DNA of 64,000 bases from Actinomycetes bacterium (GTDB taxonomy: Bacteria; Actinomycetota; Acidimicrobiia; Acidimicrobiales; Aldehydirespiratoraceae), in NCBI GenBank assembly GCA_024276495.1, contig JAJRXC010000036.1:1-64000 (forward strand). Reading direction: 5' to 3'. The notes beneath the pieces were generated by a model, which was not told the origin of the DNA, ran no database searches, and worked only from the letters and a program-made list of their open reading frames with translations. Positions 1 through 64,000 of this stretch are shown here, one piece after another (the first letter of the stretch is position 1; every line of letters starts with the position of its first letter). The position numbers were made by a program, and so were the translations under genes.

Positions 1-2
1 CC

Positions 3-131
3 CAAGGCGGCAAGAAAGTGTTCCTCCGAGGCGAGACCGCAGCCAACGCAGAGTGGCGCTTCCTGGCCGCGTGTCACAACATCCGCAAGCTGTTCAACGC
101 CACGCAGGCGCCAAGCCCAGCCACAAGCTGA
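3..131 (+). pseudogene. Transposase C-terminal fragment (IS1182-like DDE family), cut by window edge
   Basis: An open frame enters from the left edge and stops at TGA 129-131, giving 42 residues. It reads KKVFLRGETAANAEWRF, then LAACHNIRKLF, which resembles the conserved C-terminal tail of IS1182-type transposases (basic RG segment, then EWRF or EWRL, then a C-HN-KL segment). Only the tail is visible, so it cannot be decided whether the complete gene lies outside the window or whether this is a relic. The noncoding stretch and second transposase scrap that follow favour a decayed insertion site. The family assignment comes from motif recognition only. Confidence 0.5.
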
Positions 132-316
132 CCACCGGGGGCCACCGCCCGCCCGCCACCACCAACCAAGAAGTAGATTTCACCTCACACCAGACGAGGC
201 CAACCCACCACCACCCGGCTCACCACACGGCCTCTCGCCATTACCGACCCACGCTCCTAGAGCATCGTCTGTCAGGCGGGCGACACTGATTCGGAGTTCC
301 CCCGTTTCCATCTTGA
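132..316. other. Intergenic stretch between two transposase remnants
   Basis: No credible gene is seen here. The short open frames have no recognisable protein features. The stretch 136-245 is rich in CCACC-type runs, unlike the GC-periodic coding sequence downstream. I could not identify terminal inverted repeats or target duplications. It is most simply read as decayed insertion-element DNA between the two transposase scraps. Confidence 0.4.
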
Positions 317-427
317 AGGCCCTGCGCGTTTCGGTGGGATCACACCAACTTCCGCAACCACCGCATCCGCTGCCTGCTCTACGCCGGCCGCCCCAACTGG
401 AACCTGCTCACCGAGATCCAACCCTGA
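317..427 (+). pseudogene. Transposase C-terminal remnant (ISL3-like)
   Basis: The frame 317-427 reads NFRNHRIRCLLYAGRPNW followed by NLLTEIQP and a stop. The pattern NFxNxRIRxLLYAGRPNW is typical of the last residues of ISL3-family transposases. The frame is closed upstream by TGA at 314-316, and no start codon or RBS is present, so only the terminal ~36 codons survive. It lies just before the GH13 carbohydrate locus and may mark an old insertion at its edge. The family call is from memory of the motif, without a search. Confidence 0.5.
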
Positions 428-546
428 AACGCGGCGCGCTGGTGAACCCCGGGAGCTCGCGCGTGAGCGGGCTTCGCCCGCCCCGAGTCACGCGGCGTGG
501 CCCCATCGATCCCGGTGCGGAACCGAACCGCTTGACCGAACGGCGG
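428..546. other. Intergenic region upstream of the GH13 gene
   Basis: No gene is supported. The sequence 451-500 contains the inverted pair gctcgcgcgtgagcgggc and cgcccgcc, but no T-tract follows, so a terminator is not claimed. The region should contain the promoter of the GH13 gene, because the LacI-type operator begins at 547. No convincing -35/-10 pair was found. Confidence 0.3.
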
Positions 547-560
547 TGAAAGCGCTTTCA
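547..560. promoter_or_regulatory. LacI-family operator, copy 1 (upstream of GH13 gene)
   Basis: TGAAAGCGCTTTCA is a perfect 14-bp palindrome with the central CG typical of LacI/GalR-family operators, fitting TGNAANCGNTTNCA. The same pattern recurs at 3309-3322 and 8813-8826, always upstream of genes of the same sugar locus, and a LacI-family regulator is encoded at 2226-3257. The operator covers the GTG at 546, which argues that translation of the GH13 gene starts further downstream. Binding by that regulator is inferred. Confidence 0.8.
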
Positions 561-623
561 TCGTTCCATGTACCACGCCCCCGACGACCTCTCGCGCCTC
601 GCCGTGATGACAAGGGCTCGGCT

Positions 624-2216
624 TTGACTGCCGGGACCGATCAGGGAGTCGATGGGCCATCGCGCTGGTGGGAGAACTCGGTCGGATACGAGGTGTACAT
701 CCGCTCCTTCGCCGACGGAAACGGAGACGGCGTCGGTGACCTGCGCGGCCTAAAGGACCGCCTGGAGCATCTCGCGTGGCTCGGGGTCGACATCGTGTGG
801 ATCACACCGTTCTACCCATCGCCGATGTTCGATTTCGGCTACGACGTCGCCGACTACACCGCCGTCGACCCGCTCTTCGGAACCCTCGACGAGTTCGACG
901 CGGTCGTCGACGAGGCCACCCGTCTCGGGCTGCGCGTGGTCATCGACATCGTCCCGAACCACACCAGCATCGAACACGCGTGGTTTCGGGCGGCCCGATC
1001 GTCGAAGACCGACCCCAAGCGCAGCTACTACATCTGGAGGGACGCGCCGGCCGACGGTTCCCATCCCAACAACTGGGTCGGCTACTTCGGCGGCCCGGCC
1101 TGGACCTACGACGAGGCGTCGGGCCAGTACTACCTCCACCTGTTCCTACCCGAGCAGCCCGACCTGAACTGGCGAAACCCGTCCGTGATCGAGGAGTTCG
1201 ACCGCATCCTCCGGTTCTGGTTGGAACGCGGCGTGTCGGGTTTTCGCATCGACGTCGCCCAGGCGTTGGTCAAAGACGAGCAGCTCCGATCCAATCCCGA
1301 GCTCTCCCCGGTCGACTTCGACGCCGACCGTCACACCCAATGGGCCGCGTTCGCCCACGACCACGACGTGACACAAGACGACACCCTGGCGATCTTCAAA
1401 CGATGGCGCGCGATCGTCGAGGAATACGACGGCATCCTGATCGGCGAGACCTACGTCCTCGAACCCGACGTCCTCGCCGGCATGCTCCGCGGCGATGGGC
1501 TTCACGTCGCGTTCTGGTTCAAGACGATGCACATGGAATGGAACGCCGAGACGATCGCCCAGACCCTCGCCGCGCCCCTCGACTCGGGATCCGACGAGAT
1601 CGGTTGGGTCCAGGCGAGCCACGACGAACCGCGCCCGCCGACGCGTTTCGGTGGCGGCACGAGGGGTCGGCGGCGATCGTTGGGGCTCAGCACCCTCCTC
1701 CTCGGTCTTCCCGGGCTCCCGTTCCTCTACCAGGGCGAGGAGCTCGCCATCGAAGACGGCATCGTCCCCCCGGAGATGAAGGCCGACCCGGTCGGTGGTG
1801 ACGAAGTCGACGCCGGCCGCGACGGCTGCCGTACCCCCATGCCGTGGTCCGCCGAGCCGGGAAAGGGGTTCACGACCGCGCCGACCCCCTGGCTCCCGTC
1901 GAGTCACGACCCCGACGACACGGTGGCCGTGCAACGCGGCGACCCTTCATCGCCGCTGCATCGCACGCGGCAGCTCATCGAGCTCCGTCGACAGCTCGAC
2001 CACGACGCGCCGGTCGAGTGGCTCGACCCCGGCACCGGCCTCGTCGCCTTCCGACGCGGCGACTTCGAGTTCTTCCTCAACGCCGGCGACGACGAGTTGA
2101 CCCTCCACACCGAATGCGGCGCGCTCCTCTATTCGAGCATCACGCCGGATCGCGTCGGTACCATCTCCTCGTCCCGTGTCCGGCTTGAACCCGACGAAGC
2201 CGTCGTGCTTCGCTGA
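624..2216 (+). CDS. GH13 alpha-glucosidase (oligo-1,6-glucosidase / AglA type)
   Basis: This is a cytoplasmic alpha-glucosidase-like enzyme hydrolysing alpha-linked gluco-oligosaccharides. Visible GH13 motifs in order: the N-terminal YEVYIRSFADGNGDGVGDL strand, DIVPNHTS (region I), GFRIDVAQAL with the Asp nucleophile (region II), ILIGETYV with the acid/base Glu (region III), and ASHDEPRPPTRFGG (region IV, where the usual NHD is SHD). With TTG 624 the protein has 530 residues, normal for the family. TTG 624 is preceded by AAGGG at 612-616. The alternative GTG 546 would overlap the operator and add 26 unconserved residues. The gene sits just ahead of a LacI regulator and an AglEFG-like importer, fitting uptake and hydrolysis of alpha-glucosides. 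The family is certain; the substrate is not. Confidence 0.88.
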   Translation: MTAGTDQGVDGPSRWWENSVGYEVYIRSFADGNGDGVGDLRGLKDRLEHLAWLGVDIVWITPFYPSPMFDFGYDVADYTAVDPLFGTLDEFDAVVDEATRLGLRVVIDIVPNHTSIEHAWFRAARSSKTDPKRSYYIWRDAPADGSHPNNWVGYFGGPAWTYDEASGQYYLHLFLPEQPDLNWRNPSVIEEFDRILRFWLERGVSGFRIDVAQALVKDEQLRSNPELSPVDFDADRHTQWAAFAHDHDVTQDDTLAIFKRWRAIVEEYDGILIGETYVLEPDVLAGMLRGDGLHVAFWFKTMHMEWNAETIAQTLAAPLDSGSDEIGWVQASHDEPRPPTRFGGGTRGRRRSLGLSTLLLGLPGLPFLYQGEELAIEDGIVPPEMKADPVGGDEVDAGRDGCRTPMPWSAEPGKGFTTAPTPWLPSSHDPDDTVAVQRGDPSSPLHRTRQLIELRRQLDHDAPVEWLDPGTGLVAFRRGDFEFFLNAGDDELTLHTECGALLYSSITPDRVGTISSSRVRLEPDEAVVLR

Positions 2217-2225
2217 TCGATCACC

Positions 2226-3257
2226 ATGACCTCCACCCCGCCCACCGGCCGCACCACGATCGAGGACGTGGCGAACGCGGCCGGCGTGTCGGTCGCCACC
2301 GTCAGCCGCGCCCTGCGAGGTCTGCCCAACGTCGCCCCCTCGACCCGTGACCGGGTGGTCCAGATCGCCGACCAGCTCGCCTACCGTCCCGACCCTGCCG
2401 CGGCACGGCTGGCGACCGGTCGGACCAAGACGATCGCGATCGCGGTGCCGACCCTCAGCGGATGGTATTTCTGGCAGGTCATCGGCGGCGCCGAGGCCGT
2501 CCTGTCCGAAACGGGCTACGACCTCTTGACGATCGGGGTCTCCGGCGACGAGGCCCGCAAACGGTTCGTGCGCGAGGCACTCGGGATGAACCGGAAGGTC
2601 GACGGGCTGATCCTGATCGACATCCGCCTGACCGAGGAGGAGTCGGAGCAGCTCGCGGCGACCGACATCCGCGTCGTCACCATCGGTTTCTCGAGCCCGT
2701 CCATCTCGTCGGTGATGCTGGACGACACCGCCGTCGGGCGAAAGGCGACCCGGCACCTTCTCGAGCTCGGCCACCGCGACATCGCGCTCATCGAGGGGCT
2801 CCCCGACGACCCGCTGCGCTTCGCCGTCCCGGCACGACGACACGAGGGATACCTGGCGGCGCTCGCCGAGTTCGGCCTCGCCCCCCGCCCCGAGTGTGTC
2901 GTCTACGGCAACTTCTCCGTCGACGGCGGCGAGGAGGCGATGGGCCAGTTGCTGAAGCTCGAGTCGCCCCCCACCGCAGTGTTCGCGATGTCCGACGAGA
3001 TGGCGATGGGGGCGATGCGCACCGCACGAGATGCCGGCGTTCGCATCCCACAGGACCTGTCGATCATCGGCGTCGACAACCACGAGATGGCCCACGTCCT
3101 CGATCTCACGACCGTCGCCCAGGACGTCGCCAGCCACGGCGCGACCGCGGCACGATGGATCGTCGAGGACCTCCAGAACGATCAGTGCATCGTCTACCGC
3201 ACCGTCGATCCGACGAACCTCCTGGTGCGCGGGACCACCTGTCCCCCCGGGCGATAG
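2226..3257 (+). CDS. LacI-family transcriptional regulator of the sugar locus
   Basis: This 343-residue DNA-binding repressor is probably released by a sugar effector. The N-terminal LacI HTH reads TIEDVANAAGVSVATVSRAL (residues ~10-29), with the hinge region PDPAAARLATGRTKTIA at ~53-69. A periplasmic-binding-like effector domain follows, with the typical VMLDDTAVGRKATRHLLELG and IGVDNHEMAHVL segments. It starts at ATG 2226, ten bases after the GH13 stop, and lies between the GH13 and binding-protein genes. Three near-identical operator palindromes (547, 3309, 8813) are its obvious candidate targets, so it probably controls the whole 0.5-11 kb locus. The effector is unknown; alpha-glucoside or sulfoquinovose are guesses from context. 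Confidence 0.93.
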   Translation: MTSTPPTGRTTIEDVANAAGVSVATVSRALRGLPNVAPSTRDRVVQIADQLAYRPDPAAARLATGRTKTIAIAVPTLSGWYFWQVIGGAEAVLSETGYDLLTIGVSGDEARKRFVREALGMNRKVDGLILIDIRLTEEESEQLAATDIRVVTIGFSSPSISSVMLDDTAVGRKATRHLLELGHRDIALIEGLPDDPLRFAVPARRHEGYLAALAEFGLAPRPECVVYGNFSVDGGEEAMGQLLKLESPPTAVFAMSDEMAMGAMRTARDAGVRIPQDLSIIGVDNHEMAHVLDLTTVAQDVASHGATAARWIVEDLQNDQCIVYRTVDPTNLLVRGTTCPPGR

Positions 3258-3308
3258 CACCGCCGACGAACCTGCGGGGCCGCTGCTCTTGACGTGTCAG
3301 CACTTCCA

Positions 3309-3322
3309 TGCAAGCGTTTACA
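3309..3322. promoter_or_regulatory. LacI-family operator, copy 2 (upstream of binding-protein gene)
   Basis: TGCAAGCGTTTACA fits TGNAANCGNTTNCA and keeps the central CG of copy 1. It lies 45 bases before the ATG of the sugar-binding lipoprotein, where a repressor would block transcription of the importer genes. Confidence 0.8.
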
Positions 3323-3366
3323 TCACGTCCTGGGACGCCCCTGGGATTCGGAGGGGAGAACACAAC

Positions 3367-4737
3367 ATGTCCAAACATAGGATGCTGAGATTCTTCAGTG
3401 TGCTGTTCGCCGTCGCCTTGATCGCGAGCGCGTGCGGCAACGATTCCAGCGGCGGAGACGATGCGGCGCCGAGCGACGCGGCGCCCGGCGATGAGGCACC
3501 CAGCGACGAGGCACCCAGCGAACTGGCCGGCACGACGGTGACGGTCACCGGACCCGAGCGTGACGAGTCGGAGGCCAACGCGATCCAGATCGCGCTCGAC
3601 ATCTTCGCCGACGCGAACGACATGACGATCACCTACACCGGCGACGCCGACTGGGAGGCGAACATCAACACCCAGATCGAAGGCGGCAACCCGCCCGACA
3701 TCTCGATCTTCCCGCAGCCGGGCAAGCTCGCCGACTTCGCCCGCGACGGCAGCGTCGTGCCGCTGTCAGACGCCGCCGCCGCGGCGACCGCCGCCAACTG
3801 GACCGAGGCGTGGACCGTCTTCGGCAACGTCGACGGCGTGCAATACGGCGTGCCCGTGAAGACCGACCTGAAGTCGCTCGTCTGGTACCAGCCCGACCGG
3901 TTCGCGGCCAACGGCTACGAGGTGCCCACCACGTTCGACGATCTGCTCGCCCTCACCGATCAGATGATCGCCGACGGCAACACCCCGTGGTGTGTCGGCA
4001 TCGAGTCGGGTCAGGCGACCGGATGGACCTTCACCGACTGGGTGGAGGACCTCATGTTGCGCACCGCCGGTGCAGAGGTCTACGACCAATGGGTCAGCCA
4101 CGAGATTCCCTTCAACGACTCGCGGGTCGTCGACGCGATGACCACCGTGCTCGACCTGTGGAACACCGAAGGCGCCGTCTTCGCCTCCGGCGGATCGATC
4201 GCCGCGACCGCGTTCCAGGACAACGGAGAGCCCCTCGTCGCCGGCGATTGCATGATGCACCGCCAAGCGTCGTTCTACGCCGCGTTCTTCCCCGACGGCA
4301 CCGCCTTCGCGGATGGCTCCGAGGGAGCAGTCGACGTGTTCTACTTCCCGTCGATCAAGGGCGACTCACCGGTTCTCGGTGCCGGAACCCTGGCTGCCGG
4401 CTTCAACGACAACCCGGCGACCATGGCCGTGCTCGAGTACTTCTCCACCCCGGAGTACGCCGAGGCCCGCCAGGTCGCCCAGACCGAAGGCAAAGACGGA
4501 GGCCTCTCCGGCTTCCTGTCCGCCGCCATCGGTCAGGACACCAGCGTCTATCAGCCCCTCGAGCAGTCCTTCCTCGAGATCCTGGCCAACGCCGAGGTCG
4601 TCCGCTTCGATGCGTCCGATCTCATGCCGGCCGATGTCGGTGCGGGCACCTTCTGGACCGAGGGAACCTCGGCCGTGAACGGTGACATCACCGCTCAGGA
4701 AGCGGCCGACGCCATCGAGGCCTCCTGGCCGAGCTGA
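3367..4737 (+). CDS. aglE: ABC transporter sugar-binding lipoprotein (AglE-like)
   Basis: This is the extracellular solute-binding component of a carbohydrate ABC importer, 456 residues. The N-terminus is a lipoprotein signal: a basic MSKHRMLRFF, a hydrophobic core and the lipobox IASAC with Cys at ~22. An acidic, Pro/Ala-rich repeat linker (SDAAPGDEAPSDEAPSE) then spaces it from the membrane. The mature part has the SBP_bac_1 layout, with GNPPDISIFPQPGKLADFA resembling AglE-type alpha-glucoside binders and the conserved VPVKTDLKSLVWY segment. The start ATG 3367 is preceded by GGAGGGGAG. An operator lies upstream and the two permease genes follow after a strong hairpin. The specificity (alpha-glucoside versus another hexoside such as a sulfoquinovoside) is inferred from resemblance and context. 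Confidence 0.85.
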   Translation: MSKHRMLRFFSVLFAVALIASACGNDSSGGDDAAPSDAAPGDEAPSDEAPSELAGTTVTVTGPERDESEANAIQIALDIFADANDMTITYTGDADWEANINTQIEGGNPPDISIFPQPGKLADFARDGSVVPLSDAAAAATAANWTEAWTVFGNVDGVQYGVPVKTDLKSLVWYQPDRFAANGYEVPTTFDDLLALTDQMIADGNTPWCVGIESGQATGWTFTDWVEDLMLRTAGAEVYDQWVSHEIPFNDSRVVDAMTTVLDLWNTEGAVFASGGSIAATAFQDNGEPLVAGDCMMHRQASFYAAFFPDGTAFADGSEGAVDVFYFPSIKGDSPVLGAGTLAAGFNDNPATMAVLEYFSTPEYAEARQVAQTEGKDGGLSGFLSAAIGQDTSVYQPLEQSFLEILANAEVVRFDASDLMPADVGAGTFWTEGTSAVNGDITAQEAADAIEASWPS

Positions 4738-4756
4738 GTCACACGGTTGGTTGAAC

Positions 4757-4794
4757 TGTCGGGGTGCCGTCGCCGTGACGACGGCACCCCGACG
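4757..4794 (+). terminator. Long intercistronic hairpin between binding-protein and permease genes
   Basis: The arms 4760-4772 and 4779-4791 are perfect 13-bp reverse complements (CGGGGTGCCGTCG with CGACGGCACCCCG) around the loop CCGTGA, extendable by two more pairs. No T-tract follows. It lies 20 bases after the binding-protein stop and ~50 before the permease start. Such hairpins often attenuate readthrough or protect the upstream mRNA 3' end, giving more binding protein than permease. That role is inferred. Confidence 0.65.
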
Positions 4795-4841
4795 CCGCGT
4801 GTGAAAGTCTGGGCCGCGGGCGATCTCGATCAGGGGGAGAG

Positions 4842-6773
4842 ATGGACAAAGTCCTGTCGACGTTGATCAGCGTCGGCGTGACCGTGGCGCTCTCGCTCGC
4901 CCTGTGGGTCGGCGCCAACGTGTTGTTCGACCAGGCCCGGAACAACTGGCGTCGCTTCAACGCCGTCGCGGGTGCCGTCGTCGGGTTCGTCCTGCTCAGC
5001 ATCCTCCACGGAAACCGGCTCCTCGTCGCCGTCGGTCCCGGTCCCGACGCCGTCGGAACGCTGGCCGCGTTCGTCTGGCCGGCGGCGCTGGGCGCCGCCA
5101 CCTTCGGGTCGACCGCCTGGTACCTCTCCGGTGTCGACGGGCCCCGGCACCGACTCATCGCCGGCATCGCCACCGGCACGGTGGTCGGCGTCGTGGTCGG
5201 CGCGCTGCTGAGATCCGCGTACCGGCCCGGATTCGACCTTGCCGCGCTGGCGATCTGGACCGCCGCGCTCAGCGGCCTCGGGGCGCTCATCAGCACCCGT
5301 CGGGGACGACCGGCCGTGCACGGCGCGCTCGTCGGGGCCGCCCTCGGCAGCCTGTTGGGCGGGTTCGGGTCGGCGGAGCTCGGCGCCGGAAACATGGTCG
5401 GCGCGATCGCCGGCGCGACCTTCCCCGCCGCGGCGTTCGGCGCCCGGATCGGTCTCACGAACAACGCCGACGAGCGAGGGCGCGCCCGGATCGACAGCGG
5501 CTCGCGGGCCTACATCTTTCTCGTGCCGTCGCTCTTCTTCATCACCGCCGCCCTCGTCGTTCCCACGATCCGCACCATCTACCTGTCGTTCCTCGACGAC
5601 CGGTCCGAGAACTGGGTCGGGATCGGCAACTACACCGACGTCTTCACGTCGAAGACCAGCTTCGACATCAGCAACTGGCCCGACATCTTCACCAGCCGGC
5701 TCTTCTACCTCGGGACCGCGATGCTCATCGCCGGCCTCGCCGTCGCCATCTCCACGAAAAAGCGCGACGGTCGAGCCGTCGAGCTCGGCGGGCCCTCGAT
5801 CGCGCCCCTGGCGATCGCCGCGGGCCTTCTCGTCTTCGCCACCTTCTCGGTGCTGCGCGGGACGATCATGAACAACCTCTGGTGGGTCTTCACGGTCACC
5901 GTGGTCTCCACCGCCCTCGGGTTGGCGATCGCGGTCCTCGCCGACAACACCCGGTTCGAATCGGTCGCGAAGGCACTCATCTTCATGCCGATGGCGATCT
6001 CCCTCGTCGGCGCCAGCATCATCTGGCGATTCATGTTCATCGCCCGCGACTCCTCGAAGAACCAGACCGGCGTCCTCAACTCGGCCTGGGTCGGCCTGGG
6101 TCGGCTCAGCACCGGTCGCGGCATCCCCACCCTGCTCGCGTCGGTTGCCCTCGGAATCGTGTTCCTCGCCCTCGCGGTCAAGGTCGCGCGCCTGTTGACC
6201 ACCGGGAAGCTCACCAGCCTCCCGATCCCGATGTTCGCGTTGTTCCTCGTCGGTTGGGCCTGGGTCCGCTTCGTCGGCCTCGTCGGCGACGGCCTCGGCG
6301 GTGTCGTGATCAGCAGCGACGGCGAGGTCATCGCGAAGCCGGTCCTCTTCGTGCAGGAACAGCCGTTCAACAGTGTGTGGCTGATGCTGATCCTGATCTG
6401 GATCCAGACCGGGTTCGCGATGGTGATCCTGTCCGCCGCGATCAAGGCCGTCCCGGCCGAGCTCCTGGAGGCCGCCCAGGTCGACGGCGCCACCGAATCG
6501 CAGGTCTTCTGGCGAGTCGTGCTCCCCCAGATCGCCACGACCATCGGCGTGGTGGTCACCACGCTGATCGTCTTGGTGATGAAGGTGTTCGACATCGTCA
6601 AGGTCGTCACCAACGGCAACTTCGGGACCGACGTGCTCGCCAACGACTTCTTCGCCCAGGCCTTCCAGTTCGCGAACCGTGGTCGGGGCGCCGCCCTCGC
6701 GGTGATCCTGTTCCTCTCCGTCCTCCCCGTCATGTACTTCAACATCCGCAAGATGCAACAGGAAGACACCTGA
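4842..6773 (+). CDS. aglF: ABC sugar transporter permease, AglF/MalF type, with extra N-terminal membrane domain
   Basis: This is an inner-membrane permease of a carbohydrate ABC importer, 643 residues, about twice the family's usual ~300-330. The canonical permease begins near residue 220 (FLVPSLFFITAALVVPTIRT). The ATPase-docking EAA loop, EAAQVDGATESQVFWRVVLP, lies near residue 543. Residues 1-215 form an added block of about six hydrophobic Gly/Ala-rich segments. Another hydrophobic insertion (residues ~290-340) and one around 420-480 extend it further. GGGGGAGAG just before ATG 4842 supplies a ribosome site. The MalG partner overlaps by one base. The function of the extra domain is unknown. 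Confidence 0.85.
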   Translation: MDKVLSTLISVGVTVALSLALWVGANVLFDQARNNWRRFNAVAGAVVGFVLLSILHGNRLLVAVGPGPDAVGTLAAFVWPAALGAATFGSTAWYLSGVDGPRHRLIAGIATGTVVGVVVGALLRSAYRPGFDLAALAIWTAALSGLGALISTRRGRPAVHGALVGAALGSLLGGFGSAELGAGNMVGAIAGATFPAAAFGARIGLTNNADERGRARIDSGSRAYIFLVPSLFFITAALVVPTIRTIYLSFLDDRSENWVGIGNYTDVFTSKTSFDISNWPDIFTSRLFYLGTAMLIAGLAVAISTKKRDGRAVELGGPSIAPLAIAAGLLVFATFSVLRGTIMNNLWWVFTVTVVSTALGLAIAVLADNTRFESVAKALIFMPMAISLVGASIIWRFMFIARDSSKNQTGVLNSAWVGLGRLSTGRGIPTLLASVALGIVFLALAVKVARLLTTGKLTSLPIPMFALFLVGWAWVRFVGLVGDGLGGVVISSDGEVIAKPVLFVQEQPFNSVWLMLILIWIQTGFAMVILSAAIKAVPAELLEAAQVDGATESQVFWRVVLPQIATTIGVVVTTLIVLVMKVFDIVKVVTNGNFGTDVLANDFFAQAFQFANRGRGAALAVILFLSVLPVMYFNIRKMQQEDT

Positions 6774-7684
6774 TGGTCAACGCCGCCTATCGCTTCCTGC
6801 GCAGCCTCCCCACCTGGGCGCTGTGGGCGATCGTGTTCTTGTGGAGCCTTCCGACCCTCGGCATCCTCGTCAACGGCCTGCGCCCACGCGACGGCCAACG
6901 ATCCACCGGCTGGTGGACGGTGCTGGGCGACGAGCGGGGCCTCACCCTCGAGAACTACCGCACCGTCGTCGAGGCGAGCTCCACCACCAACCTCTTCGAC
7001 GCGATGCTCAACACCTTCGCCGTGACGATCCCGGCAACGGTCATCCCCATCGCGATCGCCGCCTTCGCCGCCTACGCCTTCGCCTGGATCGACTTCCCCG
7101 GCCGAAAAGGGCTGTTCATCGCGACGGTGTCGCTGTTGGCGATCCCCCTCCAGGTCGCGCTCATCCCACTGCTCCAGCTCTATGTCAGCGGCGCGCATCT
7201 CACGCTCCCGATCCTGAACAAGACGATCACGCTCATCCCCGACCTCGATCTCGCCGGCACCACCACCGCGGTCTGGCTCACCCATGCCGGGTTCGCGCTG
7301 CCCTTCGCCATCTTCTTGCTCCACAACTATCTGTCGCAGTTGCCGGGTGACCTGTTCGAAGCAGCCCGCATCGACGGCGCCGACCACTTCACGATCTTCT
7401 GGCGACTCGTGCTTCCCCTCTCGGTCCCCGTGCTCGCCGCGTTCGGCATCTTCCAGTTCCTCTGGACATGGAACGACTTCCTCATCGCGAACACCATGGC
7501 GGGATCGAATCCCGACGCGCTCGTGATGACCATCCGGATCGCGAACCTCGCCGGCGACTTCGGCCGCAACGAGCACCTGCTGCCGGCGGCGGCGTTCGTT
7601 CAGGTAGCGGTGCCGCTCGCGGTGTTCTTCGGGTTGCAGCGCCACTTCGTGCGGGGTCTCCTGGCCGGCTCGGTGAAGGGCTGA
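6773..7684 (+). CDS. aglG: ABC sugar transporter permease, AglG/MalG type
   Basis: This second inner-membrane permease of the importer has 303 residues, normal for the family. It has six hydrophobic segments. The ATPase-contact loop is EAARIDGADHFTIFWRLVLP near residue 200, followed by the family's conserved FQFLWTWNDFL. The ATG at 6773 overlaps the TGA of the preceding permease (TGATG), so translation is coupled. No ATP-binding subunit gene follows: the next gene is on the other strand. A shared MsmK/MsiK-type ATPase encoded elsewhere is expected, as is common in actinobacteria. Confidence 0.9.
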   Translation: MVNAAYRFLRSLPTWALWAIVFLWSLPTLGILVNGLRPRDGQRSTGWWTVLGDERGLTLENYRTVVEASSTTNLFDAMLNTFAVTIPATVIPIAIAAFAAYAFAWIDFPGRKGLFIATVSLLAIPLQVALIPLLQLYVSGAHLTLPILNKTITLIPDLDLAGTTTAVWLTHAGFALPFAIFLLHNYLSQLPGDLFEAARIDGADHFTIFWRLVLPLSVPVLAAFGIFQFLWTWNDFLIANTMAGSNPDALVMTIRIANLAGDFGRNEHLLPAAAFVQVAVPLAVFFGLQRHFVRGLLAGSVKG

Positions 7685-7702
7685 CCCCGCCGCGGTCGGG
7701 GT
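7684..7702. terminator. Short GC hairpin between convergent genes
   Basis: ACCCCG (7684-7689) pairs with CGGGGT (7697-7702) across a 7-base loop, immediately after the permease stop and before the convergent Gfo/Idh stop at 7713. There is no T-tract, so it is at best a weak bidirectional terminator. Confidence 0.35.
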
Positions 7703-7712
7703 TCCGATCGTC

Positions 7713-8783
7713 TCAGCGACGAAGGAGCTCCTCCAACTCGACCACTCGGCCCTCGTCGATCGAACGATGCGCGGCTGCACCGATCGCAACCGACACCAGC
7801 CCGTCGAGAACCGTCACGTCGGCGTCCGCACCGCCACGCACCGCATCCCGAAAGCGCAGGTGCTCGATGTAGGACGAACCGCCGTGGAAGCCCTCGTAGG
7901 CGACCCGTTCGTCGACGACGGGCTCGACGGTCACCGCGCCGAGGGAATCGACCCCGCGCCGGCCGATCCGGACCGTGTCGTCGGGCACGAACGCCTCGAC
8001 CTTGCCGAGCTCGCCCACCACGCTGAGCTCCTCTTGGTTCTGGGTCGCCTCGGCGAACATGCACAAGTCGAGAAGCCCACGGCCACCGTCGTCGAAATCG
8101 ACGATCACGTAGGCGTTGTCGAGAATGTCGGGGACCTCGCCGTCGTAGACCTCGTCGAGGTGGTTGACGTCCTGGCCGCCCGACGCCATGACCCGCACCG
8201 GCCGGCCCGGCATCACCAGACACATCAGGTCGAAGAAGTGGCAGCACTTCTCGACGAGGGTGCCGCCGGTGTTGCGGGAGAACCGGTTCCAATCGCCGAC
8301 CTTGCGCAGGAACGGGAACCGGTGTTCTCGGATCGAGACCATTCGGGGTCGACCGACCACACCCCGGTCGATCTCCTCGAGAAGCCGGCGGATCGGCGCC
8401 ATGTAGCGGTACTCGAGCCCGACCCAGGTGAGGGCGTCGCGTCGCTCGTCCATCTCGAGCACCGTGTAGCAGTCGTCGACGGTGGTGCACAGCGGCTTCT
8501 CGACGAGGACGTGGAGATCGGTCGGCAACAGGTCGGAGAGGACGTCGACGTGGGTCATGTTGGGCGTCGCGACCACGACGGCGTCGCAGCCGCCGCGGGC
8601 GATGAGCGCACGATGATCGCCGAAAACCTCGGCGTCGGGCACCAGCGCCGCCGCGCGCCGGCGACTCTGCGGGTCCGGATCGGCCAGGGCGCACACCGTC
8701 ACATCCTCGAGGCGAACCAGATTCTGGATGTGTTCGACACCCATCATCCCGGTTCCGACGATCCCGTAGCGAAGCGGTGCCAT
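7713..8783 (-). CDS. Gfo/Idh/MocA-family NAD(P)-dependent protein 1
   Basis: This 356-residue cytoplasmic protein has an N-terminal Rossmann fold (YGIVGTGMMGVEHIQN, GxGxxG near residues 10-15), the family's EKPL motif near residue 95 and a C-terminal alpha/beta substrate domain. Members oxidise or reduce sugars and inositols. One branch (GH188) uses transient NAD-dependent oxidation to hydrolyse sulfoquinovosides. It is transcribed divergently from the aldo/keto reductase, and LacI-type operator copy 3 lies in the gap, so both are probably co-regulated with the importer. Substrate and reaction cannot be read from the sequence alone. A glycoside-cleaving or sugar-dehydrogenase role is inferred from context. 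Confidence 0.88.
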   Translation of the reverse strand: MAPLRYGIVGTGMMGVEHIQNLVRLEDVTVCALADPDPQSRRRAAALVPDAEVFGDHRALIARGGCDAVVVATPNMTHVDVLSDLLPTDLHVLVEKPLCTTVDDCYTVLEMDERRDALTWVGLEYRYMAPIRRLLEEIDRGVVGRPRMVSIREHRFPFLRKVGDWNRFSRNTGGTLVEKCCHFFDLMCLVMPGRPVRVMASGGQDVNHLDEVYDGEVPDILDNAYVIVDFDDGGRGLLDLCMFAEATQNQEELSVVGELGKVEAFVPDDTVRIGRRGVDSLGAVTVEPVVDERVAYEGFHGGSSYIEHLRFRDAVRGGADADVTVLDGLVSVAIGAAAHRSIDEGRVVELEELLRR

Positions 8784-8812
8784 CAGGTCCGCCCGGCCCG
8801 GACGGGAGGGGA

Positions 8813-8826
8813 TGTAAGCGTTTTCA
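8813..8826. promoter_or_regulatory. LacI-family operator, copy 3 (divergent promoter region)
   Basis: TGTAAGCGTTTTCA fits TGNAANCGNTTNCA like copies 1 and 2. It lies between the start of the minus-strand Gfo/Idh gene (8783) and the plus-strand aldo/keto reductase (8849), so one site could control both directions. Confidence 0.8.
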
Positions 8827-8848
8827 TGTCCGGACTAGTGTACGCATC

Positions 8849-9757
8849 GTGAACAACTCGTTGGTCAACGCCGGGCCCCGGATGCTGGGAGATTCGGGGA
8901 CGGAGGTCGGGCCGCTGGCCTTCGGGTGCTGGCGTTTCACGACCGATGACCCCGCCGAGGCCGACGCCCTCGTCGAAGGCGCGCTCGATCGGGGCCTGAC
9001 CCTCGTCGACACCGCCGATGTCTACGGCCTCGACCATGGAGGGCGCGGCTTCGGGGCCAACGAGGAGCTGCTGGGGCAGGTGCTGGCCCGTGCCCCTCAT
9101 CTGAGGGAACGGATGGTGCTCGCGACGAAGGGCGGGATCATCCCCCCGACGCCCTACGACTCGAGCGAGCAGCACCTTCGTTCGGCCTGCGAGGCGAGCC
9201 TTCGCCGCCTCGGCGTCGACGTGATCGACCTCTATCAGATCCACCGACCCGACCCCCTCACCCACCCGTCCGAGCTCGCTGCCACCCTCTCGTCGCTTCG
9301 TGACGAGGGAAAGATCCGCGAAGTCGGAGTGTGCAACCACACCCCCGCACAACACGAGACCCTCGCGTCGTACCTCCCCTTTCCTCTCGCGTCCAGCCAG
9401 CCGCAGTACTCGGCCGCCGATCTCGGTCCCCTCCGCGACGGCACGTTCGACCTCTGCCTTCGTCACCGGGTGCTCCCGCTCGCCTGGAGTCCCCTCGCCG
9501 GCGGCCGTCTCCTCACCGGCGACGGAATCGACCCGGCCCTTCTCTCGACCCTCGACCGCCTGGCCGAACGCGAAGAGGTCAGCCGGGCCGCGATCGCCAT
9601 CGCCTTCGTGCTCGCCCACCCATCGGCGCCGGTCGCCATTCTCGGAACCCAGCGCCTGGCCCATCTCGACGACGCCACCGACGCGCTGCAGGTCGCCCTC
9701 GACCGTCACGACGTCTATCAACTGATCGAAGCATCCGAAGGAGCACCGCTGCCGTGA
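8849..9757 (+). CDS. Aldo/keto reductase (SmoB-like)
   Basis: This NAD(P)H-dependent oxidoreductase has the AKR TIM-barrel fold and 302 residues. Visible motifs: GPLAFGCWRF near the N-terminus, the catalytic Asp/Tyr segment DTADVYG, a Lys in VLATKGGI, the HRPDPLTHPSE signature shared with YdhF/SmoB-type reductases, and AWSPLAGG near the cofactor site. The GTG at 8849 was chosen; ATG 8882 is an alternative that removes 11 residues. Its stop overlaps the next gene by four bases (GTGA). SmoB reduces 6-dehydroglucose, the product of the SmoC monooxygenase, to glucose. The tight coupling to an SsuD-like monooxygenase here suggests the same pairing. Confidence 0.88.
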   Translation: MNNSLVNAGPRMLGDSGTEVGPLAFGCWRFTTDDPAEADALVEGALDRGLTLVDTADVYGLDHGGRGFGANEELLGQVLARAPHLRERMVLATKGGIIPPTPYDSSEQHLRSACEASLRRLGVDVIDLYQIHRPDPLTHPSELAATLSSLRDEGKIREVGVCNHTPAQHETLASYLPFPLASSQPQYSAADLGPLRDGTFDLCLRHRVLPLAWSPLAGGRLLTGDGIDPALLSTLDRLAEREEVSRAAIAIAFVLAHPSAPVAILGTQRLAHLDDATDALQVALDRHDVYQLIEASEGAPLP

Positions 9758-10824
9758 CCGACCCCGTGGAGATCTCCTGGTTCTCCGCCCTGTGCGACGA
9801 CGACTACGAGTATCTCGGCACCCCCGACCCGGCCCTGCTCAGCTCGTGGACCCACTGTCGCGACATCGTGCTCACCGCCGATCGACACGGCTTCGACAAC
9901 GTCCTGCTTCCCTCCGGCTACCAGCTGGGCATCGACTCGGTCGCGTTCGCGGGCGGCATCGCCCCCCAGGTCCAACAGATCCATCTGCTGCTCGCCGTTC
10001 GCATCGGCGAGATGTGGCTGCCGCAGTTGGCCCGCCAACTCGCCACCATCGACCAGATGGCCGAGGGCCGGCTCACGATCAACATCATCTCCTCGGACCT
10101 TCCCGGGCAATCCCTCGACTCCGAGCCCCGCTACGCCCGCACCCGCGAGCACATGCACGGCCTGCGGGCCCTCCTCGACGGCACCCACCTCGACGCGCAC
10201 GGGAGCTTCGTCGACTTCGACCTCGACCCGCCCCGGATCGCCACCGTGGCCCCCGGCTGCCCCCCGCTGTACTTCGGTGGCTTCTCCGAACCGGCGAAGG
10301 AGACCGCCGCAGAAGCCGCCGACGTGTTCTTGACCTGGCCCGACACCGTCGCGTCGGTGGGTCGAACCGTCGCCGACATGCGGTCCAGAGCGGCCCGCCA
10401 CGACCGCACGCTCCGCTACGGGCTCCGCGCCCACGTCATCGTGCGGGAGACCGAAGCCGAAGCGGTTGCCGCCGCCGAACGCCTCGTCTCGAAGCTCGAC
10501 GACGACATCGGCGCCCGGATCCGCAACCGCTCCCTCGACACCGGATCGCTGGGGGTCTCCCGACAATCCGAGCTCCGCGACAACGCCGACGAACACGGCT
10601 ACGCCGAGGAGAATCTGTGGACCGGCATCGGCCGGGCCCGGTCCGGTGCCGGTGCGGCCATCGTCGGTGATCCCGACCAGGTCGTCGCCAAGCTCCGCGC
10701 CTACCAGGCGGTCGGGATCGAAGCCTTCATCTTGTCCGGCTACACCCACATCGCCGAGTGCAACCTGGTCGCCCGCTACGTCCTGCCGAGCATCGATCAC
10801 TCGCCGCTGCGACCCCGGATGTAG
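9754..10824 (+). CDS. LLM-class flavin-dependent monooxygenase, SsuD/SmoC-like (candidate sulfoquinovose monooxygenase)
   Basis: This bacterial luciferase-like monooxygenase has 356 residues and uses reduced flavin and O2 to cleave a C-S bond in alkanesulfonates or, in SmoC, sulfoquinovose. It follows SsuD block by block: ISWFSALCDDDYEYLGTPDP at the N-terminus, LLAVRIGEMWLPQLARQLAT, PPLYFGGFSEPAKE, LRAHVIVRETEAEA, ENLWTGIGRARSGAGAAIVG and FILSGYTHIAE. The WFSALCxDDYExLGxPDP opening is what I recall of the SmoC branch. GTG 9754 overlaps the reductase stop. No flavin reductase gene lies nearby, so FMNH2 must come from elsewhere. The family is certain; the substrate is an inference. Confidence 0.88.
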   Translation: MTDPVEISWFSALCDDDYEYLGTPDPALLSSWTHCRDIVLTADRHGFDNVLLPSGYQLGIDSVAFAGGIAPQVQQIHLLLAVRIGEMWLPQLARQLATIDQMAEGRLTINIISSDLPGQSLDSEPRYARTREHMHGLRALLDGTHLDAHGSFVDFDLDPPRIATVAPGCPPLYFGGFSEPAKETAAEAADVFLTWPDTVASVGRTVADMRSRAARHDRTLRYGLRAHVIVRETEAEAVAAAERLVSKLDDDIGARIRNRSLDTGSLGVSRQSELRDNADEHGYAEENLWTGIGRARSGAGAAIVGDPDQVVAKLRAYQAVGIEAFILSGYTHIAECNLVARYVLPSIDHSPLRPRM

Positions 10825-10966
10825 CGGACACGGACCACGCCGTCGACCGGCCACGATCGGGGCCGCGGCGGCCGGGCACCGCCTCGCCGACGACGACTGC
10901 TGCTAGCAATGGCACCCATGGCAACTCGTCCCCGTCGAACCGAAACGATCGTGAGCTGACGCGGCC

Positions 10967-11950
10967 ATGACGGTCAGGGTCGGCTTCCTCGGGTGCGGGT
11001 TGATCGCCGGGTTCCACGCGCTCGGACTCGCCCGCGTCGACGACGCCGACATCGTGTCGGTGTTCGATGTCGACCGCGACCGGACATCGGCGTTCGCCGC
11101 CGCGCAGGGCGCGACCGTCGCCACGTCCGCCGACGAGGTCATCGACACGAGCGATGCCGTCTACGTGACAACCTGGACGGCCGCGCACCCCGAACTGGTC
11201 GCCGCGGTCGCCGCCGCGGGCAAGCCGGTGTTCTGCGAGAAGCCCCTCGGCGTCGACCTCGCCACCGCGACCGCGATGATCGACCTGGTCGACGCCGCAG
11301 GGGTCGTCAACCAGGTCGGTCTCGTGCTTCGGGCGTCACCGGCGTTTCGCTGGCTACGGGACCAGGTGGCCGACGAGGCCACCGGCACACCGATGAGCAT
11401 GGTGTTTCGCGACGACCAGTACATCCCCATCCAGGGGATGTACGACTCCACGTGGCGACGCGATCCGGCCAAAGCCGGCGCCGGTGCGCTCCTCGAACAC
11501 TCGATCCACGATCTCGACCTGATCGACTGGATCATGGGGCCGGTCACCGAGATCAACGCGGTGACCGCCCACCACCACGGCATCGACGGGATCGAGGACC
11601 AGGCGACGGTCATGGCGCGCACCGGGTCCGGCGCCCACGTCGTGTTGAGCTCGACCTGGCACGACATCACGTCCCGCCCGAGCCAACGATCCGTCGAGGT
11701 GTTCTGCGCCGACGCGCACCTGCGGGTCGACGGCGACTGGACCGGACCGGTCCGACGCCAACACGCCGACGGCCGTGACGAGACGATCAAGCTCGATCAC
11801 GGCAACGCCAACCCCGACGCCGACTTCATCGCCGCGGTCCGCACCGGCCAGCCGGCGAACCCCGATTTCCGCAGCGCGCTTTGCGCCCACGAGCTGGCCG
11901 ACGCGGCCTATCGCTCCGCCGCCGCCAACGGCGCGACGATCACCATCTGA
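10967..11950 (+). CDS. Gfo/Idh/MocA-family NAD(P)-dependent protein 2
   Basis: This 327-residue oxidoreductase has the Rossmann motif VGFLGCGLIAGFHALG at the N-terminus, the EKPLGVDL motif near residue 93 and a C-terminal substrate domain containing AGALLEHSIHDLDLIDWIMG (His/Asp-rich, typical of the family's active-site helix). It follows the monooxygenase in the same direction after a 142-base gap, so it may be the last gene of the unit or have its own promoter. It is clearly diverged from the 7713-8783 paralogue, suggesting different roles. The reaction is unknown; candidates are sugar dehydrogenase or NAD-dependent sulfoglycosidase. Confidence 0.87.
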   Translation: MTVRVGFLGCGLIAGFHALGLARVDDADIVSVFDVDRDRTSAFAAAQGATVATSADEVIDTSDAVYVTTWTAAHPELVAAVAAAGKPVFCEKPLGVDLATATAMIDLVDAAGVVNQVGLVLRASPAFRWLRDQVADEATGTPMSMVFRDDQYIPIQGMYDSTWRRDPAKAGAGALLEHSIHDLDLIDWIMGPVTEINAVTAHHHGIDGIEDQATVMARTGSGAHVVLSSTWHDITSRPSQRSVEVFCADAHLRVDGDWTGPVRRQHADGRDETIKLDHGNANPDADFIAAVRTGQPANPDFRSALCAHELADAAYRSAAANGATITI

Positions 11951-11953
11951 CCC

Positions 11954-12610
11954 TCACCAGATCCGGCGCGCGGCGGCCCACCGACTCAGCTCGTTGCGGT
12001 TGGACAGCTGCAGCTTGCGCAGCACCGCCGAGGCATGGGTCTCGACGGTCTTCACCGAGATCGTCAGCCGGGCCGCGATCTCCTTGTAGGTGTAGCCCCG
12101 GGCCAGGTGACGCAGCACCTCCCGTTCCCGTTTCGTGAGCTGATCCAAGTCGTCGTCGGCCTCGTTCACCTCGGCGACGGCGGGCCCGCCGGCGAACGCG
12201 TCGAGCACGAACCCGGCCAGCCGCGGCGAGAACACGGCGTCGCCGTCGCGCACACGGATGATCGCGTCGACGAGATCATCAGCCGAGATCGTCTTGGTGA
12301 CGTAGCCCCGGGCGCCGGCTCGCACCACGTCGATCACGTCCTCGGCCGCGTCGGAGACCGAAAGAGCGAGAAAGCGGGTCTCGACGTCGGTCGCGTCGAT
12401 CGCCTCGATCACCTCCCGGCCGGTGCCCGACGGCAGGTGCACATCGAGAAGCACGACATCGGGGGACCACTGCTCGATCACCGCGACCGCGTCGGCGACG
12501 TCGGCCGCCTCGGCCACGACACTCACCCGATCACCGAGCTCGGACCGAACACCGCTGCGGAACATCTGATGGTCGTCGACCAGAACCACGCGGGGTGGAG
12601 CCATCAGCAT
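11954..12610 (-). CDS. NarL/LiaR-type response regulator
   Basis: This 218-residue two-component response regulator has a receiver domain with VVLVDDHQMF and the phosphoacceptor Asp56 in VVLLDVHLP, a Thr/Lys switch segment (GYVTKTIS), and a C-terminal LuxR HTH (LTKREREVLRHLARGYTYKE, then IAARLTISVKTVETHAS). It starts two bases after the histidine kinase stop and is co-transcribed with it. The kinase has a PspC domain and a divergent PspC-LiaF protein lies beyond, so this is probably the LiaR-like output of an envelope-stress system. Alternative start ATG 12604 removes two residues. Confidence 0.93.
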   Translation of the reverse strand: MLMAPPRVVLVDDHQMFRSGVRSELGDRVSVVAEAADVADAVAVIEQWSPDVVLLDVHLPSGTGREVIEAIDATDVETRFLALSVSDAAEDVIDVVRAGARGYVTKTISADDLVDAIIRVRDGDAVFSPRLAGFVLDAFAGGPAVAEVNEADDDLDQLTKREREVLRHLARGYTYKEIAARLTISVKTVETHASAVLRKLQLSNRNELSRWAAARRIW

Positions 12611-12612
12611 GA

Positions 12613-13782
12613 TCAGACCGTATCCCGACGGGCCACGCCCGCGAGAGGTGCGTACAGCTCGATCTCGGTGCCGGCGTCAAGCCCCGAACGGATCTCGACC
12701 GAGCCACCCACCCGCTCCATGCGACCGACGATCGACTCCCGCACCCCGAGCCGGTCATCGGCGACGGTGTCGGGGTCGAAGCCGGTGCCGGTGTCGCGAA
12801 CGAACACCCGCACGCCTTCGGCCTCAACCTCGGCGAACACGGAGACCTGGTCACACCCCGACCATTTCGCCGCGTTGGTCGCGGCTTCCCCGGTGGCGCC
12901 GATCAGCGCCTCCAGCGTCGTGTCCAACGCGACATCTCCCACCACCACCGTCTCGACCGCGACATCGAAGCGATCCTCCACCGTCCCGCAGACGCGCTCG
13001 AGCGAGCTTCTCAGCGTCGCCGCGGCCGGGTCGTCGGAATCGGCGTAGAGCCAGCGACGCAGCTCCCGCTCCTGCTGGCGGGCGAGTTGCGCGATCACCC
13101 GCGGATCCTCCGCCCGCTGGATGAGCGCAAACGTCTGCAGGACGGAGTCGTGCAGATGCGCGGCCATGTCGGCTCGGGCGTCGGCATGGAGACGCCGACG
13201 CCGTTCCTCGGTCCGTTCCCGCATCAACACCGCGATCCACGGGCCGACGATCAGGGCCACACCCCCCAACACGAGCGTCGTCGCCGCCAGACTGCTGCGA
13301 ATCACCTCGAACGACACGTTGCCGGCGACGAGCGCCGCGATCCCCGCGCCGACCACGACGATGCCGGCCGCGATCCGCAGCGCCTCCCACCGGGTCGACT
13401 CGAGTTGGGGCTGCACCTGCCAGACGACGACCCCCACGCCGAGGCCGACGACGATCACCGGCCAGACGATCTCGCGGGGCAAGCCGAGTCCGATCGCGTT
13501 CTGGACGAGGACCAGGCCGAGCACGATCAGGCCCAGGCCGACGCCGCGACGCAGCTCGGGCGTGTCGTGGTCCTCGGCGGGCCGGGTGGGACCGGGCCGC
13601 ATGGCCGCCCAGGCGATCAGGTACAGCGGCGCACCGGTCCCCGTGATCCCGAGGACGATCGCCGCGATCCGAACGATCGGCGGATCGATTCCGACGGAAC
13701 GGGCCAGGCCGGCGCACACACCCGCGACGACCCGGTCGTTGGTCGATCGAATCGGTTTGGTCCACGTCTCGTTCCCGGGCAC
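12613..13782 (-). CDS. PspC-domain sensor histidine kinase (LiaS/DesK type)
   Basis: This 389-residue membrane sensor kinase begins with a PspC domain (residues ~10-65, DRVVAGVCAGLARSVGIDPP). Four more hydrophobic segments follow (~80-100, 107-123, 137-155, 167-187), then a HisKA_3 dimerisation helix with phosphoacceptor His211 in HLHDSVLQTFAL. The HATPase domain has the N-box GEAATNAAKW and the G-boxes DTGTGFD and LGVRESI. It is followed at two bases by the response regulator gene. The divergent neighbour at 13911 also has a PspC domain, suggesting that the two membrane proteins interact, as LiaF inhibits LiaS. The signal is unknown. Confidence 0.93.
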   Translation of the reverse strand: MPGNETWTKPIRSTNDRVVAGVCAGLARSVGIDPPIVRIAAIVLGITGTGAPLYLIAWAAMRPGPTRPAEDHDTPELRRGVGLGLIVLGLVLVQNAIGLGLPREIVWPVIVVGLGVGVVVWQVQPQLESTRWEALRIAAGIVVVGAGIAALVAGNVSFEVIRSSLAATTLVLGGVALIVGPWIAVLMRERTEERRRRLHADARADMAAHLHDSVLQTFALIQRAEDPRVIAQLARQQERELRRWLYADSDDPAAATLRSSLERVCGTVEDRFDVAVETVVVGDVALDTTLEALIGATGEAATNAAKWSGCDQVSVFAEVEAEGVRVFVRDTGTGFDPDTVADDRLGVRESIVGRMERVGGSVEIRSGLDAGTEIELYAPLAGVARRDTV

Positions 13783-13910
13783 CGCTCCATCGTCGCACGA
13801 CGAACGCCGAATCGACTCGGGGGCGATCCCCGAGACGGCCCCGACGTCTCAGGGTCGATTCAGGGTTGACCCCGATGGGCGGGCGGCCACGGTGCCCACA
13901 CACTGGAACC

Positions 13911-15263
13911 ATGACCGATGAACCGACCGGCGACGACCCGATCCCCGGCACGTCCGCCGGCGCGCCACCTCCGCCGTCCGGTTTCCCCGCACCCCCGAGG
14001 CCGCTGCGCCGGAGCGACACCGAGCGAATGATCGCCGGAGTGTGCGGTGGGACCGCCGAGTACTTCGGCATCGACCCGATCATCGTGCGACTGGGATTCG
14101 TCGCCCTCGCCCTGCTCGGTGGAAGCGGCGTGCTGCTCTACCTGGTCGCGTGGCTCGTGATGCCGGGCGCGACCGAGGAGGAGAGCGCCGCGCTCAACGC
14201 GCTCCGCGGCGGTCACCGACCCGGCGGCCGGTCGCTGCTCGCCGTGGTCCTGTTGATCATCGGCATCATCGTGTTGTCGGGCTCGGCGCTGTGGGCACCG
14301 TCGTTTCGTGATGGACTGTTCCTGCCGCTGCTGGTTCTCGCCGCCGGCATCGCCTTGCTGGTGTGGCCGAGCGACGGGTCCCGCTGGTCGTCACGGCTCC
14401 GGATCGACCACGACGAATGGCGAGACGAACGTCGAGCCATGCGCGACGAATGGCATCGGGAGCGCGAGGCCTGGCGGGAAAGCCGCCGACAATGGCGCCA
14501 CGGCTACCGCCGCGGCGTTTCCCCGGAGCCGACGCCGGCCGCGGACGATCCGGCGGAGCCGGCGTTCCCGCCGCCCCCGGACGACCCCCGTTGGCGCCCT
14601 GCCACCGCCCCACCGCGGCCCGGACCGCCACGGCCCCGCCCCCTTCTCGGCCCTCTCGCGATCGCCCTCCTCCTGCTCTACTCGGGTCTGTCGGTCTTCG
14701 CCGACCGGGTCGGCTGGTGGCGCACCGACCCGGCATCGTTCGTCGCCGTCTGCCTGATGATCGTCGGGGTCGTTCTCGTCGTCTCCGCCTTCCTCGGCCG
14801 AGCCCGGGGCCTCATCTGGATCGGCGTGCTCCTCTTGCCGGTCGCGTGGATGCTGAGCGCGATCGACCTCATCTGGTGGGACGGCGTCGGTGAACGAACC
14901 GTCACCGTGACGACGATCGAGCAACTCGACGACGCCTACCGGTGGGGGATCGGCGAACTGACCGTCGACCTCTCCGACCTCGATCTCGACGGCAACGATC
15001 GTGACCTCGCCGTCGGGCTGACCATCGGAGAGCTCACCGTCTACGTCCCCGAGACGATGGGCGTCGAGATCGACCTCACCGGCCGCATGGGGTCCGTCGT
15101 CATCACCGACGGTCAGGACCGGGTGAACAACGACGGCATCGACATCCGGCTCGACCGGGTCGTCGGCCGGTCCGACGACGGCACCCTTCGCCTCGATGTC
15201 GACATGGGCATCGGTGAGACCGAGATCATCATCTGTGGCGAGGAGGGTGTCGCATGTCCCTGA
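13911..15263 (+). CDS. PspC-LiaF-like membrane protein
   Basis: This 450-residue membrane protein starts with a short Pro-rich cytoplasmic tail and a PspC domain (residues ~26-90, SDTERMIAGVCGGTAEYFGI). Hydrophobic helices follow near 105-145. An Arg/Glu/Trp-rich charged segment (~160-200, HDEWRDERRAMRDEWHRERE) comes next, then three more helices (~245-325). The C-terminal ~120 residues form a LiaF-type beta-rich domain with repeated GELTVDLSDL and GELTVYVPETMGVEID motifs. It is divergent from the kinase-regulator pair. LiaF-like proteins damp their cognate kinase until the envelope is perturbed; that role is inferred. ATG 13911 is preferred over an upstream in-frame ATG at 13866. Confidence 0.88.
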   Translation: MTDEPTGDDPIPGTSAGAPPPPSGFPAPPRPLRRSDTERMIAGVCGGTAEYFGIDPIIVRLGFVALALLGGSGVLLYLVAWLVMPGATEEESAALNALRGGHRPGGRSLLAVVLLIIGIIVLSGSALWAPSFRDGLFLPLLVLAAGIALLVWPSDGSRWSSRLRIDHDEWRDERRAMRDEWHREREAWRESRRQWRHGYRRGVSPEPTPAADDPAEPAFPPPPDDPRWRPATAPPRPGPPRPRPLLGPLAIALLLLYSGLSVFADRVGWWRTDPASFVAVCLMIVGVVLVVSAFLGRARGLIWIGVLLLPVAWMLSAIDLIWWDGVGERTVTVTTIEQLDDAYRWGIGELTVDLSDLDLDGNDRDLAVGLTIGELTVYVPETMGVEIDLTGRMGSVVITDGQDRVNNDGIDIRLDRVVGRSDDGTLRLDVDMGIGETEIIICGEEGVACP

Positions 15264-15328
15264 ACGTCCTCTGGATGATCGGTCTTCTCGCCGCCGTCCT
15301 CCTCGACCAACTCCGGAAGGAACCCTGA
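15254..15328 (+). CDS. 24-residue hydrophobic micro-protein, translationally coupled
   Basis: ATG 15254 opens a 24-codon frame: MSLNVLWMIGLLAAVLLDQL then RKEP. It has one hydrophobic helix and a basic tail. AGGAGG at 15241-15246 gives a near-perfect ribosome site seven bases upstream. The start lies ten bases inside the end of the PspC-LiaF gene, and the stop TGA overlaps the next ATG (TGATG at 15326-15330). This sandwiching by strong translational signals is the main evidence that the frame is translated. It could be a membrane micro-protein acting on the Lia system, or mainly a coupling device for the next gene. Confidence 0.55.
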   Translation: MSLNVLWMIGLLAAVLLDQLRKEP

Positions 15329-15573
15329 TGGACACCCACCCCGTCGACCCGGTGGCCCTCGTCGCCGGCTTGCTGTTCGGCCTCTCGGGGCTGGCGATCC
15401 TCGCCAACCGGCAGTGGGACGGCATCGACGTCACCGCGTTCACCGCGGCGGGCGTCGCCCTCGTCGGTCTTCTGCTCGCGGGGATGATCGTCGTCCGGTT
15501 CGTCGGTCGCGACGCCGACCCGGCCCCGCCGCCCGGCGGGATCGACGACGAAGACGCGGCCGAGGAGACGTGA
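15328..15573 (+). CDS. Small two-helix membrane protein
   Basis: This 81-residue protein of unknown family has two hydrophobic helices (ALVAGLLFGLSGLAILA at ~9-25 and AAGVALVGLLLAGMIVV at ~40-57) and an acidic Pro-rich C-terminal tail (DADPAPPPGGIDDEDAAEE). Its ATG overlaps the stop of the preceding micro-ORF. It is likely co-transcribed with the PspC-LiaF gene and could be an accessory of that envelope-stress module. No catalytic motif is visible. Confidence 0.7.
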   Translation: MDTHPVDPVALVAGLLFGLSGLAILANRQWDGIDVTAFTAAGVALVGLLLAGMIVVRFVGRDADPAPPPGGIDDEDAAEET

Positions 15574-15603
15574 CCTCGTGCCGGCCGGCGCTACCGTGAC
15601 GCC

Positions 15604-16788
15604 GTGCGTCTTTTCGACACGGCTCGCGCCGAGATCGTCCCATTCGAGCCCGGCGACGAGGTCGCGATCTACGTCTGCGGCATCACCCCCTACGACTCGA
15701 CCCATCTGGGCCACGCCAACACCTACCTCACCTACGATCTGCTGATCCGACGCCTCGAGGATCTCGGCCACCGGGTCCGGATGGTGCGCAACATCACCGA
15801 TGTCGACGACTCCATCCTTCCCAAGGCCCGCGAGCTCGGCGTCGACTTCCTCGAGCTGGCCGCGGCCGAGACCGCCCGGTTCCACGGCGACATGGAGGCG
15901 CTCGGAACCCGGCCCGTCGACGTCGAACCGCACGCGACGAAGTGGGTCGACGAGATGGTCGACCTGATCGGTCGACTGGAAGCCGGCGGCCACGTCTACG
16001 AGGTCGAGGGCACCGTCTTCTTCGACGTGTCGACCTTCGACTCGTTCGGCGCGGTGTCCGGCTACGACGAGGCGACGATGATCGAGTTGGCCCGCGAACG
16101 CGGCGGCCACCCCGACGACCCTCGGCAGCGCAACCCGCTCGACTTCGTCTTGTGGCAACCGTCGCAGGCCGACGAACCATGCTGGATCTCGCCGTGGGGC
16201 CCCGGTCGACCCGGGTGGCACATCGAGTGCAGCGCCATGGCGATGGGGATCCTCGGCGAGACGATCGACCTCCACGGCGGTGGCAGCGATCTGATCTTCC
16301 CCCATCACGAATGTGAGCGGGCCCAGAGCGAAGCCGTCACCGGCACGACGTTCGTCCACCACTGGATGCATTGCGGCATGGTCGCCTACGAGGGCACCAA
16401 GATGTCGAAGTCGCTCGGCAACCTCGTGTTCGTCAGCGAGCTCTCCAAGGTCGCCGATCCGCGGGCGATCCGCCTCGCCCTGATGGCCCACCACTATCGC
16501 GACGACTGGGAGTGGTTCGACACCGACATCGACGCCGCGTCGGCCCTGCTCGACCAACTCGTCGCCGCCGCGGCCCTGCCCACCGGTCCCGACCCGACGC
16601 CCTACGCCGACCGCGTTCGCGCCGCGCTCGACGACGACCTCGATGCGCCGACCGCCCGACAGGTCCTGATCGAACTGGCCGACGCGATGGCTGCGGGAGG
16701 CGACGACACGTCGGCGCCTATCGTGTTGGCCGAGCTCGGCGCCCTCTGCGGGGTCCGGCTCGACCAGCCCGCGACCCGTCGGCCCTGA
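15604..16788 (+). CDS. mshC: Cysteine:1D-myo-inositol 2-amino-2-deoxyglucopyranoside ligase (mycothiol biosynthesis)
   Basis: MshC uses ATP to join Cys to GlcN-inositol, the penultimate step of mycothiol synthesis. The 394-residue protein is a class I aminoacyl-tRNA synthetase-like catalytic core. Diagnostic is YVCGITPYDSTHLGHANTYL, where CysRS would have CGPTVYD. The HIGH-like HLGHA, zinc ligands in WHIECSAM and FPHHECERAQSE, and the KMSKSLGN loop are all present. The C-terminus lacks the long anticodon-binding domain of CysRS, as expected. GTG 15604 is the start. True cysS follows 15 bases after the stop, so the two paralogues are in tandem. Mycothiol production supports an actinobacterial host. 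Confidence 0.9.
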   Translation: MRLFDTARAEIVPFEPGDEVAIYVCGITPYDSTHLGHANTYLTYDLLIRRLEDLGHRVRMVRNITDVDDSILPKARELGVDFLELAAAETARFHGDMEALGTRPVDVEPHATKWVDEMVDLIGRLEAGGHVYEVEGTVFFDVSTFDSFGAVSGYDEATMIELARERGGHPDDPRQRNPLDFVLWQPSQADEPCWISPWGPGRPGWHIECSAMAMGILGETIDLHGGGSDLIFPHHECERAQSEAVTGTTFVHHWMHCGMVAYEGTKMSKSLGNLVFVSELSKVADPRAIRLALMAHHYRDDWEWFDTDIDAASALLDQLVAAAALPTGPDPTPYADRVRAALDDDLDAPTARQVLIELADAMAAGGDDTSAPIVLAELGALCGVRLDQPATRRP

Positions 16789-16803
16789 CTGCCGGAGTTC
16801 CCC

Positions 16804-18195
16804 GTGATCCGCCTCTACGACACCCTGCGCCGCGAGATCCGTCCGCTGGCCATGCGAGACGAGGGCAAGCTGTCGCTCTACGCCTGTGGGCCGACGGTCT
16901 ATGACCATCCCCACCTCGGTCACGCCCGCCAGGCGCTGACCTACGACGTCATCCGGCGCTATGTCGAGTGGACCGGGATCGACGTCCACCATGTCGCCAA
17001 CGTCACCGACATCGACGACAACATCATCGACCGGGCCAACCGCGAGGGATCCACCGAACCCGAGGTCGCGGCGACGTGGGAGGCCGTCTACGACACGGCG
17101 ATGGACGCGCTCGACATCCTGCGACCCCACGACCGCCCCCACGCCACCGAATACGTCGAGCAGATGGTGGCGTTCATCGAGACGCTCGTCGGGAACGGCA
17201 GCGCCTACGTGACCTATTCCGGCGTCTATCTCCGGGTCCACGCGGTCGACGACTACGGCGCGCTGGTGCATCGCAGCGTCGACGAGCTCCGCGAAGGCGC
17301 CGGCGCCCGCATCGAGGTCGATGACACCAAGGAGGACCCGCTCGACTTCGCCCTCTGGAAAGCGGCCAAACCCGACGAACCCACCTGGCCCTCTCCGTGG
17401 GGTCCGGGCCGGCCGGGCTGGCACATCGAGTGCGTGACGATGAGCCTCGACGTCCTCGGCGACGGCTTCGATCTCCACGGCGGCGGCAGCGACCTGGTGT
17501 TCCCGCATCACACCAACGAACGAGCCGAGGCCATCGCCGCCGGCCGCGACTTCGCTCGCCACTGGATGCACAACGCGATGCTCAACATCGGCGGCGAGAA
17601 GATGTCGAAGTCGCTCGGCAACTTCACCACGATCCAGGATCTGCTCGACGAGCATCCACTCAACGGCCGGGCCCTGCGGCTGTTGTTGCTGCAAACCCAC
17701 TATCGCAAGACGATGGAGATCAACCCCGACGTGATGGCGAAGGCCCGGGCCGGGATCGAACGCTTCGACGCGATGGCCCGCAAGGCCGCCGCCGCGGGCG
17801 TGTCCATCACCGGGGCCGAACCCGACGCCGCCGCGGTCGACGCGTTCCGCGCGGCGATGGACGACGATCTGGGAACCCCTGAAGCCGTCGCCACCATCTT
17901 CGAGACCGTGCGCCGCGCCAACGCCGCCCTCGACGACCGGGACGAGGCGGCCGCCGGCCTCGTGGCCACCGTGTTCGACCTCGCCGGCGCCCTCGGCATC
18001 CGGGTCGGCGACCGCGGGGCCGACGACGCGCCGGACGATGACGACGACGCCGGGATCGATGCCCTTGTCGCCGCCCGCACCGCGGCGCGGGAAGCGAAGG
18101 ACTTCGCCGAGGCCGATCGCCTCCGCGACGAGTTGACCGCCCGCGGCATCCTCGTCGAGGACACCCCCGACGGCCCGATCTGGCGCCGGCGCTGA
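16804..18195 (+). CDS. cysS: Cysteinyl-tRNA synthetase
   Basis: This 463-residue class I synthetase charges tRNA-Cys. It has ACGPTVYDHPHLGHARQALTYD (zinc-binding Cys plus the HIGH box), the second zinc cluster in WHIECVTMS and FPHHTNERAEA, and the KMSKSLGNF loop. A C-terminal DALR-type helical domain ends with the conserved KDFAEADRLRDELTARGI. The length and domain order are complete. The start is GTG 16804, 15 bases after the mshC stop. The side-by-side placement of mshC and cysS suggests they arose by duplication or share expression with cysteine supply. Confidence 0.95.
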   Translation: MIRLYDTLRREIRPLAMRDEGKLSLYACGPTVYDHPHLGHARQALTYDVIRRYVEWTGIDVHHVANVTDIDDNIIDRANREGSTEPEVAATWEAVYDTAMDALDILRPHDRPHATEYVEQMVAFIETLVGNGSAYVTYSGVYLRVHAVDDYGALVHRSVDELREGAGARIEVDDTKEDPLDFALWKAAKPDEPTWPSPWGPGRPGWHIECVTMSLDVLGDGFDLHGGGSDLVFPHHTNERAEAIAAGRDFARHWMHNAMLNIGGEKMSKSLGNFTTIQDLLDEHPLNGRALRLLLLQTHYRKTMEINPDVMAKARAGIERFDAMARKAAAAGVSITGAEPDAAAVDAFRAAMDDDLGTPEAVATIFETVRRANAALDDRDEAAAGLVATVFDLAGALGIRVGDRGADDAPDDDDDAGIDALVAARTAAREAKDFAEADRLRDELTARGILVEDTPDGPIWRRR

Positions 18196-18196
18196 C

Positions 18197-19378
18197 ATGA
18201 GCGAGAGCGACCGTCGCGACGTCGCTCTCACCGTGGAGATCATCGAACCCGACGGCACGATCATCGAAGCGGAACAACCCGGAACACAGCCGGCCGAGTC
18301 ATCGACGATCGCCCCCGCCGAGCCGCCGCGGCAGTGGAGTTGGATCGTCGGGGCGGCGGTCCTCGTCCTCGCCGCCGCCATCTCCACGCGCCTGCTGACC
18401 GACGGACGAGAATCCGAGCCGATGATCGGCGAACCCCTCGGCATCGTGGACGGGCCCGACATCGACGTCGACGAAGAGATCCCCCTCGCGGTCTTCCCCC
18501 TGTTCGGTCGCAGTTGGCAACACGATCTCGTGTTCACCTCCGGCTCGACGGTGACCGCCATCGACCTCAACACCGGCGACCAGCGAGCGCTCGGATCACT
18601 CGGTGTCGAATCCGGGTTCCGGATGGTCAGGGTGATCAACCGGGACATCCATGTCGCCGGCTTCGATGGCATCTACGAACTGACCGGCGGCGAGTCCCGG
18701 CGCCTCAGTCCTCCGATCTCCAACGGCACCGGCGGCCAGATCATCCTCGGGAACTACTGGACCGAGCAGACCCCGACCGTCGGAGACTCGGTGCTGACCC
18801 ATCTCTGGACCGGCGTCGAGGTCGATCTCGTCGGCATCACCGATTTCACCGTCATCGACGACGACATCTTCTTCGAAAAGGGTGGGAGGATCGGGCGGCT
18901 CGACGCGTCCGGCGCCGAGGTCGACTGGGCGGCGGGGGAGCTTCTGGCCACCGGCCCGAGTCGTGTCGCCTGGCGCGAGTGTCGGTCCCCCGACGACTGC
19001 TCGTACTGGGCCGGCACGGCGCAGAACCCCCGAGACGTCCCGCTCGCCGCCGCCGCCGAGGCCGCCCTCGTGTCGGCGCCTGCCACCGGGCGTGGCTTTC
19101 GGGGGGCGACGGAGGTGCTCTCGCCGTCGGGCCGCTACGCCTGGACCGGCCGACGAACCGAGACCGACTTCGAGGTCGACCTCGTCGATCTCCGAACGGG
19201 CAACTCCATCACCATCGACAACCTCCTCAGCGTCCCCGTCTTCGCCCCCGACGAATCGACGATGTTCACGACGAACCGCGGAAGCATCGTCGCCGTCGAC
19301 ACCGAGACGGGGGCCCTTCGTCGCATCCCCACGGGCGGCGTCAACGTTTTCGTGCCGTTCACGTTCTTTCCCCGCTGA
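18197..19378 (+). CDS. Single-pass membrane protein with probable beta-propeller ectodomain, unknown function
   Basis: This 393-residue protein has a ~48-residue cytoplasmic N-terminus (VALTVEIIEPDGTIIEAEQP), a single hydrophobic helix (WIVGAAVLVLAAAISTRLL, ~51-69) and an extracytoplasmic region of ~320 residues. That region has repeated short blades such as TVTAIDLNTGDQRALGSLG, IHVAGFDGIYELTGGESRRL and IVAVDTETGALRRIPTGG, which resemble PQQ/WD-type propeller strands. The ATG is one base after the cysS stop, so transcription is shared. No enzymatic motif or family is recognised; a structural or sensing role is possible. Confidence 0.75.
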   Translation: MSESDRRDVALTVEIIEPDGTIIEAEQPGTQPAESSTIAPAEPPRQWSWIVGAAVLVLAAAISTRLLTDGRESEPMIGEPLGIVDGPDIDVDEEIPLAVFPLFGRSWQHDLVFTSGSTVTAIDLNTGDQRALGSLGVESGFRMVRVINRDIHVAGFDGIYELTGGESRRLSPPISNGTGGQIILGNYWTEQTPTVGDSVLTHLWTGVEVDLVGITDFTVIDDDIFFEKGGRIGRLDASGAEVDWAAGELLATGPSRVAWRECRSPDDCSYWAGTAQNPRDVPLAAAAEAALVSAPATGRGFRGATEVLSPSGRYAWTGRRTETDFEVDLVDLRTGNSITIDNLLSVPVFAPDESTMFTTNRGSIVAVDTETGALRRIPTGGVNVFVPFTFFPR

Positions 19379-19409
19379 CGCGGCGAGCACGTGCGGTTAG
19401 CGTCTCGCC

Positions 19410-20486
19410 ATGCCGATTCTCGATCCGCCCGCGCCACTCATCGCCCTTCCGGCCCAGCCGGCCGACGTGCCATGGCCGACAACGAAGTGGCCGACCGGAC
19501 CGGTCCCCGCGGGGGTCGACGCGGCGAAGCTCGACGCGCTGCTCGACGCGGCGTTCGGGCCCGACCCCGATCCCGGCTTCGGCGAGTCGCACGCCACGCT
19601 CGTGGTCCACGGCGGCCGCCTCGTCGTGGAGCGGTACGGCCCCGGGACCGACGCGACCACGCCTCTGCTCTCCTGGTCGATGGCGAAGTCGGTCACCCAC
19701 ACCCTCGTCGGCATCCTCGTCGACCAGGGCCGGCTCGATCCCCACGCCCCGGCCGACGTTCCCGAGTGGTCCGATCCCGACGATCCCCGTCGTGACATCA
19801 CGCTGCACCAGATGTTGCGCATGGTCGACGGGCTGGAGTTCAACGAGGCCTACGCGCTTCCCGACGACGGCGGCGACGCGGCCTGGTCACATTGCATCGA
19901 CATGCTGTTCGGGGCCGGCATCGCCGATCCCGCCGCCTACACCGCGGCCCGGCCCCTCGCCCACGAGCCCGGCACCGTCTTCAACTACTCGAGCGGCACG
20001 ACCAACCTCATCGCCCGCATCGTCGGCGACCTCATCGGGCGGGGCGACGAGGCCCGGGCGTGGATGCACCACCACCTCTTCGCCCCGATCGGGATGACAT
20101 CGGCCGACCCGACCTTCGACGAGTCCGGCAACTTCGTCGGCTCGTCGTACCTCCACGCCACCGCCCGGGACTGGGCTCGCTTCGGGCTCCTCAATCTGCG
20201 AGGAGGCGAATGGGACGGCCACCGGATCGTCTCTTCGAGTTGGGTCGACGACGGACGGACCACTCGGTCCCGAGACGATGACGGCGGCGAGTACGGCGCC
20301 CACTGGTGGACGGTCCCCGACGGGCGGGGGCGCTTCTACGCCGGCGGATTCGAATGGCAACGGGTGGCGTGTGTTCCCACCACCGATCTCGTCGTGGTCC
20401 GTCTGGGCAAGACCCCCGAAGCCGACTACGAGACCCCGCGGGCCTGGTTCGACGAGCTGATCGCCCTGTTCGACCCCCTCGCCTGA
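19410..20486 (+). CDS. Beta-lactamase-fold serine hydrolase
   Basis: This 358-residue class C/DD-peptidase-like hydrolase has the catalytic SxxK motif in LLSWSMAKSVTHTLVG (~residues 88-91), a YSS motif in FNYSSGTTNLIARIVG, and a C-terminal segment RFYAGGFEWQRVACVP in place of KTG. No signal peptide is evident, so it is probably cytoplasmic. Such proteins act as esterases, amidases or lactone hydrolases, and few are true beta-lactamases. It stands as a single gene between a membrane protein and the HD-GYP gene. The substrate is unknown. Confidence 0.85.
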   Translation: MPILDPPAPLIALPAQPADVPWPTTKWPTGPVPAGVDAAKLDALLDAAFGPDPDPGFGESHATLVVHGGRLVVERYGPGTDATTPLLSWSMAKSVTHTLVGILVDQGRLDPHAPADVPEWSDPDDPRRDITLHQMLRMVDGLEFNEAYALPDDGGDAAWSHCIDMLFGAGIADPAAYTAARPLAHEPGTVFNYSSGTTNLIARIVGDLIGRGDEARAWMHHHLFAPIGMTSADPTFDESGNFVGSSYLHATARDWARFGLLNLRGGEWDGHRIVSSSWVDDGRTTRSRDDDGGEYGAHWWTVPDGRGRFYAGGFEWQRVACVPTTDLVVVRLGKTPEADYETPRAWFDELIALFDPLA

Positions 20487-20568
20487 CCCCCACCCGGGCC
20501 GTCGGCACCAGTCCGATTCCGGCCGTCCGGCCCATCATCGCGGCCCGTCGCGAGCCGATGGAATCGAT

Positions 20569-22485
20569 GTGGGTGACGTGACCGGCGAACGACGCTGGCG
20601 GGGCCGACCGTGGCTCAGCCGAACGATCCGGCTCACCGCGCACGCCATTCCCTTCGTCGTCGTCACCCTCGTCATCTGGAAGGTGAACCGGGCCCTCGGC
20701 GAGCCAACCGGGCGCGCCGAGGCGGTCCTGCGCTGGATCGCGCTGTCGGCGGTGTCCACCCTCGCCCTGATCGGCCTCGACCGGTTGGCCCGCCGCCTCC
20801 TCCCCCTGGCGACCCTGTTCCAGCTCTCCCTCATCTTCCCCGACGAGGCCCCGTCGCGGTTCTCGATCGCCCTGCGCCAGAACACGACCCGTGGCCTCCA
20901 GCGAGATCTCGAGAACGGCACGCTCGCCCCCGGAACCCCCCAGGAGGCCGCCGAGATCCTCCTGACCCTCGTCGCCGAGCTGAGCCGCCACGATCGACTC
21001 ACCCGGGGCCACGCCGAACGGGTACGGGCCTATGCCGAGATGGTCGGGCGCGAACTGAAACTCGGCGAGCAAGAGCGGTCGAAGCTCCAGTGGGCGGCGC
21101 TGCTCCACGACATCGGGAAGCTGAAGGTGCCGGCAGCGATCCTCGCCAAGAAGGGAAAGCCGACCCCGCGGGAGTGGACGACGCTGAAAACCCACCCCGA
21201 CGAAGGGTGGAAGCTCATCGCTCCTTTGCGGCCGTGGCTCGGAGAATGGGCCCGGGCGGTGCGCGACCATCATGAACGCTGGGACGGCGGCGGCTACCCC
21301 CGCGGCCTCGCCGGCGCCCAGATCTCCCGAGCCGGCCGGATCGTCGCCGTGGTCGACGCGTTCGATGTCATGACGTCGACCCGTTCCTACAAGGAACCCA
21401 CCTCGGTTCCCGAGGCGAGAGCCGAACTGGCCCGATGCGCCGGATCCCAGTTCGACGAGGAGATCGTGCGTGCGTTCCTGGCCGTCGGCATCGGGCGGCT
21501 CCGCCTCGTCATGGGCCCGTTGAGCTGGCTCGCCCAGCTCCCCGCGCTCACCCGAATTCCGGTCGGTCAGCTCCCCGCGGCTGCGGTGTCGACGGCGGCC
21601 GCGGCCACCGTCGCGGTGTCCTCGGTCGTCACCCCGTTCGACCCGCGGGCCCCCGAGGCCGAGGCGGCCCGAATCGTCGCCGAAGCGGACCCGACGATCG
21701 AGGATCCCGACGGGATCTCCGACGCTTCCGATCCACCCGATCCCCCGGCCCGGGTCCCGACCGACACTCGACCACCGAGCACCACACCGACCACGACGAC
21801 CACCACGGCGCCGACGACGACCACCACCGCGGCCCCGATCACCACATCGACCACCACGACGGCGCCGCCACCGACCACCGCGGCCCCGACGACCACCACC
21901 ACATCGACCACGGCGCCGACGACGACGACCACCGCGCCGCCCGACCTCCTCGCCGTCGTGTATCTGGGCAGTGCCGGCGAGGGCCCGGCCGTGTGGAACC
22001 TCCCGTTCGGCGGGCCACCCGACGCGACGACGTTGCCGAACTACGACACCGATCAAGACAGCGATCCCGGCCGCACCATCCGGCGATCGAAGGAGAACCT
22101 CCCGGACCTCGACCCCCGCGACGTCCAGCTCTGGTCGACGATGCTGAGCGGAGACTTCTTCGCGGTCGGAACCCCCCGCCTCGACATCTGGGTCGCCGCC
22201 CGGGACTTCGACCTCAGCTCTCGGAGCAGCCTCACCGCGTCGCTGGTCGCGTGCCCGTCGGTGGGGCAGGACTGCACGGTGTTGAGCACCGCGGTGTCGA
22301 CGTTTCGCCAAGCCGACTTCGGCAGCACCTTCGGCCTGCTCACGATCACCCTGCCCGGTGTGGACGTGCTCGTGCCCGCCGGCAACCGCATCGGTGTCGC
22401 GGTGACCGTTCCGAAGACCTCCGATGACGACGTGTGGATCGCCTTCGACACGGCCGACCATCCGTCACGGGGCTCTCTCACGTAG
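20569..22485 (+). CDS. Membrane HD-GYP phosphodiesterase with Thr/Pro linker and predicted exported C-terminal domain
   Basis: This 638-residue protein has two N-terminal hydrophobic helices (~18-36 and ~50-68). A complete HD-GYP domain (~135-310) follows: LLHDIGKL near residue 180, THPDEGWKLI, HHERWDGGGYPRGL and VVDAFDVMTSTRSYK, so all metal-binding positions appear conserved. Next come a hydrophobic segment (~340-355), a Thr/Pro/Ala-rich linker (~400-460) and a ~170-residue beta-rich C-terminal domain with two Cys (VACPSVGQDCTVL). HD-GYP domains usually hydrolyse cyclic di-GMP. If the third hydrophobic segment spans the membrane, the C-terminal domain is outside and could sense or bind surface material. 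The start is GTG 20569. Confidence 0.85.
   Translation: MGDVTGERRWRGRPWLSRTIRLTAHAIPFVVVTLVIWKVNRALGEPTGRAEAVLRWIALSAVSTLALIGLDRLARRLLPLATLFQLSLIFPDEAPSRFSIALRQNTTRGLQRDLENGTLAPGTPQEAAEILLTLVAELSRHDRLTRGHAERVRAYAEMVGRELKLGEQERSKLQWAALLHDIGKLKVPAAILAKKGKPTPREWTTLKTHPDEGWKLIAPLRPWLGEWARAVRDHHERWDGGGYPRGLAGAQISRAGRIVAVVDAFDVMTSTRSYKEPTSVPEARAELARCAGSQFDEEIVRAFLAVGIGRLRLVMGPLSWLAQLPALTRIPVGQLPAAAVSTAAAATVAVSSVVTPFDPRAPEAEAARIVAEADPTIEDPDGISDASDPPDPPARVPTDTRPPSTTPTTTTTTAPTTTTTAAPITTSTTTTAPPPTTAAPTTTTTSTTAPTTTTTAPPDLLAVVYLGSAGEGPAVWNLPFGGPPDATTLPNYDTDQDSDPGRTIRRSKENLPDLDPRDVQLWSTMLSGDFFAVGTPRLDIWVAARDFDLSSRSSLTASLVACPSVGQDCTVLSTAVSTFRQADFGSTFGLLTITLPGVDVLVPAGNRIGVAVTVPKTSDDDVWIAFDTADHPSRGSLT
21772..21944 (+). 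repeat. ACC/ACG-rich low-complexity tract encoding Thr/Pro linker
   Basis: This is a run of ACC, ACG, CCG and GCC codons with many near-identical 6-12 base units (for example ACGACGACCACC). It encodes a Thr-rich mucin-like linker inside the HD-GYP protein. It is a coding repeat prone to slippage rather than a CRISPR array. Confidence 0.8.
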
Positions 22486-22496
22486 CGAGACGGGCG

Positions 22497-23408
22497 TCAG
22501 CGGCTCGACCCGGAGAACGCGGGGGCCGACACGGCCACACCGCGGATCGCGAGAAGGGCGCCGGCGAGGAGCAGGAGCTCGCCGGCGAGCAGCGTCGGCG
22601 TCGGGAGCTCGAGGGCGACGAGGTGCACGAACACGAAGGCCGAGAGTGGTTCGAACACGAGCAGTTGGCCGGCCAGCGAACGAGGCACCGCCACGACGCC
22701 ACGGTTCCAGAGCGTGTTGGCGATCCAGGAGGGGATCACGGCGAGGAAGACGGCGACCCCCACCACCCGTGCGGGAGACCCGAAGGATCCTCCGAGCCCA
22801 CCGACGACCAGGAGCGGGATCGAGAACATGCCGCAGGCGACGCCCACGGCGCTGGACCAACGCGGTGGTGAGATGTCGGGGCGGCGGCGAAGATGTTCGG
22901 TGGCGTGCAGCGCGTAGCCACAGAATCCGGCGACGCCGAGCGCCGCGATGCCGAGGCCGGCGGCGAGCGGCACGAGTGGCTGGTCGCCGGCGTCCAGCGC
23001 GCTGCGATAGATGACGACGTGGGAGGTGAGGGTGAGGGCCAGCGACGGCACGAGGGGACGTAGTGACGTGCCGTCTCGGTGCGCACCGGCCGCGGCGTAG
23101 ACCAAGGGAATCGATCCCACCACCGCGATCGTCGGTCCGGCGCCGGCCAACCCGATCGCGGTCACCTCGGCGAGGTAGAGCCCGACGGAACCGCCGGCGG
23201 CGTGCAGCAGGGCGGTTCGCCACGGAAGGCCCCGCCGCCCGCCGGACATCTCGAGAAGGGCCACCGAGAGCAGGCCGAACACCGCGAACCGGGCACCGGT
23301 GACCACCATCGGGTTCGTCCCACTGACGAAGCCGACCGCGGCGTACGACGATCCGTAGCACGTGCCGGCGATGACCAGCGCGGCGATGGGGTTGGGTTCC
23401 CGGCGCAT
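22497..23408 (-). CDS. EamA/DMT-family transporter
   Basis: This 303-residue inner-membrane protein has about ten hydrophobic helices in two repeated EamA halves. The N-terminal ALVIAGTCYGSSYAAVGFV and the second-half SWIANTLWNRGVVAVPRS and AFVFVHLVALELPTPT segments are typical of drug/metabolite exporters. ATG 23408 is preferred over the upstream in-frame ATG 23459, because the family's first helix follows directly. It is divergent from an Lrp/AsnC regulator 111 bases away, an arrangement common for amino-acid or metabolite exporters controlled by their neighbour. The substrate is not identifiable. Confidence 0.88.
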   Translation of the reverse strand: MRREPNPIAALVIAGTCYGSSYAAVGFVSGTNPMVVTGARFAVFGLLSVALLEMSGGRRGLPWRTALLHAAGGSVGLYLAEVTAIGLAGAGPTIAVVGSIPLVYAAAGAHRDGTSLRPLVPSLALTLTSHVVIYRSALDAGDQPLVPLAAGLGIAALGVAGFCGYALHATEHLRRRPDISPPRWSSAVGVACGMFSIPLLVVGGLGGSFGSPARVVGVAVFLAVIPSWIANTLWNRGVVAVPRSLAGQLLVFEPLSAFVFVHLVALELPTPTLLAGELLLLAGALLAIRGVAVSAPAFSGSSR

Positions 23409-23519
23409 CCGGTCACTGTGAAGGGTCCGGCTCGCAGGGTGGCTGCGTTTCCGTCTCACGCTGGCCGTTGTTCACATGATCCTGCTAAATCAGTGGGGAT
23501 CCCTGGCATACTTCTGCGC

Positions 23520-23969
23520 ATGGCTCTCCTCGACGGCATCGATCGTCGGATCATCGACGAGCTCCGGGCCGATGGCCGCCTGACGGTGAACGATCTCGCC
23601 GACCGCGTCGGGCTGTCCCCGTCGCCCACGCTGCGCCGGCTCCGCCGCCTCGAGGAGCGCCATGTGATCCGCGGCTACACCGCGATCGTCGATCCCGACG
23701 CGATCGGCCGCGGGTTCAGCGTGTGGGTCACCGCGCGCCTCGCGGTCGGCGACCCGGAGGCACAGGACGGGTTCGAGGCGGGCCTCGCCGCCCTCGACGC
23801 GGTCACCGAGGTCCACCACGTCACCGGCGACGTCGACTATCTCGTCCGCGTCGATGTCGAGGATCTCGCCGCCTACGACCATGTCATTCGCAACGAGCTG
23901 GCCCGGCTCCCCGACCAGGCCCACATCACCAGCTATGTCGTAACGAGCACCGTCACCGAACGGCGGTGA
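23520..23969 (+). CDS. Lrp/AsnC-family transcriptional regulator
   Basis: This 149-residue DNA-binding regulator has an N-terminal winged HTH (LTVNDLADRVGLSPSPTLRR, ~22-41) followed by a C-terminal RAM/AsnC ligand domain (VTEVHHVTGDVDYLVRVDVE). It is full length for the family. The start is ATG 23520. It is divergent from the EamA transporter and likely regulates it and itself. The gap contains the AT-richer stretch CATGATCCTGCTAAATC at ~23476-23492, which could hold the promoter, but no clear operator was identified. The effector is probably an amino acid. Confidence 0.92.
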   Translation: MALLDGIDRRIIDELRADGRLTVNDLADRVGLSPSPTLRRLRRLEERHVIRGYTAIVDPDAIGRGFSVWVTARLAVGDPEAQDGFEAGLAALDAVTEVHHVTGDVDYLVRVDVEDLAAYDHVIRNELARLPDQAHITSYVVTSTVTERR

Positions 23970-23977
23970 GAGCTGGC

Positions 23978-25519
23978 CTACTCCGGGTCGCCGAGCGCGT
24001 AGATCCAACCGGCCCGGGTGCCCACGACGATGCGGCCGTCCCACACCGCGGGCGTCGACTCGATGCAACCACCGAGCTCGACCTCCCACAGCAGGGGCGG
24101 TTCGACCATGGTGTCGCTCACGTCGAACCCCCGCAGGACCCCCGCGCAGTCGCCCTGGATCCACACGTCGTCGACGATGACCGGTGACTGCCAGGTCGCC
24201 CCCACCAACTGCTTCGACCAGCGTTCCTCGCCGGTGGCCCGGTCGAGTCCGAGAATCCGCCCCGTGTCGGTCGGCACGATCAGGAGATCGCGGTGGAGAC
24301 CGGGCGTCGCCCACACCCCGGAGTCGAGCCGCGGCCGCTCGTCGACGCCCCAGATCAGCGGGTCGTCGGGACGGGACGGGTCGAGCTTGATGATCTGACC
24401 GACCTCGCGGCTACGGGCGTTCCCACGCTCGTACTCGACGCCCGCGTAGATCATCCCCTCCTCGTCGATGACCAGCGAGGCATCGATGTCGTCGCCGGCC
24501 CAGTAGCGAAAGACCCTGGTCGGCTCGACGCCGTCTTCGAGCCCGGTGATGTCCCAGCCCTGGACGAGACCTCCCGAGTTGGCGAAGTAGACGACGTTTC
24601 CCGAGATGGCGACCGAGTTCTCGATGGAGACGTTGCCGCCGACGAGCTGGAGCAGCTCGTCGTCCCACCCGGGCGTGTTGAACACCAGCTCGGGGGCGAC
24701 CGTCACCAGCCCGTCGACGTCGTAGCCACGGTTGAGCTTCACGATGTGGAACTGTGAGTTCTCCCCACCGATGAACAGATAGTCGTCGACGATCAGCCCC
24801 GCGCCGTCCCAGTCGTTGTTCCACTTCGTGGGCGACACGTCGGTGGCCGCGAGCGCCCAGAGCTCCTCGGGAACGTCGCGATCGAACGCGATCACGCGGT
24901 AGAAGTTGTCGCGACTGCCCGTGTAGAGCAGCGGGAAGCCGTCGGGATCGATGGTGACCGAGCCCTTGATGATGTCGCCGGTCTCGAAGTCGGGCAGGAT
25001 CCTCGCCCCCGTGTCGGCGTCGAGGAAGTGCACGTTGCGGCTGTAGGCGCCGACGGCGACCCAGGTGCGGCCGTCTCGTTCGAAGATCGACGGCTGACCG
25101 GTCCACCCCGAGCCGCACCAGTTGACGACGGTGCTTCCCACCGACGAGTTGGAACACATCGGCCCGTCCTCGGGGAACCGCCAGAGAACCTCCGGTGCCA
25201 CCGGAACGGGCCCGACACCGTAGAAGGTGCGGGTCGGGTTTCCCCGAAAGGTCAACAACCCGTCGACCGTGTCGACCCAGGGCTGCCCCGACGACGCCGG
25301 ATCGACCCATCCGTCGTAGGGCGCTTCGGTGGTGGTCGTCGTGGTGGTCGAGGTCGTCGCGACCGACGTGGGGACCTCCGGCACGCTCGACGGCGGCTCG
25401 GGGTCGGGCTCGACGAGCTCGGCGACGTCGCCGGCGGAATCGGGCCACACCAGCGTCGCGAGGAGCAAGATCGCGACCGCGGCCAAGCCGATGTTGAGCC
25501 GCCGGATGATGGAGCTCAA
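23978..25519 (-). CDS. PQQ-type beta-propeller repeat protein, secreted or membrane-anchored
   Basis: This 513-residue protein has an N-terminal signal anchor (LNIGLAAVAILLLATLVWP, ~8-26), a Thr/Pro-rich spacer (VATTSTTTTTTTEAPYDGWV) and about seven propeller blades. The blades repeat motifs such as IIKLDPSRPDDPLIWGVDER, LGLDRATGEERWSKQL and WDGRIVVGTRAGWIYALGDP, as in PQQ-binding-like or BamB-like domains. Cys pairs (ADMCSNSSVGSTVVNWCGSG region and IQGDCAGVLRG/GGCIEST) could form disulfides. It is an extracellular protein of unknown role, with no dehydrogenase residues assigned. It is convergent with the Lrp gene, eight bases apart. Confidence 0.82.
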   Translation of the reverse strand: MSSIIRRLNIGLAAVAILLLATLVWPDSAGDVAELVEPDPEPPSSVPEVPTSVATTSTTTTTTTEAPYDGWVDPASSGQPWVDTVDGLLTFRGNPTRTFYGVGPVPVAPEVLWRFPEDGPMCSNSSVGSTVVNWCGSGWTGQPSIFERDGRTWVAVGAYSRNVHFLDADTGARILPDFETGDIIKGSVTIDPDGFPLLYTGSRDNFYRVIAFDRDVPEELWALAATDVSPTKWNNDWDGAGLIVDDYLFIGGENSQFHIVKLNRGYDVDGLVTVAPELVFNTPGWDDELLQLVGGNVSIENSVAISGNVVYFANSGGLVQGWDITGLEDGVEPTRVFRYWAGDDIDASLVIDEEGMIYAGVEYERGNARSREVGQIIKLDPSRPDDPLIWGVDERPRLDSGVWATPGLHRDLLIVPTDTGRILGLDRATGEERWSKQLVGATWQSPVIVDDVWIQGDCAGVLRGFDVSDTMVEPPLLWEVELGGCIESTPAVWDGRIVVGTRAGWIYALGDPE

Positions 25520-26241
25520 ACGACCAGTCGGAGTTGGCGAACCCTAGGCTCGGAGGGATGACGGCTCGCCCGACCCCCCCGAACGGTGTGCTCCTGTGGC
25601 GTGGAGCCACGCGGGCCTGCGCGGTCTGCGGACGGCGCGGGCTGACCCGCCGATGGGTGACGCTGCGAGACGATTGTCCTCGCTGCGGTTTCCACTTCGA
25701 GCGCAAGCCGGGGCACTTCACCGGCGCGGTCGGGATGAGCACCATCGTGACGTTCGGACTGCTGCTGCTCACCTTGATCGTCGGCATGTCGATCCAGTGG
25801 CCCGATCTCCGTTCGGGACCGCTGCTCGCGGTGATGATCCCCATCGCGGTGGTGGTGCCGCTGATCTTTCATCCCACGGCGAAGACGTTGTGGGTCGCGA
25901 TCGACCTCACCATGAAGCCGCTCGAGCCCGGCGAGGCCGTCGGTGGCCCCGAGGAAGGCTCGGCGTAGGAGCGGGGAACGAGCCGAGCCCAGCTCGTGGG
26001 GCAGCTCCTCTCGACCCTGGTCGATCAGTCGTCGGGCGGGGCCGGAGTCGGTCCGACGATCGACGCAGGTCCATCCCGACGGCGGCGATGAGCGGGCGAG
26101 GTGTTCGGCGCACAGGGGCGTGCCGTAGCGGTCACCGGCCGGGTCGCCCGGGCCCAGGAGCTCGACCCGCCGATCCAGCCGGTGCACCAAGAGCACGCCG
26201 TCGCCGGGACGGGAACATCCGGGGCGGGCGCACGATGCCAT
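25516..26241 (-). CDS. DUF3499-like zinc-finger protein; only the N-terminal part is credible
   Basis: From ATG 26241 the frame begins MASCARPGCSRPGDGVLLVH and continues to YGTPLCAEHLARSSPPSGW. This matches the actinobacterial DUF3499 plan (C-x2-P-x-C, later LCxxHAxR...PxGW). That family is usually ~60-130 residues. No stop occurs in this frame until 25516, so the open frame (241 residues) runs antisense through the whole DUF983 gene, and its C-terminal ~150 residues look like shadow sequence. Either a frameshift removed the natural stop or the protein has a long random tail. The true 3' end is therefore uncertain. It is divergent from the HAD gene at 26306. Confidence 0.4.
   Translation of the reverse strand: MASCARPGCSRPGDGVLLVHRLDRRVELLGPGDPAGDRYGTPLCAEHLARSSPPSGWTCVDRRTDSGPARRLIDQGREELPHELGSARSPLLRRAFLGATDGLAGLERLHGEVDRDPQRLRRGMKDQRHHHRDGDHHREQRSRTEIGPLDRHADDQGEQQQSERHDGAHPDRAGEVPRLALEVETAARTIVSQRHPSAGQPAPSADRAGPRGSTPQEHTVRGGRASRHPSEPRVRQLRLVV
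25558..25968 (+). CDS. DUF983 family membrane protein with zinc ribbon
   Basis: This 136-residue protein has an N-terminal zinc-ribbon-like pair (CAVCGRRG and CPRCGFHFER, four Cys in two CxxC knuckles), then GHFTGAVGMS and two hydrophobic helices (~62-79 and ~88-104). This is the DUF983 pattern often found in actinobacteria and alphaproteobacteria. CGGAGGG just before ATG 25558 provides the ribosome site. It is divergent from the PQQ-propeller gene by 38 bases. The function is unknown. Confidence 0.85.
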   Translation: MTARPTPPNGVLLWRGATRACAVCGRRGLTRRWVTLRDDCPRCGFHFERKPGHFTGAVGMSTIVTFGLLLLTLIVGMSIQWPDLRSGPLLAVMIPIAVVVPLIFHPTAKTLWVAIDLTMKPLEPGEAVGGPEEGSA

Positions 26242-26305
26242 GCATCGACGGTACCGGCGCCGGATCCGTCAACGGTGGACAGGCGCCGTGGCTACGCTCG
26301 CGTCG

Positions 26306-26986
26306 ATGATCGTTGCCTTCGACGCCGACGACACCCTCTGGCACAACGAGGACCAGTTCGCGGACACCCATCGAGCCTTCGAGGCGCTCCTGGCCCCCTG
26401 GGCATCGGCAGACGCCGTCGACCGGCGATTGTTCGAGACGGAGATGCGAAACCTGTCGCGTTACGGCTACGGGGCGAAGTCGTTCATGCTCTCGATGACG
26501 GAGACCGCGATCGAGATCTCCGACGGGGAGATCACCGGCGACCGGATCGGTCGGATCCTCGACCTCGGCCGAGCCATTCTCGACCGGCCCATCGAGTTGT
26601 TGTCCGACGTGCCCGACGTGCTCGATGCCCTGGCCCACCACACCCTGATGCTCATCACCAAGGGTGACCTCCATGCCCAACACGCCCGCATCGCCGAGAG
26701 TGGCCTGGCCGACCGCTTCTGGCGCATCGAGGTCGTCGCCGACAAGAACCGGGCGACCTACGCCAACCTCCTCGAACGCCACGGGATCGCGACCGACGAG
26801 TTCGTGATGGTCGGCAACTCCATGCGGTCCGACGTGCTGCCGGTGATCGAGCTGGGGGCGCGCGGTGTCCATGTCCCCTACCACGTCACCTGGGCCCACG
26901 AGGCCGACCACGCCGACCACGACCACGACGTTCCCCGACTCGAACGACTCGGTGACCTCCCCGACCTGATCGCCGAATGGACATGA
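26306..26986 (+). CDS. HAD-superfamily hydrolase (YjjG-like phosphatase)
   Basis: This 226-residue cytoplasmic phosphatase carries motif I DADDTLWHNEDQF (catalytic Asp pair), motif II/III in LITKGDLHAQH and motif IV in GNSMRSDVLPVIELG. An alpha-helical cap lies between motif I and the Thr/Lys motif. It is similar in plan to pyrimidine 5'-nucleotidases of the YjjG type. The substrate is not assignable. ATG 26306 was chosen because motif I follows directly; upstream in-frame codons lack conservation. It overlaps the next gene by ten bases, so they are coupled. Confidence 0.88.
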   Translation: MIVAFDADDTLWHNEDQFADTHRAFEALLAPWASADAVDRRLFETEMRNLSRYGYGAKSFMLSMTETAIEISDGEITGDRIGRILDLGRAILDRPIELLSDVPDVLDALAHHTLMLITKGDLHAQHARIAESGLADRFWRIEVVADKNRATYANLLERHGIATDEFVMVGNSMRSDVLPVIELGARGVHVPYHVTWAHEADHADHDHDVPRLERLGDLPDLIAEWT

Positions 26987-27432
26987 GCGACTGGCATCTC
27001 GCTCAGTTCAACGTGGCGCGGCTCCGCGTGCCGATCGATCACCCCGACACCGCGGAGTTCGTCGCCGGTCTCGGCCCTGTCGACGCCCGGGCGGACTCGT
27101 ACCCCGGGTTCATCTGGCGGATGGAGGACGAGTCGGGCAACGCAACCGCCATCGAGACACCCGGCGATCCCGGACGCATCAACAACATGTCGGTGTGGGT
27201 ATCGGTCGAGGCATTGAAGGCTTTCACCTACGACGCCACCCATGTCGACTACATGCGCCGCCGCTTCGAATGGTTCGAGAAGCGGACGGGCCCTCACTTC
27301 GTGATGTGGTGGATCCCGGCCGGTCACATCCCCACACTCGATGAGGCGGACCGCCGGCTCCATCAGCTCACCGAGAGCGGGCCCTCGGCCGAGGCGTTCA
27401 CCTTTCTGCTCACGTTCGCGCCGCCCTCGTGA
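26977..27432 (+). CDS. DUF3291 domain protein
   Basis: This 151-residue protein matches the DUF3291 pattern, a monooxygenase-like dimeric alpha/beta-barrel: WHLAQFNVARLRVPIDHP at the start, then GFIWRMEDESGNATAI, NMSVWVSVEALKAFTY and FEWFEKRTGPHFVMWWIPAG. The start is ATG 26977 or 26983, both inside the HAD gene's end. Its stop overlaps the GTG of the next gene (GTGA), so HAD, DUF3291 and the HEXXH gene form one coupled operon. The function is unknown; a heme- or quinol-related role is only suggested by fold. Confidence 0.85.
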   Translation: MDMSDWHLAQFNVARLRVPIDHPDTAEFVAGLGPVDARADSYPGFIWRMEDESGNATAIETPGDPGRINNMSVWVSVEALKAFTYDATHVDYMRRRFEWFEKRTGPHFVMWWIPAGHIPTLDEADRRLHQLTESGPSAEAFTFLLTFAPPS

Positions 27433-27788
27433 GAGCTCTCCTCGACATCGAGCTCGAGGGGTACGACCTGATCGACCGCAAGCTCGCCGAGCGGGTCCGC
27501 ATCATCAAGGTTCCGTTTCTCGCCCCGGGTGCCTCGGGAATGACCATCGGCCGTTTCGTGCTCCTGCAATCCGACGTCGACCGAAGCGGTCGGCGCGAGC
27601 TGCTGGCCCACGAGTTGGTCCACGTCCGTCAGTACGCCGAGCTCGGCGTCGCGAGGTTCCTCTGGCGCTATCTGCGCGACTACCTGCGTCTGCTGCGCAC
27701 CCACCGCGCCCACCGGGCCGCGTATCTCGCGATCCCGGCGGAGGTACAGGCCCGCGCCGAGGCGGCGGCCTGGAAGCTGCGACGGTGA
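27429..27788 (+). CDS. Small HEXXH-motif protein, putative metallopeptidase
   Basis: This 119-residue protein centres on the zinc-peptidase motif HELVH (His61-Glu62-x-x-His65) in ELLAHELVHVRQYAELG, followed by Arg/Leu-rich amphipathic helices (FLWRYLRDYLRLLRTHRAHR). The context LLAHELVHVRQ recalls DUF4157-type cores, but the whole protein is shorter than known secreted peptidases and lacks a signal peptide. The start GTG 27429 overlaps the previous stop. A third zinc ligand (a downstream Glu) cannot be assigned confidently. It could be a small cytosolic minigluzincin-like protein. Confidence 0.75.
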   Translation: MRALLDIELEGYDLIDRKLAERVRIIKVPFLAPGASGMTIGRFVLLQSDVDRSGRRELLAHELVHVRQYAELGVARFLWRYLRDYLRLLRTHRAHRAAYLAIPAEVQARAEAAAWKLRR

Positions 27789-27810
27789 CGGCGGTCATAC
27801 CCGAGGGGAT

Positions 27811-27826
27811 GTGAACGATCGTTCAC
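27811..27826. promoter_or_regulatory. Perfect 16-bp palindrome, probable TetR-type operator A
   Basis: GTGAACGATCGTTCAC is its own reverse complement. It lies just upstream of the MFS exporter and covers that gene's first possible GTG, so the gene probably starts at GTG 27841. A 14-of-16 match occurs at 35966-35981 ahead of an SDR gene. No TetR gene lies next to it in the window, so the regulator is unknown. Confidence 0.6.
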
Positions 27827-27840
27827 CTACCCTCCTCTTG

Positions 27841-29304
27841 GTGCGTTTCCTCGACCCCCCGACCCGGCCGTTCTCGCCGCGGGTCATCCAGGCCGTCGCC
27901 CTGATCGGGGTCGCGTCGAGCTCGTTCACGATCACGGTCCTGTCCGCGGCGTTGCCCGACATCGCCGACGACCTCGGATCGACGACCAGCACCGTCACGT
28001 GGGTGATCGCCGGCCCGCTCCTCGCCTTCGCGGTGTTCACGCCGATGGCCGGAAAGCTCGGCGATCTCCACGGGCACCGACGGATGTACCTCCTCGGCTT
28101 CACCGCCGCCGCGGTCATGTCGTTCGCCACCGCGGCCGCGCCCAACGCCGCATGGTTGATCGGCGCCCGCATCGTCGCACAGGCCTTCTCGTCCTCGACC
28201 GGTCCTTCCGCCCTCGCCCTCATGATGAAGGCGTCCCCCGATCACCAGCGGACGTCGGTGGCCGGCACGTGGAGCGCCGTGCGGGCGGCCTCGCCGGCCG
28301 TCGGGGTCGTGGTCGGTGGACCTCTCATCGACGCGACCAGCTGGCGCGCCCTCTTCATCATCCAGGGGATCGGCATGGCGATCGCCGTTCTGGCGGCGTG
28401 GCGGGTCCTGCCCGAGACCGAGCGACGCCACGACCTCAGCTTCGACGTGTTCGGCGGATTCTTCCTCGCCGTCGGAATCGCCGCGATCCTCATCCCCTTG
28501 AACCGCGCCCCCTCGCTCGGCTGGGACCACCCCGTGGTGTTCGGCGGGCTGCTCATGGCCCCGCTGTTCCTGACGTCGTTCGTCCGTTGGGAACGACGCG
28601 TCGCCCATCCCCTCATCGAGCTGTCGGTGCTGCGCGAACGGAACGTGGCCCTCCCGCTCGTGAGCCAACTCTTCTTGAACGGTCCCTACATGGCGGGCCT
28701 CGTTCTCACGTCGCTGATGCTCGGCGCCGTCTTCGACTACAACACGACGGCCATCTCCTTGCTGATCCTGCCCCGCCCACTCATGTTCGCCGCCGGCGCG
28801 TGGCTGGCCGGCTCCCTCGTCGACCGCTTCGGGGGCCGAACGATCGTCGCGACCGGCTGCTCGGCCGTCGCCCTCGGCTTGACCCTCGTCGGGCTCGGCG
28901 CCGTGAACCAATGGATCGGGTTCGTCATCGCCGGTGTGGCGTTCGCCGGAACCGGCAGCGGGATCGCCCGCCCTCCGATCATCGCGGCACTCACCGACGC
29001 GGTCGGCGACCGCGACCTCGGCGTCGGCACCGGCATGTTGAACATGACCGGCCAGATCGGCGCCGCCGCCGGGATCAGCCTGCTGTCGGCCCTGGTCACG
29101 GAGGGCTCGTCGCCGCAACGCTTCCTCATGGTCTTCGTGATCGCCGCCGGCATCGCCGTCGTCGCGATCGCCACGGCGGGCGCCATCCGATTCTCCGCCA
29201 CGCTGCCGCGGACCGTTCCGCCGCCGATGCCCACCGCGCCCTACTCGGCCACGGTCAACCTCCGTCGAGACCGGACCCGTTCGGGCGCCGACCAACTTCA
29301 GTAG
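27841..29304 (+). CDS. MFS transporter, DHA2 (14-helix) drug:H+ antiporter type
   Basis: This 487-residue inner-membrane efflux pump has around 14 hydrophobic helices. It has the family's STVTWVIAGPLLAFAVFTPM in the second helix region, motif A GKLGDLHGHRRMYLLGF, and motif C-like AVRAASPAVGVVVGGPLID. GTG 27841 is preferred as start because GTG 27811 lies inside the palindromic operator. The operator implies repression by a TetR-type regulator encoded elsewhere, released by a pump substrate. The gene stands alone, and its end overlaps the convergent 3-hydroxyacyl-CoA dehydrogenase gene by seven bases. Confidence 0.9.
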   Translation: MRFLDPPTRPFSPRVIQAVALIGVASSSFTITVLSAALPDIADDLGSTTSTVTWVIAGPLLAFAVFTPMAGKLGDLHGHRRMYLLGFTAAAVMSFATAAAPNAAWLIGARIVAQAFSSSTGPSALALMMKASPDHQRTSVAGTWSAVRAASPAVGVVVGGPLIDATSWRALFIIQGIGMAIAVLAAWRVLPETERRHDLSFDVFGGFFLAVGIAAILIPLNRAPSLGWDHPVVFGGLLMAPLFLTSFVRWERRVAHPLIELSVLRERNVALPLVSQLFLNGPYMAGLVLTSLMLGAVFDYNTTAISLLILPRPLMFAAGAWLAGSLVDRFGGRTIVATGCSAVALGLTLVGLGAVNQWIGFVIAGVAFAGTGSGIARPPIIAALTDAVGDRDLGVGTGMLNMTGQIGAAAGISLLSALVTEGSSPQRFLMVFVIAAGIAVVAIATAGAIRFSATLPRTVPPPMPTAPYSATVNLRRDRTRSGADQLQ

Positions 29305-30149
29305 TCGTAGAAGCCGGTCCCGGACTTTCGGCCGAGCTGGCCGGCCGCGACCATGCGTCGAAGCAGTGGCGGCGGGGCGAGGAACCGTTCGCCGTATTCG
29401 GCATGGAGCGACTCGGCGCTCCACAACATGATGTCGAGCCCGATCAGGTCACACAGCGCCAGCGGCCCCATCGGATGACCGGCACCGAGCTTCATCGCGT
29501 CGTCGATGTCCTCCGCCGTCGCATGGCCGGCCTCGAACATCGCGATCGCCTGGCACAGGAACGGGACCAGCAAGGCGTTGACCACGAACCCGGCCCGGTC
29601 CTTGCACCGCACCACCCGCTTGCCCAGGACCTCCTCGGCGAAGCCGGCGGCGGCGTCGACCACCTCCGGCGCGGTTCGCTGCGTCGCGACGACCTCGACG
29701 AGCTTCATCACGGTCGCCGGGTTGAAGAAGTGCATCCCGCAGACCCGCTCGGGTCGCCCCGTCTCCATCGCGATGTCGATGACCGGGATCGACGACGTGT
29801 TCGTCGCGAGAATCGCGTCGGGGCCGAGAACCTCGTCGAGCGCCGCGAAGATCGAGCGCTTCAGCTCGAGAAGCTCCGGTGCGGCCTCGATCACCAGTTC
29901 ACAGCGCGCCAGGTCGGCGAGGTCGGTCGTGAACTCGATCCGGCCCCGGGCGAGATCACGGGCCCGGTCGTCGAGCTTGCCCCGCTGCACCGCCGCGTCG
30001 AGGGACTCGTCGATGCGCCGTGCCCCCGCGGAGATCGCGGCGGCGTCGATGTCGCGGGCCAGCACCGCGACGCCGGCCTTGGCCGCCACCTCGATGATGC
30101 CGCTGCCCATCGAACCGGCCCCGACCACGCCGAGGAGCGTCACGGTCAT
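29298..30149 (-). CDS. 3-hydroxyacyl-CoA (3-hydroxybutyryl-CoA) dehydrogenase
   Basis: This 283-residue enzyme interconverts 3-hydroxyacyl-CoA and 3-oxoacyl-CoA with NAD(P). It has the Rossmann motif GVVGAGSMGSGI, the catalytic His/Glu segment MHFFNPATVMKLVEVV, the NTSSIPV loop and the C-terminal GHPMGPLALCDLIGLD. This is the single-domain FadB2/Hbd form. It sits one base downstream of the cyclophilin gene on the same strand. It may work with the thiolase at 33960 in butyrate or beta-oxidation metabolism, although they are not in one operon. Confidence 0.92.
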   Translation of the reverse strand: MTVTLLGVVGAGSMGSGIIEVAAKAGVAVLARDIDAAAISAGARRIDESLDAAVQRGKLDDRARDLARGRIEFTTDLADLARCELVIEAAPELLELKRSIFAALDEVLGPDAILATNTSSIPVIDIAMETGRPERVCGMHFFNPATVMKLVEVVATQRTAPEVVDAAAGFAEEVLGKRVVRCKDRAGFVVNALLVPFLCQAIAMFEAGHATAEDIDDAMKLGAGHPMGPLALCDLIGLDIMLWSAESLHAEYGERFLAPPPLLRRMVAAGQLGRKSGTGFYDY

Positions 30150-30150
30150 C

Positions 30151-30708
<558 letters not shown>

Positions 30709-30849
30709 GGAACTTCCTCTCATCGGGCTCCACCGGCATTCGCCGGCGGGCTCCGCCGAGGCTACGGCGGCGCGCGGGGCCTCACATCACCCGGCCCCGG
30801 TCGACGGGCATCACCCCGTCCGTGTCGGGGAGATGCATAGGGTGACTCC

Positions 30850-31023
30850 GTGAACGAGATGCCCGCTCGTGACGCCACGGTTACCGGACCGGACCATCCG
30901 TTGTGCTGCGGCCGCTGCGACGTGGCGTGGCGGGGCGTGCTGGGCGACGCGTGCTGGATCTGCGGCGATCCCGGTGTGCCCCGGGGAGAGGTTCGGATCG
31001 TCGAGGACGAACCCGCCGCCTGA
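30850..31023 (+). CDS. 57-residue zinc-ribbon-like small protein
   Basis: GTG 30850 opens a 57-codon frame reading PLCCGRCDVAWRGVLGDACW then ICGDPGVPRGE. The CCxxC and CxxC knuckles 17 residues apart are a zinc-ribbon layout, and the C-terminus is acidic. It is preceded by a noncoding stretch and followed 27 bases later by the metallo-hydrolase gene on the same strand. No family is recognised. It could be a small DNA/RNA-binding or metal-buffering protein. The support is Cys spacing plus position. ATG 30859 is an alternative start. Confidence 0.6.
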   Translation: MNEMPARDATVTGPDHPLCCGRCDVAWRGVLGDACWICGDPGVPRGEVRIVEDEPAA

Positions 31024-31050
31024 GCCGGCGGCCTGACCTACGCTGGCGCG

Positions 31051-31659
31051 ATGACGCTGCACTGGAAAGATGCAAGGGTGGAAGTCCACCGGATCGTCGT
31101 GGGCCCGATGGACAACAACGTCTTCGTGATCCGTTGCCGTGAGACCGGCGAGGGCGTGCTGCTCGACGCGGCCAACGAGCACGACCGACTCCTCGAGCTG
31201 TGCGAGGCGCTCGACGTCCGCACCGTGCTCGAGACCCACGGGCACTGGGACCACATCCAGGCCGTTCCGGCCATACGGGAGGCCGGATATCGCGTCGGGG
31301 TGACCGCCGAGGACGCAGCCATGCTCCCCAGCTACGACTACCTCCTCGAGGACGATTCGGAGATCGAGGTCGGCCGACTTCGCCTCCACACCCACCACAC
31401 GCCCGGCCACACGCCGGGATCGATGTCGTTCAGCGTCGATGGCACCCCGCTGCTGTTCACCGGCGACACCCTCTTCCCGGGCGGACCGGGGGCCACGGGG
31501 TACGAGGGCGGCGACTTCGCGACGATCCTCGAGAGCATCGAGACGCGAATGTTCCGGAGATTCGATCCCGACACGATCGTCTTGCCCGGGCACGGCGACG
31601 ACACCACCATCGGGGCGGAATCCCCCCATCTCGACGAATGGGCCGCCCGGGGCTGGTGA
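31051..31659 (+). CDS. Metallo-beta-lactamase-fold hydrolase (glyoxalase II-like)
   Basis: This 202-residue cytoplasmic hydrolase has the dinuclear zinc motif HGHWDHIQ (HxHxDH) near residue 64, HHTPGHTPGSMSF, FTGDTLFPG with the bridging Asp, and the last His in LPGHGDDTT. This is the small glyoxalase II/YcbL-like class, acting on thioesters or lactones. In a mycothiol producer, S-acylmycothiol is a possible substrate. That is inference; nothing in the sequence identifies it. Confidence 0.9.
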   Translation: MTLHWKDARVEVHRIVVGPMDNNVFVIRCRETGEGVLLDAANEHDRLLELCEALDVRTVLETHGHWDHIQAVPAIREAGYRVGVTAEDAAMLPSYDYLLEDDSEIEVGRLRLHTHHTPGHTPGSMSFSVDGTPLLFTGDTLFPGGPGATGYEGGDFATILESIETRMFRRFDPDTIVLPGHGDDTTIGAESPHLDEWAARGW

Positions 31660-31708
31660 GCGTCGGGAAGCGCTCAGTTCTCTCGACGACGAGCCGATCG
31701 GAGAACCG

Positions 31709-32641
31709 ATGACATCGCCGCCCGTCATCGAGGACGAAACGGCCCGACTCGCCTCCGTGCAGTCGCTTCATGCCCTCGACACCCGACCCGAACCCGAGTT
31801 CGACGAGCTCGTCGAGCTCGCCGCCTGGACCTGCCATGCCCCCATGGCCGCCCTGTCGCTCATCGACCACGATCGCCAGTGGTTCAAGTCGACGATCGAT
31901 CTCGACCTGATCGAGACACCACGGGACACATCGTTTTGTGGCCACACGATCGCCGGCTCCGAGACGCTCGTCGTGCCCGACACCAACCTCGACCCGCGCT
32001 TCGTCGACAACCCCTTCGTCGTCGGCGCACCGGAGATCCGTTTCTACGCCGGCGTTCCGATCGTCGTCGACGAGGGACTGAACGTCGGCGCCCTCTGTGT
32101 TCTCGACACGCGGCCTCGACCGCTCTTCTCCGACGAACGACGGGCCCTCGAGATCATCGCCCGGCAGGCCGCCGCCCACCTCCACGCCGACCGACTCGAA
32201 TGGAACGCGATCGACCCGCTCTCCGGTGCGTCGACGGCGCTCGCCGCCGATCGGTGGCTGGCCGGTCGGCCCCGGGACCGGTACCGGGCCGCCGTCCACT
32301 TCGAGATCGTCGGGCCTTCGGAGATCCATGGCAACCACGGTGACGGGATCACCAATCGTGAGCTCGCCGCCGCGACCCGTCGGCTCCGCACCGCCGCGGC
32401 CGACGACGCGATCGTCGCCCGCATCGCGGACAACGAGCTCGTCGTCCTCCTCGACTGTGTCGATGCGGACCGTCTCGGCAGACGCGTCGAACAGGTACGA
32501 TCGGCGTTCACCGACCGGGACGGGATCGGCGTGTGGGCGTCGCCGGGATTCGCCACCTCGGGAGCCGGCCACCACGACGACGACCTCATCGACGCGGCCC
32601 GCCGGGCGACGGCCCGCCACCGGGGCGCCGAGACCCGCTGA
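31709..32641 (+). CDS. GAF-domain protein with degenerate GGDEF domain
   Basis: This 310-residue cytoplasmic protein has a GAF domain (~10-160) with CHAPMAALSLIDHDRQWFKS, FCGHTIAG and RFYAGVPIVVDEGLNVGALC, as in sensors of small ligands. The second half starts DPLSGASTALAADRWLAG (compare DPLTGLPNR of diguanylate cyclases) and has VARIADNELVVLL where an active enzyme has RIGGDEF. The catalytic motif is thus replaced by ADNEL (~240-244), and cyclase activity is very unlikely. It may be a ligand-sensing or c-di-GMP-blind scaffold. ATG 31709 is the start. Confidence 0.82.
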   Translation: MTSPPVIEDETARLASVQSLHALDTRPEPEFDELVELAAWTCHAPMAALSLIDHDRQWFKSTIDLDLIETPRDTSFCGHTIAGSETLVVPDTNLDPRFVDNPFVVGAPEIRFYAGVPIVVDEGLNVGALCVLDTRPRPLFSDERRALEIIARQAAAHLHADRLEWNAIDPLSGASTALAADRWLAGRPRDRYRAAVHFEIVGPSEIHGNHGDGITNRELAAATRRLRTAAADDAIVARIADNELVVLLDCVDADRLGRRVEQVRSAFTDRDGIGVWASPGFATSGAGHHDDDLIDAARRATARHRGAETR

Positions 32642-32789
32642 CGGTCACCTCGACGGATCGCGAACATCGTTCTCGCGCATCGCGCCACGGCCCGCACCCG
32701 GCGACCGCCTCGACCGACACCCGATCCGTCGGGAACCGAACCTCGTCGCGCGTCGTCGAAATGCGAGAGACCCGGACAGGAGATCCCCC

Positions 32790-33293
32790 ATGCGCCACCC
32801 ACTCGTCGTCATCATCGTCGCCCTCGCGCTCGTCGCGGCCGCGTGCGGCAACGACACCGGAACGGACACCTCGGTGGGCGAGCGCCCCGACAACGGGTCC
32901 ACCCCCGACAACGGGACTGCCCCCGGAGGCGAGCCGCCCCTCGGGGCCGGCCCCTACCCGATCGCCGATCTGACGGTGACGGTGCAACTTGACCCGGACA
33001 CGGACCCCGCCGGGTACCGGTTGGCCTGTCTCGGCGACACTGCCACCGTGAGCGGTGAGGTCTCCGCCACGGCCGAGTCGCTGTGCCTCGCGCTCGACGA
33101 GTCGCCGGCGAGGGATCGCCTCGTGAACGGCGTTCCCGACGATCAGGTCTGCACCATGCAGTTCGGTGGACCGGAGATCGCGACGTTCACCGGCACGATC
33201 GACGGTGTCCCGGTCGACACTGAGGTGGCCCGCCGCGATGGCTGTGGAATTGCCGACTGGGCATCGCTCTCGCCCCTCTTGCCCCCACGTTGA
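32790..33293 (+). CDS. Lipoprotein with subtilisin-inhibitor-like (SSI) domain
   Basis: This 167-residue secreted lipoprotein has the signal VVIIVALALVAAAC (lipobox AAAC, Cys ~20), then a Gly/Pro/Asn-rich linker (~22-55). The C-terminal domain has four Cys in the SSI-like order: RLACLGDTA, SLCLALDES, QVCTMQFGGPEIATFTGT and RRDGCGIADWASLSPLLP. The CTMxFGG and GCxIxxW patterns are the hallmark I recall for the SSI family, protease inhibitors common in actinobacteria. AGGAG lies eight bases before ATG 32790. The inhibitor role is inferred, since the reactive loop is not obvious. Confidence 0.72.
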   Translation: MRHPLVVIIVALALVAAACGNDTGTDTSVGERPDNGSTPDNGTAPGGEPPLGAGPYPIADLTVTVQLDPDTDPAGYRLACLGDTATVSGEVSATAESLCLALDESPARDRLVNGVPDDQVCTMQFGGPEIATFTGTIDGVPVDTEVARRDGCGIADWASLSPLLPPR

Positions 33294-33425
33294 TGGGTCC
33301 GACGATTCAGTTTTGCCCGCATTCGTGAATCGTTCGACCCCTTGTCGCGAAGACCCTCATGTTCGGCGCCGAAGGTACGAGCAGCGTTACCCACCCTCAC
33401 CACGGACGGCACAAAGGACGAGACG

Positions 33426-33890
33426 ATGAGCACTCGGGACCAGATCGAACAGGCACTGCAATCGGTACTCGAGCCCGGGGAACGGGTCGAAGCGTTCCGC
33501 CCGGTCGTCGCCAACGGCAAGGTCGAGGACCGAGCCTACGAGACCACCCTCGCCCTGCTCGGCCCCTCGGTGTTCGCCAGCGCCTCCCAGGGTGCGATGA
33601 CCGGCGACGGTTCGATGCCGAAGAGCACCAACCTCGTCGTCATCACCGATCGCCGCGTCCTGTGGTGCAACAAGAGCCGGATCGGCAACGAGATCACGGT
33701 CGGCGGATCGGACTCGCTCGGTGCCGTCCACACCGTCGACATCGTCCCCGCTCGCATCGCGCTCGCCAAGTTGCGGTTCACGTTCGCCGATTGGTCGGTC
33801 GTCCAGTTCGACCTTCCCTCCGACCACCGGGCCACCGACTTCGCCAACGACATCATGAAGCTGCTGTTGCGGGTCCCGTCCGCCGCCTGA
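33426..33890 (+). CDS. Conserved hypothetical cytoplasmic protein (PH-like fold possible)
   Basis: This 154-residue soluble protein begins MSTRDQIEQALQSVLEPGER and contains NLVVITDRRVLWCNKSRIG and AHTVDIVPARIALAKLRFTF-like strands. These recall bacterial PH-domain-like proteins in which a VxTDxR(V/L) strand is typical. No signal peptide, helix bundle or catalytic motif is seen. An upstream in-frame extension to 33342 is not supported. The function is unknown. Confidence 0.72.
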   Translation: MSTRDQIEQALQSVLEPGERVEAFRPVVANGKVEDRAYETTLALLGPSVFASASQGAMTGDGSMPKSTNLVVITDRRVLWCNKSRIGNEITVGGSDSLGAVHTVDIVPARIALAKLRFTFADWSVVQFDLPSDHRATDFANDIMKLLLRVPSAA

Positions 33891-33959
33891 GCGCGGCGGG
33901 CGTCGAAGGGTCCAGCCCACGCGGGTACCCTCGGTCACCGAGTCTTCCCAGGAGATCCC

Positions 33960-35141
33960 GTGACCGAAACCGTCATCCTCACCGGCGCTCGCACCCCGAT
34001 CGGCAGGTTCAACGGTGGCCTCTCCGATCTGCGCGCCACCGCGCTCGGCGGTCTGGCCATCGCCGCCGCCCTCGATCGGGCCGGTCTCGATGGCGAACAA
34101 GTCGACTACGTCTACATGGGCCAGGTCGTGATGGCCGGGGCCGGCCAGGTGCCGGCCCGCCAGGCCGCGGTTGCCGGTGGCATTCCGCTGCGGGTGCCCT
34201 CCACCGCCCTCAACAAGGCCTGCCCGTCGGGACTCAACGCCATTCAACAGGCCCACCGGCTGATCGCGCTCGGCGAAGCCGAGATCGTGGTCGCCGGCGG
34301 CATGGAGTCGATGACCAACGCGCCCTACCTGCTGCCGCGGGCCCGTGGCGGCTACGGCTACGGCGACGCCACGATGCCCGACGCCCTCACCCACGACGGC
34401 CTGTTCTGCTCGTTCGAGTCGGTGCTGATGGGCGCGTCCACCGAGAAGGACGCGGCCGCGGCCGGTATCGGTCGTGAGGCGATGGATCGTGTCTCGGCCC
34501 AGTCCCACGAGCGGGCGGCCCGGGCCCGAAAAGACGGCCTCCTGGCCGAGGAGATCGTCCCCGTGGAGATTCCTCGACGCCACGGCGACCCCCTCGTCAT
34601 GGCCGACGACGAGGGGATCAGGGTCGGGACGACCGCCGCCGCCCTCGGTGAGCTGCGGGCCGCGTTCGCCGACGGCGGCGCCATCACGGCCGGGAACGCC
34701 TCACAGCTCTCCGACGGCGGCGCAGCCGTCGTCGTGACCTCCCGGGCGATGGCCGACCATCTGGGGGTCGAGCCGCTGGCCGAGATCGTCGGCTACGGCG
34801 AGGTCGCCGGACCCGACACGAGCTTGTTGACCCAGCCGAGCCGGTCGACGCAACGTGCCCTCGAACGGGCCGGGCTGCAATTGGGCGAGGTCGACCTCTT
34901 CGAGTTCAACGAGGCCTTCGCGGCGGTGTCGATCGCCTCGATGGCCGACCTCGGACTCCCCGACGACATCGTGAACGTCAACGGCGGGGCGATCGCGCTC
35001 GGCCATCCCATCGGGATGAGCGGGACCCGGTTGGCGATCACCCTCGCCTACGAGCTCCGGCGTCGGGGCGGCGGCATCGGGGCGGCGGCGCTGTGCGGCG
35101 GTGGCGGCCAGGGCGACGCCATGTTGTTGCGGGTGCGCTGA
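33960..35141 (+). CDS. Acetyl-CoA C-acetyltransferase (thiolase II)
   Basis: This 393-residue thiolase joins or cleaves acyl-CoA units by Claisen chemistry. It has the catalytic Cys88 in NKACPSGLNAI, VAGGMESMTNAPYLLP, the His-containing VNGGAIALGHPIGMSGTR and the second Cys in AALCGGGGQGDAMLL. Its length and motif order are complete. The start is GTG 33960. It probably works in acetoacetyl-CoA metabolism or beta-oxidation, and the 3-hydroxyacyl-CoA dehydrogenase 4 kb away could be a functional partner. Confidence 0.94.
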   Translation: MTETVILTGARTPIGRFNGGLSDLRATALGGLAIAAALDRAGLDGEQVDYVYMGQVVMAGAGQVPARQAAVAGGIPLRVPSTALNKACPSGLNAIQQAHRLIALGEAEIVVAGGMESMTNAPYLLPRARGGYGYGDATMPDALTHDGLFCSFESVLMGASTEKDAAAAGIGREAMDRVSAQSHERAARARKDGLLAEEIVPVEIPRRHGDPLVMADDEGIRVGTTAAALGELRAAFADGGAITAGNASQLSDGGAAVVVTSRAMADHLGVEPLAEIVGYGEVAGPDTSLLTQPSRSTQRALERAGLQLGEVDLFEFNEAFAAVSIASMADLGLPDDIVNVNGGAIALGHPIGMSGTRLAITLAYELRRRGGGIGAAALCGGGGQGDAMLLRVR

Positions 35142-35155
35142 GTCGGGCGGGCCAC

Positions 35156-35926
35156 GTGCTGCCCCGGCTCCGCCTCATCACCTTCGTCCTGACACTCGGC
35201 GCCTGCGGAAACGCGGTGTCGGTCGTTCCCGAGGACGCGGCAACGACCTCGCCGCCGACCACCGAGACGACCGTGGCACCGACGACCGTGCCACCGACCA
35301 CGTCGGCACCCACGACCGTGCCACCCACGACCGTGCCACCCGCGTCGGTGGCGCCCACGACGGGCTCGGTCCCCTCCACCCCGACCACCGTCGACGCCGC
35401 GTCGCTGCCCCGCCGCGGCAGCGGGGAGTTCCGCCCGGCGACCGACATCACGTTCGAGATCGACGGTTCGCCGATGATCGAGCTCACGATCGCGATCGAG
35501 GACGGGGCCGGCGTCGACCTCGACGAGCTGACCGACTTCGTGACCGCGACCCTGACCGACTCCCGAGGCTGGCGCGGCCGCGGGGCCGGGTTCCGGCTAG
35601 TCGACTCGGGCGGGCTGTTCACCCTGGTCGTCGCCACGCCGGACACCGTCGACGGCTTGTGTCGCCCACTGCAGACCGTCGGACGGTTCTCGTGCGCCCG
35701 CAACGGCTGGATCGCGCTCAACCTGCTCCGTTGGGAGACCGCGACCGACGACTGGCCCACGGATCTCGACACCTATCGGCGCTATCTCGTCAACCACGAG
35801 ATCGGCCACTACATCGTCGGCCCCGACCATGTGTCGTGCCCGGCTGCCGGACTACCGGCACCGGTCATGATGCAGCAGACGAAGGGACTCGACGGATGCG
35901 TCGCCAACGGGTGGGTCGATCCCTGA
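35156..35926 (+). CDS. DUF3152 secreted putative metallopeptidase, lipoprotein
   Basis: This 256-residue exported protein has the signal LRLITFVLTLGAC (lipobox LGAC), a Thr/Pro-rich tandem-repeat linker (~30-75) and a C-terminal DUF3152 domain. That domain holds NHEIGHYIVGPDHVSCP. Family members normally have an exact metzincin-type HEXXHXXGXXH; here one extra residue separates the second His from the final His. Two further Cys pairs are present (GLCRPLQ, FSCARNG, SCPAAG, GCVANG). The start GTG 35156 lies 14 bases after the thiolase stop. It is a putative extracellular protease of unknown target. Confidence 0.82.
   Translation: MLPRLRLITFVLTLGACGNAVSVVPEDAATTSPPTTETTVAPTTVPPTTSAPTTVPPTTVPPASVAPTTGSVPSTPTTVDAASLPRRGSGEFRPATDITFEIDGSPMIELTIAIEDGAGVDLDELTDFVTATLTDSRGWRGRGAGFRLVDSGGLFTLVVATPDTVDGLCRPLQTVGRFSCARNGWIALNLLRWETATDDWPTDLDTYRRYLVNHEIGHYIVGPDHVSCPAAGLPAPVMMQQTKGLDGCVANGWVDP
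35270..35343 (+). repeat. Tandem CCACCGACC-type repeat encoding Thr/Pro linker
   Basis: Imperfect direct repeats of the unit CACGACCGTGCCAC occur three to four times, encoding TTVPPTT-type linker repeats in the DUF3152 lipoprotein. This is a coding repeat probably maintained by slippage. Confidence 0.75.
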
Positions 35927-35965
35927 ATCTCGCCCCGGTTAGCCGTTCGCGCTCCATCGTGGCAC

Positions 35966-35981
35966 GCTAACGATCGTTCAC
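35966..35981. promoter_or_regulatory. Probable TetR-type operator B
   Basis: GCTAACGATCGTTCAC matches operator A (27811-27826) at 14 of 16 positions and keeps the perfect core AACGATCGTT. It lies 50 bases before the SDR start, where a repressor could block transcription. A shared TetR-family regulator for the exporter and this dehydrogenase is inferred. Confidence 0.55.
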
Positions 35982-36030
35982 ATATGACATCCCGCGGCAG
36001 CGGGCAGACCAACACCCCCCGGGAGGGGAC

Positions 36031-36966
36031 ATGAGCAAGCTTCTCGAGGGCAAAGTCGCCCTGATCACCGGCGCCGGCCGCGGAATCGGCCGCGAACACG
36101 CCCTGATGATGGCCGAGCACGGCGCCTCGGTGGTCGTCAACGATCTCGGCGGTGACGAGCACGGGGCCGGTGGCGACGCCACCCCGGCCCAGGAGGTCGT
36201 CGCCGAGATCGAGGCCATGGGCGGCAAGGCCGTGGTCAACGGTGGCAACGTCGCGAAGTTCGACGAGGCCAAGGCGATGATCGACCAGGCGATCGACACG
36301 TTCGGCGACATCCACATCGTCGTCAACAACGCCGGCATCCTGCGCGACCGGATGCTGTTCTCGATGAGCGAGGACGACTGGGATGCCATCATGGCGGTCC
36401 ACCTGAAGGGCACGTTCGGCCCCGCCCACCACGCCTCCGCCCACTGGCGGGCCCAGGCCAAGGCCGGTGAGGAGATCTACGGGCGCATCATCAACACCGC
36501 ATCGCCGTCCGGCATCTACGGCAACGTCGGCCAGACCAACTACGGCGCCGCCAAGGCGGGCATCGCCGCTTTCTCGATCATCGCCGCGCAAGAGCTCGTG
36601 AAGTACGGCGTCACCGTGAACTGTCTCGCGCCGACCGCCGTCTCACGGCTGACCATCCCGCTGATGGGCGGCGAGGAGAACCTGACCGACGAGATCAAAG
36701 AAGCGATGTCGCCCCGGTGGATCGCGGTCGTCACCACCTGGCTCGCCAGCCCCGAAGGGGCCAACGTGACCGGCCGCGTGTTCGACATCCGGGGACCCAA
36801 GCTGGGCATCGCCGAGGGCTGGCATCTCGGCCCCGTCGCCACCCAGACCGATGATCCCGAGGACATGGGCCCGGTCATGCAGGAGCTCATGAGCAAGGCA
36901 AGGCTCAACGCCGACATGAGCGGCGCCGACCACGAAGGACCCGGCTTCCCCGGTCACTCCATCTGA
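36031..36966 (+). CDS. SDR-family 3-hydroxyacyl-CoA / hydroxysteroid-type dehydrogenase
   Basis: This 311-residue short-chain dehydrogenase has the cofactor motif GAGRGIGREHALMMAEHG, NDLGGDEHGAGGDATPAQEV typical of the MFE-2-like branch, NNAGILRDRMLFSMSEDDWD, catalytic Ser in NTASPSGIYG and Tyr/Lys in NYGAAKAG. The C-terminal ~60 residues are longer than in FabG, as in peroxisomal-type multifunctional dehydrogenases acting on acyl-CoA or steroids. GGGAGGGG precedes ATG 36031. Operator B upstream suggests TetR control, as usual for lipid or steroid catabolic genes. The substrate is unknown. Confidence 0.9.
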   Translation: MSKLLEGKVALITGAGRGIGREHALMMAEHGASVVVNDLGGDEHGAGGDATPAQEVVAEIEAMGGKAVVNGGNVAKFDEAKAMIDQAIDTFGDIHIVVNNAGILRDRMLFSMSEDDWDAIMAVHLKGTFGPAHHASAHWRAQAKAGEEIYGRIINTASPSGIYGNVGQTNYGAAKAGIAAFSIIAAQELVKYGVTVNCLAPTAVSRLTIPLMGGEENLTDEIKEAMSPRWIAVVTTWLASPEGANVTGRVFDIRGPKLGIAEGWHLGPVATQTDDPEDMGPVMQELMSKARLNADMSGADHEGPGFPGHSI

Positions 36967-37003
36967 GCGGACGTCGTCGCCGGGTCGCGACGATCCGGGC
37001 CGG

Positions 37004-37648
37004 TCAGGCGGTGGCCGGGTCGTAGCGCACCTGGCAGACGCCGTGGTTGCAGTAGCCCCCGGGGTTCCGGTGGAGGTACTGCTGGTGGTACTCCTCCGCG
37101 AAGTAGAAGGTCGGCGCGTCGACGATCGTCGTGACGATCTCCCCGAAGCCTCCCTCGGACAGGGCCGCCTGGTAGCGGGCCAGGCTCGCGCCCGCCGCCT
37201 CCCGCTGCTCGTCGGAGAACACGTAGATCTCGCTGCGGTACTGGGTTCCGATGTCGTTGTGCTGGCGCATGAACTGGGTCGGATCGTGCACCTCCCAGAA
37301 CACCTTCAGCAGCTGCTCATAGGAGATGACCGAGGGATCGAAGACGACGAGCACCACCTCGTTGTGGCCGGTGAGCCCGCTGCAAACCTCTTCGTAGAGC
37401 GGGTTCGGCGTGTAGCCGCCCGCGTACCCGACGGCCGTGGTGTGGACACCGTCGAGTTGCCAGAAGAAGCGTTCGGCCCCCCAAAAGCAGCCGAGGCCGA
37501 ACATGGCCCGCTCCGTGTGGTCGGGGTAGGGCCCGACGAGGGGGGTGCCCAAGACGAGATGGGCGTCTTGCACCGGCAACGGATCGGGCCGACCCGGAAG
37601 GGCATCCGCCGGCTCGGGCATCTTCTGTTTGTCTCTGCCGAACAACAT
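37004..37648 (-). CDS. msrA: Peptide-methionine (S)-S-oxide reductase
   Basis: This 214-residue repair enzyme reduces Met-S-sulfoxide in proteins. The active-site motif is [13 protein letters not shown] with the nucleophilic Cys, followed by [21 protein letters not shown], the conserved WEVHDPTQF and [11 protein letters not shown]-terminal Cys near [11 protein letters not shown] probably serves as resolving Cys. GAGGAGTCACGA just upstream of ATG 37648 is the ribosome site. It is divergent from the thioesterase gene and convergent with the SDR. No MsrB gene is adjacent. Confidence 0.95.
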
Positions 37649-37802
37649 TCGTGACTCCTCGGTGGTGGTGTCGACGACAACCGACGCGGTCGGCCGACTC
37701 GACCCTATGTCGGAGAAACGCCGGCCGTCGCCTGTTCGTTCCCGGCGGCCCCGGGACCGCCGGTGAGGGCCCGATTCGCGAACCCGCTATCTTCTCGCGG
37801 CG

Positions 37803-38573
37803 ATGACCGACCTTCCCGCGGGCGAACGATCCGTTCCTTCACAGATGGGCGCCCACATGCGGCGGCGGGGCTCGGGCATCGACTGCTGGGTTCATGTGTC
37901 ACCCGAGGTGTGCGCCCACGGTTTCGTCCGCGGTTGTGTGCTGGTGATGATGGTCGACATCGGGGCCGGCTGGGCCGCCGAGCAGTGCGCCGACGACGAC
38001 TGGACCTTCACCGTCGACATCGGTGTTCGTCGCGACCCCACGGTGACCGATCGCATCTCGGGAGCTCCCGTCGTGCAGCGGGCCGGCCGGACGATCTCCA
38101 TCGACCTCCCCATGACCGACCACACCGGTGCCTCCTCGGCGACGGGCGTGTCGACGTTCATCCGCCTGCCCCGCCAGCCCCAGGATCCGCCTCGCCCGGA
38201 CTTCCCCGAGGACTCGATGGACCAGTGGACACCCCCCGATGCCCCGCTCGACGTGTTGCTCGCGCCGACGGTCACCGAGCGGGGGCTCTCGGTCGCCCAC
38301 CGGCCCGAGCTGCTCAACCCGGCCGGCATCCTGCAGGGCGGCGTGGCCTCCCTGCTGGCCGAGCTCGCGGCCCAGCGCGCGCTGGAGTCGGCGACCGGTG
38401 AGAACCTGGTCGTCACCAGCTTCGACGTTCGCTACATCACCATGGGCAGAGTCGGACCGTTCGAGGCGGTGGTCGAGCCCATCGGCGCACACATGGCCGT
38501 CGTCAAGCTTCTCGACCGGGGCGCCGGCGACGCCCTCGTCACCCACAACCTGATCGGATTCACCGCGGTCTGA
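37803..38573 (+). CDS. Double hot-dog acyl-CoA thioesterase (PaaI-like)
   Basis: This 256-residue protein has two hot-dog halves. The N-terminal half carries VLVMMVDIGAGWAAEQ and the C-terminal half carries HRPELLNPAGILQGGVASLL and TSFDVRYITMGRVGPFEAVV, the typical HGG/N-P-x-G-x-x-x-G pattern of PaaI-type thioesterases. It probably hydrolyses acyl-CoA esters. It is divergent from msrA and convergent with the GH3 gene (one base apart). The substrate is not evident. Confidence 0.85.
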   Translation: MTDLPAGERSVPSQMGAHMRRRGSGIDCWVHVSPEVCAHGFVRGCVLVMMVDIGAGWAAEQCADDDWTFTVDIGVRRDPTVTDRISGAPVVQRAGRTISIDLPMTDHTGASSATGVSTFIRLPRQPQDPPRPDFPEDSMDQWTPPDAPLDVLLAPTVTERGLSVAHRPELLNPAGILQGGVASLLAELAAQRALESATGENLVVTSFDVRYITMGRVGPFEAVVEPIGAHMAVVKLLDRGAGDALVTHNLIGFTAV

Positions 38574-41102
38574 TCACGACGGCAACCGAACGGCGTCACC
38601 TTCCAGTGTCACGGTGATCTCGGCGACGATGTCGCGCGAGGAGCGACCCACGACGAGGCGATAGTCGCCGGGGTCCACGTACCAACCGGCTTCGCTTCGG
38701 TGTCGGCCGGCACCGTCGGCCGGCACCGGCAGACCGGCCTGGAGCTCGGCCCAGTCCGGATCCCCGACGTCGAAATAGGCGAACGCCCGCGGTTCGAGAT
38801 CGAGGGTCACCGTCTCGACGGCGCCCGGCGCGAGCGTGACCTTGCGAAAGGCCTTCAACTCCCGGAGCGGCCGCTGCACGGCCGGATCGACCGGTTCCAC
38901 ATACAGTTGCACGACTTCTGACCCCGTCCGGGCACCGGTGTTCCTCACGTCGACGGCGACCGTGACCGTGGCGCCGGTCGCGGCGGCCGCGACCGCTCGC
39001 GGCTCGCCGATGTCGAACGACGTGTAGGACAGGCCGTATCCGAACGGCACCGCCGGCTCGAGGCCGATGGCGTCGTGGAACCGATGGCCGGTGAAAAGAC
39101 CTTCGCCGTAGCGGACCACGCTGTTCTCGCCCGGATAGTTGGGATATGCCCCGAAGTGCTCGTAGCGGGCGCCGACCGTCGTGGGGGCCCGGCCACTCGG
39201 CTCGACATCGCCGAGCAGCATGTCGACGACCGCGTCGCCGAGCTCTTGCCCACCGAAGCCGACGCTCAGCACCGCGGCCGGTTCGTCGATCTAACTCAGG
39301 TCGTGGGGCGCGCCGACGTTGAGGACGACGACGGTGCGGGCGTTCGCCGCGGCGACCCGCCGGATCAGCTCCGGCTGATCCCCGGGAAGCTCCCAGAGGT
39401 CGCGGTCGCGCCCTTCGGTCTCCCAGTCGTCGTTGGTGCCGACGACGACGACGGCGAGGTCGGCGTCGGCCGCGAGCGCCACCGCGCGGCCGAGAAGGTC
39501 CTCCTCGCCGAGCGACACCAAGCCGAGCCTGAACCCGGTGAGCAGCACCGCATCCCGGTTGGAGAACTCCACCGCGACCTCGATCGGGGTTCCGGCCTCG
39601 AGCTCGACCGGGCCCGGGATCTCGACGCTGCCCATGCCGAAGAAGGCGCCTCCCCGTTCGTACTCCCCCTCGGTCGCATCGATGACGACGGCACCGTCGA
39701 CCCGAACGACGGCCCGACCGCTCTGGACGAGACGGAACTCGTGTGGTCCCGACACGCTCGGCACGACCTCGCAGCGCAACCGGACCGAATAGGCGTCGGC
39801 GGACACGCCCGGTGCCGGGGCGCCGAAAGCCAGGAGATCGACCTCGTCGCGCGTCGCCCGCCGAACCGGATCGCCCTCGGGTTCGTATCCATTGAAGAAC
39901 TCGATCGTCACCGGGCCGGTGACCCGCGGGCGGCGGAGCGCCGGGGTGGTCCGGTCGATGTCGCTGCCTTGTTCCCACGACACCTCCGCGTCGGGCAGAC
40001 GCTCGACGAGCGCATCGAACGGGGAGATCGTGCGGTACGCGTTGACCTTGGCCGATCCGCCGCCCATCACCTTGGCGTTGCGCGCGTTGGGGCCGATCAC
40101 GGCGACCTTCGTGAGGGTGCCGGCGTCGAGGGGGAGAATGCCGTCGTTTCGCAACAGGACGGATCCGGCTGCGGCCGCGGCGCGGATCAGGGCCCGGTCG
40201 GCCGGGCGGTCGAGCGTCCGCTCGGTGAAGTCGCCGTCGCCGTCGAAGGCGCCGGTTCGTTCCATCAACCGCAACATGTCGGCCGCGATGCGATCGAGCG
40301 CCTCGACCTCGACCTCTCCGGCCTCGACCGCGCCGACGAGCGCCTCGCCGTAGAACCGGCCGGCGCCGGGCATCTCGAGGCTCAGACCCGCGTTGGCCGT
40401 CGCCGCGGTGGAACGCGCCGCGAACCAGTCGGTCACGACGAATCCGTCGAACCCCCATTCATCTCGCAACACGGTGGACAAGAGCCACTCGTTCTCGGAG
40501 CAGAAGGTGCCGTTGAGGCGGTTGTAGGCGGTCATCAACCCCCACGCGTCGGCGTCCTTCACGACATGCTCGAACGGGACCAGAGGCGACTCCCGAAGGG
40601 TGCGTTCGTCGACCCGGGTGTCGATCGTGTTGCGTTCGAACTCCGAGTCGTTGCCCACGAAGTGCTTTGTCGTCGTCGCCACCCCGGTCGACTGCACCCC
40701 TCGAACGAACGCGGCCGCCAGTCGTCCCGTCAGGATCGGGTCTTCGCTGTAGCACTCGAAGTTGCGGCCGCCCTTCGGTGAACGGTGCAGGTTCACGGTC
40801 GGGGCCAGCAGCACATGGGCGCGCTTCGCTCGCGCCTCCTCGCCCAGGAGCACGCCGAGCGCCTCGACGAGGTCGGGGTCCCAGGTCGCCCCCAACGCCG
40901 CCCCCGACGGGATGCAGGCCGTCGCCACACCCGTGCCCATCAAGCCGTTGCCGCGCGCGCCGTTGGGGCCGTCGGTGACCTTCAGCTTCGGGATGCCCCG
41001 CCGCTCGTTGGGGCGGGTGTGCCACATGTCGAGGCCGGTGACCAGGTCGACCTTCTCCTCGAGGGACAGGGCGGCGAGATGGGCATCGATCCGTTCGCTC
41101 AT
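38574..41102 (-). pseudogene. GH3 beta-glucosidase with PA14 insert, interrupted by an in-frame TAG at codon 604
   Basis: The reading frame encodes a full GH3 enzyme of 842 codons but contains one amber stop at 39291-39293. Before it: RGIPKLKVTDGPNGARG, the KHFVGNDSEFER loop, nucleophile Asp225 in GFVVTDWFAARST, a PA14 insert (~380-510) and VVVLNVGAPHDLS. After it the same frame continues IDEPAAVLSVGFGGQELGDA, GRAPTT, a GYGLSYTSF segment and a fibronectin-III-like C-terminus. Homologues normally have Trp or a similar residue where TAG sits (TGG to TAG is one change). Both halves remain well conserved, so the lesion is recent, a sequencing error, or read through. It is divergent from the amidohydrolase. 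Confidence 0.85.
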
Positions 41103-41139
41103 GGTCCGAGAGCCTCGCAGCTCACCTCCCGATCCGCTA

Positions 41140-41156
41140 TCTGACGACTCGTCAGA
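41140..41156. promoter_or_regulatory. Perfect 8-1-8 palindrome, probable TetR-type operator
   Basis: TCTGACGACTCGTCAGA is symmetric around a central C. It lies midway in the 104-base gap between the divergent GH3 gene (start 41102) and the amidohydrolase (start 41207), so one dimeric regulator could control both. TGACGA-n-TCGTCA half-sites are typical of TetR-family operators. No regulator gene is adjacent. Confidence 0.65.
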
Positions 41157-41206
41157 AACCGGCCCGACGCTTTACGATGGGCCCGACGCCATCGGGAGGA
41201 CGGCCA

Positions 41207-42934
41207 ATGCTCGACATGCTCATCAAGGGTGGATCCGTCGTCGACGGGACCGGCGCGCCGGCTGTCGCAGCCGATGTCGGGGTCCGCGACGGCCGAGCGG
41301 TCGCGATCGGCGACGTCACCGAGGAGGCCACCGAGACGATCGACGCCACCGGGCTCATCGTCTGCCCCGGCTTCATCGACCCGCACACCCACTACGACGC
41401 CCAGATCTTCTGGGATCCCCGGGCGACGCCGTCGAACCTGTTCGGTGTGACGAGCATGGTCGCGGGGAACTGCGGTTTCAGCCTGGCACCGCTCGGCGAC
41501 GACGCCGACGGCGAATACCTGAAGCGGATGATGGTGAAGGTCGAGGGGATGGCCCTCGAAGCGCTCGACCAGGGTGTGCCGTGGAACTGGCACTCCTTCG
41601 GGGAGTACCTCGATCGGGTCAGCGACAACGGCACCGCCATCAACGTCGGTTTCCTCGTCGGGCACTGCGCGTTGCGCCGAGTCGTCATGAAGGACGACGC
41701 GGTCGGCCATGAGGCCGACGCCGCGCAGGTCGCGCAGATGCGCCGCCTGCTGAAGGAGTCGATCGAGGCCGGGGCCATGGGATTCTCCACCGGTCGGTCG
41801 TTCACCCACAACGACTGGGACGGCAACCCCGTCCCGAGCCGATGGGCGGCGGAGGAGGAAGTCCTCGAGCTCTGCCGAGAGACCGCCGAACACGACGGCA
41901 CGACGCTCGAATGGGTCGCCGACGGCTGCCTCAACGGCTTCGACGACGACGAGGTCGAACTGATGACCAGGATGTCGATCGAGGGCAAGCGGCCGCTGAA
42001 CTGGAACGTCCTCACGATCGACTCGGCCCGTCCGGAGGCCTACCTCAACCAGATCGCGGCCTGCGAGAAGGCCAACCGCGAGGGGGCCCGGGTCGTGGCG
42101 TTGACGATGCCCATCCTCGTCGGGATGAACATGAGCCTGGGCACCTTCTGCGCCCTGCACCAGCTGCCCGAGTGGAAGACGATCTTCGATCTCGACATCG
42201 ACGAACGCATGGAGAAGCTGCGCGAGCTCGACGTGGTGACCTGGCTCGAGAACCAGGCCGCGCTCCCGGAAGCCGGGGTGTTCAGCCGCCTCACCGGCTG
42301 GGACGACTATCTCGTGGGCGACACCTACAGCGAAGCCAACGAAGGGCTCAAGGGGCGCCGCCTCGGCGACATCGCCCGCGAACGCGGCCGGCGGGCCTTC
42401 CACACGATGGTGGAGATCGCGCTCGAGGACGATCTGCGGACCGTGTGGTGGCCGCTGCCCACCGACGACGATCCCGAGAGCTGGCGGCTGCGGGCCCAGG
42501 CCTGGGAGCACGACGCGGTGATGATCGGCGGGTCCGATGCCGGCGCCCATCTCGACCGCATGGCCGGCGCCCCCTACACCGCCGCCTGGCTCGACGACTG
42601 CCTCCGCGGCCGCAAGCTCACCACGATCGAGAACGCCATTCGGCACCTCACCGACGTTCCGGCCCGCCTCTTCGGCCTGCGCGATCGCGGCCGGATCGAA
42701 GAGGGATTCTTCGCGGACATCGTGCTGTTCGACGCCGACACGATCGGGGCGACCGATGTCGCCTTGGTGTTCGACCTGCCCGGGGACAGTCGTCGCCTCT
42801 ACTCCGAGGCGACCGGCATCAAGCGGGTCATCGTCAACGGTGTCACCACCGTCATCGACGGCGCCGCGACCGAGGCGCTCCCCGGAAAGGTGCTGCGCAG
42901 CGGCACCGACACCGACACCGTGCTCGTCGGCTGA
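41207..42934 (+). CDS. N-acyl-D-amino-acid deacylase-type amidohydrolase
   Basis: This 575-residue metal-dependent hydrolase of the amidohydrolase-3/D-aminoacylase family has the N-terminal beta-sandwich strand MLDMLIKGGSVVDGTGAP, zinc ligands in GFIDPHTHYDAQIFWDP, the family's AGNCGFSLAPLGDD loop, and the catalytic Asp in GGSDAGAHLDRMAG. The C-terminus (GRIEEGFFADIVLFD) closes the sandwich. GGGAGGA precedes ATG 41207. It may act on N-acyl-D-amino acids or related amides. A shared palindromic operator links it to the divergent GH3 gene, whose substrates would be unrelated, so the common signal is unclear. Confidence 0.88.
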   Translation: MLDMLIKGGSVVDGTGAPAVAADVGVRDGRAVAIGDVTEEATETIDATGLIVCPGFIDPHTHYDAQIFWDPRATPSNLFGVTSMVAGNCGFSLAPLGDDADGEYLKRMMVKVEGMALEALDQGVPWNWHSFGEYLDRVSDNGTAINVGFLVGHCALRRVVMKDDAVGHEADAAQVAQMRRLLKESIEAGAMGFSTGRSFTHNDWDGNPVPSRWAAEEEVLELCRETAEHDGTTLEWVADGCLNGFDDDEVELMTRMSIEGKRPLNWNVLTIDSARPEAYLNQIAACEKANREGARVVALTMPILVGMNMSLGTFCALHQLPEWKTIFDLDIDERMEKLRELDVVTWLENQAALPEAGVFSRLTGWDDYLVGDTYSEANEGLKGRRLGDIARERGRRAFHTMVEIALEDDLRTVWWPLPTDDDPESWRLRAQAWEHDAVMIGGSDAGAHLDRMAGAPYTAAWLDDCLRGRKLTTIENAIRHLTDVPARLFGLRDRGRIEEGFFADIVLFDADTIGATDVALVFDLPGDSRRLYSEATGIKRVIVNGVTTVIDGAATEALPGKVLRSGTDTDTVLVG

Positions 42935-42939
42935 ACCCG

Positions 42940-43908
42940 TCAGGGGGCGCCACCGAGGATCTCGAAGAACTGGTCGAGACCCACGTTGCCGCCCGACAAG
43001 GTGACGCCGATCCGGCGACCGGCGACGTCGACCCGGCCGGCCATCACGGCGGCCAGCGCGCTCGCGCCACTCGGTTCGACGACGACGTTGAGCCGTTCGA
43101 AGAGAAACCGCATCGTTGTCCGGATCTCCTCGTCGGTGACGACGACGATCTCGTCGACCCGTTCCCGCATCACCGCGAAGGTGAGCGCGCCGATCGACGT
43201 CGTCTGCTGGCCGTCGGCGATCGTCTCCGGCGTGTCGATGGTGACGATCCGTCCCTCCTCCAACGACCGTCGGGCATCGTCGCCCGTCGACGGCTCCACC
43301 CCGATCACGGTGACGTCACCCGTCGCCTTCGCCGCGGTCGCACACCCCGAGATCAGACCACCACCGCCGACGCACACGACGAGGACGTCGAGCGGCCCGA
43401 CCTCCTCGATGAGCTCGAGGGCGACCGTGCCCTGACCGGCGATCACATCGGCGTGGTCGAACGGCGGGATCAGCGTGCCACCTCGTTCGGCGAGCACCCG
43501 ACGACCGACCTCCTCGCGGTCCTCGGTGTAGCGGTCGTAGTCGACGATCACCGCGCCGTACCCCTCGGCGGCGGCCCGCTTGACCGCCGGCGCGTCCGTG
43601 GGCATCACGATCGTCGCGCCGACGCCGTGGAGCTGCGCGGCCCGCGCGAGCCCTTGCGCGTGATTCCCCGACGAGAAGGCGATCACCCCGCCGGCTCTGA
43701 TCTCGGGCCGAAGCGACGCCACCGCGTGGAACGCCCCCCGCAACTTGAACGATCCGGTGCGCTGGAAGCACTCCGCCTTCAAGAAGACCGACCCACCGAC
43801 CCGCTCGTCGAGGGTCCGGCTCGTGAGGACAGGCGTGGCGCGGACGACCCCGGACAGTCGCGCCGCTGCCGCGCGCACGTCGTCGATCTCGACTGGGAGA
43901 CGATCCAC
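42940..43908 (-). CDS. Threonine/serine dehydratase (PLP fold type II)
   Basis: This 322-residue PLP enzyme deaminates Thr or Ser to 2-oxo acids. The Schiff-base Lys is in FQRTGSFKLRGAFHA, the carboxylate loop in FSSGNHAQGLARAA and the phosphate loop in VCVGGGGLISGCATA. The C-terminal ACT regulatory domain of biosynthetic IlvA is absent, so this is the catabolic TdcB-like length, without isoleucine feedback. A serine racemase or hydroxyaspartate dehydratase activity cannot be excluded. It ends six bases from the convergent amidohydrolase. Confidence 0.9.
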   Translation of the reverse strand: MDRLPVEIDDVRAAAARLSGVVRATPVLTSRTLDERVGGSVFLKAECFQRTGSFKLRGAFHAVASLRPEIRAGGVIAFSSGNHAQGLARAAQLHGVGATIVMPTDAPAVKRAAAEGYGAVIVDYDRYTEDREEVGRRVLAERGGTLIPPFDHADVIAGQGTVALELIEEVGPLDVLVVCVGGGGLISGCATAAKATGDVTVIGVEPSTGDDARRSLEEGRIVTIDTPETIADGQQTTSIGALTFAVMRERVDEIVVVTDEEIRTTMRFLFERLNVVVEPSGASALAAVMAGRVDVAGRRIGVTLSGGNVGLDQFFEILGGAP

Positions 43909-43914
43909 CGAGGA

Positions 43915-44964
43915 TCAGGACGCCGCGGGGATCTGGAACCCTCGGGCGACCTCGGGCCGACGCAGCTTCCAGATGAGGCCGTCGTAGAAGAGATGGAGCC
44001 CACCGAGCGTCAAGAAGACGAAGGCGTACACGTCGTAGCTCCCGAAGTTCCACGTCACCCAGATGAGGGCGGAGACGGCGAGGGTGTACATGGCCATCAG
44101 ACCCAGCGGCCCCGGCCGACTGCGCACCGCCCGACCCAGCGGCGCGCCGCCATCGATCCTCTCGTCGGGATAGCGATCGGCGAGGTGGTTGTGGACGATC
44201 AGGTAGTACTCGGCGGCATGGGAGCCGACATAGCCGACGAACCCGGCGAGCGGCGACACCAGGGTCAAGCCGATGAGACCGGCCGTGGAGCCGAGATAGA
44301 ACCACTTGGCCGGGTTCACCGCTGTCGCGGCCCGCTCATCACGGATCCACCGCACCACCAGCCAGCCGACCACGGCGACCACCACCGGAACCAGATAGCG
44401 CGCCACCGGGGCCGCGTCGGTCAACAGATCGAGGCCCCTTTGGTTCCGACTTCCCAAACCGGCCGATGCGATCCGCGCCGGAGTGCCGGCGTCGGCCGCG
44501 GCCACGACGAGTGCCAGGGTCAACATCGACCACAACAGCCGGTGCTCGACCGTGCCGTCACCCTGGCCGACCTTTCGGCCGTAGATGCGGGTGATCCCGT
44601 AGCGCTGCTGGAGGGTGTGGCCGGCGTTCCACACACCGGCAACCGCGGCGATCACCAGCGGGTTGAGCTGGAGCCCGATGAGGACCAACCCGATGAACAG
44701 GAACGGCGTCACACGAAAGATCCGCGGTCGGGAGTTCATGACGTGGGGGTCGGCGTAGACGAGCGGCATCGTCAGGGGCTGATGGGAAACCGAGAAGATG
44801 AGTGTCGCCCCGACCAGCCATCTCAGCCGGGTGGGGTCATCCCCCCAGGCCAAGGCCAGCGCGGCGAACGGGATCCACGAGAGCGCCATGGCGACGTCCC
44901 ACGCCGGGCGGCGAATCCAGTGGATCCGAACCCGGCTCGACGGTGATGATTCGAGAGTCTGCAT
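43915..44964 (-). CDS. Multi-pass membrane protein of unknown family
   Basis: This 349-residue protein has about nine hydrophobic helices. Several conserved-looking His and Tyr positions sit near helix ends: IFSVSHQPLTMPLVYAD, WNAGHTLQQRYGITRIYGRK, GSHAAEYYLIVHNH and GGLHLFYDGLIWKLRRPEV. The cluster of His in the membrane resembles metal- or heme-binding integral membrane enzymes, but I recognise no family. ATG 44964 overlaps the stop of the isochorismatase-fold gene (ATGA), so the two are coupled. A carotenoid-, lipid- or heme-related enzyme is possible but unproven. Confidence 0.75.
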   Translation of the reverse strand: MQTLESSPSSRVRIHWIRRPAWDVAMALSWIPFAALALAWGDDPTRLRWLVGATLIFSVSHQPLTMPLVYADPHVMNSRPRIFRVTPFLFIGLVLIGLQLNPLVIAAVAGVWNAGHTLQQRYGITRIYGRKVGQGDGTVEHRLLWSMLTLALVVAAADAGTPARIASAGLGSRNQRGLDLLTDAAPVARYLVPVVVAVVGWLVVRWIRDERAATAVNPAKWFYLGSTAGLIGLTLVSPLAGFVGYVGSHAAEYYLIVHNHLADRYPDERIDGGAPLGRAVRSRPGPLGLMAMYTLAVSALIWVTWNFGSYDVYAFVFLTLGGLHLFYDGLIWKLRRPEVARGFQIPAAS

Positions 44965-45647
44965 CAGCTCCACACTGCCACGAGATCGTCGGTCGAGACG
45001 ACAGTTGCCAGCAACGAGATCGTGTTCGTCATGACACTTCGGCCGTAGTCGATCGGGACGCCGACCACGGCATCGGAGGCGACCACGACCTGATAGCCGA
45101 GATCGACCGCGCACAACACCAGACCGGTCACTCCCACGTTCAGAGAGTTCCCGGCGACCACGATCGTGCGAACACCCATGTTGCGCAGAACCTGGTCGAG
45201 CTCGGTGGCGACGAACGGGGTGAGCCCATGGGATCGCTCGACGACGAGATCCGACCGCTGCACGTCGAGCTCCGCGATGTTCTCGGTCCCCGGCCTGCCC
45301 TCGTCGAGCAGTTCGCCCACGAGCTTCATCGACGCGGCGAGCATCCGGCAGTTCTGCGCCGACCCCTGCCGGTCGGCCCGAAACACCGCGTTGCAGTGGA
45401 CCACCCGGGCCCCCGCGCCGCGCGCGGCACGACACAGCCGACCGGCGTTGCCGGGCAGGCCGACCGACTCGGCCGCGGCTCGCAGATCGGGCAGCGCCGC
45501 GAGGTCGCCGACCACGCCTCGTTGCAGCTCCATCGTCACGACCGCGGTGTGTGCCGGAGCGATCAGCTCGTCGAGATCCGGGGTCACGTCAGTCGCCGAT
45601 CGGCCCGACCAAGTCGGCGCGATCGTGCCGTCTCCGGATGTCTCCAC
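44964..45647 (-). CDS. Isochorismatase-fold protein lacking the catalytic Cys
   Basis: This 227-residue protein has the cysteine-hydrolase alpha/beta fold: TAVVTMELQRGVVGDL near residue 34, the central segment RVVHCNAVF and IVVAGNSLNVGVTGLVL. Active members have Asp in the first motif and Cys in NVCV. Here the positions read Glu40 and Gly172 (NVGV), so the usual Cys-Asp-Lys triad is not intact. I recall relatives in other actinobacteria with the same TxExQRGV opening, so this may be a distinct non-thiol subfamily. The downstream membrane gene overlaps its stop, suggesting joint function. Confidence 0.78.
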   Translation of the reverse strand: METSGDGTIAPTWSGRSATDVTPDLDELIAPAHTAVVTMELQRGVVGDLAALPDLRAAAESVGLPGNAGRLCRAARGAGARVVHCNAVFRADRQGSAQNCRMLAASMKLVGELLDEGRPGTENIAELDVQRSDLVVERSHGLTPFVATELDQVLRNMGVRTIVVAGNSLNVGVTGLVLCAVDLGYQVVVASDAVVGVPIDYGRSVMTNTISLLATVVSTDDLVAVWS

Positions 45648-45878
45648 CGTCGAGCTCAGCTCGGTTCTTCTCGCTCATCTCGGGCCCCTGTCGTCTCGTC
45701 ACGCGGCCATCCGCGGTGTCTCCCGTCGGAGTTTCGCGCATCGGAGATGGGCCGTCCGACCCAGAGGCGTCGAGAAGTTGGGCCGTTCGGCCCCCTGCCG
45801 GCTGCCACCTTCCTCTACACCTCTGAGCCGAGTGGTCCGAAGAAAGGGATGCCGAAGGAAATGAAGGGAGGTGAACCG
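45648..45878. other. Divergent intergenic region
   Basis: This 231-base region separates the isochorismatase-fold gene (minus) from the membrane protein at 45879 (plus). It should contain both promoters, but no convincing -35/-10 pair or palindrome was found. GGGAGG just before 45879 is the ribosome site for the plus-strand gene. No further gene is supported. Confidence 0.4.
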
Positions 45879-46904
45879 ATGCTGCAGCCGACCGGAAGCG
45901 TGTATCTCGACAGCCCCGTCCGCCCCCCACGCCGACCACCGGTCCCGCGGATCAGTCGAGCTCGCTCCCTGCTCGCCGGTGGTTGTGTGGTCGTGGGTCT
46001 GGTGGCCCTCAGCCTCGCCGCGGCCCTCGCCGGGCTCCGACTCCTCGTTCTCGACCCCGAGCCGATCCTCGACGCGTTGGAGGCCACCCTCGACGATCCG
46101 GGGGCCCGCATCGATCTCGAGACCCGGGCCGCCACCGCGATCGAGCAGGATCTCGTCGGCGAGGAGCTGGTCGCCGTCGCCGCCGCGTACGATCTCGATG
46201 TCAACGAAGAAGCGCGTCGGCTCGCCCCGTTCATTCTCGACGACCCGACCGTTCGCGACGAGCTCCGGGCCCTGGTCACCGACCTGCACTCCCGAATCGT
46301 GATCGAGCGGGACCCGTCATCGATCGACCTCCGGCCCCTCACATCCGCCGTTCTCGCCGTGATCGAACGGGACTCGCCCCGTCTCGCCGCGATCGCTCCG
46401 GTCGATTCGGTGTTGTGGGGAATCGAGCCCGACTCCCTTCCGGACCTCACCGCCGCGACCGCCCTGTTCGACCGGCTCGGGTTGTTGACGCTCGTCGCGG
46501 TCGTGCTCCTGACCGTCGGTGCCCTCGCGCATCCCCGACACCACAAGGTCGTCGGCTGGGTCGGGCGATGGGTCCTGGTCTTCGGTCTCGTCTGCGCGGT
46601 CGCCGCGATCGGTCTCCCCTATCTCGGCAGCCGGCTGACCGGCTGGTACTCCGTCGAGATCGCCATTCGAGCGACCAGCCTCCGGTTCCTCGCCCCCGCG
46701 GGGATGGCCGCGATCGTCGGCATGGGCTTCGTCTCGCTGGCCGCGGTCGCCCACCGGCGCGAGAAGCGCAAGGTGATCGAGGAAGGGGCGGCGATCGCCC
46801 TCGGCTACGACGAACCACCCGTGTGGCGACATGCGCCCTCGCCGACCCTCGACCTGTCGTCGCGGGGGCTCGTCGACGCCAACCATCCCCTGACCAACAT
46901 CTGA
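45879..46904 (+). CDS. Membrane protein of unknown function with extracytoplasmic loop
   Basis: This 341-residue protein has a short Pro-rich N-terminus (VRPPRRPPVPR), a first helix (LLAGGCVVVGLVALSLAAAL, ~34-53), then a ~130-residue probably extracytoplasmic helical domain (ALEATLDDPGARIDLETRAA, RRLAPFILDDPTVRDELRAL). Three C-terminal helices follow (~205-225, 232-252, 270-295). The layout resembles actinobacterial proteins with a long loop between the first two helices. No family or motif is recognised. GGGAGGTG precedes ATG 45879. Confidence 0.72.
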   Translation: MLQPTGSVYLDSPVRPPRRPPVPRISRARSLLAGGCVVVGLVALSLAAALAGLRLLVLDPEPILDALEATLDDPGARIDLETRAATAIEQDLVGEELVAVAAAYDLDVNEEARRLAPFILDDPTVRDELRALVTDLHSRIVIERDPSSIDLRPLTSAVLAVIERDSPRLAAIAPVDSVLWGIEPDSLPDLTAATALFDRLGLLTLVAVVLLTVGALAHPRHHKVVGWVGRWVLVFGLVCAVAAIGLPYLGSRLTGWYSVEIAIRATSLRFLAPAGMAAIVGMGFVSLAAVAHRREKRKVIEEGAAIALGYDEPPVWRHAPSPTLDLSSRGLVDANHPLTNI

Positions 46905-46925
46905 GCGGCACGCCGGGTCTCACCC

Positions 46926-47756
46926 TCAGGTCGAGATGAGGGGCAGATCGAGATCGCGCACCAGCTCCTGGGCGTGGACGATCGACCCGAGGAACTTCTC
47001 CGCGCCCGGGTCGGTGCACAACCAGGTCACCGCCGCACCGATCGCCGATGGGGTCCCGGCCGGGTAGTCGGCCGCGTACTGCTTCGCCCGGCCGGCGGCG
47101 ATCTGACGTTCGGTCGGGACGTGCCCCGGATCGACGCTGAACGCCCTGATCCCCCGGTCGGCCAGCTCCACGTCGAGGAGCGGCGCGACCCGGGCCAGGG
47201 CCGCCTTCGTCATCGCGTAGCCCATCCCCCAGCCCCCGGAACCGATGCGGCGCCGAGGGGTGGCGTGGGCGGTGGCGGAGATCATGTTGATCACCGTTCC
47301 CCCTCCCGCGGCGACCATCACCGGAACGGCCTCGCGCAGCAGGGCCAGCTGGGCGAACACGTTGCCCTCGAACAGCTTCGAGAGCTGTTCCTCTTCGAGA
47401 TCGAGGAACTCGACCATCGCGCCGGGCCCCTGATGGATGGCGTTGTTGACCACAACGTCGACGCGACCGAACCGGTCGATCGTGTCGTGCACCGCGGCAC
47501 GAACGGTCGCCCGGTCGAGCACGTCCATGTACCGCGAGAACGCGGCCGCGCCGTGGCGTTCGATCGCCGCCGCCGTCGTGTCGAGGCCACCCGGAACGAC
47601 GATCCGGTCGTCGTCTTCGAGCCGGCGATCGCCATCGACCATGGTCCGGGCCGTGATCACGAGATCGTGGCCGGCGGCGGCCAGCGCGACGGCGATCGCC
47701 TTTCCGAGACCCCGACTGGCGCCGGTGACCAGCGCAACCGGTCGCGTCGACGGCAC
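46926..47756 (-). CDS. SDR-family oxidoreductase
   Basis: This 276-residue short-chain dehydrogenase has TGASRGLGKAIAVALAAAGH at the N-terminus, NNAIHQGPGAMVEF (NNAG variant with Ile for Gly), catalytic Ser in NMISATAHAT, and Tyr/Lys in GYAMTKAALARV. The active-site set is therefore present. GTG 47756 follows the aspartokinase stop by 17 bases on the same strand, so it is probably co-transcribed. The long ARTMVDGDRRLEDDDRIVVP insertion after the second strand is unusual. The substrate is unknown. Confidence 0.87.
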   Translation of the reverse strand: MPSTRPVALVTGASRGLGKAIAVALAAAGHDLVITARTMVDGDRRLEDDDRIVVPGGLDTTAAAIERHGAAAFSRYMDVLDRATVRAAVHDTIDRFGRVDVVVNNAIHQGPGAMVEFLDLEEEQLSKLFEGNVFAQLALLREAVPVMVAAGGGTVINMISATAHATPRRRIGSGGWGMGYAMTKAALARVAPLLDVELADRGIRAFSVDPGHVPTERQIAAGRAKQYAADYPAGTPSAIGAAVTWLCTDPGAEKFLGSIVHAQELVRDLDLPLIST

Positions 47757-47773
47757 CGTGGCGGACGGGGAGC

Positions 47774-49009
47774 TCAGATGTCGGTCCGATCCTCGGGTGC
47801 CTTCTCGAGCTGGAACGCGGCGTGGAGCGCCGCGACGGCGGCTTCGGCCTGCGCCTGGCGAACGACGCAGGAGATGCGGATCGCCGATGTCGAGATCATC
47901 TCGATGTTGATCCCGTTGTCCGACAGCGTCTCGAACATCGTCGCCGCGACACCCGGGTTGCTCTTCATCCCGGCGCCGATCAGGCTCACCCGGGCGATGT
48001 CGTCGTCGGCGATGACCGCATCGGAGCCCAGCTCGTCGACGATCGCCGCGACCGCGTCGTCGGCTCGGGAGATCTGCTCGTGGGGAAGGGTGAAGCTGAT
48101 GTCGGTTCGCCCTTCCTCCGAGACGTTCTGCACGATCATGTCGACGTTCACCTCCGCGTCGGCGAGGGTGCGGAACAGTTGGGCGGCGACCCCGGGCCGG
48201 TCGCTCACTCCCGAGACGGTCATCTTCGCCTCGGAGGTGTCGTGTGTGACCGCAGAGATGATGGCTCGTTCCATGGAGGCCTCCTCGGTGACCCAGGTGC
48301 CCGGCACCCACGAGAACGCACTGCGGACATGCAGTGTGACCCCGCGGGAACGAGCCAGCTCGACCGACCGCATGGCCGGTTTCGGACAACCGGTGGCGGT
48401 CATCTCGAGTAGTTCGTCGAATGAGATCCGATCCATCTTGCGGGCGTCGGCGACGACCCGCGGATCGGTGGTGAACACACCGGGGACATCGGTGTAGAGC
48501 TCGCAGGCGTCGGCGCCGAGCGCGTGGGCGAGGGCGACGGCGGTCGTGTCGGAGCCACCGCGACCGAAGAACGTGACGTCGTTGTCGGCCGAGACCCCCT
48601 GCGAACCCCCGACCACCGGGACCCGGCCGGCGGCGAGGGCCTCACGGATCCGGTACGGGTTGAGCTCGAGGATCTTGGCGTTTCGGTGGGTGGTGTCGGT
48701 CAGGAAGCCGGCCTGGCTCCCGGTGAACGAGGCGCTCTCGATGCCCTTGTCGTGCAGCGCCATCGACACGAGCGCACAGGCCTTGCGTTCCCCACCGGTG
48801 ATGAGCATGTCCATCTCGCGGCCCGGGGTGGCGCGAGACACCTGTTCGGCGAGACGGATCAACTCGTCGGTCTCCTTGCCCATCGCCGACACGACGAGCA
48901 CGACCTCGTCGCCTCGCTTCCGGCAGCGCGCGACATGATCGGCGACCTCTCGGATCCGGTCGGGGTCACCGACGGAGGTGCCGCCGAACTTCTGGACATA
49001 CAGGGCCAC
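47774..49009 (-). CDS. lysC: Aspartate kinase
   Basis: This 411-residue enzyme phosphorylates Asp, the first committed step to Lys, Thr, Met and diaminopimelate. It has VQKFGGTSVGD at the N-terminus, SQGVSADNDVTFFGRGGSDT, and ELYTDVPGVFTTDPR in the kinase core. Two C-terminal ACT domains follow (GVSDRPGVAAQLFRTLADAE and GAGMKSNPGVAATMFETLSD) that bind Lys/Thr effectors. In many actinobacteria an internal start inside this gene gives a beta subunit. No asd gene follows; an SDR gene does. Confidence 0.95.
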   Translation of the reverse strand: MALYVQKFGGTSVGDPDRIREVADHVARCRKRGDEVVLVVSAMGKETDELIRLAEQVSRATPGREMDMLITGGERKACALVSMALHDKGIESASFTGSQAGFLTDTTHRNAKILELNPYRIREALAAGRVPVVGGSQGVSADNDVTFFGRGGSDTTAVALAHALGADACELYTDVPGVFTTDPRVVADARKMDRISFDELLEMTATGCPKPAMRSVELARSRGVTLHVRSAFSWVPGTWVTEEASMERAIISAVTHDTSEAKMTVSGVSDRPGVAAQLFRTLADAEVNVDMIVQNVSEEGRTDISFTLPHEQISRADDAVAAIVDELGSDAVIADDDIARVSLIGAGMKSNPGVAATMFETLSDNGINIEMISTSAIRISCVVRQAQAEAAVAALHAAFQLEKAPEDRTDI

Positions 49010-49039
49010 GGCAAAAGGCTAGCGGCCCGGCCCGGGGTC

Positions 49040-49555
49040 TCAGCGGGAAACGAAGATCTCCACGCTGCGCCACCCGTCGACACGCGGCTCACCCACCCAG
49101 GCCCCACCGGGATACGAGCCGATCTCGACGTCGGGGGGCACGTCGAGCAGCAGCACACGAACGGGCGGGTCGCGATACAGCCCCGCCTCGGCGGCGACGG
49201 TGTCGACGTCGAGGGACCGCACGCGATCACGCAGGTCGGCGTCGAGCCCGACGATCTCGATCCCGCTCGGCCACGTCTGCACCCGTTCCCACTGCGGCTT
49301 GTCGAGACGGTTCCGAAGTCCGGCCCCTCGGAGCCGACGGACCAGCTCGCGGCTCTCCGTGGCCGTCGCGCCCAGGTCCAGGGCCCGTTCGCGGTCGACC
49401 TGGTCGACGTCGTAGTGATCTCCCTGGAAGCCGAGCCGGCGCGTGCCGAGCCGACGGGCGAAGTCGTGCAGCTCGTCGTAGGACTCATCGCTCGCGAGAT
49501 GCGCCCAGCGTCGACCCCGCCACACCCACCGAGCCTCGTCGACCAACACCGTCAC
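49040..49555 (-). CDS. DUF4031 domain protein
   Basis: This 171-residue protein starts VTVLVDEARWVWRGRRWAHL and SDESYDELHDFARRLGTRRL then GFQGDHYDV, the signature of the short DUF4031 domain common in actinobacteria. The C-terminal half (~90-171) adds VRVLLLDVPPDVEIGSYPGG and WRSVEIFVSR strands of unknown fold. GTG 49555 was chosen because the family begins there. It is divergent from the anti-sigma-like gene by 63 bases. The function is unknown. Confidence 0.82.
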   Translation of the reverse strand: MTVLVDEARWVWRGRRWAHLASDESYDELHDFARRLGTRRLGFQGDHYDVDQVDRERALDLGATATESRELVRRLRGAGLRNRLDKPQWERVQTWPSGIEIVGLDADLRDRVRSLDVDTVAAEAGLYRDPPVRVLLLDVPPDVEIGSYPGGAWVGEPRVDGWRSVEIFVSR

Positions 49556-49618
49556 CCCCGTACGGTAGCGGCCCCGACGCGGTCGGCTCGCGCGTCGACC
49601 GCGTGGAATACTCGCGGC

Positions 49619-50008
49619 GTGATCGATTCGGACGTGAGCGAGATCCTGCTGCGAATTCCGGCTCGTCCGCCGTATGCCCGTCTCGTTCGGGTCGGCGCCG
49701 CCGCCCTCGCCTTGCACCAGGGCATGGGGTTCAGCGAGATCGACGACCTGCGGCTGGCGATCGACGAGGCGATGATCGTTCTGCTCGACGGGCTCGACGA
49801 CGACCACGACACCGACATCGACATCGTCTTTCGGGTCGACGAGGGCCGCTTGGAGCTGGAGGCGAGCCGTCGGGACGGCGATTCGGTCGGCGAGGCCGCG
49901 GTGCACCGCTTCGATGCGATCGCCGGTGGTCTCGTCGACGACTACGACATCGATCCGGCCCGGGGGTGGGTGCGGTTGCGCAAGACTCCCGTCGACACCG
50001 GCGATTGA
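49619..50008 (+). CDS. RsbW-like ATP-binding protein with degenerate N-box
   Basis: This 129-residue protein resembles HATPase_c_2 anti-sigma kinases: ILLRIPARPPYARLVRVGAA (the typical first strands), then FSEIDDLRLAIDEAMIVLLD, where the helix usually reads LxLAVxEAxxNAV. The Asn of the N-box is replaced (EAMIV for EAxxN), and a G-box is hard to find in IDIVFRVDEGRLELEASR. ATP binding is therefore doubtful. It may be an anti-sigma or partner-switch regulator that binds without phosphorylating. The start is GTG 49619. Confidence 0.75.
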   Translation: MIDSDVSEILLRIPARPPYARLVRVGAAALALHQGMGFSEIDDLRLAIDEAMIVLLDGLDDDHDTDIDIVFRVDEGRLELEASRRDGDSVGEAAVHRFDAIAGGLVDDYDIDPARGWVRLRKTPVDTGD

Positions 50009-50029
50009 GCGACCCGACGCGCCGAGAAG

Positions 50030-50467
50030 TCAACGACCGCTGGAGCCGAATCCGGTCTGGCCGCGGACGGTGGCGTCGAGCTCGTCGACCTCGACGAATC
50101 GAACCTGGGCCACCGCCTGGACGACGAGTTGGGCGATTCGTTCCCCGCGAACGACGGTGAACGGAACCGCCGGATCGAGGTTCACCAGACAGACCTTGAG
50201 CTCGCCGCGGTAGCCGCTGTCGACGAGGCCCGGGGAGTTCGCCACGGTGACACCGTGCGTCGCGGCGAGACCGCTGCGGGGCTGGATGAATCCGGCGTAG
50301 CCGTCGGGAAGGGCGATGGCGATTCCGGTCGGGACGAGCGCCCGTCCGCCCGACGGGGCCAACGACACGTTCTCGCGCGCGACGAGGTCGATCCCGGCGT
50401 CGCCCGGTTTGGCGTAGGCCGGCAAGGGGAGGTCGGGGTCGAGACGGACAACCGGAAGATCGATCAC
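50030..50467 (-). CDS. dut: dUTP diphosphatase
   Basis: This 145-residue homotrimeric dUTPase hydrolyses dUTP to dUMP, keeping uracil out of DNA. All five motifs are visible: [15 protein letters not shown] (I), [14 protein letters not shown] (II), [20 protein letters not shown] (III), [11 protein letters not shown] (IV) and [11 protein letters not shown] (V). The gene is complete. It is convergent with the anti-sigma-like gene and divergent from orn. Confidence 0.96.
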
Positions 50468-50521
50468 GGTCGAACCCTACCGAGGACCACCATGTCGGGC
50501 AGGTCCGTCTACCCTGGCCCG

Positions 50522-51070
50522 ATGCTCGCCTGGATGGACCTCGAGATGACCGGGCTCGATCCGGACCGCCACACGATCGTCGAGATCGCGACGCTGTTGA
50601 CCGACGACGACCTCGATCTGATCGCGGAGGGCCCCGATCTCATCGTCCACGCCACCGAGGCCGAACTGGCCGAGATGGACGACTTCGTGACCAGGATGCA
50701 CACCGGAAGCGGGCTGCTCGCCGAGATCAGGACATCGACGATCAGCCTCGCCGAAGCCGGGGAGCAGACCCTCGCCTTCCTGCGCCGGCACATCCCCGAA
50801 CCTCGATCGGTGCCGCTTTGTGGCAACTCGATCGGCACCGACCGTCGGTTCCTCGCCAAGTACCTGCCCGAGATCGAGGAGTTCCTCCACTATCGGTCGA
50901 TCGACGTGTCGACGTTGAAGGAGCTGGCCCGCCGGTGGAATCCCGCTGCCCTCGCGTCCGCGCCCGACAAGGCCACCGGCCACCGGGCCCTCGACGACAT
51001 CCGGGAGAGCCTCGAGGAGCTCCGTCACTACCGCACGACGCTTTTCGTGACTTCGCCGCCGTCCCCGTAG
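50522..51070 (+). CDS. orn: Oligoribonuclease
   Basis: This 182-residue 3'-5' exonuclease degrades short RNAs, including pGpG from c-di-GMP turnover. The DEDDh motifs are WMDLEMTGLDPDRHTIVEIA (Asp, Glu), LCGNSIGTDRRFLAKYLPE (Asp), and HRALDDIRESLEEL (His, Asp). The length is complete. The ATG is 50522. It ends ten bases before the next metallo-hydrolase, probably in one transcript. The HD-GYP protein at 20569 would generate its pGpG substrate. Confidence 0.96.
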   Translation: MLAWMDLEMTGLDPDRHTIVEIATLLTDDDLDLIAEGPDLIVHATEAELAEMDDFVTRMHTGSGLLAEIRTSTISLAEAGEQTLAFLRRHIPEPRSVPLCGNSIGTDRRFLAKYLPEIEEFLHYRSIDVSTLKELARRWNPAALASAPDKATGHRALDDIRESLEELRHYRTTLFVTSPPSP

Positions 51071-51079
51071 GGTGCCCGG

Positions 51080-52156
51080 GTGCCCGAACCCGTGTATCGA
51101 AAGCAGGAACAGGAACCGGCCTCCGAGGAGGTGCTCGAGGTCGCACCGGGAATCCTGCGGCTGCAACTCCCGATCACGATGCCGGGGCTCGGCCACGTGA
51201 ACACCTACGCGCTCGAAGACGAGCGTGGATTCGCGCTCGTCGACCCGGGCCTTCCCGGACAGGAGTCGTGGGACGCCCTGATGACACGACTGCGATCGGC
51301 CGGGATTCCACTGGCGAGGGTCCACACCACGATCGTCACCCACTCGCATCCCGACCACTTCGGCGGAGCCGATCAGCTCCACGAAGAGGCCGGGGCCGAG
51401 GTGCTGACCCACGAATCGTTCCGGTCCCTGGTGGCGGAGGCCAACGACGACATGGACACGGATCTTCTCGAGGCCGACGAGGAGGAGCTGGTCGAGCTCT
51501 GGAAGCACCGGTTCCGGTCATTCGAACCGACGCCGTGGGGCACCACCCGCGAGCCGCCGCCCGACGAGGCGATCCGGCGCTGGATCGTGATGGGCGAGGG
51601 TGGCCAGAAGCGGTTCCGTGGCCCGCAGCCGACGATCCGGGTGTCCGACGGGGAGGCCGTGCGTCTCGCCGGTCGGGACTGGTTCGCGGTCCACACCCCC
51701 GGCCACACCACCGACCATCTGTGCCTCTACGATCCCGAGGGCGGTGTGTTGCTGGCCGGCGACCACGTGCTGCCGACCATCACACCCCACATCGCCGGCT
51801 CGACCGACGTGGAGGACCCGCTGGCCACGTTCTTCCGTTCGCTGGAGAAGGTGGCGGCCCTCGACGGGCTGACCTGTGCCCTGCCCGCCCACGGCCATCC
51901 GTTCGAGGACCTGCGCGGCCGCTGCACCCACATCCGGGAACACCACGACGATCGGCTCCAGTTGCTGCGCGACGCCGCCGAGAGCCACCGGGACGCGCCG
52001 GTGCAGGCGTGGATGAAGGTGCTGTTCCAGGAACGTTCCTGGGGCGAGATGGCCGCCAGCGAGACCTACGCCCATCTCGAGCATCTCCGGGTCACCGGCG
52101 AGGCGACCGCTCGGCGCGACGACGCCGGGCTGGTGCGGTTCGACATCTCGGCGTAG
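51080..52156 (+). CDS. Metallo-beta-lactamase-fold hydrolase
   Basis: This 358-residue MBL-fold enzyme has the zinc motif THSHPDHFGGADQLH (HxHxDH) near residue 95, HTPGHTTDHLCLYDPEGG, and LLAGDHVLPTITPH. The C-terminal ~100 residues are a helical domain (IREHHDDRLQLLRDAAESHR) as in glyoxalase II/LACTB2-like proteins, which cleave RNA or thioesters. The LACTB2 type often acts on single-stranded RNA, and the orn gene is upstream, so an RNA role is possible. That is inference. The start is GTG 51080. Confidence 0.88.
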   Translation: MPEPVYRKQEQEPASEEVLEVAPGILRLQLPITMPGLGHVNTYALEDERGFALVDPGLPGQESWDALMTRLRSAGIPLARVHTTIVTHSHPDHFGGADQLHEEAGAEVLTHESFRSLVAEANDDMDTDLLEADEEELVELWKHRFRSFEPTPWGTTREPPPDEAIRRWIVMGEGGQKRFRGPQPTIRVSDGEAVRLAGRDWFAVHTPGHTTDHLCLYDPEGGVLLAGDHVLPTITPHIAGSTDVEDPLATFFRSLEKVAALDGLTCALPAHGHPFEDLRGRCTHIREHHDDRLQLLRDAAESHRDAPVQAWMKVLFQERSWGEMAASETYAHLEHLRVTGEATARRDDAGLVRFDISA

Positions 52157-52163
52157 ATCCGGT

Positions 52164-52916
52164 TCAGTCGTCGAGGGGACGGACACGGGCCACGCTGCCG
52201 GCCACTCCGTTCGTCGTGAGCCACGTGTCGACACCACCGTCGACCGCCCGCCATCGCAGGTGCACGTCGGTTCCCCGCTCGACCCCCGGCCCGTGCTCGA
52301 GCTCGGCGCGGATCGGTTCACGAACACATCCTTCTCGATCGAGCGCTTCCTCCACCGCCACCCATTGGGCCGCGTTGTTGACGTGGGCGAGCACATCGAG
52401 GTCGGCGAACCGGACTGTCCAGGGCGCGTCCTGCACCTGGTCGGGCCACCGGGTCGGGAGGGTGGTTCGGGCCGACACCCGGCGATCGCCGGCCGTCTCC
52501 CCCCACACCTCGAAGAAGTCGGGTGGAAGCTTCGCCGGTCGCCCCGTGACCCCGTCGACGAACACCCAGATCGTGCACCCGTCGACGACCGCCCCGTGCT
52601 CACCGCGAAGCTCGGTGCGCCGCTCCGCCCAGCGTCCGCCGTAGCCGCTGCACCATGTGGAGAGGTCGAGCCACTCCTCGAAGACCGGTGCCTGGCGAAT
52701 CTCGAGCAGGGTGCGGCGGACCACCCAGTTCATCGGATCCGACAGCGCGCTGTCGGCCGAGTCGTCACGGGCGACATCTTGGAGGTGCCGCACGAGGGCA
52801 TCGAGGCGACAGCGGCCCGTCGGGTCGACGTCGCCCAACCGGACCCGGCGCCCCGCCTCGAAGACACGGCCGGTGCGGGGCCGGGGGGACATGACTGCTG
52901 CTCCCGGGTCGGCCAT
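52164..52916 (-). CDS. Acyl-ACP thioesterase (FatA/FatB-like)
   Basis: This 250-residue protein has two hot-dog folds: the N-terminal RVRLGDVDPTGRCRLDALVR and LQDVARDDSADSALSD, and later DLDVLAHVNNAAQWVAVEEA with the catalytic Asn/His region (DxNxHxNN-type in plant FatA; here DLDVLAHVNN). Such enzymes release fatty acids from acyl carrier protein. The start is ATG 52916, with an alternative at 52892. It is convergent with the MBL gene and divergent from the WhiB leader region. Confidence 0.86.
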   Translation of the reverse strand: MADPGAAVMSPRPRTGRVFEAGRRVRLGDVDPTGRCRLDALVRHLQDVARDDSADSALSDPMNWVVRRTLLEIRQAPVFEEWLDLSTWCSGYGGRWAERRTELRGEHGAVVDGCTIWVFVDGVTGRPAKLPPDFFEVWGETAGDRRVSARTTLPTRWPDQVQDAPWTVRFADLDVLAHVNNAAQWVAVEEALDREGCVREPIRAELEHGPGVERGTDVHLRWRAVDGGVDTWLTTNGVAGSVARVRPLDD

Positions 52917-52962
52917 GGCCGCACCGTAGCGGTCACCATCAGGTCGTCCGCGGGAAATCCCG

Positions 52963-53001
52963 ACAATTCGGTTGACGGATCCGCCGGAGTCCGCCACGGT
53001 G
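52963..53001 (+). promoter_or_regulatory. Candidate autoregulated promoter of the WhiB7-like gene
   Basis: A -35 element TTGACG sits at 52972-52977, and an AT-rich ACAATT at 52963-52968 ends exactly three bases before it. WhiB7 is known to bind such AT-rich sequence just upstream of -35 through its AT-hook and to activate its own promoter. The -10 is weak (CACGGT at 52995-53000, 17-base spacing), as is common in activated promoters. Assignment is by pattern, with no transcription start known. Confidence 0.5.
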
Positions 53002-53039
53002 TGTTCTGCCGGAACGCCCGGCCGCGACAAGGAGTCGTC

Positions 53040-53192
53040 ATGAACACATTCATGTGCACTGCGCAGTTCGGCCTCGCCGCCCGCGCGCATGCGCGCGTGA
53101 ACGTGCGTACGGCCCTCGCCATCTCGACCTCGTGGGAGTTCTCCGCGAAGCCGTATGGCAACCGGCGGCCCTCCGGCGCTCCTCCCGGGTGA
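53040..53192 (+). CDS. 50-residue leader ORF (uORF) of the WhiB7-like attenuator
   Basis: ATG 53040 follows AAGGAG at a good spacing and encodes 50 residues beginning MNTFMCTAQFGLAARAHARV and ending NRRPSGAPPG. Its stop TGA (53190-53192) lies inside a stem-loop (53187-53207). Codons 41-44 (53162-53169) are complementary to the left arm of the downstream terminator. The peptide has no family. The layout matches translational sensing: ribosome position on this ORF decides which RNA structure forms. Confidence 0.72.
   Translation: MNTFMCTAQFGLAARAHARVNVRTALAISTSWEFSAKPYGNRRPSGAPPG
53162..53169 (+). promoter_or_regulatory. Antiterminator strand competing with the WhiB attenuator
   Basis: CCGGCGGC (53162-53169), inside the end of the leader ORF, is the exact reverse complement of GCCGCCGG (53231-53238), the left arm of the terminator. 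If free, it can pair with that arm and disrupt the terminator. A translating ribosome at the ORF end would cover it. This is a predicted pairing. Confidence 0.6.
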
Positions 53193-53207
53193 GACGACCT
53201 CTCACCC
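53187..53207 (+). promoter_or_regulatory. Stem-loop spanning the leader ORF stop codon
   Basis: GGGTGAGA (53187-53194) and TCTCACCC (53200-53207) form a perfect 8-bp stem with a five-base loop (CGACC). The uORF stop codon is within the left arm. Such stop-codon hairpins are part of whiB7-type leaders and would be opened by a terminating ribosome. Confidence 0.6.
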
Positions 53208-53229
53208 ACGAAAGGGGAGAACGCACCGA

Positions 53230-53263
53230 GGCCGCCGGAGATCCGGCGGTCTTTCTGCTTTTC
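53230..53263 (+). terminator. Intrinsic terminator inside the WhiB leader (attenuator)
   Basis: The stem 53230-53238 / 53243-53251 (GCCGCCGG with CCGGCGGT, plus a closing G-C pair) encloses an AGAT loop and is followed by TTTCTGCTTTT. This is a textbook rho-independent terminator in a very GC-rich genome where such T-tracts are scarce. It precedes the whiB start by 68 bases, so by default most transcripts should stop here. Confidence 0.8.
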
Positions 53264-53330
53264 GGGCATCGACAGACCAGCCACCGCAATGAACACACGA
53301 GCAAGACCCAACCGGGAAGGAGACGAGGTC

Positions 53331-53765
53331 ATGGGACCCCTCGTCGACATGCAATCCACCGACACACAACCGTTCACTTCGAACCTCACGCCACCGACGT
53401 TCACCTCCACGCCGTTCGGGGACACGGCACCTCTCCGAGATGCCACGTCCGACTGGGAGGTGCACGCGAGTTGCCGATCGGTCGACGACGCCGGGACGCT
53501 CTTCTTCAGCGAGGACATCGGCGACATCGCCGCGGCCAAGCGAGTCTGTGCCGCGTGCCCGGTGCTGGCCCCCTGCCTGGAAGGGGCGCTGGACCGGCGT
53601 GAGCCGTGGGGGGTGTGGGGCGGGCAGCTGTTCATGAACGGCAAGATGCTGACGGTGAAACGCCGCCGGGGTCGCCCGCCCAAGGTCGCCCGTCCCGAAG
53701 ACCAGATGCCGATTGTTCCGGTTCCCGACCATCTGGTCGCCCACGCGGAACGGCGCACGGCCTGA
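53331..53765 (+). CDS. whiB7: WhiB7-like iron-sulfur transcriptional regulator
   Basis: This 144-residue WhiB protein binds a [4Fe-4S] cluster with Cys48, Cys73, Cys76 and Cys82 (ASCRSVD, RVCAACPVLAPCLEG), followed by the beta-turn REPWGVWGG. The C-terminus carries an AT-hook, RRRGRPPK (RGRP at 113-116), which distinguishes WhiB7 from other Wbl proteins. The N-terminal ~40 residues are longer than in mycobacterial WhiB7. AAGGAGACGAGG precedes ATG 53331. WhiB7 binds the sigma factor and turns on intrinsic resistance to ribosome-targeting antibiotics. The leader ORF and terminator upstream fit its known attenuation control. Confidence 0.88.
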   Translation: MGPLVDMQSTDTQPFTSNLTPPTFTSTPFGDTAPLRDATSDWEVHASCRSVDDAGTLFFSEDIGDIAAAKRVCAACPVLAPCLEGALDRREPWGVWGGQLFMNGKMLTVKRRRGRPPKVARPEDQMPIVPVPDHLVAHAERRTA

Positions 53766-54041
53766 CGGGCTTCCTTCCACACCCGCCATCCATCTCCCCC
53801 GGCAGACGACGCCGGCGTGGTACCGAATCGACGAGTTCCCGAGGCCCGGGCAACGGCACACGCGAGCCCCGGCTTCGTCGTCGATCGGTACCACGCTGGC
53901 CGGTGCGCCGGCGGTCCGTCGATGTCGACCCGTTCGGGAACGTCGGGATCTGGACCGTCGCCGGAAGTCCGGGCGGGGTTTCGGGGTTTCCGGTCCACAC
54001 CGAGCGGCCATCGGGCCGCCCGAACGCCGCCGGGAGCGCCG
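53766..54041. other. Intergenic region after the WhiB gene
   Basis: No gene is supported in these ~276 bases. A terminator for the WhiB transcript and a promoter for the ccdA unit would be expected, but no clear hairpin with T-tract or -35/-10 pair was found. Confidence 0.35.
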
Positions 54042-54191
54042 ATGACCGACGAGGGGGACCCGACCGCCATCCGGTCGTCGACCGAGCCGACTACAGTTTC
54101 GGTCGATCCCGGTGAGAACATGGAGCGGGTCTGGTCCGGGGCCCTCGACACCGCTGCTCTCGTCGAACCGATCAACCAGGAGATCAACTGA
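54042..54191 (+). CDS. 49-residue acidic small ORF coupled to ccdA
   Basis: ATG 54042 opens a 49-codon frame (MTDEGDPTAIRSSTEPTTVS ... ENMERVWSGALDTAALVEP). GGGAG lies just upstream, and the stop TGA overlaps the ccdA ATG (TGATG at 54189-54193). The peptide is acidic with no membrane segment. The support is start-stop coupling only. No family is recognised. Confidence 0.42.
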   Translation: MTDEGDPTAIRSSTEPTTVSVDPGENMERVWSGALDTAALVEPINQEIN

Positions 54192-55309
54192 TGGGAATCT
54201 TTGCGTGGCCGTTCGGCCTCGGAATCTTCGCCGCTTTCAATCCCTGCGGTTTCGCGATGCTCCCGGCCTACCTGTCGTACTTCCTCGGTCTCGAGAACAA
54301 GGAGTCCGACCAGAGCCGTTTCACCACGGTGGCACGGGGGCTCGCCGTCGGCATCGTGATGACGCTCGGTTTCGTCGCGGTGTTCGGCACGTTCGGCATC
54401 TTGTTCGCCACCGTGATCAATCAGGGCACGGTGCTCGAATACGTTCCCTACGTCATCATCGCGATCGGCGTGCTGATGATCCCCCTCGGAATCGCGATGC
54501 TGCTGGGCAAAGACGTCCGGCTCAAGTTGCCGAAGATGAACAAGGGCACGGGGAGCCGCAGTCTCGGTTCAGTGTTCATGTTCGGGATGAGCTACGCCGT
54601 GGTCTCGCTGTCGTGCACGATCGGCATCTTCATCCCCGCGATCAGCCAGTCGTTCGCAACCGATGGCGTCGCCACCGGCACCGGCAACTTCCTCGCCTAC
54701 GCGCTCGGCATGGGGATCGTCATCACCTTACTCACGATGAGCCTCGCCCTGGCGAAATCGAACGTCGCCACCGGCATGCGCCGGATCCTCCCGTACATCA
54801 CGCCATTCTCGGGTGCCATGTTGGTTCTCGCCGGCATCTACATCATCGACTACGGGATCTGGGACTACCAGGTGACGATCGCCGGCAACCTCGACGCCGG
54901 CAACCTGATGGTCGATCAGTTCCTCGATTTCCAGGCGACGGTGAGCGCGTGGATCACCGACACGACCACCGAACGAATCGGTCTGGTCGCGCTCTTCGGC
55001 ATCATCGGCGCGCTCCTCGTCGGCTGGCGTGACGACGTCGACGATCCCGCGAAGAAGCTCGGCGCCACGTTCGCCTTCATCGGCACCTATCTCGGTGTGG
55101 AGGCGTACAACGGGGCCGACTTCGTGTTCTTGCCGCTCGCCCGTTTCATCGTCGGCTGGCCCCTGCGGGTCGTGCACTGGTTCACCGATCCCGCCCGTTT
55201 CGGTGGTCCCCTCGAGATCGCGTTCCTCGCGCTCGTCGGCTGGATCGCGTGGCGACGAATCGATCGCTATCGTCCGCAGCATGTTCAGGACGTTGTTGGC
55301 GCGACCTGA
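54191..55309 (+). CDS. ccdA: CcdA-type thiol-disulfide transporter
   Basis: This 372-residue membrane protein carries reducing power across the membrane for cytochrome c maturation and related thiol reduction. The core has the redox Cys in FAAFNPCGFAMLPAYLSYFL and in VVSLSCTIGIFIPA, with six helices in the first ~235 residues. The C-terminal ~130 residues add further helices (IGLVALFGIIGALLVGWRDD, LVGWIAWRRIDRYRP) and exceed the usual CcdA size (~220-240). The oxidase genes at 59-64 kb, including a cytochrome c domain, would need such a system. It overlaps the next gene's start by 29 bases. Confidence 0.88.
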   Translation: MGIFAWPFGLGIFAAFNPCGFAMLPAYLSYFLGLENKESDQSRFTTVARGLAVGIVMTLGFVAVFGTFGILFATVINQGTVLEYVPYVIIAIGVLMIPLGIAMLLGKDVRLKLPKMNKGTGSRSLGSVFMFGMSYAVVSLSCTIGIFIPAISQSFATDGVATGTGNFLAYALGMGIVITLLTMSLALAKSNVATGMRRILPYITPFSGAMLVLAGIYIIDYGIWDYQVTIAGNLDAGNLMVDQFLDFQATVSAWITDTTTERIGLVALFGIIGALLVGWRDDVDDPAKKLGATFAFIGTYLGVEAYNGADFVFLPLARFIVGWPLRVVHWFTDPARFGGPLEIAFLALVGWIAWRRIDRYRPQHVQDVVGAT

Positions 55310-55883
55310 GGTCACCGAGATCTGCGAGCTCCGGGGTCCGTTCGGGCTCATGGCGTTTCACGGCGGCAATCTCGAACGTTGCACCGACGTCATCGCCCGC
55401 GAGGTGGCCGAACGCACCGATTCGTCGCTCTACGCGGTCGTGCAGGCCCCACCGTTGCGCGAGCACATCCCGTCGACGGCGTTCGACCCGGCCCACTCCC
55501 CGGCGCTGGCGGCGTTCATCGGCCATGTCGACATCGTCATCGCCATCCACGGCTACGGACGCGAGGATCGCTTCTGGGACGTCCTGCTCGGCGGCCGCAA
55601 CCGCTCCCTCGCGACCCATGTCGGACACCATCTCCGCACCGGGATCGACGACCGTTTTGGCGTCGTCGAGGACCTCGGCGAGATCCCGGAGGAGCTTCGG
55701 GGCCAGCATCGCGACAATCCGGTGAACCTCCCCGACCAGGCCGGCGTGCAGATCGAGCTCCCACCGACGACACGGTGGAACCGAGAGGAGGCGGAGTGGT
55801 CGGACTGGCAGGGCACCGGTCGTGCCCCGCACGTCGAACGGCTCATCGAGACCCTCGCCACGGCCGTCGACACCTGGCCCTGA
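55281..55883 (+). CDS. Poly-gamma-glutamate hydrolase family protein
   Basis: This 200-residue zinc-peptidase-like protein has a FHGGNLERCTDVIAREVAER opening (His/Glu zinc ligands HxxxLE), IAIHGYGREDRFWDVLLGGR (third His) and a C-terminal EWSDWQGTGRAPHVERLIET, the pattern of phage and bacterial poly-gamma-glutamate hydrolases (DUF867). The usual active Glu position cannot be fixed by eye. The start ATG 55281 lies inside the ccdA end, so they are coupled. No capsule genes are nearby, so the substrate is open. Confidence 0.82.
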   Translation: MFRTLLARPEVTEICELRGPFGLMAFHGGNLERCTDVIAREVAERTDSSLYAVVQAPPLREHIPSTAFDPAHSPALAAFIGHVDIVIAIHGYGREDRFWDVLLGGRNRSLATHVGHHLRTGIDDRFGVVEDLGEIPEELRGQHRDNPVNLPDQAGVQIELPPTTRWNREEAEWSDWQGTGRAPHVERLIETLATAVDTWP

Positions 55884-55889
55884 GCCATC

Positions 55890-56522
55890 TCAGGGGGCGA
55901 GCCGCTCGATCCTCCAATGGTTGTCGACCCGGCGATACTGAAGGCGATCGTGCAAACGATCGGGTCGGCCCTGCCAGAACTCGACGCGGCGCGGCGAGAT
56001 GAGATAGCCGCCCCAGTGCGGCGGTCGGGGAACCTCCGCCGGGAACCGGGCCTCGACCTCTCGCCGGCGGGCTTCGAGCTCGGCCCGAGAGGCGATCACC
56101 GCGGACTGGTCGCTGGCCCACGCGCCGATCTGGGCGCCACGGGGACGCGACGAGAAGTAGGCGTCGGACTCCTGATCCGGAAGGTGCGCCACGTCGCCCA
56201 CCACGCGGATCTGGCGTTCGATCTCCCGCCACACGAACGTCAGCGCCGCCCGCCCGTTGGCCTCGATCGCCCGCCCCTTCGCCGACCGCCGATTGGTGTG
56301 GAAGACGAACCCGCGCTCGTCGGCGCCCTTGACGAGCACGGCGCGCGCCTCGGGCCAGCCATCGGTACCGACGGTGGCAACCGTCGCCAGATTCGCGTCG
56401 AACGGGTCGGTCGCGGCCCACGACTCGAACCAGTCACCGAACTGCGTCATCGGGTCCGGCGCGAGATCGGCCTCGCTCAGCCCGTCCCGGCCGTACTGCT
56501 CGCGCATCGCCGCAAGGTCCAT
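55890..56522 (-). CDS. pdxH: Pyridoxamine 5'-phosphate oxidase
   Basis: This 210-residue FMN enzyme makes pyridoxal 5'-phosphate from PMP or PNP. The N-terminal LSEADLAPDPMTQFGDWF, the FMN site RAVLVKGADERGFVFHTNRR, GRAALTFVW and FSSRPRGAQIGAWASDQS, and the C-terminal signature WGGYLISPRRVEFWQGRPDR with LHDRLQYRR are all complete. It is convergent with the hydrolase gene and divergent from the fluC pair. Confidence 0.95.
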   Translation of the reverse strand: MDLAAMREQYGRDGLSEADLAPDPMTQFGDWFESWAATDPFDANLATVATVGTDGWPEARAVLVKGADERGFVFHTNRRSAKGRAIEANGRAALTFVWREIERQIRVVGDVAHLPDQESDAYFSSRPRGAQIGAWASDQSAVIASRAELEARRREVEARFPAEVPRPPHWGGYLISPRRVEFWQGRPDRLHDRLQYRRVDNHWRIERLAP

Positions 56523-56544
56523 GCCGGCAGCCTACGGTGCGGCC

Positions 56545-56907
56545 GTGGAGCTACCGAAGTGGACGATCGTCGCGGCCGGCGGCGCAGCCGGCGCGGCGCT
56601 TCGCTGGCGCGTGGTCGAGGCCACCGACGACGCCCTGTGGTCGCTTGTGGGCGTCAACGCCGTCGGCGCGTTCCTTCTCGGCACGATCGTGCACGGCATC
56701 TTCGATCGGGGCACCACGGTCCGGCTGATCTTCGGAGTCGGGTTCTGCGGCGCCCTCACGACGTTCTCGACGCTCGCCGTCGCCGTCGCCGGCCGGCTCG
56801 AGGACGGCCGGCTCGTCGACGCGATCGGCGTCGCGGGCACGAGCGTGGCCGCGGGTCTGGCCGCAGCCGTTCTGGGCGCCTCGACCGCACACCGGGCCGC
56901 CCGATGA
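56545..56907 (+). CDS. crcB: Fluoride channel subunit, FluC/CrcB type 1
   Basis: This 120-residue membrane protein exports fluoride. It has four hydrophobic segments with the family signatures GVNAVGAFLLGTIVHG (pore Asn) and GFCGALTTFSTLAVAV (Thr/Phe track, Na+-binding backbone). The start is GTG 56545; ATG 56521 would overlap the pdxH start. The partner gene overlaps by four bases (ATGA). Side-by-side pairs usually form antiparallel heterodimers instead of the single-gene homodimer. Confidence 0.9.
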   Translation: MELPKWTIVAAGGAAGAALRWRVVEATDDALWSLVGVNAVGAFLLGTIVHGIFDRGTTVRLIFGVGFCGALTTFSTLAVAVAGRLEDGRLVDAIGVAGTSVAAGLAAAVLGASTAHRAAR

Positions 56908-57227
56908 TCGTCGTGGGCTTCCTCGCCGCCGCGGTGGGCGGCACCCTGGCCCGTTGGCAGCTCGCCGAGCGGCTTCCGCGGCCGAGTGGGACCTTCGTCG
57001 CGAATCTCACCGGCTCGTTCCTGCTCGGCCTCCTGGCCGGCGCCGGCACCGACTCGGGTCTGCTGTTCGGCGTTGCCGGGCTCGGCTCGTTCACGACCTT
57101 CTCGACGATCATGGTCGAGGTCATCGATCTCTGGACGAGCGACCGTCGTCGGGCGATGCTCTACCTGGCGCTCACACTGGTCGGCGGCGTCGCCTCCGCC
57201 TGGCTCGGGCTCCGGCTGTCGCGCTGA
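56904..57227 (+). CDS. crcB: Fluoride channel subunit, FluC/CrcB type 2
   Basis: This 107-residue partner has four hydrophobic segments, GGTLARWQLAERLPRPSG (conserved first-helix Arg), FVANLTGSFLLGLLAG (pore Asn) and VAGLGSFTTFSTIMVEVID. It differs enough from the upstream copy to suggest a heterodimeric channel. Its last 67 bases overlap the 3' end of the convergent methyltransferase gene. I saw no fluoride riboswitch upstream of the pair. Confidence 0.9.
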   Translation: MIVVGFLAAAVGGTLARWQLAERLPRPSGTFVANLTGSFLLGLLAGAGTDSGLLFGVAGLGSFTTFSTIMVEVIDLWTSDRRRAMLYLALTLVGGVASAWLGLRLSR

Positions 57228-57859
57228 GCGGCCCGCCGCACCACACACCAGGTGCCACCACCGGCCCGCGAGGCGTCGGCGCGCCACGCACCGGGAAGCG
57301 CGTGGACGACATCTTCGGCCGACAGATGGATCGGCGTGGCCTCTCCGAGCGTGTTGACCCACACGATCGCGCCGTCGGACGCGAGCACCCGGTCGACCTC
57401 GCCGGGGAAGAGCAACATGTTGAGCAGGACCAGAACGTCGACGCTGGAGTCCGCGAACGGAAGGCAGCTCGCGTCGGCCCGGGTCCACGGGGCGAGACCC
57501 GGGGGTGCCTCGGCCAGCATGCCGGCCGACAGGTCGACGGCCGCGGCCACCGGGCGATGCCGGACGATGACACCGGTGCCGATCCCGGTGCCCGCCCCGA
57601 GCTCGACGAGGACACCGGCCGGAAGTTCGGCCCGGGCGAAGACGTCTTCGAGCGCGGCCAGTCGGCCGGGCACGTTGCGGGTGTGCCAGCTCTCGGCCAG
57701 CGAATCGAAGATGGACTGCATGATCGCCGAGTGTTCGGGGCTGAACTCGCCACCGTCGGCCATCTCCTTGGTGACCAGCCGGATCGGATGGTCTGGCGCC
57801 AACGGGTCGAGCCGTTCGATCTCCTGTACCGGTTCGAGATGACGGACCCGGCCCGCCAC
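57161..57859 (-). CDS. SAM-dependent methyltransferase-like protein
   Basis: This 232-residue class I methyltransferase-like protein has a SAM-binding GVLVELGAGTGIGTGVIVRH (motif I), AAAVDLSAGMLAEAPPG, and DASCLPFADSSVDVLVLLNM (motif for the acidic loop and post-II strand), the Methyltransf_11 layout. The N-terminal ~70 residues (RLVTKEMADGGEFSPEHSAI) are an additional helical cap. The GTG 57859 follows serS by one base, so it is in its operon. Its 3' end overlaps the convergent fluC gene by 67 bases. The substrate is unknown. Confidence 0.82.
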   Translation of the reverse strand: MAGRVRHLEPVQEIERLDPLAPDHPIRLVTKEMADGGEFSPEHSAIMQSIFDSLAESWHTRNVPGRLAALEDVFARAELPAGVLVELGAGTGIGTGVIVRHRPVAAAVDLSAGMLAEAPPGLAPWTRADASCLPFADSSVDVLVLLNMLLFPGEVDRVLASDGAIVWVNTLGEATPIHLSAEDVVHALPGAWRADASRAGGGTWCVVRRAAQRDSRSPSQAEATPPTSVSAR

Positions 57860-57860
57860 G

Positions 57861-59150
57861 TCAGCGGGCCCCGGTGATCTCGGTCATTCCCCCGAGATAC
57901 GGCAGGAGCACATCCGGCATGCGAATCGAGCCGTCGGGTTGCCGGTAGGTCTCGACGATGGCGGCCCACACCCGCGGCACCGCCAGCCCCGAGCCGTTGA
58001 GGCTGTGCACGAATCGGGTGCCCTTGCCTTCCGTGGGGCGATAGCGGACGTTGGCGCGGCGGGCCTGATAGTCGGTGCACCACGACACCGATGACACCTC
58101 GAGCCACCGATCGGCACCCGGCGCGAACACCTCGATGTCGTAGGTGCGCGCACCGGCGCCGCTGATGTCGCCGCAGGCCAGGTCGAGCACCCGGTGGGCG
58201 AGCCCGAGGTCACGAATGGCGCCCTCGGCCCGGGCGAGGATCTCCATGTGCATGTCCTGGGCCTGCTCGGGAGTGCAGAACGAGTAGAGCTCGACCTTGT
58301 CGAACTCGTGAACCCGGAGCAGGCCGCGTGTGTCGCGCCCGGCCGAGCCGGCCTCACGGCGAAAACACGACGTGTGGGCCATGAGCCGAAGCGGGAGCTC
58401 GGCTTCGTCGAGGATCTCCCCGGCCACCATCGAGGTCAGGGGGACCTCGGCTGTCGGGATGGCCCACAGATCGTCTCGCTCGAGATGGTACGCGTCGTCG
58501 GCGAACTTCGGGAGATGGCCGGTCCCGGTCATCGTCTCGGTCTTCACGACGGTGGGCGGACGGATCTCCTCGAACGCATCGCGGTTCCGGTCGAGGCCGT
58601 AGGAGATGAGGGCCCGCAGCAGGCGGGCGCCCGCCCCCCGATACATCACGAACATCGAACCGGACATGCGCACCGCCCGGTCGACATCGAGGATGCCGAG
58701 CTCCTCCGCCGATTCCCAGTGTGGGATCCGCTGGTGGGGTCCGTAGCTCTCGGGGTCGTGGCCCTCGACGCGCACCTCGACGTTGTCGGCCTCGGTCAGC
58801 CCGTCGGGCGCGTCGGGCGCCGGCATGTTCGACACGTTGAGCAGCGTCGACCGGAGCTCCTCGGCGAGCCCGTCGGCTTCTTCGCCGAGTGCCTTCTCCC
58901 GCTCACCGAGGGCACGGCTCTTGGTCTGAAGCTCGGCCGCCTCGTCGCCCCGCCCGTCCTTGTGCAGCGCCCCGACCTGCTTCGACAGCTGCTTGATCTC
59001 GGCCCGGATGTCGTCGCGTTCGGTGCCGATCGCCCGCACCCGAGCGTCGAGACGGACGACGTCGTCGATGACCGAGGTGGGCTCTCCCCGACGAGCGATC
59101 GCCGCTTTCACGGCCTCGGGATCGTTGCGGATGAGCTTGATGTCGAGCAT
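57861..59150 (-). CDS. serS: Seryl-tRNA synthetase
   Basis: This 429-residue class II synthetase charges tRNA-Ser (and tRNA-Sec). The N-terminal coiled-coil arm (RAIGTERDDIRAEIKQLSKQ, ~30-100) grips the long variable arm of tRNA-Ser. The catalytic core has motif 2 (LMAHTSCFRREAGSAGRDTR) and motif 3 (GSGLAVPRVWAAIVETYRQP). Length and motifs are complete. A methyltransferase gene follows by one base. Confidence 0.95.
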   Translation of the reverse strand: MLDIKLIRNDPEAVKAAIARRGEPTSVIDDVVRLDARVRAIGTERDDIRAEIKQLSKQVGALHKDGRGDEAAELQTKSRALGEREKALGEEADGLAEELRSTLLNVSNMPAPDAPDGLTEADNVEVRVEGHDPESYGPHQRIPHWESAEELGILDVDRAVRMSGSMFVMYRGAGARLLRALISYGLDRNRDAFEEIRPPTVVKTETMTGTGHLPKFADDAYHLERDDLWAIPTAEVPLTSMVAGEILDEAELPLRLMAHTSCFRREAGSAGRDTRGLLRVHEFDKVELYSFCTPEQAQDMHMEILARAEGAIRDLGLAHRVLDLACGDISGAGARTYDIEVFAPGADRWLEVSSVSWCTDYQARRANVRYRPTEGKGTRFVHSLNGSGLAVPRVWAAIVETYRQPDGSIRMPDVLLPYLGGMTEITGAR

Positions 59151-59209
59151 GGATCAGACGGTACCGCTTCGGCCCGCGGCACCGGTGCGCAATTGCCGGG
59201 CGGCGGCGA

Positions 59210-60121
59210 TCAGTGGGTCTGCTGCTCGCGCGGGGCCGGCCCCGACTCGTCGAACGCCCGCTCGACATCTTCGTAGGTGAGCCGACGAGCCTGCCGGGCC
59301 GCGATGTCGGCGTCGCGACGGCCGCCGGTGAAGCGGAAGAAGCGGATCGCGATGAGCGTCCACAGATAGAAGCCCGACAGGACCTTCATGATCGCCCCGG
59401 CCAGCTGCTGATCGGTGGTCGGACTCAACCCGAGAACCCGGGCGTCGTTCTCGTAGGACGGGTAGACGACCTTGTCGGCCATCGCGAGCCATCCCGCCGG
59501 AACCGTCGAGATGATCGACATCGCGAAGAGGTAGAGCATCTTGGCCGGCTCGCTGAGATGAAGCTCCTTGAGCGGACCCAGCACCGCGAACCACATCAGC
59601 AACGCGGTGAAGAAGACGCCCAGGTGAATCGAGTAGTGGAACGGGCCGTTCTCCGTGCTGAGCTTCACCACCCCATCCCAGTGGGTGAGGAGTTGGAAGG
59701 CGTTGAACAAGAGGGCGGCGACCACCGGCTTCGTCAGGAACCGCAGCACCTTCGAGCTGAGCCCGCCCTCGAAGAACAGCAGCCGGGCGAGCCACTCCGG
59801 CATCGCCAACAGCAACAACGGCGGCACGATGAACGCGATGATCAGATGCTGGAACATGTGGACCGAGTAGAGGTAGTTCTCGGCCAGGTCGTGGACCGGC
59901 CAATCGGCCGCGAACCACAACAATCCGATCCCGGCGATGAACGCCCGCTTCTGGGCCACGGTGACCACGGGCCGGCCGGGGGCCACCACGAGCGGGCCGA
60001 TCCGACGCACCGCATACAGCGACAGGGCGACGATGCCGCCCACCAGCAGCCAGACCTCGGGATGGGCCTCGAACGCCCAGGGGTTGGCGCGCTGGGTCAG
60101 GCCGGCCCCGTGCGCCAACAT
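59210..60121 (-). CDS. ctaG: Cytochrome c oxidase assembly protein CtaG (caa3 type)
   Basis: This 303-residue polytopic membrane protein of the caa3_CtaG family has about seven helices with the conserved ADWPVHDLAENYLYSVHMFQ and HLIIAFIVPPLLLLAMPEWL segments, and FHYSIHLGVFFTALLMWF. The His-rich membrane motifs are thought to deliver copper to the oxidase (Bacillus-type CtaG, unrelated to Cox11). It closes the oxidase operon, one base after ctaF. Confidence 0.9.
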   Translation of the reverse strand: MLAHGAGLTQRANPWAFEAHPEVWLLVGGIVALSLYAVRRIGPLVVAPGRPVVTVAQKRAFIAGIGLLWFAADWPVHDLAENYLYSVHMFQHLIIAFIVPPLLLLAMPEWLARLLFFEGGLSSKVLRFLTKPVVAALLFNAFQLLTHWDGVVKLSTENGPFHYSIHLGVFFTALLMWFAVLGPLKELHLSEPAKMLYLFAMSIISTVPAGWLAMADKVVYPSYENDARVLGLSPTTDQQLAGAIMKVLSGFYLWTLIAIRFFRFTGGRRDADIAARQARRLTYEDVERAFDESGPAPREQQTH

Positions 60122-60122
60122 G

Positions 60123-60458
60123 TCATCGCTCCCAGAACTCGAAGGTGGCGAGGGCGATGACGTAGACCCCCACGGCCAGCACGAGGCCGCCGACGAACAT
60201 GCGTGAGAAGATCGAGTTGTCGAACTTGAGGTGCATGAACCAGGTGGCCACGAGCCAGAACTTGATCACCATCATGAACAGCAGGGACGGGATCAGGAAA
60301 TCTCCCCAGTCGAGCACTGTCTCGAAGTAGGTGAAGGTCTCCAGGCCGGTGAGAACGCCGAGAACCAGGGCGATCTTGATGTACGCCCAATCCGATGGAT
60401 GGTCGTGGGAATGATCCTCGGCCTCGGGGGCCGGCGTCTCGGTGACGGTTTCGCTCAT
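60123..60458 (-). CDS. ctaF: Cytochrome c oxidase subunit IV family protein
   Basis: This 111-residue membrane protein has an acidic N-terminus with HSHDH, and three helices (IKIALVLGVLTGLETFTYF, FLIPSLLFMMVIKFWLVATW, FVGGLVLAVGVYVIALATF). The FMHLKFD motif after helix 2 is typical of prokaryotic oxidase subunit IV. It lies between ctaE and ctaG in the operon. Confidence 0.9.
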   Translation of the reverse strand: MSETVTETPAPEAEDHSHDHPSDWAYIKIALVLGVLTGLETFTYFETVLDWGDFLIPSLLFMMVIKFWLVATWFMHLKFDNSIFSRMFVGGLVLAVGVYVIALATFEFWER

Positions 60459-60477
60459 TGGTCGATGCTCCGAACTC

Positions 60478-61104
60478 TCAGGCCGGGATGAGGTAGATGA
60501 CGGTGAAGATGAAGATCCACACCACGTCGACGAAGTGCCAGTACAGCCCGACGATCTCCACGGTCTCGGTGTTCTTCGGGGTCAGGTTCCCTTGCACCGA
60601 CGCCACGTAGAGCGACATGAGCATCAAGATCCCCATGCTCACGTGCACCCCGTGGAAGCCGGTCAGGGTGAAGAAGGCGGAGCTGGCGGGGTTGGAGGTG
60701 AAGCCGACCCCCTCGCGCAGGAACGTCGTGAACTCGTAGACCTGCCCGCCGATGAACACGCCACCGAGGGTCGCGGTGGCGAGCAGCCACGTCCGGGTGG
60801 CCGCGTTGTCGCCCCGGGTCAGCGCGGAGAGCGCCAGGACCATCGTCAACGAGCTCATGAGCAGCACGAACGAGCTCACCGACGTGAAGGGGATGTCGAA
60901 GACGTCGGTCGGGATGGCCAGGTTGGTGGGGCCGGGGCCCCGGCGCGTCTTGTACAGCAGGTAGGTGGAGATCAGCCCACCGAACAGCAGACACTCCGAC
61001 CCGAGAAACACCCACATCGCCAACTTCGTGTTGGAGATTCCCGTGGACGACCCGTGGTCTTCATGAGCGGTGTCGAGCGCGGTGTCGACCGTTGCGGTTG
61101 CCAT
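60478..61104 (-). CDS. ctaE: Cytochrome c oxidase subunit III
   Basis: This 208-residue five-helix subunit stabilises the catalytic core. It has KLAMWVFLGSECLLFGGLIS, LTGFHGVHVSMGILMLMSLY and the terminal YWHFVDVVWIFIFTVIYLIP signature of subunit III. GGAGGAGAG lies just before ATG 61104, which is one base from the ctaD stop. Length is typical of actinobacterial CtaE. Confidence 0.95.
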   Translation of the reverse strand: MATATVDTALDTAHEDHGSSTGISNTKLAMWVFLGSECLLFGGLISTYLLYKTRRGPGPTNLAIPTDVFDIPFTSVSSFVLLMSSLTMVLALSALTRGDNAATRTWLLATATLGGVFIGGQVYEFTTFLREGVGFTSNPASSAFFTLTGFHGVHVSMGILMLMSLYVASVQGNLTPKNTETVEIVGLYWHFVDVVWIFIFTVIYLIPA

Positions 61105-61105
61105 C

Positions 61106-63133
61106 TCACTCTCCTCCCGCATCGTCGCCGGCGGTGACGCCGGCCATGGTCGGTTCGTCGGTGTCGCCGCCGTCGTCGTGATCATCGTCGCCGTCGCCAT
61201 GGTGGCCGTCACCGTGGCCGTGGTCGGCGTCGGGATCATCGACCGGTTCGAGCGCCCATGAATACAGGCCGAAGGCGGTGAGGGCGCCGCCGACGACGGT
61301 CAGCCAGAGAGTGAACATCAAGCCGTAGGCGATGAGCGGCATCCCGACGGCGACGACGAGCGGCCAAAACGACGGCGCCGGGAGATGCACCCCGACCGCG
61401 GAGCCGTCCTGGGCCGCCTCCTCGATCGTGGCGATGCGAACGACGCGGTTGTCCTCGTCGTAGCCGTACTTGCGGTGCCACCACTCGTCTTCGCTCTCGA
61501 CGACGGGGATCTCGTCGAAGTTGTGCTCGGGAGTGGGCGACGGGACCATCCATTCGAGGCTTCGGGCATCCCACGGGTCGGGTCCGGGAGCGGGGAGCGA
61601 CGGCGCGGCCTTGTACGAGCGGTAGACGTTGACGAAGAAGATCAACACGGCAAACGCGATCACGAACGACCCGATCGTCGCGACCATGTTCCAGGCCTCG
61701 AAACCGAATCCCGCCGCGTAGGTGTCGATTCGCCGGCTCATGCCCTGCAGGCCGAGCACGTGCATCGGACCGAAGGTGAGGTTCATGCCGATGAGCATCA
61801 CCCAGAAGTGGACCTTGCCCCACGTCTCGTCGAGCATGTGGCCGAAGATCTTGGGCCACCAGAAGTAGGCACCGCCCATGAGGCCGAGCACACCGCCACC
61901 GAAGATGACGTAGTGGAAGTGGGCGACGATGTAGTACGTGTCGGTCTGCTGGGTGTCGGCCGGCGCGAGGGCGTGGGTCACCCCCGACACGCCACCGATC
62001 GTGAACATGGCGATCGACCCGACCGCGAACAACATGGCCGTCGAGAAGCGCAGCTTGCCGCCCCACATCGTCGCCAACCAGTTGAGGATCTTCACGCCCG
62101 TCGGCACGGCGATGAACATCGTGGAGAGGGAGAACGCGGCGACCGACATCGGCCCGATGCCCGACACGAACATGTGGTGGGCCCACACACCCCAACCCAT
62201 GAACCCGATCGCGATGCCGGAGAACACCATGAACGAGTAGCCGAAGATCGGCTTGCGGCTGAAGGTCGGGATGATCTCCGAGATGATGCCGAAGCTCGGC
62301 AAGATGATGATGTACACCTCGGGATGGCCGAAGATCCAGAACAGGTTCTGCCACAGGAGCGGGTCGGCGCCCGCCTCCGGGTTGAAGAACTGGGAGTCGA
62401 ACAGCCGGTCGAACATCAACAAGAAGAGCGCCACGGTGATCACCGGAAGGGCGAACACCAAGAGGAACTGGGTGACGAGCAGCATCCAGGTCAAGACCGG
62501 CATGCGGAACAGGTGCATGCCCGGCGCCCGCATATTGAGCACGGTGACGATCAGGTTGATCGACGACACCATCGAGGCGATGCCGGCGATGAGCAAGCCG
62601 AACACGTAGAAGTCGACACCGTTGCCCGGCGAGAAGGTGACGCCGCTGTTGGGTGAGTAGCAGAACCAGCCGCAGTCCGCCCCGCCACCGAGGAACCACG
62701 AGGAGTTGACGAACACGGCGCCGCTGATCCAGATCCAGAACGACAAGGCGTTGAGTCGGGGAAACGCGACGTCGCGGGCGCCGATCTGGAGGGGGATGAG
62801 GTAGTTCGCGAAGGCCGCGGCGAGGGGCATGATGAACAAGAAGACCATCGTGACGCCGTGCATCGTGAAGAGCTGGTTGTAGAGGCCAGCGGACAACACC
62901 TGGCCGTCGGGGACGGCCAGCTGGACCCGGATCAGCAGCGCTTCGATGCCGCCCACGACGAAGAAGAACATCGCGGCGACGCCGTACATGATGCCGATCT
63001 TCTTGTGGTCGACGGTGCTGACCCAGTCCCTCCAACCGTTGCCGCCCTTCGGGCGGGTGAGCATCCCGAGGGGCTGGTCGACCGTGCCGGGCGAGCCGGT
63101 CTCCAACGCGAGCGGTTCTTCGATAATGGCCAT
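61106..63133 (-). CDS. ctaD: Cytochrome c oxidase subunit I with C-terminal extension
   Basis: This 675-residue heme a/a3-CuB catalytic subunit has the heme ligand in LFTMHGVTMVF, the CuB/Tyr segment IFGHPEVYIIILPSFGII, the His pair in GVWAHHMFVSGIGPMS, and YYIVAHFHYVIFGGG with the heme a and a3 His. The C-terminal ~130 residues exceed the normal CtaD. They include two extra helices (FWPLVVAVGMPLIAYGLMFT, VVGGALTAFGLYSWALEP) and a terminal His/Asp-rich tail. ATG 63133 was chosen because the N-terminus MAIIEEPLALETG follows it; the upstream frame is unsupported. Confidence 0.95.
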   Translation of the reverse strand: MAIIEEPLALETGSPGTVDQPLGMLTRPKGGNGWRDWVSTVDHKKIGIMYGVAAMFFFVVGGIEALLIRVQLAVPDGQVLSAGLYNQLFTMHGVTMVFLFIMPLAAAFANYLIPLQIGARDVAFPRLNALSFWIWISGAVFVNSSWFLGGGADCGWFCYSPNSGVTFSPGNGVDFYVFGLLIAGIASMVSSINLIVTVLNMRAPGMHLFRMPVLTWMLLVTQFLLVFALPVITVALFLLMFDRLFDSQFFNPEAGADPLLWQNLFWIFGHPEVYIIILPSFGIISEIIPTFSRKPIFGYSFMVFSGIAIGFMGWGVWAHHMFVSGIGPMSVAAFSLSTMFIAVPTGVKILNWLATMWGGKLRFSTAMLFAVGSIAMFTIGGVSGVTHALAPADTQQTDTYYIVAHFHYVIFGGGVLGLMGGAYFWWPKIFGHMLDETWGKVHFWVMLIGMNLTFGPMHVLGLQGMSRRIDTYAAGFGFEAWNMVATIGSFVIAFAVLIFFVNVYRSYKAAPSLPAPGPDPWDARSLEWMVPSPTPEHNFDEIPVVESEDEWWHRKYGYDEDNRVVRIATIEEAAQDGSAVGVHLPAPSFWPLVVAVGMPLIAYGLMFTLWLTVVGGALTAFGLYSWALEPVDDPDADHGHGDGHHGDGDDDHDDGGDTDEPTMAGVTAGDDAGGE

Positions 63134-63134
63134 C

Positions 63135-64000
63135 TCACTCCACCTCGGTCGCCAGGATGATCTCGTCACCGGGAGATGACCCCAGGGTCTCGAGGAAGGC
63201 GATCACGTCGTCGATTTGTCGTTCGGTCAGGTTGCGGTCGGGCATTCCCCGTGGCATCTCGCCGTCGGGCAGGTCGTCGGCGCGATTGTCCTTCACCGCA
63301 GCCGGGTCGCGTATCCAGCGGGCGAGGTCGTCTCGGTTGAAGGACCCGTCGGGGTTGTAGAGATTCAGGATCCCGCCCGCGAAGGTCGTGTTGCTCATCA
63401 GGTTCGTCAGGTTCGGAGCCGAGCCCGACACCGTCTCGGCCCCGTCGTAGGTGAGGTCGTTGAATCCGTTGACGAGGTGACACGACGCGCACTGTCCGGC
63501 GAACACATCGAGGCCGCGGAGGGCCGCGGAGGCGTCGTCGGGCACCGTTGCCGGCTCACCGGCCCGGAACGCGTCGACGTAGGGTTGCAGCTCGTCGTCG
63601 AACGACGCGGGCGCCATCTGCATGTCGATCCAGTCCTGGAAATCCGATGGCGTCATCGCGATGGTCTGCATGCGCATCCGGCTGTGGGACAGGCCACAGA
63701 ACTCGGTGCACTGACCGAAGTACACGCCAGGGTCGTCGGCTTCGATCTTCCACGGCGAGAAGCGGCCCGGAACCGCGTCGCGCTTCCCGTTGAGCTGCGG
63801 GATCCAGAACGAGTGGATGACGTCGCGCGACGTGACGATCAACTCGACCTCCTCACCGGTGGGGATCGCCAACTGCCCGGAGGTGACGATGTCGGCCGGG
63901 GGAAGGTCCCACGGGTTCTCGAGATCGTCGGCGGTGATCTGGGTGCCGTCGAGGTAGTAGCGGAACTCCCACCACCACTGCTGGCCGACCACCACGATCG
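63135..64000 (-). CDS. ctaC: Cytochrome c oxidase subunit II with fused cytochrome c domain (5'-truncated by window edge)
   Basis: This C-terminal ~288-residue part of CtaC runs off the window. The CuA domain has VGQQWWWEFRYYLDG, the first His in DVIHSFWIPQLNGK, and CTEFCGLSHSRMRMQ (two Cys, Glu, His, Met). A fused class I cytochrome c domain follows with the heme motif CASCH and a likely axial Met in EMPRGMPDRN. The transmembrane anchors are outside the window. The fused heme domain makes this a caa3-like electron entry point. It is the first visible gene of the operon, one base upstream of ctaD. Confidence 0.95.
   Translation of the reverse strand, partial: IVVVGQQWWWEFRYYLDGTQITADDLENPWDLPPADIVTSGQLAIPTGEEVELIVTSRDVIHSFWIPQLNGKRDAVPGRFSPWKIEADDPGVYFGQCTEFCGLSHSRMRMQTIAMTPSDFQDWIDMQMAPASFDDELQPYVDAFRAGEPATVPDDASAALRGLDVFAGQCASCHLVNGFNDLTYDGAETVSGSAPNLTNLMSNTTFAGGILNLYNPDGSFNRDDLARWIRDPAAVKDNRADDLPDGEMPRGMPDRNLTERQIDDVIAFLETLGSSPGDEIILATEVE

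Follow-up and report, generated by a model that had tools for sequence, protein, structure and literature searches.

The leader of a whiB7 gene in the window (the whole 64-kb stretch of DNA that was analysed, from a bacterium of the class Acidimicrobiia; features are on the + strand unless stated otherwise) very probably works as a transcription attenuator in which the position of the ribosome on a leader ORF determines the choice between two pairings, that of a strand within the ORF (P) with the left arm of an intrinsic terminator (L) and that of L with the right arm of the same terminator (R). We infer this mode of working from the sequences, which show the parts, how they are spaced, that they are conserved and that P covaries with L. 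The protein features, the architecture, the promoter element, the conservation and the covariation support the WhiB7-type attenuator proposed in the initial annotation of this DNA. Judged from sequence, this appears to be a real and conserved whiB7 attenuator, that is, a known mechanism in a new lineage, which is solid but not surprising; the points of interest are the strand-specific covariation and the recurring hairpin across the leader stop codon. No report of a whiB7 attenuator in Acidimicrobiia was found in the literature searched, and the primary Streptomyces paper (Lee 2022) lies outside that search.

The gene behind the leader (53331-53765) encodes a WhiB protein of 144 aa that matches PF02467 at 7.1e-17, with no NCBIfam match up to 0.01. 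The protein contains the four invariant cysteines, the G[IVL]W[GA]G turn with EPW beside it (REPWGVWGG) and a C-terminal RGRP AT-hook (KRRRGRPPK), which are the features that an excerpt of PMC10727445 uses to describe WhiB7, and by its sequence it appears to fit this definition. The source genome contains six WhiB-family loci, and among the five readable loci with the four-cysteine pattern, RGRP is present only in whiB7. A match at E 1e-8 or better is found in 279 of 296 class-level relative genomes, a count that includes other WhiB paralogs. The nearest named relative is Acidimicrobiales bacterium DHS20C19 (L077), with 70% identity. In some genomes of the same order, two adjacent WhiB7-like genes are located approximately 1 kb apart (G002:C1:680003-681201, G157:C1:3753947-3755203 and G027:C1:4345976-4347326).

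The start of whiB7 is most likely the ATG at 53331, which follows the Shine-Dalgarno sequence GGGAAGGAG (53314-53322); L077 retains a Shine-Dalgarno sequence and an ATG corresponding to 53331, and GGAAGGAG is present in L077, L079 and L080. The ORF opening at 53289 was rejected as the WhiB start, as L077 has no ATG matching that position. A hairpin, GACGAGG..CCTCGTC (53322-53345), carries the start codon in its loop; it is also found in L077, L079, L080, L008 and L010 and is absent from seven more distant relatives read alongside; L078 and L012 gave no start. This hairpin could tune translation, or it could merely mirror a conserved Leu-Val. The surrounding genes encode a metallo-beta-lactamase-fold hydrolase (51080-52153), an acyl-ACP thioesterase (52167-52892, minus strand), a DsbD-like membrane protein (54191-55306) and a poly-gamma-glutamate hydrolase family protein (55191-55880).

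Upstream of the leader, the arrangement AATT-CGG-TTGACG (52965-52977) places an AT-rich element 3 bp ahead of the -35 box, which is the motif given for WhiB7 ChIP-seq in M. abscessus in the excerpt of PMC10727445. The region had initially been started at 52963, and the element falls just inside this limit. GTTGAC is aligned across nine close relatives, and in 25 of 60 representatives it lies no more than 170 nt from the leader start, compared with 5% of shuffles. A weak candidate -10 box, CACGGT (52995-53000), follows the -35 box by 17 nt.

The leader ORF (MNTFMCTAQFGLAARAHARVNVRTALAISTSWEFSAKPYGNRRPSGAPPG) comprises 50 codons from the ATG at 53040 to the TGA at 53190-53192 and is preceded by the Shine-Dalgarno sequence AAGGAG (53029-53034), which is similar in close relatives; both the ORF and its strong ribosome site are thus as initially described, and they lie upstream of a Rho-independent terminator. 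For comparisons across species, representatives were chosen as WhiB7 cores less than 80% identical, and short leaders were dropped (n=60). Under a strict ORF test (ATG or GTG start, 40-95 codons, a Shine-Dalgarno sequence and a stop 23-38 nt before L), 43 of the 60 possess such an ORF, compared with 2.2% of shuffled leaders; under loose criteria, some ORF ends in the right zone in 125 of 125 leaders tested. P ends 16 nt before the leader stop in 26 of 66 representatives, 19 nt before it (as in the window) in 8 and 13 nt before it in 7, and P lies in one main reading frame in 46 of the 66, these counts including L056 and L075, in which the left arm was misplaced by the fallback pattern. Alanine accounts for 9 of the 50 leader residues in the window and for a mean of 15.7% over 66 representative leader peptides; the title of a 2024 paper suggests the sensing of alanine shortage in mycobacteria.

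The terminator (GAGGCCGCCGGAGATCCGGCGGTCTT; 53228-53263) consists of a stem of 11 pairs (53228-53253) followed by the tract TCTGCTTTTC, in agreement with the terminator first placed at 53230-53263. Its left arm L is GGCCGCCGG (53230-53238) and its right arm R is CCGGCGGTC (53243-53251). It is the sole terminator-like site within 52500-54200; shuffled sequences yield a mean of 0.9 such sites, so the scan by itself is no evidence, and the case for a terminator, as read from the sequences, rests on conservation. Of 131 leaders placed in Acidimicrobiia, 126 have a terminator hairpin of this kind ahead of whiB7, whereas no recognised attenuator was found upstream of the other five whiB7-like genes placed in the class (L038, L069, L098, L167 and L171). 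The leaders were taken as the DNA before the first cysteine codon, which gave 166 unique sequences, 133 of them placed in Acidimicrobiia and 131 of sufficient length after removal of L072 and L137. Of the 131, 73 were placed by genome kinship code and 58 by record title or similarity; among these 58 named records, some with titles that give only Actinomycetota or with odd names (three Bifidobacterium breve and one Terriglobia) were placed by similarity, without a tree. L171, from a genome of the same order, sat among the outgroups in the hexamer tally, the motif search and the Streptomyces stop reading described below, and is counted as a miss in the 126 of 131. By the method used, no terminator was found in four Brachybacterium whiB7 leaders (L126, L130, L133 and L135). 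The U tract of the window terminator is imperfect, which counts against the attenuator model.

Strand P, CCGGCGGCC (53162-53170), lies inside the leader ORF over Arg-Arg-Pro codons and is predicted to form nine pairs with L (duplex z -4.1, matched by none of 100 shuffles). The perfect complementarity reported for an 8-base strand at 53162-53169 is therefore retained, and the strand is extended to nine bases. The overlapping sequence of the ORF and the terminator thus provides a predicted antiterminator pairing. Additionally, a motif search that was blind to pairing, covering the stretch 28-82 nt upstream of L in each of 67 representatives, returned CCGGCGGCC as the best motif, which is the exact complement of the consensus L. 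Nested between P and L, the fold places a helper stem formed by CTCCC (53182-53186) and GGGAG (53215-53219), and similar letters are seen by eye in several close relatives in an alignment of nine.

The sixth base of L varies between C and T, and its partner, the fourth base of P, varies between G and A. The P base is A in 15 of 19 representatives with T in L, compared with 10 of 45 otherwise (Fisher p 4e-5, with the tree ignored). In the terminator, the same L position faces G in 124 of 126 leaders (96 C-G and 28 T-G) and A in L037, with L016 unread, as seen in folds without a letter constraint, the earlier anchor itself having demanded G at this position. The change from C to T therefore maintains Watson-Crick pairing in the antiterminator, and the terminator is left with a wobble; since just one of 125 readable leaders lacks G at this position of the right arm, it is the competing pairing that covaries. 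The pair counts leave out L038 (a false anchor, with no attenuator), L056 and L075, so that they cover 123 of 126 leaders and 64 of 67 representatives. In the hexamer tally, CCGACG, which matches the T-type left arm, is present in 17 of 28 T-type leaders, compared with 4 of the 65 C-type leaders and 2 of the 15 CT-type leaders; the leaders' own complement hexamer is found in just 17 of 65 C-type leaders (CCGGCG), which counts against the model, and in 6 of 15 CT-type leaders. L037, which was unanchored in the hexamer tally and the motif search and was included in the unconstrained fold count, forms a T-A pair in the terminator and does not exceed shuffles in P-zone pairing, which likewise counts against the model.

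The initial annotation had held that the attenuator would be refuted if the two competing stems showed no covariation in relatives. The covariation of P with L persists when 16 pairs on disjoint paths of a quick WhiB7 tree, with branch support ignored, are compared (9 in the expected direction, 1 opposite and 6 tied; p 0.02). On supported branches alone, four independent pairs are available, with on average 3.0 in the same direction and 0 opposite, a number of pairs at which significance is unreachable and the result is not significant. A second covarying position (P2/L6) is not significant in the representatives (p 0.34).

The proposed mechanism would begin with RNA polymerase starting at the WhiB7-dependent promoter, with a ribosome trailing it on the leader ORF. 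Under brisk translation, the ribosome would be over or just past P as L emerges, leaving P unable to pair; L would then pair with R, and transcription would end near 53260. If a drug or an amino-acid shortage stalled or slowed the ribosome in roughly the first 36 codons, P would be free to pair with L before R is made, and the polymerase would read into whiB7, whose product may then strengthen its own promoter.

Folding with and without a ribosome footprint had been suggested as a check of this scheme, and whole leaders folded at equilibrium do not reproduce the switch. In full-length folds of the 60 representatives (those without an anchored terminator were dropped from the fold sets), the terminator dominates with or without the ribosome, with a mean L:R of 0.90 without it, and an early stall raises P:L above 0.2 in just 16 of 60, the window included. 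When the transcript ends before R, the mean pairing of L with the P zone is 0.81 without a ribosome and 0.80 with a ribosome held at 40% of the ORF; the value is 0.24 after the last 20 leader codons are shuffled (lower in 60 of 60), 0.06 with the ribosome on P and 0.35 with the ribosome at the stop. Since the terminator wins at equilibrium even without a ribosome, the decision would have to be made during transcription, and the switch must be kinetic.

It was previously proposed that a ribosome reaching the leader end covers the antiterminator strand. In the window, this holds for a ribosome positioned 3 or 6 codons short of the stop, which abolishes P:L in transcripts ending before R, whereas a ribosome at the stop only abuts P, which ends 19 nt upstream. 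Occlusion of P by the terminating ribosome appears in these models to depend on the trailing edge: with the edge 14, 17 or 20 nt behind the P site of a ribosome at the stop, the mean P:L is 0.38, 0.19 or 0.06, and the values for the window are 0.91, 0.11 and 0.0002. With the ribosome at the stop, P:L still exceeds 0.5 in 22 of 60 representatives in transcripts ending before R, which counts against the model.

The leader stop codon is spanned by a hairpin of 8 pairs (53187-53207), which confirms the hairpin initially noted at this site. An alignment of nine close relatives (MAFFT) had made it seem unique to the window; this reading was rejected, as the arms are unaligned there and a scan anchored on the stop found stems in most representatives. 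With a stem score of at least 12, the scan finds a hairpin in 45 of 64 representatives, compared with 25% of shuffles, 23% of sequences with halves swapped between species and 39-53% when centred elsewhere in the leader; with a score of at least 14, the values are 29 of 64 (45%), 11%, 12% and 22-30%, respectively. Stems at the stop are thus clearly more frequent than in shuffles and swaps, and modestly more frequent than elsewhere in these GC-rich leaders. The letters vary widely (for example, CGGCTGAACCAGCCG, GTAGCGCCTCCGCTAC and TGACGTAACACCAACGTCA), and in Streptomyces leaders stems such as CCTGAT..ATCAGG are seen by eye across the stop codon. When the stop hairpin alone is masked, P:L changes from 0.80 to 0.75, which indicates that the hairpin is not needed for that pairing in silico. 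It is conceivable, if rather doubtful, that the hairpin contributes to the switch and has been maintained through compensating changes, both across Acidimicrobiia and in Streptomyces. It might make RNA polymerase pause until it is melted by a ribosome reaching the stop, so that the two are synchronised before L and R are made. If this is true, a pause hairpin would explain why P ends just behind the terminating ribosome.

A different use of the leader ORF would be an arrest peptide, in which the nascent leader peptide, and not general slowing, halts the ribosome at a particular codon and so sets read-through. Close relatives share a KPY...RP.G.PPG-like C-terminal end of the leader peptide, and pS exceeds pN in 20 of 22 close leader pairs, a comparison made without an other-frame control that points to weak constraint on the peptide. 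Across families, however, the peptides differ greatly while P and its spacing are conserved; 20 of 66 representatives have P in another reading frame, the covarying change in P is synonymous (CGG/CGA) in the main frame, and known whiB7 genes respond to structurally unrelated inhibitors, according to the excerpt of PMC10727445. An arrest peptide is thus unlikely.

The P:L complementarity could also be a by-product of GC-rich sequence, with a constitutive terminator and whiB7 controlled at the promoter alone. Complementarity may well arise by chance in a GC-rich leader, since the P-zone pairing falls outside the best 5% of shuffles in 34 of 67 leaders, and the terminator is the equilibrium state in the folds. 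Against this, P covaries with L and hardly ever R, the pairing is lost on codon shuffling in all 60 representatives, and the ORF stop keeps a narrow spacing from the terminator, which makes a constitutive terminator very improbable. A structured leader ahead of a regulator gene also recalls a leader that binds a small molecule or tRNA (a riboswitch or T-box). Rfam at the gathering score returned 0 families across the whole window, and in the 43 of 60 representatives noted above, the ORF with its Shine-Dalgarno sequence stops within a narrow range of distances from the terminator; such a leader is extremely improbable. The attenuator governed by ribosome position is the preferred reading, and for it the leader strand, which covaries with just one of the two terminator arms, provides sequence evidence of the antiterminator that is independent of fold prediction. 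The natural P/L variants can guide tests.

Excerpts of PMC11550727, PMC4128351, PMC13236596, PMC12421871, PMC13393426 and PMC10727445 describe or mention that whiB7/wblC of mycobacteria and Streptomyces is controlled through a leader ORF together with a terminator. As described in excerpts of PMC4128351 and PMC13236596, the mycobacterial whiB7 leader has the same leader ORF with a Shine-Dalgarno sequence, a stem-loop with a T-rich tail and attenuated transcription; transcription data exist for that leader, whereas the window is known from sequence alone, and the likeness is one of description. The ilvB1 attenuator of M. tuberculosis (excerpt of PMC13236596) uses the same masking of a leader strand by the ribosome to decide between antiterminator and terminator. 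It senses specific branched-chain codons, whereas no comparable run of control codons is seen by eye in the window leader.

The closest description is that of Streptomyces coelicolor wblC/whiB7 (Lee, Lee and Roe 2022, Mol Microbiol 117:179), which, as described in papers that cite it, has the same leader ORF and Rho-independent terminator with whiB7 behind them and the same antiterminator formed from the overlapping sequence of the ORF and the terminator. In the Streptomyces leaders L152, L155 and L156, the leader ORF stops 24 nt ahead of the terminator stem, and a hairpin spans its stop codon as it does in the window. The letters differ in this other class, with the left arm GGCCGCGGAA and the leader end ..MWAFRGLEPWSDP. 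in Streptomyces, compared with GGCCGCCGG and ..RRPSGAPPG in the window. The same layout in other letters, present in 126 of 131 Acidimicrobiia leaders, suggests that the control of whiB7 by ribosome sensing is older than the split of the classes or was passed between them.
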